Of a stretch of DNA of 36,464 nt, positions 1 through 36,464 are shown in pieces; the stretch's first letter is position 1, and the number at the start of each line of letters is the position of its first letter. The DNA is taken from the NCBI GenBank assembly GCA_020425125.1, contig JAGQRV010000002.1, forward strand, positions 1 to 36,464, read 5' to 3'. The position numbers were made by a program, and so were the translations under genes. Under the pieces are notes generated by a model that was given only the letters and a program-made list of their open reading frames with translations, was not told the origin of the DNA and did not search any database. This DNA comes from Paracoccaceae bacterium (GTDB taxonomy: Bacteria; Pseudomonadota; Alphaproteobacteria; Rhodobacterales; Rhodobacteraceae).

Positions 1-2
1 GG

Positions 3-251
3 GCAGACCTGGTCTTCGACGTTGCAGTGCTGGAGGGCAGCCTGACCGGTGCAACCGGCCCGGCGGCGGTCTTCATCGACATCATCGGACGGCCGATCAC
101 ACCGCTGTCCTTCGCGGGAGTTGCGCGGCGGACGGCCTATCGGGCGGCCTGGTATCGGGGTGCGGCCGCGACCGCGGCCGTAGCGGCCCCGCCCTATTAC
201 GGGCCCTATTCCGAACCCTGCGGATACGCCCCCTATCCGCCCTGCCGCTGA
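3..251 (+). CDS. C-terminal part of a small Pro/Tyr-rich hypothetical protein (5' end outside window)
   Basis: The frame is open from the window edge to a TGA at 249-251, so the true start probably lies upstream; an internal GTG at 27 is possible but has no convincing ribosome binding site. About 82 residues are visible. The first half is plain (a VFIDIIGRP segment). The second half is rich in Ala, Tyr and Pro and ends in short PYYGPY and YAPYPPC stretches with two cysteines. Such tails occur in small exported or surface proteins of alphaproteobacteria, but I do not recognise the family. It is co-directional with the arylsulfatase gene 53 bases downstream. No function is assigned. Confidence 0.45.
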   Translation, partial: ADLVFDVAVLEGSLTGATGPAAVFIDIIGRPITPLSFAGVARRTAYRAAWYRGAAATAAVAAPPYYGPYSEPCGYAPYPPCR

Positions 252-304
252 CATCCGCGCCGGCCAGGATCGCCGGCGCGCCTTTCCGACCTGGAGATTT
301 CTTG

Positions 305-2875
305 ATGAGACCGATATTCCTGATGCGCGTGCTGCTTGCCGGCAGCGCGTTGGCACTGGCAATGCCCCTGACGGCCATCGCGCAGGACGAGCCCGGCATT
401 GCCATCGACGGACACGCCAGCGCCGGCATTGCCCACCATGCCGAAGCCGACGGCTCGACCGGCGCGCCGGATTCGACGGCCTCGATCGACGGCAACTACA
501 TTCCGAACCCTCAGCCGCAATTCGGCGGGACGATCAAGCTCAACGCCTATGATTCCACACCGTTCTGGCCGCCCCGCGTCGTGCCGCCCCAGGACGCGCC
601 GAACGTCTTGCTGATCATGACCGACGATACCGGCTACGGCGCCGGATCGACCTTCGGCGGGGTGATCCCGATGCCGGTGCTGGACGAACTTGCGAGCCAG
701 GGCCTGCGCTACACCAACTTCAATTCGACCGCGCTCTGTTCGCCCTCGCGGGCCGCACTGCTGACAGGCCGCAATCACCACAACTCGGGCTTCGGCGTCA
801 TTGCGGAACAGTCGACGGGCTATCCCGGCTACGACGCCGTGATCGGCCGCGACGAGATCGCGGTCGCCGGAATTCTCCGGGCCAACGGCTTCAACACATC
901 GTGGTATGGCAAGAACCACAACACGCCTCCCTATACCGAAAGCCAGCTCGGGCCGTTCGACCAGTGGCCCACGGGCGAAGTCTTCGGCTTCGACCACTTC
1001 TACGGTTTCATGGGCGGCGACGCGAACCAATGGCAGCCCAACCTCTTCAACGACACGACCCAGATCTATCCGTTCCGCGGCAATCCGGGCTGGAACCTGA
1101 TCACGGCCGAAGCGGATGATGCCATCCGCCAGATAGAGACGCTGAACTCGATCGATCCCGAGAAGAAGTTCTTCGTCTATCTCGCGCCCGGCGCCACCCA
1201 TGCACCGCACCATCCGACGAAGGAATGGGTCGACAAGATCGAGGCGATGCATCTGTTCGACGACGGCTGGAACAAGCTGCGCGAGACGATCTTTGCCAAC
1301 CAGAAGAAGCTGGGCGTGATCCCCGCCGATGCCGAACTGACGCCCTGGCCCGATGAACTGAAGAGATGGGACGACCTGACCGATGACGAGAAGAAGCTCT
1401 TCATCCGGCAGGTCAACGTCTACGCCGCCTATCTTGCCTATGCGGACCACGAGAACGGCCGGGTGATCGACGCGATCCGGCGCATGGGCAAGCTCGACAA
1501 CACGCTCGTCATCTACATCGTCGGCGACAACGGGTCTTCGGCAGAAGGCTCGCCCATCGGCACGCCGAACGAGGTGGCACAGTTCAACGGCGTCACGCCG
1601 CCCGTGGACGTGCAACTCCGCGATTTCTACGACGTCTGGGGGACCGACCAGACCTACAACCACATGGCGGTTGGCTGGACATGGGCCTTCGGCACCCCGT
1701 TCAAGTGGACCAAGCAGATCGCGTCGCATTTCGGCGGCACAAGGCAGGGTATGGTGATGGCCTGGCCGCACCGGATCACGGACAAGGGCGGCGTCCGCAA
1801 CCAGTTCAGCCATTTCATCGATATCGTTCCGACCATCCTCGAGGCGACCGGCATACCGACACCGAAATTCGTCTACGGCATCGAACAGAAGCCGATGGAC
1901 GGAACCTCCATGGTCTATACGTGGGACGCAAAGCCCGATGATCCGACCCGCCACAAGGTCCAGTATTTCGAAATGTTCGGAAACCGCGGCATCTACAACG
2001 ACGGCTGGTATGCCAACACGCATCCCATCGTCGCTCCGTGGGATCTGCTTTCGACCCCGACGAAGGACGTGATGAACGGCTTCAAGTGGGAGCTTTACGA
2101 CCTCACCAAGGACTGGACCCAGAACAACGATCTGGCGGCGTCGATGCCCGACAAGCTGCGTGACATGCAGCAGCTGTTCATCGCCGAGGCATCGAAGTAT
2201 CACGTCTTCCCGCTCGACAACTCGCTTGCGCCGCGGATGGTCACGCCACGGCCCAGCGTGATCGCCGGCAAGACCCATTTCGAGTACACCTACCCGGTCG
2301 CTGGCAACCCGAACGGGACCGAGCCTCTGCTGCTGAACGCCTCCTACAAGATCAGTGCCGAGATCGAGGTCGGCGAGGACGGCGGCAACGGCATGCTCTT
2401 CACCCAGGGCGGCAAGTTCGGCGGGCACGGCTTCTACATCCTGAAGGGCGTGCCGGTCTACACCTGGAACCTTGTCGATCTGGAGCGGGTGCGCTGGGAA
2501 AGCAGCGAGAAGCTGACCCCCGGCAAGCACACGGTCGAATTCGAGTTCACCTATGACGGACTCGGCTTCGGCACCTTTGCCTTCAACAGCCTCAGCGGCG
2601 TGGGCCGGTCGGCCGAAGGCGTCATGCGGGTCGACGGCAAGGAGGTCGCGCGTCAGAAGATGGAGAAGACCATTCCCATCACGCTGGCATGGGACGAAAG
2701 CCAGGACATCGGTTCGGACACCCTGACCGGAGTGAATGACGACGACTACAAGGTGCCGTTCATCTTCGACGGCAAGATCGACAAGATCACCCTCGACATC
2801 GCCCGGCCGAAGCTGAGCGATGAGGACATCAGGAAGCTCGAAGCGGCGGCCAGCGCGCAGGGCGACAAGGGCTGA
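305..2875 (+). CDS. Exported arylsulfatase (type I, formylglycine-dependent)
   Basis: Hydrolyses sulfate esters, probably in the periplasm. The protein has 856 residues. A signal peptide covers roughly residues 1-27 (hydrophobic LLAGSALALA, then a likely cut after AIAQ). The sulfatase fold starts at about residue 100 with NVLLIMTDDTGYG, whose paired Asp residues bind the metal. The CSPSR-AALLTGR motif follows, with Cys145 as the residue converted to formylglycine. A later GDNGSS motif supplies further metal ligands. A C-terminal region of about 200 residues beyond the catalytic domain is beta-rich. The ATG at 305 was chosen over the adjoining TTG at 302 because a GGAG lies just upstream. The sulfatase type is clear; the substrate is not. 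No formylglycine-generating enzyme gene is in the window, so maturation must be encoded elsewhere. A hairpin terminator follows. Confidence 0.9.
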   Translation: MRPIFLMRVLLAGSALALAMPLTAIAQDEPGIAIDGHASAGIAHHAEADGSTGAPDSTASIDGNYIPNPQPQFGGTIKLNAYDSTPFWPPRVVPPQDAPNVLLIMTDDTGYGAGSTFGGVIPMPVLDELASQGLRYTNFNSTALCSPSRAALLTGRNHHNSGFGVIAEQSTGYPGYDAVIGRDEIAVAGILRANGFNTSWYGKNHNTPPYTESQLGPFDQWPTGEVFGFDHFYGFMGGDANQWQPNLFNDTTQIYPFRGNPGWNLITAEADDAIRQIETLNSIDPEKKFFVYLAPGATHAPHHPTKEWVDKIEAMHLFDDGWNKLRETIFANQKKLGVIPADAELTPWPDELKRWDDLTDDEKKLFIRQVNVYAAYLAYADHENGRVIDAIRRMGKLDNTLVIYIVGDNGSSAEGSPIGTPNEVAQFNGVTPPVDVQLRDFYDVWGTDQTYNHMAVGWTWAFGTPFKWTKQIASHFGGTRQGMVMAWPHRITDKGGVRNQFSHFIDIVPTILEATGIPTPKFVYGIEQKPMDGTSMVYTWDAKPDDPTRHKVQYFEMFGNRGIYNDGWYANTHPIVAPWDLLSTPTKDVMNGFKWELYDLTKDWTQNNDLAASMPDKLRDMQQLFIAEASKYHVFPLDNSLAPRMVTPRPSVIAGKTHFEYTYPVAGNPNGTEPLLLNASYKISAEIEVGEDGGNGMLFTQGGKFGGHGFYILKGVPVYTWNLVDLERVRWESSEKLTPGKHTVEFEFTYDGLGFGTFAFNSLSGVGRSAEGVMRVDGKEVARQKMEKTIPITLAWDESQDIGSDTLTGVNDDDYKVPFIFDGKIDKITLDIARPKLSDEDIRKLEAAASAQGDKG

Positions 2876-2899
2876 ACCCGCCGCCACCGTGACAGATCC

Positions 2900-2923
2900 G
2901 AGGGCCGGATACGTCCGGCCCTC
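2900..2923 (+). terminator. Rho-independent-type hairpin after the arylsulfatase gene
   Basis: A perfect 10-bp stem (GAGGGCCGGA / TCCGGCCCTC) with a TACG tetraloop starts 24 bases after the sulfatase stop and is followed by CTTGCCGTT. The U tract is poor, as is common in high-GC genomes. Confidence 0.6.
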
Positions 2924-3198
2924 TTGCCGTTCCGGACGCATCGCAATCCTGGTGCCATGAACGGGAGCCTCGCGGATCGGGCGACATTCCCCCTTGGCCA
3001 GTCGTCACGCGGCATCGGCCGGCAGGCTGCCGGACCGCATGTCCCCGACTGAAAGATGTCCGCGGCCATAGACGGCCGGTCTCGACTTCACGGCGAAACT
3101 TCACCAGAACGCGAGCCACTGTAATTCCGTCTTCTGCTTCCGCGCTGTTGCAACTAACTGCGGCGAAGCCAGCAGAGGGCGCCACAGGGGGGCCAGGC
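2924..3198. other. Intergenic stretch before mprF; no gene seen
   Basis: Together with the terminator this makes a 323-base gap between the sulfatase stop and the preferred mprF start. I see no tRNA, no plausible small gene and no convincing -35/-10 pair. The promoter of the mprF-acvB operon must lie here but cannot be placed by eye. Confidence 0.4.
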
Positions 3199-5814
3199 GT
3201 GACGGGACAACGACGGCAGGACACGGGAGAAATACCCGTCGCGTCCGGACCGGGAGCTTCGACCAGGACGGGGCAGATCGCGACTTGGGCGCGGCGGCGC
3301 GGCCGCCTCTTGGCGACGATCTTCACGCTTGCTGTGCTTGTCGCCGCAATGGCCGCATTGAGCCGGATCGCAGGCCATACCAGCTATGCCGCCGTGGTCG
3401 AAGCGCTGATGGCCATGTCGCCGTGGCGCGTTCTCCTGGCAGTTGTGCTGACCGTCGCGAGCTTCGGGATGCTGACGCTCTACGACCTCAACGGTTTTCG
3501 CGCGATCGGTCAGCCGCATCCCTGGCCGCAGATTGCTGCTGGCGCGGCAGCCGCCTTTGCCGTCGCCCAGACCACGGGCTTCGGGCCCCTGAGCGGGGCG
3601 GCAGTTCGGCTGAGGTTCTACACGCCTCTCGGCGTCAGTCCCGGCGACATCGCCCGCGTCGTCGCCTTCGTCACGCTCGGCTTCGGTCTCGGGCTGGTCG
3701 CGACCGCCTCTCTGGCGGGGCTTGCGATGGCGCACACCGTCGGAGCCATCGCCGGTGTGCCGGGCGGGCTGGTCCTTGTCGTGTCCCTCCTTGGCCTTGC
3801 CGGCTCTGCCGCGCTGGTTGCTGCGGGCGGGCGGCGGATTCCGCTGCCTTTCGGGCGCAGCGCCGAGCTTCCCGGCGCACGATATATCGCCAGCCAGATT
3901 GCCATCACCGGGCTGGATCTCGCGCTATCCGGCGGCGTTCTCTGGGCCCTGCTGCCGTCGGGAACGGTCAGCTATCTCGCGTTCCTCCCGCTCTATGCCA
4001 TCGCACTGTCTCTCGGCATTCTCAGTCACGTGCCTGCCGGCCTCGGCGTGTTCGACGCGGTGCTGGTCGGCGCCCTTGCAGGACATGCGCCCGGCGCCGA
4101 TCTTCTCGCTGCCGTTGCTCTCTTCCGCCTGACCTATCAGGCCCTGCCGCTGGCCGCCGCGGCGCTTGGCATCGCCCTCGCCGAAGCGCGCCGCTTTGCC
4201 AGTCCCGCCGGGCTCGTGCTCAGTGCCGCCGGAAACCTCGCGCCCCAGACGCTTGCAGCCTTTGCGCTGATGCTCGGCGCGATGCTGGTGTTCTCGGCCG
4301 TGACACCCGCACGCACCATCGACCTCGAATGGCTCGGCCGGTTTCTGCCGCTGCCGATCATCGAGAGTGCGCACTTCCTGGCTAGCGTTCTCGGCGCGGT
4401 GCTGCTGGTAGCGGCTCGCGGCCTCGCATTCCGGCTCGACGGCGCGTGGTGGACTGCCCTGGCTGCGGCCGGGGCGGCGCTCGTCCTGTCGCTCGTCAAG
4501 GCGGTCGCCGTGTACGAGGCCGCCGCGCTCGCCATCTTTATCCTCGCCCTCCTTCTGGCGCGGGATGCCTTCGATCGGCGCTCGGCGCTGTTCGAGGCCA
4601 AGCTGACCCTGCCCTGGATCGCCGCAGTGGCCAGCGTGTTCCTGTTCGCCTTTGCCGTGCTCTTCTTCGCGTTCGACCATGTGGAATTCGGCACCGTCAG
4701 CTGGCTGCGCTTCGAACTGTCGGCGGAAGCCCCGCGCGGGCTGAGAGCACTTCTGGGGGCGGGGATCGTCGCGGGACTTGCCGCCGCCTATTCTCTTCTG
4801 CGTGCCGCACCCGGGCGGGAATCCCCCTCCGATTCCGATGATCTTGTCCGCGCGATCGCCATTGCTGCCGCCCAGCCGAACCCGGGCGCCAATCTGGCTC
4901 GGATGGGCGACAAGCGCCTGATGTTCTCCGAGGACGGACGCGGCTTCGTGATGTATGGCTGCCAGGGCACGAGCTGGATCGCACTGTTCGATCCCGTCGG
5001 TCCCGTCGACGTCTGGCCCGAACTGATCTGGCGGTTCGTCGAAACCGCCCGCGCCGCCGGGGGCCGCGCCGCCTTCTACGAGACCACGCCAGAGCACCTC
5101 GCGCTCTATGCGGATGCCGGATTGCGGTTCTACAAGCTGGGCGAAGAGGCGCGCGTCGATCTTGCCGCCTTCGACCTCAAGGGCAAGGCGCGGGCCAGCC
5201 AGCGCAACGTGCTGAGCCGCGGCGGCCGCGAGGGCCTTTCGGTCGAGATCCTTCCGGCCGGCGCGGCCTCGGCCGAGATGGACCGGTTGCGCGAGATCTC
5301 GGATGCCTGGCTTGCCGAGCGCCGCGCCGCCGAAAAGGGCTTCTCGCTCGGCGCCTTCGATCCCGCCGTGATTGCTCATGGCCGCGTCGGGCTGATGCGC
5401 CAGAACGGAACCATCGTCGCCTTCGTCACTCTTCTTGAAACCGACTGCGCCGAAGAGGCCGCAGTCGATCTGATGCGCTTTTCCGGAGAGCTTCCGAATA
5501 TCGCCATGGAATACTTCTTCATCCGTCTCTGTGAGCTCCTGAAGGCCGAGGACGTTCACTGGTTCAGTCTGGGCATGGCGCCGCTTGCGGGCCTGTCGTC
5601 CAGCGAAGCTGCACCGGCCTGGCAGAGGCTCGGGAACGCGCTCTTCCAGCAGGGAGTGCCGTCCTACAACTTCAAGGGGCTCCGCGGCTTCAAGGACAAG
5701 CTGAAACCGGTCTGGCGCCCGCGTTACCTGGCGGTGGCCAGCGGCGCGTCGCCGATGCTGGTCCTTCTCGATGCCACGCGGCTGATCGGCCGCGGGATAC
5801 GCGAGGACAACTGA
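3199..5814 (+). CDS. mprF: Bifunctional lysyl-phosphatidylglycerol synthase/flippase (MprF/LpiA)
   Basis: Transfers lysine from lysyl-tRNA to phosphatidylglycerol and flips the product across the inner membrane, lowering surface charge and protecting against cationic peptides and acid. The first roughly 530 residues hold many hydrophobic helices (for example LLVAARGLAF and AALAIFILALLLA), which form the flippase. The remaining 330 or so residues form the soluble DUF2156 synthase domain, with GFVMYGCQGTSWIALFDPVGP and, near the end, YNFKGLRGFKDK. The GTG at 3199 (871 aa) is preferred because a GGGGGG run sits about seven bases upstream. A TTG at 3148 would add 17 residues. The stop overlaps the acvB start as ATGA, so the two are translationally coupled. 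In rhizobia the orthologous pair is lpiA-acvB. The family call is firm. Confidence 0.92.
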   Translation: MTGQRRQDTGEIPVASGPGASTRTGQIATWARRRGRLLATIFTLAVLVAAMAALSRIAGHTSYAAVVEALMAMSPWRVLLAVVLTVASFGMLTLYDLNGFRAIGQPHPWPQIAAGAAAAFAVAQTTGFGPLSGAAVRLRFYTPLGVSPGDIARVVAFVTLGFGLGLVATASLAGLAMAHTVGAIAGVPGGLVLVVSLLGLAGSAALVAAGGRRIPLPFGRSAELPGARYIASQIAITGLDLALSGGVLWALLPSGTVSYLAFLPLYAIALSLGILSHVPAGLGVFDAVLVGALAGHAPGADLLAAVALFRLTYQALPLAAAALGIALAEARRFASPAGLVLSAAGNLAPQTLAAFALMLGAMLVFSAVTPARTIDLEWLGRFLPLPIIESAHFLASVLGAVLLVAARGLAFRLDGAWWTALAAAGAALVLSLVKAVAVYEAAALAIFILALLLARDAFDRRSALFEAKLTLPWIAAVASVFLFAFAVLFFAFDHVEFGTVSWLRFELSAEAPRGLRALLGAGIVAGLAAAYSLLRAAPGRESPSDSDDLVRAIAIAAAQPNPGANLARMGDKRLMFSEDGRGFVMYGCQGTSWIALFDPVGPVDVWPELIWRFVETARAAGGRAAFYETTPEHLALYADAGLRFYKLGEEARVDLAAFDLKGKARASQRNVLSRGGREGLSVEILPAGAASAEMDRLREISDAWLAERRAAEKGFSLGAFDPAVIAHGRVGLMRQNGTIVAFVTLLETDCAEEAAVDLMRFSGELPNIAMEYFFIRLCELLKAEDVHWFSLGMAPLAGLSSSEAAPAWQRLGNALFQQGVPSYNFKGLRGFKDKLKPVWRPRYLAVASGASPMLVLLDATRLIGRGIREDN

Positions 5815-7154
5815 TGCGCCGACATCTGGCGATCGCACTTGCCGGTTTCCTGGCCACATCGGCCGCATGGGGCGCCGAACAGCCGTGGCCAACCGATCTG
5901 GATCCCGGCCTCATTCCCGCGCCGCAACTCTACCTTCCCGGCGGACCAGCCGCGGGGATGGTCTTTCTGTTTTCCGGCGCCGCAGGCTGGGGCGCCAACG
6001 AAGACGGCGTGGCGACGCGGCTTCAGCATGCGGGCGCTGCCGTCGTCGGCATCGATCTTCCGTCATATTTCTCGGCGATCGATTCCGGAGGGTCGGACTG
6101 TGTCTACCTGGTCGCGGATTTCGAACGTCTCAGCCACGAGCTGGAGCGCCAGAGCGGCGCCGAAACCTTCCACGCACCGTTACTTGGCGGCATCGCCGAA
6201 GGCGGCGCACTCGCCATGGACATTCTCGGCCAGACTCCCGCAGATACGCTGGGCGGCGTCGTCGCGGCCAATCCGGCCGCCGGTCAGGCGCTGGCCAGGT
6301 CTCTTTGCATGAAGTTCACGCGCGAGACGGCCTCCGATGGCGGCTCGTTCTACGACCTGCCGCCCGGGGCACAACCTGCGCCGCTGACGGTCGTGCTCGG
6401 CAGTGACGCGCCCACCGACTCGGTCCAGCGAGTCGATGCGGCGGCAGCATCCGGAGTGACCCTCACACGGAAAGCGGCAACGGGAACCGGTTACGCGGCC
6501 CTGTCCGACACGCTTGCCTCGATCATCGCCGCCGACAACGTTTCCGGCGACGCACCGGCCATCGTCGAACTTCCCGCGCAACCCAGCCGCGACACGATGG
6601 CGATCATGGTCTCGGGCGACGGCGGCTGGCGCGATATCGACAGAACCGTGGCAGGCATGCTTCAGGCGGACGGGGTCCCGGTGGTCGGCCTCGATTCCCT
6701 TCGCTGGTTCTGGGCGCCCCGGACACCCGAAGAGACCGGCCGCGAGCTTGGCCGTCTGATCGACATCTACACCGACCGCTGGAATACCGACCACGTCATC
6801 CTTGCGGGCTATTCCTTCGGCGCGAGCATCCTGCCGGCGGCCTTTCTGTCCATCCCGGCGGAGGCACAGGCGAAAGTGTCGGAGATTGCCCTGCTCGGCC
6901 CCGGCACGAACGCGGATTGGCAGATCACCGTTTCCGGCTGGCTCGGCTCCACGTCGTCCCAGGCACGACCCGTTGCGCCGGACCTCTCCGCGCTCCCCGC
7001 CGACCGCGTGCTCTGCATCTATGGCGAGAAGGACCTCCAAAGCGCTTGCCCGACTCTTGAAGGGAGCGGGGCCAAGGTCATCAAGACCGGCGGCGGGCAT
7101 CATTTCGATGGCGACTACCCTGCGCTGGCACGCCACGTCCTCGACGGCAGCTGA
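5814..7154 (+). CDS. acvB: AcvB/VirJ-family periplasmic lysyl-phosphatidylglycerol hydrolase
   Basis: A 446-residue exported alpha/beta-hydrolase with a signal peptide at residues 1-21 (cleavage after AAWGA or nearby). The VirJ domain occupies about residues 250-446: SGDGGWRD (267-274), the nucleophile elbow GYSFG with Ser334, and a C-terminal GGHHFDGDY segment carrying the probable catalytic His. In Agrobacterium, AcvB is known to hydrolyse lysyl-phosphatidylglycerol in the periplasm, opposing the synthase encoded beside it. That matches this ATGA-coupled arrangement. The N-terminal half (about 45-200) looks like a degenerate copy of the same fold: FSGAAGWG parallels SGDGGWRD, and GGIAEGG stands where the elbow should be, without a serine. 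It is convergent with the HlyD-type gene, with only 11 bases between the stops. Confidence 0.88.
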   Translation: MRRHLAIALAGFLATSAAWGAEQPWPTDLDPGLIPAPQLYLPGGPAAGMVFLFSGAAGWGANEDGVATRLQHAGAAVVGIDLPSYFSAIDSGGSDCVYLVADFERLSHELERQSGAETFHAPLLGGIAEGGALAMDILGQTPADTLGGVVAANPAAGQALARSLCMKFTRETASDGGSFYDLPPGAQPAPLTVVLGSDAPTDSVQRVDAAAASGVTLTRKAATGTGYAALSDTLASIIAADNVSGDAPAIVELPAQPSRDTMAIMVSGDGGWRDIDRTVAGMLQADGVPVVGLDSLRWFWAPRTPEETGRELGRLIDIYTDRWNTDHVILAGYSFGASILPAAFLSIPAEAQAKVSEIALLGPGTNADWQITVSGWLGSTSSQARPVAPDLSALPADRVLCIYGEKDLQSACPTLEGSGAKVIKTGGGHHFDGDYPALARHVLDGS

Positions 7155-7165
7155 GCCGCAGTCGA

Positions 7166-8392
7166 TCAGTTCCCGGCGCTATCGGTCATGCGCTCGACAA
7201 CGAGCGTGCCTGCCTGGACCCGGTCGCCGGGAAACGTCACCACGCGGTCACCTTCCGAAAGACCCGCAAGGACTTCGCCGTCACGCGCGTTGCGGTGCCC
7301 GATCTCTACACGAGCAAGTTCCGCGCGGTCGCCTGCCAGCCGGAACACCGCCCAATCGCCGCCATCGCGGAACAGCGCCGAGACCGGCACCATGAGCACA
7401 TCGTCGCCGCGCCACGCGACGATGCGCACGTAGATTCGGAAATTGTCGCCAAGGGCGGCGCGGTCTTCCACGGGACCGTCGAAATCGAGATAGGCACGCA
7501 CCCGCTGTTCCTCGATCCCCAGGGCCGAAACCTTGGTGAAGGCCGAGGGGTCGACCCGGCGGAGTAGCGCCGAGAGCGCCGGTCCACCCCAGCGCTCCAC
7601 ATGCGCCGCGGCGCCCGGCGAGACCCGGACCGCGTCGCTCGACAGAAGCTCGACCTCAACCTCGAGTTCATCCGGTTTGCCGATGTCGAGGAGCGGTTCG
7701 CCCGCCTGAACCAGGCGCGCGCTTCGATTGACGATCGACAGGATGCGGCCATCCGCCGGAGCCCTGATCCGGATGCAGCAGGCCTCGTCGCTCGCGCCGG
7801 CATCGCCGAACGTCGGGTCGATCAGCGCGGCCTTTGCGCGGGTCAGTGTCGCCCGCGCCATCTCGCGCTCGGACTTCGCAGCTGCGAGCGCCGTTTCGGC
7901 AACGTGGAGGCGCAGGGCCGCATCATCAAGGCTGCTTTGGGGAATGACGCCGCGACCGGCGAGAGCTTCGGAGCGCTTGTACTGCGCCTGCGCGTATTCC
8001 AGGTCCGACGCGCTCTGGTCGACGCGGGCATCCGCTGCGCTCAGCGCAGCTTCGCCGACCGTGACCGCCGCTTCGGCTTCCTGTCGTGCCCGGGCGTCGA
8101 GAAAGGCAGGGGCGGCCGGGGCAATCGCCGCCACGACGGTCTCTCCTGCGACGACCGGATCCCCCACATCCACCGGCGACCGTGCGGCATAACCCGTGAG
8201 CGGCGCGGAGACCTGATAGATCTGCCGGATCTGCGTCACGCCTTCGGCCTCGACCGTCACTTCGAGCGTCCCACGGGTGACCATGGCCAGGTCGACCGGC
8301 ACCGGCTGGGGGCGAAAGGCGACCCAGGCCAAGGTGGCGAGCACTGCGACAAGGATCGCGCCCAGGATATGCCGGCGGGTGAAGAACCTCAT
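7166..8392 (-). CDS. HlyD/MacA-family periplasmic adaptor of an ABC export system
   Basis: A 408-residue membrane-fusion protein. Residues 10-28 (ILGAILVAVLATLAWVAF) form the N-terminal membrane anchor. It continues with a lipoyl-like segment (residues 45-90, GTLEVTVEAEGVTQIRQIYQVSA region), an Ala-rich coiled-coil hairpin (about 98-195), the second lipoyl half (ACCIRIRAPADGRI) and a beta-barrel region ending in DRVVTFPGDRVQAGTLV. It links an inner-membrane transporter to a periplasmic acceptor or outer-membrane channel. It is the last gene of a leftward trio: ATPase, permease, adaptor. Its ATG lies one base beyond the permease stop. No outer-membrane factor (TolC type) is in the window. The exported substrate is unknown. 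Confidence 0.85.
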   Translation of the reverse strand: MRFFTRRHILGAILVAVLATLAWVAFRPQPVPVDLAMVTRGTLEVTVEAEGVTQIRQIYQVSAPLTGYAARSPVDVGDPVVAGETVVAAIAPAAPAFLDARARQEAEAAVTVGEAALSAADARVDQSASDLEYAQAQYKRSEALAGRGVIPQSSLDDAALRLHVAETALAAAKSEREMARATLTRAKAALIDPTFGDAGASDEACCIRIRAPADGRILSIVNRSARLVQAGEPLLDIGKPDELEVEVELLSSDAVRVSPGAAAHVERWGGPALSALLRRVDPSAFTKVSALGIEEQRVRAYLDFDGPVEDRAALGDNFRIYVRIVAWRGDDVLMVPVSALFRDGGDWAVFRLAGDRAELARVEIGHRNARDGEVLAGLSEGDRVVTFPGDRVQAGTLVVERMTDSAGN

Positions 8393-8393
8393 C

Positions 8394-10757
8394 TCACTCC
8401 CTCGTCTTCATCACCGCCACCAGATCGAGCCGATCGATCCGCCGCCGCACCAGCAAGGCCGACGCGAGCGTTGCACCGGCGACGATCAGGACCGCGTAAC
8501 CGTACGTCGCCGGGCGCACCACGAGCGGGATGGTCAAGGTATCGGTCGAAAAGCCCTGCACGATCAAGGCTGCGAAGCTGTAGCCGAGGACGCAGCCAAG
8601 CGGCATCGCGAGGAGGGCGAGACCCAAAAGCTCCCCGAACAGGACAAAGGAAACTTCGCCCCGGGTGAAGCCTAGGATACGCAGGCTGGCCAGTTCATGC
8701 GCTCGCTCGGACAGCTGGATGCGGGCAGCATTGTAGACGACGCCGACCGCGATCAGCGCCCCCAAGATGGAGTAGACCGTGATGGAGATAGACAGATTCT
8801 CCGCCATGGTCGCGCGGAATGTCGCGCGCACCTCGGTCCAGAGAGTCATGCCGGCAATTTCCGGCGTCATCTTGACTTGGGCATTGAGGGCCGGAAGCGC
8901 CGCCATATCGACCCGGACGTGGACGAGATTGACTTCGGGCCCGCTCATGCGAAGGGCGGACAGTGCGGATTGCGCCATGTAGGCACCTTCGCCGTAATGC
9001 AGCCGCACCGTCCCGGCCAGCGGCACCGCGCGGGTCTCGCGGCGTCCGTCCCTGAAGTCGATCTCGACAGTGTCGCCGGGTTCAAGGTCGAGTTGTCCGG
9101 CCAGTCGGTCCGACACGAGGAGGCCCTGTTCGGGGACAGCGACGACGCGGCCCTCGGCGTCGAGGAGTCTGGCCAGATTCGCCGCTTCGGGACGTCCCTC
9201 GAGACCGACCCGCCGCTCGAGCGGACCATGACGCAGTGTCACCGGGACCGAAAGCCCGCCTTCGGCGGCAAGAACTCCCGGAAAGGCCGCGACCTCCAGA
9301 ACAGCCGCCGGCGTCCGGGATTCGTTGAAGGTCACGGTCGCGTCCTGCCGGTTGGCGCGGAACAGGCTTTCGTCGATCAGATATTCGATCGCGTCGAAGG
9401 TGAAGAGTGACCCGACAAGAATGGCGACAGACGCCGCAACGCCAAAGAGCGCGAAGGCCGCCCGTCCCGGCCAGCGGGTCAGGCTGCGCAAGATCATCCG
9501 CGCCGTCGTGGGCAGGCCCAGAAGGTCGCCGAGGCGGTCACTGGCGCGGCGCCGGAAACGGACCGGCATGGGCGGCGCCATTGCGACCGCCGGTGCGAGT
9601 CGCAACGCCGCGCGAACCGCGAAGAACGCGCCGGACAGAACCGCGACCAGCGCCACCAGCGCCGAGACGGCGAATGTGTGAAAGCTTGCGACATAGACGA
9701 GATACGGGAAGCGGAAGAATTCACTGTAGAGCCGGGTCATCCCCTGCCCGGCCCACCAGCCGAACCCCCAGCCGATCGCGATGCCGATGGCGCCGATGGC
9801 TGCGGCAAGCTTCAGATAATGCCGCGCCACCGCAGCCCCGGAATAGCCGATCGCCTTGAGCAGCCCGATCTGGCTGCGCTCGAGCGCGATCATGCGCGCG
9901 AGCACCAGATTGACCAGGAAGGCAGCGACCAGAAAGAAGACCGGCGGCATCACCCAGGCCATGGCGCGGAGCCCGCGCAGTTCGTCATCGAGAAAGCGAT
10001 GCGAGATCTGCTGGTCGCGGCCATACGCGCCGGTGCCGCCATAGGGGGCCAGCAGATCGTCGAGGCGTGCGATCACTGCATCTTCCGACGCGCCGCGCAC
10101 CAGGCCGAGAGCCAGGTCGTTGAAGGCGCCCTGCTCCCCGAAAGCTGCCGCAGCGGCGTCGTGCCCCATCCAGATCACACCGAAGCGCCGGTCATCCGGC
10201 ATCAGTCCGCCGGGGCCGACCGTGTAGATGAATTCCGGGCTCAGCAACGTACCGACGATAATGAGGTCGCGGCGACGTCCGTTCAGAACTGCGCCGAACC
10301 CGTCCCCCGGCTGGAAGCCGTGCGCGGCGGCAAACGCCGCGTTGACCGCCACCTCGTCGGGTCGCGCCGGGTCGGGCAGCCGGCCGCTGCGCAACAGCGG
10401 AACGTTGAGCGCCGGTTCACCGAACGCGGGCAGCGACAGGATGCGTCCCGTCGCCGGCTCCGACAGGCCGGGCACGTCGAGGATCGCCGCCCCCGCCACC
10501 CGGGCCTCGACGCTCTGGACGCCGGGGATTGCCGCGATCTCGTCCACAATACCCAGTGGGGCCCGCTTCGCCGCGGCGAACACGTCGGCGAAGCGGTTGC
10601 GCTCGTAATAGGCGGTTCGGGTCTCGAACAGCGAGACCTGGGCGCCGAAGGCGATAACAAGGATCGCCACACCGGCGCCAAGCACCAGGGCGATCGCCAG
10701 GCTCTGGGCCCAGAGCCGCCGGAGGTCACGAAGAAGCTTCCGGTCGAGTGGGGCCAT
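8394..10757 (-). CDS. FtsX/MacB-type ABC transporter permease
   Basis: A 787-residue inner-membrane permease. It has an N-terminal transmembrane helix (about residues 15-38, SLAIALVLGAGVAILVIAF), a large periplasmic core domain, then three helices in an FtsX domain (about 265-390). After the short cytoplasmic stretch that follows, a second N-terminal-like helix (FALFGVAASVAILVGSLF), another periplasmic domain and a second FtsX domain close the protein (about 655-780, with ALASLRILGFTRGEVSFVLF). The duplicated layout is that of the large 'FtsX-like permease' subfamily rather than of four-helix MacB. It starts five bases after the ATPase stop, so the two are certainly co-transcribed. The family is clear; the substrate is not. 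Confidence 0.87.
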   Translation of the reverse strand: MAPLDRKLLRDLRRLWAQSLAIALVLGAGVAILVIAFGAQVSLFETRTAYYERNRFADVFAAAKRAPLGIVDEIAAIPGVQSVEARVAGAAILDVPGLSEPATGRILSLPAFGEPALNVPLLRSGRLPDPARPDEVAVNAAFAAAHGFQPGDGFGAVLNGRRRDLIIVGTLLSPEFIYTVGPGGLMPDDRRFGVIWMGHDAAAAAFGEQGAFNDLALGLVRGASEDAVIARLDDLLAPYGGTGAYGRDQQISHRFLDDELRGLRAMAWVMPPVFFLVAAFLVNLVLARMIALERSQIGLLKAIGYSGAAVARHYLKLAAAIGAIGIAIGWGFGWWAGQGMTRLYSEFFRFPYLVYVASFHTFAVSALVALVAVLSGAFFAVRAALRLAPAVAMAPPMPVRFRRRASDRLGDLLGLPTTARMILRSLTRWPGRAAFALFGVAASVAILVGSLFTFDAIEYLIDESLFRANRQDATVTFNESRTPAAVLEVAAFPGVLAAEGGLSVPVTLRHGPLERRVGLEGRPEAANLARLLDAEGRVVAVPEQGLLVSDRLAGQLDLEPGDTVEIDFRDGRRETRAVPLAGTVRLHYGEGAYMAQSALSALRMSGPEVNLVHVRVDMAALPALNAQVKMTPEIAGMTLWTEVRATFRATMAENLSISITVYSILGALIAVGVVYNAARIQLSERAHELASLRILGFTRGEVSFVLFGELLGLALLAMPLGCVLGYSFAALIVQGFSTDTLTIPLVVRPATYGYAVLIVAGATLASALLVRRRIDRLDLVAVMKTRE

Positions 10758-10762
10758 CGAAG

Positions 10763-11470
10763 CTACCAGGCGATCTCGGCCGGAGCGCGGCGGCGGGCGT
10801 TCTCTTCGATCCGCGCGATGCGGCCATCGGCGAAATGGATCACGCGGTGCGCGATCTCCCGGATCGCCGCGTTATGGGTGATGACCACGATGGACGTGCC
10901 GAGTTCCGCGTTGACCGCGTCCAGCGCCTCAAGGACCTGCACACCCGTTGTACTGTCGAGCGCCCCGGTCGGCTCGTCGCAGAGCAATACGTCCGGGCGC
11001 TTGGCGATGGCGCGCGCGATCGCCACCCGCTGCTGTTCACCGCCCGAAAGCTCGGCGGGGAAGTGTTCGATCCGGTGGCCCATCCCGACCCGCTCCAGCG
11101 CCTCACGCGGGTCCATCGGCTGGCGCGCAATCTCCGTGACGAGCGCCACGTTTTCGCGCGCGGTCAAGGACGGAACAAGGTTGTAGAACTGGAAGACGAA
11201 GCCGACATGGTCGCGGCGATAGGCGGTCAGCCCGCGATCGTCGAGCCCGGTGAGTTCGACGTCGCGGAACCAGACCCGGCCGGAGGTGGCAGTGTCGAGT
11301 CCGCCGAGAATGTTGAGAAGTGTCGACTTGCCGCTTCCCGACGCGCCGAGGAGGACACTCATCTCGCCCGAAGGCAGGTCCAGATCGACGCCCCGCAGCG
11401 CCTCCACCGTGACGGCGCCGCTGCCATAGACCTTGGTCAGATCTTGTGTCCGGTAGACGGGGCGGGCCAT
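10763..11470 (-). CDS. ABC transporter ATP-binding protein (LolD/MacB-ATPase type)
   Basis: The nucleotide-binding subunit that drives the adjoining FtsX-type permease. It carries Walker [10 protein letters not shown], a Q-loop in [18 protein letters not shown], the signature [14 protein letters not shown], Walker [13 protein letters not shown] and the H-loop VITHN. This is the arrangement of the LolD/MacB/FtsE group, which couples to mechanotransmission permeases rather than import. The ATG at 11470 (235 aa) gives the usual N-terminus ([18 protein letters not shown]) with GAGG five bases upstream. An ATG at 11488 with AGAAGG is a close alternative. It is the first gene of the leftward three-gene operon. 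No clear promoter could be placed upstream. Confidence 0.9.
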
Positions 11471-11488
11471 CCGATCCTCATCGCACAT

Positions 11489-11915
11489 TGTACCTTCTGC
11501 CCGATCAGGCGCATCGCATGAACGCCAAGTCGGGGCAGCCGCCCACCTCTCGCAATGCCCGGTGATGCGATCTTCCGGCAATCTAGCAATGCGCTCACCT
11601 TCCGTCTGCCCGCAATGCGCAGCGCTCATGCAGCCGCCAAGATGCAGGCGGACACGGCATAGCCTCTACGCGGCGAGCATTGGATTCCGGTGATTGGGAT
11701 CGAACCCGGTTATGACGGGGAGCATTCGCCCTTGGCCGTGCCGCCGCCCTCACAGAACGGGCGACTGGAGATCGACGCTCGGTTTTAGAGGGCCGGTCGG
11801 GGCGGGAGAAAGACGGCGTCCAGCCCGCCCCCGGCTTTCCGCCCCTCCGGCGCCTTCTGCGATGGGCCGGCGGGCACGGCTGCATCCCACCGCGCCCGCC
11901 GCTTCGAAACACGGC
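11489..11915. other. Intergenic stretch of about 430 bases; no convincing gene
   Basis: Lies between the end of the flavin monooxygenase gene and the start of the ABC operon, both leftward. Short open frames exist on both strands, but their composition (Arg/Pro-rich) is that of noncoding high-GC DNA. A segment near 11695-11711 resembles a tRNA T-loop in reverse but cannot fold into an arm. The stretch should contain the ABC operon promoter and the monooxygenase terminator; neither can be placed by eye. Confidence 0.4.
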
Positions 11916-13718
11916 TCAGCTCGTATGGTGTACCTCCTGCAGCCCGTAGACCGGGGTCGGGATGTCCTCCATCCGGGCCTTAAGCTGCAGCGACAGATAC
12001 TGAGAGTAGTGCCGGGATTGGTGCAGATTTCCGCCATGGAACCACAGCCCGTCCTGGCGGGTCGGCTTCCACATGTTGCGCTGCTCGCCTTCCCAGGGAC
12101 CCGGATCCTTCGGCGTGTCCGAGCCGAGGCCCCAGACCTTGCCGACCTTGTCGGCTGCTTCCTGGCTGATAAGGTCTGCGGCCCAGCCATTCATCGACCC
12201 GTAGCCGGTGGCGTAAACAACAAGGTCCGCCGGCAGCTCGGTTCCGTCGTCGAGAACCACGGCGTGCTCGCTGAGGTGGCTGACCCCCTTGCCCGATTGC
12301 AGCTTGATCGAACCATCGATGACCAGATCGCAGGCGCCGACATCGATGTAATAGCCCGAACCGCGACGCAGGTACTTCAGGAAGAGGCCCGACCCGTCCG
12401 CACCCCAGTCGAGCAGGAAGCCGCGCTCCTCGAGCTTGCGGTAGAACTCGGCGTCGCGCTCCTTCATCTTCTCATAGAGCGGGATCTGCCATTCGTGCAT
12501 GATCTTGTAGGGAAGCGACGCGAAGATCAGGTCGGCCTTGCGCGTGGTCACGCCGTTCGCTACCGCCCGCTCGGAATAGAGATCCCCGAGCCCGATATCC
12601 ATCAGCGTGTCCGACTTGACGATATGGGTCGAGGAGCGCTGGACCATTGTCACGTCCGCACCGGCCTCCCAGAGCGCCGCGCAGATGTCGTGGGCCGAGT
12701 TGTTGGACCCGATCACCACAACCTTCTTGCCGGCATAGGCGTCGGGACCCGGGTGCTGGCTGGAATGCTGCTGCTCCCCCGCGAAGAGATCCTGACCGGG
12801 GAATGTCGGCACGCTCGGCTTTCCCGACATGCCCGTCGCGAGGACGAGCTGCTTCGGACGCAGCACAACTTCCGAACCGTCCCGGTCGACGGTCACGACC
12901 CATTCCATCGCGGTCTCGTCGTAGCGGGCCGATTTCGCGGTGGAAGAGCCCCAGTAGTTCAGCTCCATCACCTTCGTGTACATTTCCAGCCAGTCGCCGA
13001 TCTTGTCCTTGGGCGTGAAGACCGGCCAGTTTTCCGGGAACGGAATGTACGGCAGGTGATCGTACCAGACCGGATCGTGGAGGCAGAGGGACTTGTACCG
13101 GCCCCGCCACTGGTCGCCGGGGCGGGGATGCTTGTCGAGGATGATGGTCGGCACGTTCAGCTGCCGCAGCCGGGCGCCGAGCGCGATGCCTCCCTGGCCA
13201 CCGCCGACGATCAGCACATAGGGCTGGGTGGTGTAGCCAAGTTCGGCGGCCTCCGCCTCGCGCGTCTCCTTCCAGGTCTTGCGGTCGCGCCGGTGGCCGT
13301 GCTCGGCCCCCATCGGCCGGCGGATGCCCTTGGGCTCCTCGTGCCCCTTGATCTCGCTCAGCGTCGTGAGCAGCGTCCAGATCAGCCCGTCCTTCAGACG
13401 GATATGACCGTAGCCGCGGCCGGTCGCGGTCTCGAACTCGATCCAGCCTTCGATCACATCGCCGTTCGCGGTCGCGGCTTCTGCCGCGTCCTGCCGGAAT
13501 CCGGCCGGCTTCACATCTGGCAGTTGCGCCTCCAGCATAGCCCGGATTTGCGACGGGCCTTCCATTGTCCGGATATTCCAGGTGACGGCCACGAGGTCGC
13601 GCCAGTAGCTGTCGGCCTGGAACAACGCCGCTGCGGCGTTGGCATCGCCGCTTTCCAGCGCCTCGTTCAGTCGGGAAAGTACGGTATCGAGACGGGCGTC
13701 AGGTGTTTGGTCGAGCAT
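11916..13718 (-). CDS. NTF2/SnoaL-like domain fused to a flavin-dependent monooxygenase
   Basis: A 600-residue two-domain protein. Residues about 10-122 look like an NTF2/SnoaL-type cone (SYWRDLVAVTWNIRTMEG, then GHIRLKDGLIWTL). Residues about 165-600 are a flavin-containing monooxygenase: FAD-binding GGGQGG at 172-177, an FMO fingerprint FAGEQQHSSQH at 312-322 (the last position is His where Tyr/Phe is usual), NADPH-binding GSNNSA at 337-342, and a late ATGY motif (VVYATGYGSMNGW). Such enzymes insert oxygen into carbonyl, N or S substrates using NADPH and O2. An AGGAGG about eight bases before the ATG fixes the start. The gene begins 33 bases after the alcohol dehydrogenase stop, so they form one operon behind the sigma-54 promoter. 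The product is inferred; the substrate is unknown. Confidence 0.85.
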   Translation of the reverse strand: MLDQTPDARLDTVLSRLNEALESGDANAAAALFQADSYWRDLVAVTWNIRTMEGPSQIRAMLEAQLPDVKPAGFRQDAAEAATANGDVIEGWIEFETATGRGYGHIRLKDGLIWTLLTTLSEIKGHEEPKGIRRPMGAEHGHRRDRKTWKETREAEAAELGYTTQPYVLIVGGGQGGIALGARLRQLNVPTIILDKHPRPGDQWRGRYKSLCLHDPVWYDHLPYIPFPENWPVFTPKDKIGDWLEMYTKVMELNYWGSSTAKSARYDETAMEWVVTVDRDGSEVVLRPKQLVLATGMSGKPSVPTFPGQDLFAGEQQHSSQHPGPDAYAGKKVVVIGSNNSAHDICAALWEAGADVTMVQRSSTHIVKSDTLMDIGLGDLYSERAVANGVTTRKADLIFASLPYKIMHEWQIPLYEKMKERDAEFYRKLEERGFLLDWGADGSGLFLKYLRRGSGYYIDVGACDLVIDGSIKLQSGKGVSHLSEHAVVLDDGTELPADLVVYATGYGSMNGWAADLISQEAADKVGKVWGLGSDTPKDPGPWEGEQRNMWKPTRQDGLWFHGGNLHQSRHYSQYLSLQLKARMEDIPTPVYGLQEVHHTS

Positions 13719-13751
13719 GGATTTTCCTCCTCTCGGTCACATTCTTTTCGT

Positions 13752-14882
13752 TCAGGACAGGTCGATCAGGATTTTCAACTGGGTTCCCGCGGGATCGAGC
13801 AGCGCGTCGAATCCCTCGCGCACGGCGTCGTCCAGGCGGATCCGCCGGGTCACCACCTTGGCGGCGGGCAGCATTCCGCTTGCGATCATCCGGATCACCC
13901 GCGGCCAGTAGTGGGTCGGGTAGGCCCAGGAGCCACGGACATCGACATCCTTGAAGGTGACCGCGAACCAGTCGAGCGGGTTGTCATGGGGATGAAGCCC
14001 GACCTGGACCACCCTGCCCTGCTTGCGCACCGCATCGAGGCAAGCCTTCAGGGCGTGTTCGTTTCCGACGCATTCAATCGCGACGTCACAGCCGACATGT
14101 CCCTCGGTCTGCGCCCGGATTGCTTCGCCCACGTTGTCGCGCTTCGGATTCAGCGTGATCACGTCGGGCAGCATCTCCCGCGCAAAGTCGAGCCGCGCAT
14201 CGTTGAGATCGGACACGAAAATCTGCGCCGCACCGGCTGCATTGGCCGCAAGCGCGGTCAGCGCGCCGATCGGCCCGGCCCCGGTGACGAGAACGCTGGA
14301 CCCGGCGGTGACCTCGCCCCGGTCGCAGGCATAGACGGCAACCGCCGACGGCTCGACCAGCGCGGCGTCCTCGTCGCTCAACGCATCTGGGATCGGCGCC
14401 ACGTTGTAGTCGTTCACAAGCGACCATTCCGCCATGCCGCCCGACTGCCAGGACAGCCCCACCAGCGCCAATTGCGGCGACAGATGGAAGAGGCCGCGAT
14501 CGGCAAAATAGTCGCCCGCGCGGGGCATGATCAGGGGCTGGATCGACACCCGGTCACCCGGCGCGACATTTGTCACCCCGTCGCCCACGGCGTGCACGAC
14601 CCCACCGAATTCATGCCCAAGAACCTGTGTGCCATGAGCACCGGTGAACGGATGCGGCTCCTTCGGGATGAAGATCGGCCCATAGGCGTATTCGTGCAGG
14701 TCGGTGCCGCAGATTCCGACAAAGCGGTTCCGCACCAGCACCTGACCGGGTCCCGGCCGTCCGGGCCGCGCGATCTGCTCGACCCGCAGATCCTTGGCGG
14801 CGTGGAACCGCAGAGCCTTCATCGTCCCGCTTGAGCCTGCGGCATCGCGCGATGCGCGCACCAGCTCGTCAGTGTCGGTCAT
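13752..14882 (-). CDS. Zinc-type medium-chain alcohol (2,3-butanediol-like) dehydrogenase lacking structural zinc site
   Basis: A 376-residue NAD(P)-dependent dehydrogenase. Catalytic zinc ligands are visible: Cys58 (GICGTDLHEY), His90-Glu91 (GTQVLGHEFGG) and Glu177 (ALVEPSAVA). The Rossmann glycine motif is GAGPIGALTA (201-210). The stretch where the family normally carries four structural-zinc cysteines (about 117-140, between RVSIQP and VGLSWQSGGMAEW) has none. The ATG at 14882 has AGGAGG five bases upstream and is preferred over 14924; an internal ATG at 14822 (MKALRFHAAK) matches the usual family start but has a weak site. The product is probably a carbonyl compound passed to the monooxygenase encoded 33 bases downstream. 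It is preceded by a consensus sigma-54 promoter and the sigma-54 activator gene. Confidence 0.87.
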   Translation of the reverse strand: MTDTDELVRASRDAAGSSGTMKALRFHAAKDLRVEQIARPGRPGPGQVLVRNRFVGICGTDLHEYAYGPIFIPKEPHPFTGAHGTQVLGHEFGGVVHAVGDGVTNVAPGDRVSIQPLIMPRAGDYFADRGLFHLSPQLALVGLSWQSGGMAEWSLVNDYNVAPIPDALSDEDAALVEPSAVAVYACDRGEVTAGSSVLVTGAGPIGALTALAANAAGAAQIFVSDLNDARLDFAREMLPDVITLNPKRDNVGEAIRAQTEGHVGCDVAIECVGNEHALKACLDAVRKQGRVVQVGLHPHDNPLDWFAVTFKDVDVRGSWAYPTHYWPRVIRMIASGMLPAAKVVTRRIRLDDAVREGFDALLDPAGTQLKILIDLS

Positions 14883-15011
14883 TCCTGCCTCCTCTTGCCC
14901 TGTCGCCGTCTTGCCGGCCGCCATCCGCCGCGTCCAAGGCGCCGTGGCCTGCCGGCTTTCGCTCTGACATCATTGAATTTCCTCCCGGCCCGATTGCCGT
15001 ACGCCACGAAA

Positions 15012-15028
15012 AGCAAGCGGCGTGCCAA
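15012..15028 (-). promoter_or_regulatory. Sigma-54 (-24/-12) promoter of the dehydrogenase-monooxygenase operon
   Basis: Read on the minus strand the site is TTGGCACG-CCGC-TTGCT: TGGCACG at 15027-15021, a four-base spacer, TTGC at 15016-15013. It matches the full sigma-54 consensus, including the invariant GG and GC with correct spacing. Transcription would start near 15001, about 120 bases before the dehydrogenase ATG. The gene on its other side encodes a GAFTGA-type sigma-54 activator, which strongly supports function. Confidence 0.88.
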
Positions 15029-15050
15029 CTTCGCTGGCCCCATGACGGAA

Positions 15051-15062
15051 GGGAAATTTCCC
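15051..15062. promoter_or_regulatory. Palindrome GGGAAATTTCCC upstream of the sigma-54 promoter
   Basis: A perfect 12-base palindrome about 23 bases upstream of the -24 element. Its A/T-rich centre could be a regulator or bending-protein site. No known operator is claimed. Confidence 0.3.
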
Positions 15063-15097
15063 GGACCTGTGGCATCGGTTGCGCAGAAGCGCCGCTG

Positions 15098-15125
15098 GTG
15101 TTGCGCCACAGTCGGGCGCAGACAC
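15098..15125. promoter_or_regulatory. Candidate enhancer (activator-binding) dyad for the sigma-54 activator
   Basis: GTGTTGCGCC and GGCGCAGACAC form an imperfect inverted repeat (TGCGCC/GGCGCA arms, with GTGT/ACAC outside and one extra base). It lies about 70-97 bases upstream of the -24 box, in the range expected for enhancer sites of AAA+ activators. Related TTGCGC half-sites occur at 15079-15092. Assignment to the adjoining regulator is inference. Confidence 0.4.
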
Positions 15126-15197
15126 TCTAGCCTGGACCACGCAGCTCAGGGCGCGCAGACGTCAGTCGGTTCTGGAAAGCTGCCGGAAGGCGAGAGG

Positions 15198-17051
15198 TCA
15201 GTGGCGTGGGGTGAGCCCGAAGCGGCGCATCTGCCGATGTACCGTGGTGCGGTCGACGCCCAGGCGCCGGGCCGTTTCGGAGACGTTGCCCTGGCAAGCG
15301 TCGAGCATGGCCCGCAGTTCCGCAACCTTTGCATCGACCGGGCGCACGGGTCCGACGGTCTCGGGCAGGTCGTCCGGACCGATCATGCCGTCCTCGCAGA
15401 GCGCCGCCCCGACCGAGAGCGCGTTCGACAGTTCCCGCAGATTTCCCGGCCATGGATGACCACGCAGCCGGTCGCGCGCCGCAGGGGACAGGCGCGCCTG
15501 CGCGCCCAGCAACCGGTCCACGATCCAGTCGAAATCCGCGCGCTCGCGCAGGGGCGGCAGGGTCAGCGTCGCGCCGCACAGGCGGTAAAACAGATCCTCG
15601 CGCAGCGCCCCCTCGCGGACCCGTGCGGCAAGGTCGCGGTGCGACGCCGAAAGCACCCGGACGCTCACCCGTTTCGGCCGCGCAGCACCAACGGGCGTCA
15701 CCTCTCCCTCGGCGATCACCCGCAGCAGCCGCGCCTGCAGAAGCAGCGCCATGTCGCCGATTTCGTCCAGGAACAGGGTCCCGCCATCGGCCTCTTCCAC
15801 AAGGCCGCGCCGGCCCCGCGGCGCCGCGCCGGTAAAGGCGCCGGGGGCATGGCCGAACAGCTCGGCCTCGATCAGGCTTTCGGGGATGGCCGCGCAGTTG
15901 ACCGCGACGAACGCGCCGGAGAGCCCGCTTGCCTCGTGGACGGCGCGGGCCAGAAATTCCTTGCCGGTGCCGGTTTCGCCCTGGATCAGGATCGGAAGGG
16001 ATGTCCGGGCGAGCTTCGCCGCCTTCGCCTGAAGCGTCATGACCTGCGCGTCGCCGCGCCCGAGGCTTCTCAGCGCCGCGGGGATCGACGGAGACGCTGG
16101 CACGCGGCGCCGGGGTTTCTGCGGCTCGATCGCATGTGCGAACAGGCGCCGCCCGTCCCGTGCGACCACCAGCCGGTCCCGAGTCGGGCGTTGCCGCGTC
16201 AACGCCTCCAGGTCCGAAAGCTCCATGTCGAAAAAGGACCCGAGCGGTTGACCGACGATGCGGTCCGGCTGGCGCCAATCGATCCCGGCCGCGCGGGCAA
16301 GGATCTGGGCGCCGCCATGAGTCATTCCGAGGATCCGCCCCGAGCCGTCGAGCGAGATCGCCGCTTCGGGATCGACATCGAGAAATTCCGGAGAGCGCGA
16401 AAACCGCAGCACCCATTCGTTGCGCGTCTGCGCCATCAGGTTCGCCAGTTCGATCCGCCGCACCGACGCCCGCACGAGGTGAAGAGCCAGGTTCTGGCTC
16501 GCCTTCTCGATCGGCGACGACAGAAGCGAGATGTCGAGCACCGCCGCCAGATCGCCTCGCGTGTCGTAGATCGGCGCCGCGGTGCAGGAGAGCGGCGTGT
16601 GCGTGACGTCGAAATGATCCGTCTGGTGAATGGTCAGCGCCTCGCCGGTCGCGACGCAGGCGCCGATCGCGCAGGTGCCTGCCCGCGGTTCGGACCATTC
16701 GGCGCCAAGGTAGAGACCGGCCTTGCGCAAGGGGCGGGCAAAGTCGGGATCGCCGAGGAATTCCACCGCGACGCCCGAGCGATCCCCCAGAAGCAGCACG
16801 TAGTTCTGTGCCGCGATCTGGGTATAGAGCGCTTCGAGCCCCGAACGGGCGATGGCGATCAGGTCTTCGGATTGCTGGCGGTGCGTCCGAAGATCGCGCT
16901 CCGGCAGGATATACGCCTCGCAGGCGCGGCTCGGGTCAAGTCGGTAGTCGTTGAGGCAACGAAGCCAGGAGTCGACGACCCAAGGGTCGCGCGAAGAGGC
17001 GCGGCCCATCGCCACGTTCTCGACCTCCCGGATGTGATCGAGTCCGCCCAA
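15198..17051 (-). CDS. Sigma-54-dependent transcriptional activator, AcoR-like
   Basis: A 617-residue enhancer-binding protein. The N-terminal region (HIREVENVA, SWLRCLNDYRLDP, EDLIAIARSGLEALY) is typical of AcoR-type regulators. It is followed by a GAF sensor domain (about 75-200), a PAS-like region (about 210-310), an AAA+ domain with Walker A GETGTGKE (358-365), the sigma-54-contacting GAFTGA loop (404-409) and Walker B GGTLFLDE (423-430), and a Fis-type helix-turn-helix at the end (NVSETARRLGVDRTTVHRQM). There is no receiver domain, so it probably senses a small molecule directly through GAF/PAS. The TTG start at 17051 retains the conserved HIREVE segment but has poor ribosome-site spacing; ATG at 17009 is the alternative. 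Its gene lies directly upstream of the sigma-54 promoter it probably activates. Confidence 0.9.
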   Translation of the reverse strand: MGGLDHIREVENVAMGRASSRDPWVVDSWLRCLNDYRLDPSRACEAYILPERDLRTHRQQSEDLIAIARSGLEALYTQIAAQNYVLLLGDRSGVAVEFLGDPDFARPLRKAGLYLGAEWSEPRAGTCAIGACVATGEALTIHQTDHFDVTHTPLSCTAAPIYDTRGDLAAVLDISLLSSPIEKASQNLALHLVRASVRRIELANLMAQTRNEWVLRFSRSPEFLDVDPEAAISLDGSGRILGMTHGGAQILARAAGIDWRQPDRIVGQPLGSFFDMELSDLEALTRQRPTRDRLVVARDGRRLFAHAIEPQKPRRRVPASPSIPAALRSLGRGDAQVMTLQAKAAKLARTSLPILIQGETGTGKEFLARAVHEASGLSGAFVAVNCAAIPESLIEAELFGHAPGAFTGAAPRGRRGLVEEADGGTLFLDEIGDMALLLQARLLRVIAEGEVTPVGAARPKRVSVRVLSASHRDLAARVREGALREDLFYRLCGATLTLPPLRERADFDWIVDRLLGAQARLSPAARDRLRGHPWPGNLRELSNALSVGAALCEDGMIGPDDLPETVGPVRPVDAKVAELRAMLDACQGNVSETARRLGVDRTTVHRQMRRFGLTPRH

Positions 17052-17137
17052 ATTCCTTCGGCATCCCGTCCCAGCGGGATACCCTCCCTAGGGATCCTCC
17101 AGCGGCCATACTGCACGAGGCGCCTCGCGAGTAAAGT

Positions 17138-17156
17138 CCCGGCCCGTCTGGCCGGG
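17138..17156 (-). terminator. Possible hairpin between the ASST-like gene and the activator gene
   Basis: CCCGGCC and GGCCGGG form a perfect 7-bp stem with a five-base loop, followed on the minus strand by ACTTTAC. It lies 120 bases past the stop of the ASST-like gene, farther than a typical terminator, so the call is tentative. Confidence 0.3.
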
Positions 17157-17275
17157 TTCGCTGCCCGGCCACCGCCGGTCAGACGCGCCATCGGACACGC
17201 GGCCGTGCCATGGCGAATGACACGACGTGCGCTGGCGCCGGACCGCGAGGTCGGAGGAGTGCTCCGCCCCCAAAG

Positions 17276-18616
17276 TCACGCCCTGCACTGCACCTCGGCC
17301 ATGGCGGACAGCGCGCGGTCGCCAAGCGCCCGCGAAATGTACCGGCTCCACCCCATCAGGAAGACCTTCCCGTCCGAGCTAGTATTGACATAGGTCGCGA
17401 AAAGCCGGCCGTCGGGTCCGAAGATCAGCACACGTCCCTTGTTTTCCTGCTCCACGATCACGTGTCCGTCCGGCGTCCGGTCGGCCAGGCCTTCGGACTG
17501 CGTCACCACCTTCTCCGCGCCCATCTGTTCATCGAACTGGCTGGTGACGGTATCCGTCGCGAAGTCGTAGATCAGCAGCTGGGCGTGGTCCTTGACGTAG
17601 CCGCCCCGGCCCACATCATAGGCGTTGTTGTTGAACACGGCGATGCGGTGATCGTCCAGGATGTCGACATCGTGCTGCGCCATCCAGGGGCCGATCTTCG
17701 ACCAGACGATCTGGTTCGTCGACGGCCGGTAGAGCAGAACCATCGACTTGTGGCGGAGACTGAGGAAGAGGTCGCCCTTCTTCCAGTAGGGGCCATCCGA
17801 CAGCACCGGTTGGATGTCGTTCAGGTGCAAGGGATCCGGCTGGTATGTCCCGGATGTGAACATGAGCGGAAACAGCCCGTTCTCGCTGAACGCTTCGAAC
17901 AGGGACTTGCGGTAGAGAACCTTTCCGTCGGGCGTGATCTGCGCCATCGTGTCGTCGTAAAGTCCCGGAGCCGCCCCCGGAATTGCGGGCGGTTCCGAGT
18001 AGGAGGGCACCCAGAGCATTCCCTCCGCGTCCGGCTCGGTCGAATGGTGATAGAGTGCATCGGCATTCCGCCAGACCGGCTCGCTGCAGGGCGAAACCCG
18101 GATCAGCACAGACTGGTGGTCCTTGATCAGGAGGTCGCCGTTGTCGAACAGGTAGGGATGGATGATGCGGTACATCCGGGTATTCCAGAGGCCGTATTCG
18201 CCCAGCTTGGAATCTTGCGGCACCCCCTCGAGCAGGCTCGTTGCGTCAGGTTCCCAGCGGTGGACGGTCTTCAGGTCGGGCAGCGAGACAAGTTCCACCA
18301 CATGCCGGGACTTGTTCCCGTCGTAGTGACTGAGCAGAAGGAAGCCATCGAGGCCACCACCCGCAGAGGCGTCAAAGACCTTCCAGCCGGACTGGCCATC
18401 GAACGTGTCATTGCCGACGGCCTGCATCGGCGAACGGTCCGACAGCACCTCCTTGAGTGTCCACGGAGATTCCGCAAGCAGGACCGCGGCTCGGCCGACT
18501 GCGCCAAAATGATTGTTTCCACGCTCGGCGTCCAGAACGACGATGCCGAACGCGATGCAGCAGAGAACTGCCAGCAGGAGCCATCGGGCAAACCTTGCCC
18601 CCTCGGTGAGTTTCAT
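17276..18616 (-). CDS. Membrane-anchored arylsulfotransferase (ASST)-like protein
   Basis: A 446-residue protein with one N-terminal hydrophobic segment (residues about 9-28, FARWLLLAVLCCIAFGIVVL), then a periplasmic beta-propeller-like region. Features of the ASST family include repeated strand motifs with D-x-G (ITPDGKV, FGPDGRLF), HLNDIQPV, and an MAQHDVDIL segment whose His sits where the family has a conserved histidine. ASST enzymes transfer sulfate between phenolic donors and acceptors without PAPS; many homologues in environmental bacteria are uncharacterised, so activity is not certain. The ATG at 18616, with GGGGAAGGG upstream, is preferred to 18649. Four neighbouring leftward genes form the catabolic module, but the 224-base gap to the activator suggests a separate unit. 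Confidence 0.7.
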   Translation of the reverse strand: MKLTEGARFARWLLLAVLCCIAFGIVVLDAERGNNHFGAVGRAAVLLAESPWTLKEVLSDRSPMQAVGNDTFDGQSGWKVFDASAGGGLDGFLLLSHYDGNKSRHVVELVSLPDLKTVHRWEPDATSLLEGVPQDSKLGEYGLWNTRMYRIIHPYLFDNGDLLIKDHQSVLIRVSPCSEPVWRNADALYHHSTEPDAEGMLWVPSYSEPPAIPGAAPGLYDDTMAQITPDGKVLYRKSLFEAFSENGLFPLMFTSGTYQPDPLHLNDIQPVLSDGPYWKKGDLFLSLRHKSMVLLYRPSTNQIVWSKIGPWMAQHDVDILDDHRIAVFNNNAYDVGRGGYVKDHAQLLIYDFATDTVTSQFDEQMGAEKVVTQSEGLADRTPDGHVIVEQENKGRVLIFGPDGRLFATYVNTSSDGKVFLMGWSRYISRALGDRALSAMAEVQCRA

Positions 18617-18720
18617 CGGAACCCTTCCCCTCTTGAACGCCCCTCCCATCTGACCGTCACCCCTGAGATCAGGACGGAGGATGATGAACCCCAGCTAGCG
18701 GCGGCGGATCACCGCAGGCA

Positions 18721-18736
18721 ATAAACCTTGGTTTAT
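18721..18736. promoter_or_regulatory. Inverted repeat ATAAACC-TT-GGTTTAT
   Basis: Perfect 7-bp arms around a two-base centre, strikingly AT-rich for this genome. It lies 18 bases past the tRNA-Val(UAC) 3' end and about 105 bases upstream of the ASST-like start. It could be an operator for that gene; a two-base loop makes it a poor terminator. Confidence 0.4.
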
Positions 18737-18753
18737 GCGACAGAGTCTCGGCG

Positions 18754-18829
<76 letters not shown>

Positions 18830-18839
18830 GCTGCCGCCG

Positions 18840-18869
18840 TCTTTACCTTGTTCGCGACGGCTCGCGCAA
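18840..18869 (-). promoter_or_regulatory. Candidate promoter of tRNA-Val(UAC)
   Basis: On the minus strand TTGCGC (18869-18864), an 18-base spacer and TAAAGA (18845-18840) precede the tRNA 5' end by about ten bases. The second valine tRNA has a similar TTGC-type -35. Confidence 0.55.
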
Positions 18870-19012
18870 GCGGTAGGGCTCCGGCACTCTGCCTCCGGAT
18901 GAAGCAGGAATCACTCTTGATGCCGGTCGGTGGACCTGACCGCGGCGGAGCGGCTTGACAGAAAGATGTCCGCACGTCCCCCTTTCGCCAGACTTAGCCG
19001 GGAGAGAGCAGC

Positions 19013-19906
19013 ATGAAGATGTCCGGAGCCGGTCTGGCATTCCTTCTCGCAACCGCCACCGCTGGGGCACATGCCGACGAGAGCCGGATCGCCGTCGTCT
19101 CGGCCTTCAAGCCAGAGTGGCAGATCCTGCGCGGGAAGATCGAGGCACCCGAGGAACAGACGATCAACGGCACCGTTTTCGTCAGCGGCGCGCTCGCCGG
19201 CAAGCCGGTGGTGGCCTTCCTGTCCGGCATTTCAATGGTCAATGCCGCGATGACCACCCAACTCGCGCTCGACCATTTCGATGTCTCGGCCATCGTGTTT
19301 TCGGGCATTGCCGGCGGCGTCGATCCGGATCTTGATATCGGTGACGTCGTCGTGCCCGAGAACTGGGGCCAGTACCTGGATTCCATCTTCGCGCGCGAGA
19401 CGGTCGACGGCTACGTGATCCCGTCCTGGATGCACTCGGACTTCCCCAATTTCGACATGATGTTTCCGCGCAATCAGGACGTGGTGAGCGACCGCCAACC
19501 CGAACCCGAGACCCGGTTCTGGTTCCCGGTCGACCCGGGCCTCCTTGACGTTGCCCGCAAGGTCGCCGGATCACTCGACCTGGCCGATTGCGCGCCGCAA
19601 GGCGGCTGCCTGTCGACACCGCCCCGGATCGTCGTCGGCGGCAACGGCGTCTCGGGCGCGGCCTTTGTCGACAATGCCGATTTCCGCGCCTATGCTTTCG
19701 AGACCTTCGACGCCAGGGTACTCGACATGGAAAGCGCCGCAGTTGCGCAGGTCGCCTATGTCAACGAGGTGCCTTTCATCGCCTTCCGGTCCCTGTCGGA
19801 TCTCGCCGGTGGGGGCGAGAGCGAGAACGAACTGCCGATCTTCTTCCAACTAGCGGCGGACAACGCCGCCACTGTCATGATGCACGTGCTGGAGGCCATG
19901 CCGTGA
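19013..19906 (+). CDS. Exported MTA/SAH nucleosidase-like protein (PNP/UDP phosphorylase superfamily)
   Basis: A 297-residue protein with a signal peptide (residues 1-22, LAFLLATATAGAHA then DE). The mature part resembles 5'-methylthioadenosine/S-adenosylhomocysteine nucleosidase: Glu35 in AFKPEW aligns with the water-activating Glu near the N-terminus, SGIAGGVDPDLDIGDVVV (97-114) with the glycine-rich ribose/base region, Met239-Glu240 (DMESAAVAQ) with the ribose-binding pair, and Asp263 (RSLSDLAGG) with the purine-protonating Asp. Cytoplasmic MTANs have no signal peptide and are about 230 residues. This one carries an insertion at about 118-200 containing Cys193 and Cys199, a possible periplasmic disulfide. 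GGGAGAGAG precedes the ATG. The gene sits between two oppositely oriented tRNA-Val genes. Substrate specificity is inferred only. Confidence 0.8.
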   Translation: MKMSGAGLAFLLATATAGAHADESRIAVVSAFKPEWQILRGKIEAPEEQTINGTVFVSGALAGKPVVAFLSGISMVNAAMTTQLALDHFDVSAIVFSGIAGGVDPDLDIGDVVVPENWGQYLDSIFARETVDGYVIPSWMHSDFPNFDMMFPRNQDVVSDRQPEPETRFWFPVDPGLLDVARKVAGSLDLADCAPQGGCLSTPPRIVVGGNGVSGAAFVDNADFRAYAFETFDARVLDMESAAVAQVAYVNEVPFIAFRSLSDLAGGGESENELPIFFQLAADNAATVMMHVLEAMP

Positions 19907-19913
19907 AGGGAAA

Positions 19914-19988
19914 TGGTGGGTGATGAGGGATTCGAACCCCCGGCATCTTCGATGTGAACGAAGCGCTCTACCACTGAGCTAATCACCC
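19914..19988 (-). tRNA. tRNA-Val (anticodon CAC)
   Basis: A 75-base cloverleaf with encoded CCA: acceptor GGGTGAT/ATCACCC, anticodon stem CTTCG/CGAAG around loop TTCACAT (anticodon CAC), T arm GGGGG-TTCGAAT-CCCTC. It differs from the UAC tRNA by six substitutions and one deleted D-loop base, which points to duplication and anticodon change. The 3' end is seven bases from the convergent nucleosidase stop. Confidence 0.96.
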
Positions 19989-19998
19989 ATGGGCGCGG

Positions 19999-20027
19999 CT
20001 TCTAGCCGTGCGATCCGACCGGTGCAA
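19999..20027 (-). promoter_or_regulatory. Candidate promoter of tRNA-Val(CAC)
   Basis: On the minus strand TTGCAC (20027-20022), a 17-base spacer and TAGAAG (20004-19999) lie ten bases before the tRNA 5' end, the same layout as for tRNA-Val(UAC). Confidence 0.5.
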
Positions 20028-20199
20028 GACCCGAAATCACCAAACGCCGGAGCCCTCCCGACAGACAGTGGCGCGCACAAAGAATTTCCTTGCCGCGCAC
20101 CGATTTTAACCCACAGCTCCGCAAGATCGCACTATGTTTCCGGCCAGAGGGGCCCACACAGGCCGCGGGTCCGATTTGACGAGGATTATTGCGCACGCC

Positions 20200-20694
20200 A
20201 TGAGATCTTCCGCTCCGAAGGTATTCCGCATTCAGACCGAAGCGGATCTGGAGCGCATTCCTTTCGTGAACGGCATGGCGGCCGTCGAGATCCCGGCGCA
20301 TCTCCTCGACAAGCTCGAACTCAAGCATGCCGAACGCGGCGACAGCCCGCGGCTCAGGGCACTGGAGAAATCCATCCGCGACCGCGGCTTTCAGCCGATC
20401 GAGCCGATCACGGCGCGCATCGGCCGCCGGGGACGCTGGATCGTCATCAACGGGGGCCATCGGATCACTGCCGCTCGCCACGTGATGCGTGAATTCTGGA
20501 CCAACCTGTTCGGTGACAAGGTGCAGACCTTCTACTTCATCCTGTTCACCAATCCCGAAAGCTGGAGCAAGGTGCCCCCTCCATCCGGCGTGGAGATCGA
20601 TCGCGAAGTGCATCCCGAGGATAGCGAACTTCGCGAACAATGGAGCCGTGCCTCGGCCCGGATGAACGAGGTCAGGGCTCCGCCGAGGCGATGA
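20200..20694 (+). CDS. Small stand-alone ParB-N-domain-like protein
   Basis: A 164-residue protein. A central ParB/Srx-type fold is suggested by IPAHLLDKLEL, RLRALEKSIRDRGFQPIEPITARI and INGGHRITAARHVM, where GGHR takes the place of the GERR-type nucleotide-binding box of ParB. There is no helix-turn-helix or C-terminal dimer domain, so it is not a partition ParB; single-domain relatives include nucleotide-hydrolysing and regulatory proteins. The ATG at 20200 (MRSSAPKVFRIQ) is preferred because the upstream extension to 20134 is low in complexity, though neither start has a good ribosome site. It is flanked by tRNA-Val(CAC) and, convergently, lon, with which it shares a terminator hairpin. 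The cellular role is unknown. Confidence 0.65.
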   Translation: MRSSAPKVFRIQTEADLERIPFVNGMAAVEIPAHLLDKLELKHAERGDSPRLRALEKSIRDRGFQPIEPITARIGRRGRWIVINGGHRITAARHVMREFWTNLFGDKVQTFYFILFTNPESWSKVPPPSGVEIDREVHPEDSELREQWSRASARMNEVRAPPRR

Positions 20695-20850
20695 CGATCT
20701 TAGCCGACAACGTCTGACCGCCGGCGGATGTTACATCTGCTTCAGACCGCAACAATTTGAAATTCTGCAGGCATCCGTCGCAAGCGGAGTCCGTTAGGGG
20801 CCCTGCCAGACGTCCCGGACCGGACAGATCTCGCAACCAGGAAAGACAGC

Positions 20851-20874
20851 AGCCCCACGCAGGAGCGTGGGGCT
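20851..20874 (-). terminator. Hairpin terminator of lon (possibly shared with the convergent ParB-like gene)
   Basis: A perfect 10-bp stem (AGCCCCACGC / GCGTGGGGCT) with an AGGA loop lies 27 bases past the lon stop. On the minus strand it is followed by GTCTTTC; on the plus strand by GAGATTTCTT. It can serve both genes. Confidence 0.75.
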
Positions 20875-20901
20875 GAGATTTCTTCCGCGCGTTGCGACCG
20901 G

Positions 20902-23307
<2,406 letters not shown>

Positions 23308-23373
23308 GTGAATTCCCTATGGCAGCGGGTGCTGGCCCCTGGACGGCGGCCCTGCACCCTCTCCGGATGCTGG

Positions 23374-23404
23374 CTTAAGTGGTAGCGGCAAATAGCCGTG
23401 TCAA
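23374..23404 (-). promoter_or_regulatory. lon: Candidate lon promoter
   Basis: On the minus strand TTGACA (23404-23399) is followed after 18 bases by ACTTAA (23380-23375), about 67 bases before the lon ATG. The extended CCACTTAA faintly resembles a sigma-32 -10 (CCCCAT type), which would suit a heat-shock gene; a sigma-70 reading is equally possible. Confidence 0.5.
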
Positions 23405-23562
23405 CTCGACCAGCCCGCATTGCCGACCACACTGCGCCGCTTCCCTGACGAGGGCAAGCGAAAGCGCGGCAGCCAGGGCATGATTGCGCAATCTATACGT
23501 GTGAAGACGGGCCTGCCGACGCCTGCCCGGATCGCGGCCGAAATGCTCCGGATTCTGGCGTA

Positions 23563-24693
23563 TCAGAGCGGGTCGATATCTCCCTGACGCCGCGCGGCAT
23601 GGAACGTTGCCTCGAACTCCGCGAAGCAGCCAGATTCAATGGAGTCGCGGATCCCTGCCATCAGGACCTGATAGTAGTGAAGGTTGTGCCAGGTCAGCAG
23701 CATGGCCGAAATGATCTCGCCCGCCCGGAACACATGGTGAAGATAGGCCCTGCTGTAACTGCGGCAGGCCGGACAGCTGCAGCTATCGTCGATCGGACGC
23801 GGATCGTCCTGATGACGGGCGTTCTTGATGTTGAGGACACCCCGGCGCGTGAAGACCTGACCGGTGCGCCCCGACCGGGTCGGCAGCACGCAATCGAACA
23901 TGTCGACCCCCCGGGCCACGGCGCCGACGATGTCGTCCGGCTTGCCCACACCCATCAGGTAGCGCGGCCGGTCGTCCGGCAGCATGCCAGGGGCGTAGTC
24001 GAGCACTTCGAACATCTTGTCCTGCCCCTCCCCCACGGCGAGCCCGCCGATCGCATATCCGTCGAAGCCGATCTCGCGCAGGCGCGCGGCGCTTTCCCCC
24101 CTCTGGTCGGGATAGACCGATCCCTGCTGGATGCCGAACAGCGCATACCCCGGCCTGTCGCCGAATGCGTCGCGCGATCGCCGGGCCCACCGCATCGACA
24201 GGTCCATCGACGCCCGCGCCGTCGCCGCATCGGCCGGGAAGGGCGTGCATTCGTCGAAGCACATTACGATATCCGAGCCGAGCAGGCGCTGGATCTCCAT
24301 CGATCGTTCAGGCGTAAGCCAGTGTTCCGAGCCGTCGATATGGGACCGGAAACGCACCCCCTGCTCGCTCATCTTCCTCAGGTCGGACAGGCTCATCACC
24401 TGGAAGCCGCCGGAATCGGTCAGAATCGGGCCGTCCCAGTTCATGAAGCGGTGGAGCCCGCCGAGGCGGTCGATCCGCTCAGCCGTCGGCCGCAGCATCA
24501 GATGATAGGTGTTGCCGAGAAGGATTTCGGCACCGGTCGCCCGGACGCTTTCCGGCAGCATCGCCTTGACGGTGGCGGCAGTGCCCACCGGCATGAAGGC
24601 AGGCGTCTGAATGGTCCCGCGCGGCAACGTGATCGTGCCGCGGCGGGCCTTGCCGTCACTGGCCTGGAGCGCGAAGCGGAATTTTCTGTCCAT
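23563..24693 (-). CDS. tgt: Queuine/preQ1 tRNA-guanine transglycosylase (Tgt)
   Basis: Exchanges guanine-34 of tRNAs with GUN anticodons (Asp, Asn, His, Tyr) for preQ1 during queuosine synthesis. The 376 residues match the bacterial family length. The catalytic Asp93 lies in [13 protein letters not shown] and the nucleophilic Asp267 in [15 protein letters not shown]. Zinc ligands are Cys305, Cys307, Cys310 (SCSCPAC) and His336 (LTWHN). An AGGAGG a few bases upstream fixes the ATG. The gene follows no queA or queuosine partner here; it is divergent from the VPLPA-CTERM gene and lies 255 bases from lon, so it probably has its own promoter in the 24694-24816 gap. Confidence 0.98.
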
Positions 24694-24816
24694 GCCTGCC
24701 TCCTATCGGGAAACAGGCGCTTGGCAAGGGCCAGCAGAGCCGGAACGCGCATCGAGGCCGCGTTGACCCCTTGGTAACCTTATCCCCGTATCGCTCGCCA
24801 CAGATCGGGGAGCACG

Positions 24817-25740
24817 ATGGTTCTTTCAGTTCTTCGGACGGCCATTCCGTTGATGTGTGCGGTTGCTGCGGTGACGCCGGCGGCAGCGGTGCCGATCCGG
24901 CACGACCTGCGGCCGATCAGTTCGTGCAACCTCGGGACGCCCGACGGATGCGATCCGCTCGCGGTCCAGAGCGAAGTAGTCGAACAGCTTCTGGGCCGGA
25001 CCGGCATCGAGGTCACGCATCTGTTCCCGGTCGACCCGACCAGCATGTTCGTACCCCGCGTGGCCCGCGCCTTCGTCACGGACCTTGTCGCCAAACTGCA
25101 GGGGATGGCCCAGGTCGACGACTTCCTTGCCTTCATCGCCGCCGACTCGATCGCCCCCGAAGACCTGTTTGCCGCCGGGCTTTTCGGCCCAGCGGCTGGA
25201 GTTGCGGGTCTGTTGGGCAGGACCGCGCCGATCGGCGGCTTTCCGGGCGCCAATCCGGAGCTCTTCAACGCCATAGGCTCAGGTGGGCAGGTCACGGTAA
25301 GCGGCCCCACTTTCGGGCGGTCCACCAATCCGGCCACATATTATTCCGGCTTCCAGAGCCCCGTCTCCGTCTTCGCCGGCGCCAGCGGTTCAGGTGGCAC
25401 CGGCTCCAGTTCCGGCGGAACCGCTCCAGGTTCATCCAACGCAAGCTCAGGTGGCTCAGATGCTTCCGGTCCAACGACCCTCCCCAGCGGAGCCGGCACG
25501 TCGCCGGGCACGGGCGGTCGTAGCGGTGGCACGGGCGCGCGCGGAACCGGGACGACTGGGTCAGGCGGCGGCAGTGGCGGATCAGGCGGGCTTTCCGGTG
25601 GCGGCGGCGGCTCCGGCTCCGGCTCCGGCTCCGGAACGGGGAGCGCCGCGACCATTCCTCCCGTTCCCCTTCCGGCACCCGCGCTACTGCTTCTCGGCGC
25701 ACTGGCTGCACTTTCGGCCGCGCGGCTGCACAGGATCTAG
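24817..25740 (+). CDS. VPLPA-CTERM exosortase-substrate protein, Gly/Ser-rich
   Basis: A 307-residue exported protein. The signal peptide is at residues 1-24 ([12 protein letters not shown]). A folded part of about 160 residues follows, with two cysteines ([11 protein letters not shown]). Next is a long low-complexity Gly/Ser/Thr stretch (about 188-282). The C-terminus is a tripartite sorting signal: [27 protein letters not shown], that is, a VPLPA motif, one hydrophobic helix and a short basic tail. This is the Rhodobacterales variant of PEP-CTERM, predicted to be cut by an exosortase and placed on the cell surface or in the extracellular matrix. No exosortase gene is in the window. GGGGAG six bases before the ATG supports the start. 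The function of the folded part is unknown. Confidence 0.75.
25609..25632 (+). repeat. Four tandem GGCTCC hexamers inside the VPLPA-CTERM gene
   Basis: Four exact copies of GGCTCC encode Gly-Ser dipeptides within the low-complexity linker. Because the unit is six bases, copy-number slippage would change linker length without breaking the frame. Confidence 0.8.
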
Positions 25741-25921
25741 ACTTCCGCAGAGCAGCGTGCGCCACATCCGTGACCCGGGGCGGTGGCCGGGGTCCCATGC
25801 CTCTTGTGCGGCAAGGCCAGTTGGCCCATCACACCCGCGACAGCCGGGAGCCGGGATTCGCGCGGGATGCCGCGGTCGGGTCCCCCGCCCGGCACCGGCA
25901 ATGGTCCGAGGCGCGATTCCC

Positions 25922-27343
25922 ATGGACGAGAATGCGATGGCTTCCGGCACATTCCGTGTCGGCTGGGAAGAATGGGTCGGCCTGCCCGAGCTCGGCCTGC
26001 CCGCCCTGAAGGCGAAGGTGGATACCGGCGCGCGAACCTCCGCGCTGCATGCCTTCGACATCGAGGCGTTCGGTCCGTCCCAGGCGCCCAAGGTACGTTT
26101 CGACATCCATCCGATTCCGGGGCGCGACGACGTCTCGATCACCTGTTCGGCCAAAATCCTTGATCGTCGCGAGGTCACCTCGTCGAACGGCGAGGCCGAA
26201 TGGCGCTATGTCATCGGCACGGACATCCTCATGGGGGATCATCGTTGGCCGATCGAGATCACGCTCACGGACCGGGGCTCGATGAGCAACAGGATGCTGC
26301 TCGGCCGGCAAGCGTTGCGCGACGACATGCTGATCACGCCTTCCGCCCGCTTCTGTCAGCCCGAGCTCAGCTATGACGTCTATCACACGGCCGCGATGAC
26401 CGTGGCGGCCCCGACGCGGACCCTGCGAATCTGCGTGCTGAGCCGCGAGGAGCACAACTATTCCACCCGCCGCCTGGTTGAAGAGGGCGAGAAGCGCGGC
26501 CATGTGGTCGAGGTGATCGACACTACCCGCTGCTACATGGCGATCAACGCGCTTGCACCCGAAGTGCATTACGACGGCAAGCGTCTGCCGCGCTACGACG
26601 TGATCATCCCGCGGATCGGCGCCTCGATCACGCCTTACGGCACAGCCGTCATCCGCCAGTTTGAGACCGTCGGCACCTATGTCGTGAATCCATCGGACGG
26701 CATCACCGCCAGCCGGGACAAGCTTCACGCCCACCAGATCCTGGCGCGCCACAAGATCGGGATGCCTGCCACGGCTTTCGCCGCCTCGCCCAAGGACACC
26801 TCGAACCTGATCGGGCTCGTGGGAAGCACGCCGCTGATCGTGAAGCTGCTGGAAAGCACTCAGGGCAAGGGCGTCGTTCTGGCCGAGACCCGCAAGGCGG
26901 CGGAATCGGTGATCTCCGCCTTCCGGGGATTGAAGGCGAATTTTCTCGTCCAGCATTTCGTCAAGGAAGCCGCGGGCGAGGACATCCGCTGTCTGGTCGT
27001 CGGCGGCCGGGTCGTCGCCGCCATGAAGCGGTCGGCGGCCGAGGGTGATTTCCGCTCCAACCTCCATCTCGGCGGCCAGGCAGTCGCGGTCCGCATCACA
27101 CGGGAGGAGCGTGATACCGCTTCCCGCGCCGCCAGGGCATTCCGGCTCAATCTTGCCGGGGTGGATCTGTTGCGGTCGGACAGCGGGCCGAAGGTGCTTG
27201 AAGTCAATTCCTCGCCCGGTCTCGAAGGGATCGAGACCGCAACCCGGAAGAACGTGACCGGCCTGCTCTATGACGAGATCGAGAAGCGGGTCCGCCCGGC
27301 GCCGGCACGCCGGCGCAGCGCGGTGCGCGGCGAGCGCACCTAG
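25922..27343 (+). CDS. rimK: RimB-RimK fusion: retropepsin-like domain plus ATP-grasp glutamate ligase
   Basis: A 473-residue fusion. Residues about 10-155 form a RimB-like (ATP-dependent zinc protease/retropepsin-type) domain with [13 protein letters not shown] (32-44), where Asp34 is the acidic protease-like residue, and [11 protein letters not shown] near its end. Residues about 168-460 are Rim[21 protein letters not shown], the ATP-grasp core [37 protein letters not shown], and the metal-binding [14 protein letters not shown]. RimK adds glutamates to the C-terminus of ribosomal protein S6; RimB is thought to modulate or reverse this. Having both in one chain ties ligase and protease together. 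The ATG at 25922 is a best guess (a second ATG at 25937). The coding frame stays open upstream to 25394, but that segment overlaps the preceding gene. Confidence 0.87.
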
Positions 27344-27369
27344 ACGCGACCGGCGGCACGGCCTATATT
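27341..27369 (+). promoter_or_regulatory. Candidate sufT promoter
   Basis: TAGACG (27341-27346), which includes the rimK stop codon, is separated by 17 bases from TATATT (27364-27369), one of the best -10 boxes in the window, 27 bases before the sufT ATG. Confidence 0.5.
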
Positions 27370-27396
27370 CCTTTGCGAATTAGTAAGGGATTTGCG

Positions 27397-27768
27397 ATGC
27401 CGACCCGCGAAACCGAGGCCGCACCGATGGAGGGGGCGCCCCTCATCCGGCCCTCGTCGACCGACAACCCTCTCTACCCGTCGATCGTCGAAGCGTGCCG
27501 CACCGTCTATGATCCCGAGATCCCGGTGAACATCTTCGATCTCGGGCTGGTCTACACGATCGACATCAGCGACGAGGGCGACGTCGGCGTGGTGATGACC
27601 CTGACCGCGCCCGGATGTCCGGTTGCGGGCGAGATGCCCGGCTGGCTCGCCGATGCGATCGATCCGCTGCCGGGGGTCAAGACGGTCAATGTGGAAATCA
27701 CCTTCGATCCGCCCTGGGGCATGGACATGATGTCCGACGAGGCGCGGCTCGAACTGGGATTCATGTAG
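27397..27768 (+). CDS. sufT: SUF-associated Fe-S assembly protein SufT (MIP18/DUF59 family)
   Basis: A 123-residue MIP18-family protein. The family core is present: VYDPEIPVNIFDLGLVY (38-53) and TAPGCP (70-75) with the single conserved Cys74, followed by FDPPWGMDMMSDEARLELGF. SufT supports maturation or repair of iron-sulfur proteins, especially under high demand. The PaaD subfamily has a zinc-binding tail, which is absent here, so SufT is the better label. AAGGGA six bases before the ATG supports the start. The main suf operon is not in the window, but a SufA/IscA carrier lies four genes away on the same strand, with a SatD-like regulator and a DUF3307 protein between them. Confidence 0.9.
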   Translation: MPTRETEAAPMEGAPLIRPSSTDNPLYPSIVEACRTVYDPEIPVNIFDLGLVYTIDISDEGDVGVVMTLTAPGCPVAGEMPGWLADAIDPLPGVKTVNVEITFDPPWGMDMMSDEARLELGFM

Positions 27769-27828
27769 GCGTGAAGCGCCGGCGGCGGTCGCTCTCGGCC
27801 AGTGGTGTCTCGCAAGTCCGAGGCCTTC

Positions 27829-28470
27829 ATGGCGCGTGAGGTTGCGGTCGTCACGGGGGATTTCATCGCCTCGTCGAAGGCGCCGGCCGAGGCGCTTGGC
27901 CGGGCCTTCGAGCAGCTGTCCGTTGCGGCCTCCCGGATGGAGAGGTGGCACGGCGCAGCGCTTCGCCTGACCCGGTATCGCGGCGACGGCTGGCAATGCG
28001 TGCTGGCCCGTCCCGTTCTGGCGTTCCGGTCCTGTCTGTATCTTCTGGCCGTGCTCCGGGCCGGCGACGCGCCGCTGGAAACCCGGCTCGCGATCGGCTT
28101 CGGCAATATGAGCCGTCCGGGAGGCGAGACCCTGGCCGATGCGGATGGCGCCGCGTTCCATCGCTCTGGCCGCACCCTCGATGCGTTGACGCGCGGACGG
28201 CGGCTGGGCGTCGCGCCGGAGGGCGCGCCGCCGAACTTCGCGGCGGTGCTGGCGCTGGCCGATGCGATCAGCCGACGCTGGACGGTCGCGCAGGGCGAGG
28301 CTCTCTGCGCGATGCTGGCGCCGGACAGCCCGACGCAGCGGGCCGTGGCCGAGGGACTCGGTCTCACCCAGCAGAGCATTTCGGACCGGCTCGATGCCGC
28401 CGGTTACTGGGCCCTGAACGATGCGATGGCGGTTTTGGAGCGGGATGGACAGGATTGGAAGCCTGTTTGA
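27829..28470 (+). CDS. SatD-like protein with C-terminal helix-turn-helix
   Basis: A 213-residue protein. The N-terminal part (AVVTGDFIASSKAP, then LRLTRYRGDGWQCVL and LETRLAIGFG) matches the SatD-type fold, related to nucleotide-sensing domains. The last 50 or so residues (SPTQRAVAEGLGLTQQSISDRLDAAGYWALNDAM) read as a helix-turn-helix. SatD proteins are commonly encoded beside DUF3307 membrane proteins, exactly as here. GAGG five bases before the ATG at 27829 decides the start over a GTG at 27802. A 6-bp inverted repeat lies immediately downstream and could be its operator. The molecular function is not established; a regulator of the neighbouring membrane protein is the most likely role. 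Confidence 0.7.
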   Translation: MAREVAVVTGDFIASSKAPAEALGRAFEQLSVAASRMERWHGAALRLTRYRGDGWQCVLARPVLAFRSCLYLLAVLRAGDAPLETRLAIGFGNMSRPGGETLADADGAAFHRSGRTLDALTRGRRLGVAPEGAPPNFAAVLALADAISRRWTVAQGEALCAMLAPDSPTQRAVAEGLGLTQQSISDRLDAAGYWALNDAMAVLERDGQDWKPV

Positions 28471-28476
28471 TTGATT

Positions 28477-28494
28477 ACAGGTCTTATTACCTGT
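28477..28494. promoter_or_regulatory. Inverted repeat ACAGGT-N6-ACCTGT between satD-like and DUF3307 genes
   Basis: Perfect 6-bp arms within an AT-rich patch that starts seven bases after the satD-like stop; the flanking bases (TT/TA) nearly extend the symmetry. ATTAC is also repeated directly. This is a plausible operator for the helix-turn-helix protein encoded just upstream; a terminator role is unlikely since the stem is short and has no U tract. Confidence 0.4.
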
Positions 28495-28573
28495 TACGCG
28501 CCAATCATGAATTGCGCCCTGTCAAGCATCCGGCAGACCTGCACTGCACCGACGGCCGCGGGAGATGCGTCCG

Positions 28574-29299
28574 ATGAGGGAGACGTTCGTCCTTCTCCTG
28601 CTGGCGCATGTCCTGGCGGACTTCCTGATGCAAAGCGGGGCAATGGTCCGCAACAAGCACCGCCCGGCCGTCCTGCTTGCCCATACCGCCATCGTCCTGG
28701 TTTGCGCCGTGGCACTGACTGGAAATGCCAACCCGGTGCTTCTTCTTCTTGCCGCCGCGCATGCCGCCATCGACGCCGTCAAGACCGGCTTCCGCCTCGC
28801 CGGTCTGCGCTGGTTTCTCGCCGACCAGGCCGCGCATCTCGTCACACTGGTTCTGGCTGCCGCGATTGCGCCGGACCTTTGGTCAACAGGACTATGGCCG
28901 GCAGTTCTGCCGCCTGACCTCGTGGCCGCCATCCCCTGGGTCGCGCTGCACCTCGCCGGACTTGTCCTTGCCACCCGCACGGGCGGTTTCGTGGTCGGCG
29001 CGCTGCTCGCTCCCTACCTGGTTTCCTCGCCTGACCTCGCCGACGGCGGTCTGCCCGGCGCCGGACAGGCGATCGGCCTTCTCGAACGCGGACTGACCTA
29101 TCTGCTTGTCGTGATCGGACAGCCCACTGGCGTCACCTTCCTGATCGCCGCGAAATCGGTCCTGCGCTTCAACACCGTGAGCGGCGACCGCAAAGCGTCC
29201 GAATACGTGATCATCGGCACCCTGGCGTCGATCGGCTGGGCCATGCTGACCGCGCTTGCGATCCTTGCGCTTGCAGGGCCCGCCGATCCTGTCCCTTGA
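28574..29299 (+). CDS. DUF3307 integral membrane protein
   Basis: A 241-residue polytopic membrane protein. It opens with ETFVLLLLAHVLADFLMQSGAMVRNK, the hallmark of DUF3307. Further hydrophobic helices follow (TAIVLVCAVALTG, LLLAAAHAAIDAVK, LVTLVLAAAI, LLVVIGQPTGVTFLIAAKSVLRF), and the protein ends with IIGTLASIGWAMLTALAILALAG. About seven helices are visible. The ATG at 28574 is chosen over the ATG at 28565, whose upstream GGGAG would be too close to serve it; from 28574 the spacing is about nine bases. DUF3307 proteins have no assigned biochemical role, but pair with SatD in many genomes. Gene order sufT-satD-DUF3307-sufA hints at a shared transcript. Confidence 0.85.
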   Translation: MRETFVLLLLAHVLADFLMQSGAMVRNKHRPAVLLAHTAIVLVCAVALTGNANPVLLLLAAAHAAIDAVKTGFRLAGLRWFLADQAAHLVTLVLAAAIAPDLWSTGLWPAVLPPDLVAAIPWVALHLAGLVLATRTGGFVVGALLAPYLVSSPDLADGGLPGAGQAIGLLERGLTYLLVVIGQPTGVTFLIAAKSVLRFNTVSGDRKASEYVIIGTLASIGWAMLTALAILALAGPADPVP

Positions 29300-29353
29300 G
29301 TCGGCGGGAAACGGCGCTTATCTTTCTCATTCCAGAACGACCACGAGGTTCCC

Positions 29354-29719
29354 ATGTTCGGCATTCCCGGCAAGCAGGCCGTGACCCTGACTCCCGCCGC
29401 GGTGAAACAGATCACCCGCCTCATGGCGCGCGACAGCGCCAAGGGCCTGCGCCTCGGCGTCAAGAAGGGCGGCTGTGCCGGCATGGAATACACCATGGAA
29501 TTCGTCACCGACATCGATCCGATGGACGAGGTGATCGAGCAGGACGGCGCCTGTGTGATGATCGCGCCGCTCGCACAGATGTTCCTGTTCGGGACCGAGA
29601 TCGATTACGAGACCAGCCTTCTCGAATCCGGGTTCCGGTTCCGCAACCCGAACGTGGTCGACGCCTGCGGGTGCGGCGAATCCATCCGATTCGACGAAAG
29701 CCTGGCTCCCCGCGCCTGA
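29354..29719 (+). CDS. A-type Fe-S carrier protein (SufA/IscA/HesB family)
   Basis: A 121-residue A-type carrier. The three conserved cysteines are present: Cys41 (KKGGCAGMEY), Cys105 and Cys107 (DACGCGESI). Such proteins hold or pass Fe-S clusters or iron to target apoproteins. The member is closest to SufA; position near sufT supports a role in the SUF pathway. It begins 54 bases after DUF3307 and an ACGAGG lies upstream of the ATG. Nothing unusual is seen in the chain. Confidence 0.93.
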   Translation: MFGIPGKQAVTLTPAAVKQITRLMARDSAKGLRLGVKKGGCAGMEYTMEFVTDIDPMDEVIEQDGACVMIAPLAQMFLFGTEIDYETSLLESGFRFRNPNVVDACGCGESIRFDESLAPRA

Positions 29720-29861
29720 CCATTCACCGCTTCCGCCGCAAATCCGGACAGCGCCGGGCGCTGGCCATCGGCGCTAACACGTCGCGAATGTCGGCCCTTC
29801 CGGTTGCTCCCAACCCGAGGCTCTGTCAAATGGCGGTGCCGCAGCCACGGGAGGATCAGAG

Positions 29862-30614
29862 ATGCCGCAGAAGCTTGCCGCCGGAAACTGGAAGATGAAC
29901 GGCCAGGCCGCCGATCTGGCCGAGATCGAAGCCCTTCTGCCCGCGGTGCAGGCCGCCCGTTGCGAAGTTCTGATCTGTCCGCCGGCCACGCTGATCGACC
30001 GGATGCGCAGGGCGGCAGGGTCGGCGCCCTTGGCCATCGGCGGGCAGGATTGCCACGCCGCCAAATCTGGCGCCCATACCGGCGACATTTCCGCCGCCAT
30101 GCTGAAGGATGCCGGCGCCAGCCACGTTATCCTCGGCCATTCCGAGCGGCGTCAGGACCACGGCGAGACCAATGCCAGCGTGCGGACCAAGGCCTCGGCG
30201 GCCATCGCCGAGGGCCTTGTCGCCGTGGTCTGCGTCGGCGAGACGCTGGCGGAACGCGAAGCCAACCGCACGCTCGACGTGGTGGGCGGCCAGCTTTCCG
30301 GGTCGGTCCCCGACGGGATCAGCGCGGAGATGCTGGTCATCGCCTACGAACCGGTCTGGGCCATCGGCACCGGTCTAACCCCGACACTCGACCAGATCGG
30401 CGAGGTGCACGACGCTCTGCGTGCCGCCCTGGCCGGCCGCTTTGGCGCCGAGGCCGGCAGCGCCATTCGCCTCCTCTACGGCGGCTCGGTGAAGCCCGAC
30501 AATGCCGTGGAGATATTCGGCGTGTCCAATGTGGATGGCGCCCTGGTGGGCGGCGCGTCCCTCAAGGCCAAGGATTTTGGCGCGATCATCGCGGCGCTCG
30601 GCACGGCCGGCTGA
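29862..30614 (+). CDS. tpiA: Triose-phosphate isomerase
   Basis: Interconverts dihydroxyacetone phosphate and glyceraldehyde 3-phosphate in glycolysis and gluconeogenesis. The 250 residues have the catalytic Lys11 (NWKMNG), His93 (LGHSERR) and Glu163 ([10 protein letters not shown]), as well as the phosphate-binding [12 protein letters not shown] and [12 protein letters not shown] segments. GGAGG precedes the ATG by about six bases. A very strong hairpin follows 41 bases after the stop and separates the gene from convergent sodB. It is a single-gene unit or the last gene of the row that begins at sufT, after a 142-base gap in which I see no clear promoter. Confidence 0.98.
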
Positions 30615-30655
30615 GACCGGACCTCGGCGGCCGACCGCTCCGATACCAAGACATG

Positions 30656-30689
30656 ACAAGGGCCCGGCGGGTGACCGCCGGGCCCTTGT
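30656..30689 (+). terminator. Bidirectional terminator between tpiA and sodB
   Basis: A perfect 15-bp stem (ACAAGGGCCCGGCGG and its complement) with a GTGA loop, followed by TCCG on the plus strand and by TCATGTCTTGG on the minus strand. It lies between convergent stop codons. Confidence 0.9.
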
Positions 30690-30716
30690 TCCGTACATCT
30701 CGGACCGTGTGTGGCG

Positions 30717-31322
30717 TCACCCGGCGAGTCGGGACGCCACATTCTCCCAGTTCACCAGCTTGTTGAGGAAGTTCGACAGGTAGGCCGGGCGCTTGTTGCG
30801 GAAGTCGATGTAGTAGGAATGCTCCCACACGTCGCAGCCAAGCAGCGCGGTCTGGCCGAAGCAGAGCGGGTTCACGCCGTTTTCGGTCTTGGTCACTTTC
30901 AGGCTGCCATCGCCGTCCTTGACCAGCCAGCACCAGCCGGACCCGAACTGTCCGGCACCGGCGGTGGAGAATTCTTCCTTGAACTTGTCGACCGAGCCGA
31001 AGGCGTCGGCCAGTGCCTTCTCCAGTTCACCCGGAATTGACTTCGCACCCGGGCCCATCATTTCCCAGAACTGCATGTGGTTCCAGTGCTGGGAGGCATT
31101 GTTGAAGATGCCGTTCTGAGCGACCGCACCAGACTGATAGGTACCCTTGACGATCTCTTCCAGCGGCTTCGATTCCCACTCGGTCCCGGCGATCAGCTTG
31201 TTGCCATTGTCGACATAGGCCTTGTGGTGAAGGTCGTGATGATATTCCAGCGTCTCCTTCGACATGCCGAGATCGGCAAGCGCGTCGTGGGCGTACGGGA
31301 GATCGGGAAGTTCGAATGCCAT
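30717..31322 (-). CDS. sodB: Superoxide dismutase, Fe/Mn family (Fe-type features)
   Basis: A 201-residue cytoplasmic SOD that converts superoxide to oxygen and hydrogen peroxide. Metal ligands: His28 (LEYHHDLHH), His82 (NHMQFW), Asp164 and His168 (DVWEH). The Gln78 next to the second ligand helix (NNASQHWNH) is the feature typical of iron-type enzymes. The FGSGW motif is present (126-130). The ATG at 31322 gives the standard MAFELPDLPYAHDAL start; an in-frame ATG 11 codons upstream is not needed. It lies downstream of soxG on the same strand, 158 bases away, so it has its own promoter or shares readthrough from the sarcosine oxidase operon. Confidence 0.96.
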   Translation of the reverse strand: MAFELPDLPYAHDALADLGMSKETLEYHHDLHHKAYVDNGNKLIAGTEWESKPLEEIVKGTYQSGAVAQNGIFNNASQHWNHMQFWEMMGPGAKSIPGELEKALADAFGSVDKFKEEFSTAGAGQFGSGWCWLVKDGDGSLKVTKTENGVNPLCFGQTALLGCDVWEHSYYIDFRNKRPAYLSNFLNKLVNWENVASRLAG

Positions 31323-31367
31323 TTCTTGGCCCCCTGTCTTATGGTTCGCGGTCACCGGCTACATGAT

Positions 31368-31389
31368 GATTGCAACGGGACAACGTCAA
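31368..31389 (-). promoter_or_regulatory. Tentative sodB promoter
   Basis: On the minus strand TTGACG (31389-31384) is a good -35 box. The hexamer 17 bases further (near 31366-31361, TCATGT) is a weak -10, so the assignment is only tentative. Confidence 0.3.
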
Positions 31390-31480
31390 CCCCGCGGCGC
31401 CTGTTCCGCCGCACCGGCCGCCGCCGAACCTGCCGCGATCCGTGCTTGGAACCGCGTCCGGATTCCGGCGGCACTCCGGC

Positions 31481-32017
31481 TCAGGGAAGCGCGATGCCCT
31501 CCACGTTGCCGGCCGCCGAGGCGAGCAGCTTTCCGGCATAGTCCGCGACCGACCGGAAACACACCAGTTCGAAGGCGTCGGGCCCGGTCATCCAGAACGC
31601 CGCGGCCACCTGGGCGACGCGGGTCCGCCGGACTTCTCCGATCTCGAAGGCTGCCATGTCCGCCGGCGCGATCTTGGCAAGGGCAATCCTGGCGCCCTTG
31701 CCGTCGATCGCAAAGCGCACCCGCGCGTCGCCGACGGCCGCGGCCAGATGATGAACGCCCGCCAGCGCCTCGGACAATCGCGCGGCCAGTCCGCGGTCCT
31801 CTCCCTCGCCACAGACGACCAGAAGCTCGTCCGGTGACATCCAGACCGTGCTGCCGGCACTGCCCGCGGCAATCCGCCGCCGGTCGGGCAGCGCGAGGCC
31901 CACTGCGTTCAGGGCGTCGCCCAGACGCGGGTCGGACAGGTCTCCGCGAAGGGTCACCATCCCGGCCGGCGGGAGCGCCTCGACACGCACGCCGGAAGTT
32001 TCCGCAAAATCACGCAT
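31481..32017 (-). CDS. soxG: Sarcosine oxidase gamma subunit
   Basis: A 178-residue subunit of heterotetrameric sarcosine oxidase, which demethylates sarcosine to glycine with transfer of the methyl carbon to tetrahydrofolate. It has the soxG features: LRGDLSDPRLGDALNAVG, MSPDELLVVCGEGED, DARVRFAIDGKGARIALAKIAPADM, RRTRVAQVAAAFWM, and FELVCFRSVADYAGKLL. The start overlaps the soxA stop by eight bases (ATGCGTGA), so the two are translationally coupled. Last gene of the sox operon. Confidence 0.92.
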   Translation of the reverse strand: MRDFAETSGVRVEALPPAGMVTLRGDLSDPRLGDALNAVGLALPDRRRIAAGSAGSTVWMSPDELLVVCGEGEDRGLAARLSEALAGVHHLAAAVGDARVRFAIDGKGARIALAKIAPADMAAFEIGEVRRTRVAQVAAAFWMTGPDAFELVCFRSVADYAGKLLASAAGNVEGIALP

Positions 32018-35000
32018 CGAGCTTTTCTCCTTCCGGGTCGTAAAAGACCTGACCGACGATCTTCGCCGTGACCACGCCGCCGCCGATCTTCGTGAACTCG
32101 AGCACCTCGCCCATCCGGTCCGGACCGTTCAGGATCAGCCCCATTGCGATTCCGCGGCCGAGCGTCGGCGAATGATAGGTGGAGGTCACCCGCCCGATCG
32201 CATTCTGCTGGCCATTCTCGTTGCGCCCCTGGCCCACGGCATAGGCACCGTCGGGCAGGACCGAGCCATCGACCGTCTCTAGTCCGACGAGCTTCCAGCG
32301 GCTTGGATCGGTCATGTGGCTGCGCATCTGCGCCCGCTTGCCGATATAATCCGCCTTCTTCTTCGAGATCGCCCAGTCGAGGCCCAGATCCTGCGGGATG
32401 ATCGTGCCGTCGGATTCCTCGCCGATCATGATGTAGCCTTTCTCGGCCCGCAACACGTGCATCGCCTCGGTGCCGTAGGGCATTACGCCATGCTCCGCCC
32501 CGGCCTTGATGAGCCGGTCCCAGAGTTCGCGGCCGCGGTTCGCCGGCACCGCCAGTTCGAACGACAACTCGCCGGAGAACGAGATCCGGTAGACCCGCAC
32601 CGGGAAACCGCCTAGCTCGCCCTCGCTCCAGGCCATGAACGGCAGTGCCTCGCGGCTCAGGTCCATGCCGCCGAGGCTTTCCAGCACCTTGCGCGCCTTC
32701 GGCCCGACGACGGCGATCTGGGCGAACTGTTCGGTCAGGTTCAGCGCATAGACCTTGAGATCCCACCATTCGGTCTGAAGCCATTCCTCCATATGGGCAT
32801 GGATCCGCTCGGCGCCGCCGGTCGTGGTGTGGCACAGGAACGTCTCGTCATCGATCCGCGCCACGACCCCGTCGTCCATAAGGAAGCCGTTCTCGGAGCA
32901 GATCAGGCCATACCGGCACCGCCCGGGCTTCAGGCTGCTCATCATGTTGGTGTAGATCAGATCCAGGAACTTGCCCGCATCCGGCCCTTTTACCAGCACC
33001 TTGCCCAGCGTGGATGCATCCAGCATCCCGACATTCTCGCGGGTGTTCTTCACCTCGCGTTCGACCGCCTGATGCACGCTCTCGCCCGAGCGCAGGTAGC
33101 AGTACGGCCGGCGCCAATGGCCGACCGGCTCCCAGGTCGCGCCATTGCGCTCGTGCCAGTCGTGGATCGCCGTACGGCGCAGCGGCTGGAACAGGTCGCC
33201 GCGCGCTTCGCCCCCGATCGCCCCCATCGGCACCGGCGTGTAGGGCGGACGGAAGGTGGTGGTGCCGACCTGCGGGATCGGCTTGTCGAGCGACTGGGAG
33301 AGAACCGCCAGACCGTTGATGTTGCTCAGCTTGCCCTGATCGGTCGCCATGCCGAGCGTGGTGTAGCGTTTCGTGTGCTCGACGCTTTCATAGCCTTCAC
33401 GCGCGGCAAGCTGCACATCCGACACCTTCACGTCGTTCTGGAAATCGAGCCACATCTTGGTGCGCATCGCCACACCCGCGCCCTGGGGCATGATCCAGAC
33501 CGGCAGGATCGGGGCCTCGGGCTCGTCCTCGGCCTTCGCCGCGGTGACATCGGCGGGCTGCCCGCCCGCGGCAGTCACGGCATCGGCCGCGGCCGCGGCG
33601 GCGTCGGCCAGCACGGCGGGCGTGTCCATCACGCCGTTTGCGGTGCCAGCCGTACGCACCATGGCGCCACCATCCGCGCCCAGCGGCGGGCGGGACGCGT
33701 CGGGCCGGAACATCGCCAGCGCGTCATCCCAGACGAGCTTGCCGCCGCAATGGCTCCAGAGATGGACCACCGGCGACCAGCCGCCCGACATGGCGACGGC
33801 CTCGCAGGCGATCTCCTCGGTCACCGCACCCTCGCCAAGCTGGAGGCAGAGCGCGACGCCCTCGACCCGCTTCTTGCCCTTGACCTTGGCGATGGCGCTT
33901 CCGGTCAGCACGCGGATGCCGAGCGCGCGGGCCTTTTCGGGCAGCGCACCGGTCGCTTCGGGCCGCGCATCGACGACGGCCGGCACGGCAAGGCCCGCCT
34001 CGCGCAGGCAGATCGCGGTCCGGTAGGCATCATCGTTGTTGGTGACGACGACGGTCCGGTCTCCCGGAGAGATGCCCCAGTTGACCACGAAGTCGCGCAC
34101 GGCTCCGGCCAGAATGACACCCGGCACATCGTTGCCGTAGAAGCTGAGGGGACGTTCGATCGCGCCGGTCGCGGCGATGATCTGCTTCGTCCGGATCCGC
34201 CAGAGTCGTGCCCGCGGCGTAGCCCCGCCGGGCGTGTGGCCCGAAACCGTTTCGGTCGCCAGCACATAGCCGTGGTCATAGACGCCCGAGGCCTGGCACT
34301 GGGCGCGCAGAACGACATTCTCCATCCGATCAAGGCGGTCCAGCGCGTCCTTCACCCAATCTTCGGCGGATTGGCCGCCGATGACCGCGCCATCGACTGG
34401 TGCGCGTCCGCCCCAATGGCCCCATTGCTCCAGCACGAGCACGCGCAGACCGCTTGCTCCGGCCGCCAGCGCCGCCTGAAGCCCGGCAACGCCGCCGCCG
34501 ACGACCAGCACGTCACAGAACGCGTAGAGATGCTCGTAGACGTCACCGTCGCGATCCTTGGGCGCCTTGCCGAGACCTGCCGACTGCCGGATGAACGGTT
34601 CGAACACGTGCTTCCAGAACGGGCGCGGATGGATGAAGGTCTTGTAGTAGAACCCCGCCGGCAGCGCCCGGCCGATCAGCTGGTTGAGCGCGCCCACATC
34701 GTAGTCGAGCGACGGCCAATGGTTCTGGCTCGCGGCCTCCATCCCGGTCCGCAGCGGCGTGACCGTCGTGCGCTGGTTCGGCTCGAAGAAGGCGCCGTCG
34801 CCCAGGTTGACCAGGGCGTTCGGTTCTTCGGGGCCCGCCGCGACGATGCCGCGTGGCCGGTGGTACTTGAACGAGCGGCCGACCAGCATCTGGTCCGCGC
34901 CGAGAAGCGCTGAGGCCAGGGTATCGCCGGCATAGCCCTTCAGCTGCTTGCCGTTGAAGGTGAAGTGGATCGGGTTGGTGCGGTCGATCAGACGGCCGCC

Positions 35001-35021
35001 GGAGGCTAGACGGGTGCTCAT
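32010..35021 (-). CDS. soxA: Sarcosine oxidase alpha subunit
   Basis: A 1003-residue protein, the largest subunit. The N-terminal part (19-58, HFTFNGKQLKGYAGDTLASALLG, then YHRPRG) is the ferredoxin-like segment. An FAD/NAD-binding fold follows with VVGGGVAGLQAALAAG (172-187) and ATGAIERPLSFYGNDVPGV. The C-terminal third is a GcvT-like aminomethyltransferase domain with the tetrahydrofolate-side motifs (MLDASTLGKVLVKGPDA, LRAEKGYIMIGEESDGT). Electrons move to the flavin of SoxB; formaldehyde equivalents go to folate. The ATG at 35021 (MSTRLASGG) fits the family; a longer frame to 35135 would overlap soxD. It lies 58 bases after the soxD stop. Confidence 0.96.
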   Translation of the reverse strand: MSTRLASGGRLIDRTNPIHFTFNGKQLKGYAGDTLASALLGADQMLVGRSFKYHRPRGIVAAGPEEPNALVNLGDGAFFEPNQRTTVTPLRTGMEAASQNHWPSLDYDVGALNQLIGRALPAGFYYKTFIHPRPFWKHVFEPFIRQSAGLGKAPKDRDGDVYEHLYAFCDVLVVGGGVAGLQAALAAGASGLRVLVLEQWGHWGGRAPVDGAVIGGQSAEDWVKDALDRLDRMENVVLRAQCQASGVYDHGYVLATETVSGHTPGGATPRARLWRIRTKQIIAATGAIERPLSFYGNDVPGVILAGAVRDFVVNWGISPGDRTVVVTNNDDAYRTAICLREAGLAVPAVVDARPEATGALPEKARALGIRVLTGSAIAKVKGKKRVEGVALCLQLGEGAVTEEIACEAVAMSGGWSPVVHLWSHCGGKLVWDDALAMFRPDASRPPLGADGGAMVRTAGTANGVMDTPAVLADAAAAAADAVTAAGGQPADVTAAKAEDEPEAPILPVWIMPQGAGVAMRTKMWLDFQNDVKVSDVQLAAREGYESVEHTKRYTTLGMATDQGKLSNINGLAVLSQSLDKPIPQVGTTTFRPPYTPVPMGAIGGEARGDLFQPLRRTAIHDWHERNGATWEPVGHWRRPYCYLRSGESVHQAVEREVKNTRENVGMLDASTLGKVLVKGPDAGKFLDLIYTNMMSSLKPGRCRYGLICSENGFLMDDGVVARIDDETFLCHTTTGGAERIHAHMEEWLQTEWWDLKVYALNLTEQFAQIAVVGPKARKVLESLGGMDLSREALPFMAWSEGELGGFPVRVYRISFSGELSFELAVPANRGRELWDRLIKAGAEHGVMPYGTEAMHVLRAEKGYIMIGEESDGTIIPQDLGLDWAISKKKADYIGKRAQMRSHMTDPSRWKLVGLETVDGSVLPDGAYAVGQGRNENGQQNAIGRVTSTYHSPTLGRGIAMGLILNGPDRMGEVLEFTKIGGGVVTAKIVGQVFYDPEGEKLDA

Positions 35022-35079
35022 GGGCGCGGGCTCGGAACTCGGCTCCCCGGACGGGGCGCGGCAGGCGGAAGGGAGGGGC

Positions 35080-35415
35080 TCATTCGGCGGGCGCGTTCGC
35101 CGGCTTCCAGTCGGGCCGGCGCGCGCGGATCGCATCGAGAATGGTCTGGGGCGGCGCGGAGGTCTGGGCGGAATAGGTGCCGAAGACCTCCAGCGTCGCC
35201 GTGTCGCGGGCGCAGTGGAACCACTTGCCGCAGCCGTTCACGTGCCGCCAGCGCTCGAAATGCACGCCTTTCGGGTTCAGGCGGTCGAACAGATAAGCGG
35301 CAAAGGCCTCTTCTGCCGAATCCGGACCGTGGCGGGTGAGATGCGCCTCGCCACCGGCGGCGAGCTCGGTCTCTTCGGCCTTGACCCCGCAATATGGACA
35401 TTCGATCAGAAGCAT
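35080..35415 (-). CDS. soxD: Sarcosine oxidase delta subunit
   Basis: A 111-residue zinc-binding subunit of the four-subunit sarcosine oxidase. The zinc ligands fit the family pattern: Cys6, Cys9 (ECPYCG), His58 and Cys62 (RHVNGCG). Conserved YLFDRLNPKGVHFERWRH and WFHCARDT are present. The gene begins three bases after the TfoX-domain gene stop and is followed by soxA, so it is transcribed with both. In other rhodobacterial genomes soxD directly follows soxB; here two genes intervene. Confidence 0.95.
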   Translation of the reverse strand: MLLIECPYCGVKAEETELAAGGEAHLTRHGPDSAEEAFAAYLFDRLNPKGVHFERWRHVNGCGKWFHCARDTATLEVFGTYSAQTSAPPQTILDAIRARRPDWKPANAPAE

Positions 35416-35418
35416 CGT

Positions 35419-35751
35419 TCAGCCTTTCGGTGGCAGGCTGGCAGCGTGGGCCAGCGACATCTGGGTCAGGGCCTGGCGGGTGGCATCGTCAGCATAAGCT
35501 TCGGCGCCGCATTCGATCATTCCGCCCATCTTGCGGCCGGTGAAATCCATCGGCCGCGCCCCCGGCAGGGCAAGCGCATCGGCCTCGGCCGTCTTGCCGA
35601 CGCGGAACATGGCGCCGCCCTTGTGGACGCCGCAGACCATGTTGCCGTCGAGCAGGAAGCACAGGCCGCCGAACATCCGCCTTTCGGACAGCCCGGCGGG
35701 CGCGCCCAGATCTTCGCGCATCTGCGTCGCCATCCCTTCGTCATAGGCCAT
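35419..35751 (-). CDS. TfoX N-terminal domain protein inside the sox operon
   Basis: A 110-residue protein made of a single TfoX-N domain. Features: MREDLGAPAGLSERRMFGGLCFLLDGNMVCGV, MFRVGKTAEADALALPGARPMDFTGRKMGGM, and a helical tail ending SLAHAASLPPKG. Full-length TfoX/Sxy regulates competence, but stand-alone TfoX-N proteins are common and of unknown role. The ATG at 35751 was taken since the upstream extension to 35790 lies in noncoding AT-rich DNA. Its stop is three bases before soxD, so it is co-transcribed with soxDAG. The position between soxB and soxD is unusual. Confidence 0.85.
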   Translation of the reverse strand: MAYDEGMATQMREDLGAPAGLSERRMFGGLCFLLDGNMVCGVHKGGAMFRVGKTAEADALALPGARPMDFTGRKMGGMIECGAEAYADDATRQALTQMSLAHAASLPPKG

Positions 35752-35765
35752 GGAGATTCCACATA

Positions 35766-35795
35766 TTGACGTGTTCCGCCAGCCTCGCACAATAT
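35766..35795 (+). promoter_or_regulatory. Tentative promoter for the small plus-strand gene
   Basis: TTGACG (35766-35771) and CAATAT (35790-35795) with an 18-base spacer lie in a stretch of about 46% GC (hand count over 35761-35910), well below its surroundings. The -10 match is weak. Confidence 0.3.
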
Positions 35796-35911
35796 TTGGA
35801 AAAAACGAAACTATCCCGATCTTTCCACAGCCTTATACAATTTGCATTCCGTCCTTGAACGGCACACAGTCGTTCCCGTCTTGTTCCCACAAGGAAAAAA
35901 GGATTCGCGAT

Positions 35912-36178
35912 TTGGGACCGAACTATCTGCGACATTTGACTGAGGAGTATCGCGAACTTCGGGCGAAGGACGCGATGCTTTGCATAGAGTGCAAGAGGCT
36001 CGAGCAGGAATGGCACAGCGCCACGCGTGCCCTCGACGACGCGGTTCGCCATGAATTGGCCGCCAAAGAGGCATTCCGACTTGCGCATTCTAAGCGATCG
36101 AAGGTTCGGTCCTTGATGGGAGAGACCGAAGAGGAACTGTTCGTTTCCGACGAGGACTTTGAGGACTGGCACCATTAG
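35912..36178 (+). CDS. Small helical acidic-tailed hypothetical protein, opposite to the sox operon
   Basis: An open frame of 88 residues from a TTG at 35912, preceded by AAAAAAGGATT with the AAGGA about nine bases upstream. The frame is also open upstream to an ATG at 35750, but that stretch is AT-rich and lacks coding character. The product is strongly helical with heptad-like Leu/Ala spacing ([31 protein letters not shown]), contains Cys in CIECKR and ends in an acidic segment ([16 protein letters not shown]). I recognise no family. It runs against soxB, and their stop codons overlap (TTA/TAG within ATTAG at 36174-36178), leaving no room for a terminator. Codon and base use are poorer in GC than the neighbours, which suggests transfer. 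Confidence 0.5.
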
Positions 36179-36464
36179 TGCGCCACCCCCGCGGCGACGC
36201 TTTCGTCGATGAAGCGGCCCTCGCGGAATCGGTCGAGCGAGAACGGCGCCGCCAGAGATCCGGGCTCGCCCTTGGCGATCAGTTCGGCCATCGCCCAGCC
36301 GGAACCGGGGATTGCCTTGAACCCGCCGGTGCCCCATCCGCAATTGACGAAGCAGTTGCCGAGGGGCGTCTTCGACAGGATCGGCGAGCGGTCGCCGGTC
36401 ATGTCGACGATCCCGCCCCATTGCCGCAGCATCTTCAGCCGCGAGATCATCGGGAAGGTCTCGA
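36175..36464 (-). CDS. soxB: Sarcosine oxidase beta subunit, C-terminal part (5' end outside window)
   Basis: The last 95 or so residues of SoxB, the flavin-binding beta subunit of heterotetrameric sarcosine oxidase. The visible part has the C-terminal family segments: [49 protein letters not shown] and [22 protein letters not shown]. The GWGTGGFKA segment closes the FAD site. The gene continues beyond the window edge. Transcription is leftward, so it is the first sox gene, followed by the AT-rich patch with the opposite-strand small gene, then the TfoX-domain gene, soxD, soxA and soxG. Confidence 0.95.

Follow-up and report, generated by a model that had tools for sequence, protein, structure and literature searches.

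Background

The bacterial acetone/2-propanol pathway combines a Baeyer-Villiger monooxygenase (BVMO) with an esterase, and its marks are the type I BVMO motif FxGxxxHxxxW and an adjacent esterase gene. It shares with the module described here the proposed order of steps, i.e. a dehydrogenase followed by a Baeyer-Villiger oxidation, but neither of its two marks was found in the module, the motif being absent from the monooxygenase of the latter. The canonical acetoin system, AcoR-acoXABC, has in common with the module the type of regulator, a similar sensor domain, an operator (seen at locus L062, below) and the type of sigma-54 promoter, and a butanediol dehydrogenase such as that of the module would feed such a pathway. 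The two differ in that the canonical system relies on a TPP/lipoate acetoin dehydrogenase complex, whereas an oxygenase is encoded in the operon of the module. In P. aeruginosa, the acoR promoter is reported to respond to acetoin and 2,3-butanediol (PMC9249247).

The flavin monooxygenase (FMO) JsFMO, a type II(b) enzyme from Janthinobacterium svalbardensis (PDB 8ACS), was studied as a biocatalyst, and the main text of its description (PMC10028610) contains none of the terms 'operon', 'gene cluster', 'natural substrate' and 'physiological'. Baeyer-Villiger activity was shown with NADH/NADPH on ketones other than acetoin; NADH is accepted, medium linear ketones are converted to acetate esters (two linear ketones giving acetate esters only), and sulfoxides are also formed, but sulfide conversions are poor (PMC10028610). 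More generally, NTF2-domain type II FMOs are treated as biocatalysts in the available text of PMC10028610 and PMC7570161, where a natural substrate is not discussed. Our literature search found no assay of any type IIb FMO with acetoin.

The pair SMb20102 (acoR)-SMb20103 of S. meliloti is a further relative, with a regulator and an FMO 67% and 81% identical to those of the module and with a sigma-54 site and a palindrome before the FMO gene; it differs by the fact that no alcohol dehydrogenase (ADH) was found in that stretch. SMb20102 is presented as an activator without identified targets in PMC3616915, and the two proteins of the pair fall together in a phaR mutant (PMC12542648).

Results and discussion

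Organization of the module

The window (the whole stretch of DNA analysed, 36,464 nucleotides of a Paracoccaceae bacterium) carries at 11916-17051, on the minus strand, the three genes listed in Table 1. All the open reading frames were present as claimed in a preliminary description, and their Pfam domains fitted: GAF, Sigma54_activat and HTH_8 in the regulator, ADH_N (PF08240) and ADH_zinc_N (PF00107) in the ADH, SnoaL_2 and FMO-like/Pyr_redox in the FMO. The same description had depicted a self-contained ADH/flavin monooxygenase unit without linked esterase, and this was borne out: no esterase gene occurred among the window neighbours scanned (ORF list and Pfam), and the unit was also kept in other genomes. 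Genes acoA, acoB and acoC were absent from the module itself.

Table 1. Features of the three-gene module, with positions given in the window.
Feature	Position	Strand	Remarks
SnoaL/NTF2-type IIb flavin monooxygenase (FMO)	11916..13718	-	600 aa; full-length JsFMO relative
FMO active-site codons His214-Asp215 (= JsFMO His216-Asp217)	13074..13079	-	JsFMO alignment
SnoaL_2 (NTF2-like) N-terminal domain of FMO, residues 16-114	13377..13673	-	PF12680, E 2.7e-6
Zinc MDR dehydrogenase (ADH), 2,3-butanediol-dehydrogenase-like	13752..14924	-	390 aa; possible true start 14882
Sigma-54 -24/-12 promoter TGGCACGCCGCTTGC	15013..15027	-	exact TGGCACR-N4-TTGC; conserved in relatives
Third operator half-site GCCACA (putative)	15068..15073	-	sequence
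Putative AcoR operator, inverted half-sites TGTGGC-GCAACA	15099..15110	-	diverged from relatives' palindrome GCMACANNTGTKGC
AcoR-type activator, GAF + AAA+ (sigma-54) + Fis HTH	15198..17051	-	617 aa; putative TTG start
GAFTGA sigma-54 contact loop of regulator	15825..15842	-	sequence; missing in 38/81 regulators >500 aa

Monooxygenase and dehydrogenase

The FMO aligned over residues 7-600 with the JsFMO structure (8acs_A, phmmer, E 2e-302), with which it shares active-site residues and the SnoaL-like N-terminal domain. It displays the type IIb architecture of JsFMO and FMO-E/F/G, namely an NTF2/SnoaL-like N-terminal domain of ~160 aa joined to the FMO domain. Likewise, the type IIb motif FxGxxxHxxxH (PMC7570161) was present in 81/81 FMOs, taking the form FAGEQQHSSQH in the window. 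Asp43 of JsFMO (D41 in the window FMO) was conserved in all 81, as was each of the active-site residues His216, Asp217 and Tyr458, whose roles are described in section 2.3.3 of PMC10028610. The FMO tree left out loci L054 and L131. On these sequence grounds, the window enzyme is classed as a type IIb FMO related to JsFMO, with a putative Baeyer-Villiger activity on acetoin.

The best PDB match of the ADH was (R,R)-butanediol dehydrogenase 6ie0 (E 3.6e-63), sorbitol dehydrogenase being nearly as close; its sequence contains CGTD and GHE motifs and no four-Cys cluster. No NCBIfam model reached its cut-off for the ADH, threonine dehydrogenase scoring best, and NCBIfam names were dropped for both ADH and regulator since every model shown was below cut-off. 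An AGGAGG precedes position 14882, which may be the true start of the gene instead of 14924. In Agrobacterium RAC06, the gene in the position of the ADH is annotated as 2,3-butanediol dehydrogenase. Placements observed among the loci were ADHA upstream, ADHA downstream or ADHB downstream.

Regulator, promoter and operator

The regulator displays the AcoR architecture (GAF, sigma-54 AAA+ with GAFTGA, Fis HTH). Its GAF region was identical at 87/143 positions (61%) to that of the regulator adjacent to acoXABC at L062 and at 42/139 positions to that of an own-genome paralogue. Kinship with AcoR was apparent both from this likeness to a regulator standing beside acoXABC and from a palindrome common to acoX and FMO operons. 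The regulator tree left out six short regulators, L033 among them.

The promoter of sigma-54 type announced between regulator and ADH was recovered as TGGCACGCCGCTTGC, the sole exact TGGCACR-N4-TTGC in the window. Allowing one mismatch, three sites occurred for 1.38 expected, and at least three were obtained in 13/100 shuffles; taken alone, the exact match is modest evidence. Among relatives with a regulator that retains the sigma-54 loop, most have the -24/-12 site at the corresponding position; the p-values computed in this comparison do not correct for relatedness. The RpoN dependence suggested previously is supported by sequence for the window, but in the order sample (Rhodobacterales) 24/24 regulators adjoining the FMO lacked the GAFTGA loop. 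This contact loop disappeared from the regulator on two occasions within Rhodobacterales, and the -24/-12 element was lost from the promoters.

Palindrome GCMACANNTGTKGC occurred in 35 copies in 1.69 Mb (80 loci), 30 of which lay within 390-bp windows upstream of the operon. The other five stood before SDR-headed operons (L001, L020, L025), the ADH of L010 and acoX of L062. On S. meliloti pSymB, searched as a whole replicon, the only copy was located 158 bp before the FMO gene. The exact palindrome was not found at the window operator. In the source genome, 15 sites matched it with at most one mismatch, against 41 in the reversed control, and a single exact operator match within a called ORF was taken as chance. 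Neither operator half-site nor -24/-12 element was found in the promoter of the own-genome ExaC gene.

Conservation across genomes

Counts were made in two samples, the 80 best loci from other genomes and 57 places of the order where an FMO is encoded; a gene was taken as near when it lay no more than 4.5 kb from the FMO. Co-occurrence of the three genes, whose absence had been set beforehand as a refuting test, was found in 43/80 loci; a regulator was near in 58 and an ADH in 44. The corresponding figures for the order were 24 regulators, 12 ADHs and 12 loci with both, leaving 33 places with neither gene and 12 more without ADH. As the samples overlap (three pairs of identical FMOs), these two sets of counts are not independent, and they are approximate because the gene caller misses or splits genes (e.g. 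the L010 ADH and the L069 regulator), for which tblastn served as a check on misses. Over 137 loci (L179, the window and L084 left out), near/far matches were 82/0 for the regulator, 56/0 for the ADH, 5/0 for SDR and 3/1 for ExaC.

Among nine hand-chosen annotated plasmid regions, a sigma-54 regulator adjoined the FMO in five and a 2,3-butanediol dehydrogenase in three, one region also carrying an acetoin reductase (349 bits, cut-off 304); four displayed neither regulator nor butanediol dehydrogenase beside the FMO. At L001, SDR26 scored only 258.8 against an acetoin-reductase cut-off of 304; at L064, the SDR gene lies on the opposite strand. ExaC occurred within 4.5 kb of the FMO in 3/80 loci, the L023 copy scoring above cut-off (951 vs 900).

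No esterase or alpha/beta-hydrolase family with two members was seen among the listed families of the 44 operon mates (36 families lie outside this list). In Agrobacterium RAC06, an alpha/beta hydrolase gene lies on the opposite strand 2 kb downstream, and in Microvirga one lies 2.5 kb upstream, past a transposase. Achromobacter loci displayed methylcitrate genes downstream of the FMO instead; these were set aside as a part of the module, being confined to one genus and headed by their own GntR gene. Actinobacterial neighbours (Tsukamurella and Rhodococcus plasmids) offered nothing informative. Two further large clusters, c3 and c4, recurred at 42 and 18 of the 80 loci, respectively, but at no fixed place, and synteny in ten Mesorhizobium loci was at genus level.

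Links to acetoin genes

At L062, an acoC-acoB-acoA-acoX-regulator array is divergent from the FMO, its AcoC scoring above cut-off (471.7 vs 307 bits). Only one of the 80 loci had acoAB within 4.5 kb of the FMO, and none of the 57 order places had them. On pSYMBR3459, acoABC lies ~6 kb from the FMO, which is followed by an ExaC-like aldehyde dehydrogenase gene (871 bits, cut-off 900); the ExaC of the source genome, encoded elsewhere, reached 927 bits. Association of FMO and AcoC-type E2 across genomes was not significant (6/244 vs 3.8 expected, p 0.23; in a second genome set, 3/337 with both vs 1.5 expected, p 0.17), and the two were never neighbours in this comparison. In the source genome, an AcoC-type E2 operon lies at a distance of 45 kb from the module, which is thus not necessarily the sole acetoin route. 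This E1/E2 operon was not joined to the module as a partner, its neighbours resembling, by sequence only, sugar-transport and SorC-like regulator genes. The Fmo5-/- mouse, in which 2,3-butanediol is a urinary marker (PMC9393927), was set aside as an analogy with a distant enzyme.

Proposed pathway and alternatives

With moderate confidence, the AcoR-FMO-ADH operon is proposed to serve aerobic use of 2,3-butanediol and acetoin via a Baeyer-Villiger step. An acetoin-sensing AcoR-type activator would switch on the two-enzyme operon through sigma-54, and acetoin as predicted inducer is well supported by the sequence comparisons. We infer the substrate, product and cofactor cycle as follows. The ADH would oxidise 2,3-butanediol, yielding acetoin as well as NADH. 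With NAD(P)H and O2, the type IIb FMO would then insert an oxygen atom into the bond that joins the carbonyl carbon of acetoin to its carbinol carbon. This would give 1-hydroxyethyl acetate, a hemiacetal ester that would break down into acetaldehyde and acetate, so that no esterase would be needed, as expected if an acyloin is cleaved. If ADH and FMO share NADH, the pathway would be redox-neutral, its net reaction being butanediol + O2 -> acetaldehyde + acetate + H2O, with the thiamine/lipoate acetoin dehydrogenase complex bypassed. Acetaldehyde would be oxidised by the ExaC encoded elsewhere in the genome.

The earlier suggestion of a dehydrogenase followed by an oxygenase is retained, but for inducer and substrate the regulator, operator and synteny favour acetoin/2,3-butanediol over 2-propanol/acetone. 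That of an undescribed pathway has to be narrowed: the enzyme family has already been characterised in vitro (JsFMO) and the module is not peculiar to its source genome.

Within the same regulon, the substrate of the FMO might instead be diacetyl, which would give acetic anhydride and from it two acetates, or a different C4 relative; the module would then serve diketone detoxification and not carbon feeding. AcoR-type control, an ADH resembling butanediol/diacetyl reductases and a dispensable esterase would all suit this unlikely alternative, in which ADH-less forms such as that of S. meliloti would be simple detoxifiers; yet the ExaC genes near the FMO at 3/80 loci suggest that an aldehyde is formed, and diacetyl would give none. 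Slightly less probable is a 2-propanol/acetone or methyl-ketone type of route, from secondary alcohol to ketone to acetate ester, with an esterase encoded elsewhere. ADHs of this class take secondary alcohols, and JsFMO does make acetate esters from medium linear ketones, but no esterase or hydrolase family recurs among the listed operon mates, and an AcoR-type sensor, the acoX operator and acetoin-reductase/butanediol dehydrogenase neighbours are encountered instead.

Acetol monooxygenase, which cleaves acetol to acetate and formaldehyde, is known from mycobacteria, and a 1,2-propanediol/hydroxyacetone route would rely on identical chemistry and fit a vicinal diol dehydrogenase. It is considered improbable given that the links with acoXABC and acetoin reductase are specific to C4 compounds. 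We give no better chance to an FMO that would oxygenate sulfur or nitrogen, or serve in general stress, and would merely be placed in the AcoR regulon: the many order places with no regulator (33/57) or no ADH (45/57) nearby and the sulfoxides among JsFMO products speak for it, whereas regulator and ADH matches solely near the FMO, the conserved joint promoter and the poor sulfide conversion by JsFMO argue against it.

Implications

In a broader perspective, for which the chances appear even, type IIb FMOs of this clade would be acyloin (acetoin) monooxygenases acting in an oxygen-dependent, NADH-sharing and hence redox-neutral pathway, carried by a portable AcoR-butanediol dehydrogenase-FMO cassette that spread through Alpha- and Betaproteobacteria and whose regulator dropped sigma-54 twice in Rhodobacterales. 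The paired loss of GAFTGA loop and -24/-12 element would offer a natural experiment in which a sigma-54 activator switches polymerase. If the proposal is true, S. meliloti activator SMb20102 would receive its first predicted target and acetoin/2,3-butanediol metabolism an oxygen-dependent branch. Acetoin as substrate would also explain the small-ketone preference and NADH use of type II FMOs, and enzymes so far known chiefly as biocatalysts would gain a natural role.

Organization of the module

The preliminary description had outlined a leftward unit of three genes, comprising an activator, a zinc dehydrogenase and an NTF2-monooxygenase fusion, which was borne out by gene coordinates and Pfam domains (see table). 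The dehydrogenase and flavin monooxygenase (FMO) genes are separated by 33 bp. Likewise, the consensus sigma-54 promoter announced between regulator and dehydrogenase was recovered as TGGCACGCCGCTTGC, the sole exact match to the consensus across 36 kb. A frame of 34 codons bearing a GGAGG start signal lies between this promoter and the dehydrogenase, overlapping the start of the latter, and possibly encodes a leader peptide. The dehydrogenase has cysteines at positions 72, 200, 279, 285 and 295, without the four-cysteine cluster that is the usual mark of structural zinc; its putative substrate is assigned by similarity only. As for flanking genes, compared with those of 80 relatives, the ABC-transporter ATPase clustered only within a broad group of 42 loci, in variable position, and the arylsulfotransferase-like gene clustered with none.

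Coordinates of the module, its flanks and related features of the same genome (G000) and other loci
Feature	Position	Strand	Remarks
ABC-transporter ATPase	10763-11629		flanking gene
Flavin monooxygenase	11916-13718	-	Pfam SnoaL_2/FMO; third in transcription order
Dehydrogenase	13752-14924	-	Pfam ADH_N/ADH_zinc_N; second in transcription order
34-codon frame	14869-14973	-	
Sigma-54 site TGGCACGCCGCTTGC	15027-15013	-	exact match
Putative operator, diverged form	15110-15099, 15073-15068	-	three half-sites
Regulator	15198-17051	-	Pfam GAF / sigma-54 AAA+ / Fis; transcribed first
Arylsulfotransferase-like protein	17276-18649	-	PF14269; directly upstream of regulator
AcoC-type E2 operon	G000:C33:58424-61825 (L189:14425-17826)		with E1 alpha and beta; on the module's contig
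Second SnoaL-FMO	G000:C34:142615-144321 (L082, L179)		
353-aa protein	L001:7780-8841, L025:7698-8759		
Loop-less regulators	L027, L039, L043, L049, L059, L061, L063, L068, L070, L076, L077, L079, L080, L084, 24 of L122-L166		>500 aa

Co-occurrence of the three genes

A genome scan provided at least 586 confirmed FMO relatives, the best 80 of which were used as loci. Within 4.5 kb of the FMO, these best 80 displayed the regulator in 58 cases, the dehydrogenase in 44 and both in 43, the last spanning 24 named genera and three orders. Of the 244 genomes (101 genera) examined in the window's order, 55 (31 genera) carried the FMO at E <= 1e-150, and the 57 places recorded there (window excluded) included 24 with the regulator, 12 with the dehydrogenase and 12 with both. 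The co-occurrence expected from the preliminary description was thus found in both samples. Neighbourhoods covered 7-10 kb around the FMO, and all matches above thresholds (82 for the regulator, 56 for the dehydrogenase) were within 4.5 kb, none being further away. The three genes belong together as one unit. Counting against its universality are the 33 of 57 order places with neither partner and S. meliloti, where only regulator and FMO occur.

The dehydrogenase was of two main types, upstream or downstream of the FMO. A parsimony count on the FastTree phylogeny of the FMO (138 rows) needed 17 changes in dehydrogenase presence, a pattern that suggests recurrent loss or recruitment. In two loci (L001 and L025), an apparently membrane-located protein of 353 aa is encoded immediately ahead of the dehydrogenase; the L001 copy had no Pfam or NCBIfam match, and the protein is perhaps a transporter for the module substrate. 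In Achromobacter (L029, L033, L054, L057), the FMO is followed by GntR, an aconitase-family protein (AcnD-like) and PrpF, of the methylcitrate pathway.

Sigma-54 control and loss of the GAFTGA loop

A first scoring compared 54 loci whose regulator is full-length with 27 where it is short or absent; a strong -24/-12 site preceded the operon in 39 of the former and 4 of the latter. A later classification of 139 loci distinguished 43 regulators bearing the sigma-54 contact loop (GAFTGA or a variant), 38 loop-less ones, 6 short ones and 52 loci without a called regulator. The site was directly upstream in 38 of the 43 loop-bearing cases and at the true operon start in four more (L001, L010, L020, L025); the sole remaining one, L058, has a regulator that is a 34% relative. 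Among loop-less regulators it was seen once in 38, as a loose match only, and two or more operator half-sites were kept in 30 of these 38 loci. Short regulators displayed the site in 1 of 6 (L033) and loci without a called regulator in 3 of 52 (L034, L050, L069), L069 having an uncalled regulator detected by tblastn.

Loop state changed twice on the regulator tree (81 rows), where the loop-less regulators fall into two clades. Rhodobacterales predominate in both (partly assigned from sampling within the window's order), and one also includes a Stappia. The window and Amaricoccus regulators retain the loop. Their FMOs group in a single clade (local support 99 on the FMO tree) nested in a larger set including Hyphomicrobiales and Burkholderiales, so that transfer between orders is likely.

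Monooxygenase type and candidate substrate

The window monooxygenase is of an already known kind, since its residues 7-600 align with JsFMO of Janthinobacterium svalbardensis (PDB 8ACS) at E 2e-302. The latter, a dimeric enzyme of FMO type II, contains a SnoaL-like domain; it works with NADPH, less efficiently with NADH, and converts small and bicyclic ketones to esters or lactones, acetate esters being the sole products found with two linear ketones (PMC10028610). The JsFMO residues His216, Asp217, Tyr458, Arg363, Arg571 and Asp43 were conserved in all 81 proteins examined and Thr120 in 80, with Ser in the remaining one. The type IIb motif FxGxxxHxxxH (PMC7570161) was likewise present in 81 of 81. 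Literature searches found no paper on the natural substrate of a JsFMO-type monooxygenase and no report of a type IIb FMO assayed with acetoin.

Four lines, namely synteny, sensor, operator and product side, point toward acetoin. In the Rhodoblastus locus L062, the regulator is flanked by acoC-acoB-acoA-acoX on one side and the FMO on the other; the AcoC of this locus scored 471.7 bits, its model cut-off being 307. An FMO of Paraburkholderia pSYMBR3459 is preceded by acoXABC at a distance of about 6 kb, an adjoining regulator of the module type being absent. Dinoroseobacter has four genes in succession, for a sigma-54 regulator, the FMO, acetoin reductase (349 bits, above the cut-off of 304) and 2,3-butanediol dehydrogenase (BDH); Agrobacterium RAC06 has regulator, BDH and FMO in the same order as the window, and Paracoccus seriniphilus has regulator, FMO and BDH. 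Among nine hand-picked annotated plasmid regions, BDH was beside the FMO in these three, the regulator in five and neither in four.

The sensor (GAF) region of the window regulator was identical to that of L062 at 87 of 143 positions, versus 42 of 139 for a paralogue from its own genome. The putative operator GCMACANNTGTKGC had 35 copies in the 80 loci, which together span 1,688,740 bp; 30 copies fall within the 390-bp stretch preceding the FMO operon and the others upstream of operon-heading SDR genes (L001, L020, L025), ADH (L010) or acoX (L062). The single copy on S. meliloti pSymB (1.68 Mb) is 158 bp ahead of the FMO; the window lacks the exact operator and displays a diverged version instead. 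On the product side, the acetaldehyde dehydrogenase ExaC was encoded within 4.5 kb of the FMO in three of the best 80 of at least 586 loci (L023, L027, L035), that of L023 exceeding its model cut-off. The window's genome encodes ExaC elsewhere (927 bits).

SMb20102 and SMb20103 are taken to be the regulator-FMO pair of the pSymB locus on the basis of adjacency, function and plasmid, our record of this locus being unannotated there. In independent data, both proteins were lower in a phbC phaR mutant than in phbC in TY medium (log2 -1.68 and -1.27, respectively; PMC12542648), and SMb20102 was listed as an activator without identified targets (PMC3616915).

We infer a route in which the dehydrogenase would convert butanediol and NAD+ to acetoin and NADH, and the FMO would convert acetoin, O2 and NAD(P)H to 1-hydroxyethyl acetate and H2O; this hemiacetal ester would break down spontaneously to acetaldehyde and acetate. 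Both chemistry and redox balance are predictions; for the chemistry, acetol monooxygenase offers a precedent. Among the 44 other genes in line with the FMO, for which 36 further families stood outside the listing, no esterase or alpha/beta-hydrolase family had two members, which would be explained by the unaided breakdown of the ester. Two amidohydrolases were listed, apparently both from L073.

The distributions of FMO and AcoC-type E2 were nearly independent. In the window's order, 55 of 244 genomes had the FMO, 17 the E2 and 6 both (3.8 expected, p 0.23); in a sample of 337 genomes, the numbers were 16, 31 and 3 (1.5 expected, p 0.17). The two were never adjacent in either sample. A second SnoaL-FMO in the window's genome, 41% identical, has no module-type regulator or dehydrogenase beside it. 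This genome also has an AcoC-type E2 of its own (450 aa, 337.8 bits against the cut-off of 307), and the neighbours of its operon resemble sugar ABC transporter and SorC-like regulator genes. Since this operon lies 45 kb from the module, the latter may represent a second acetoin route, or may serve another substrate.
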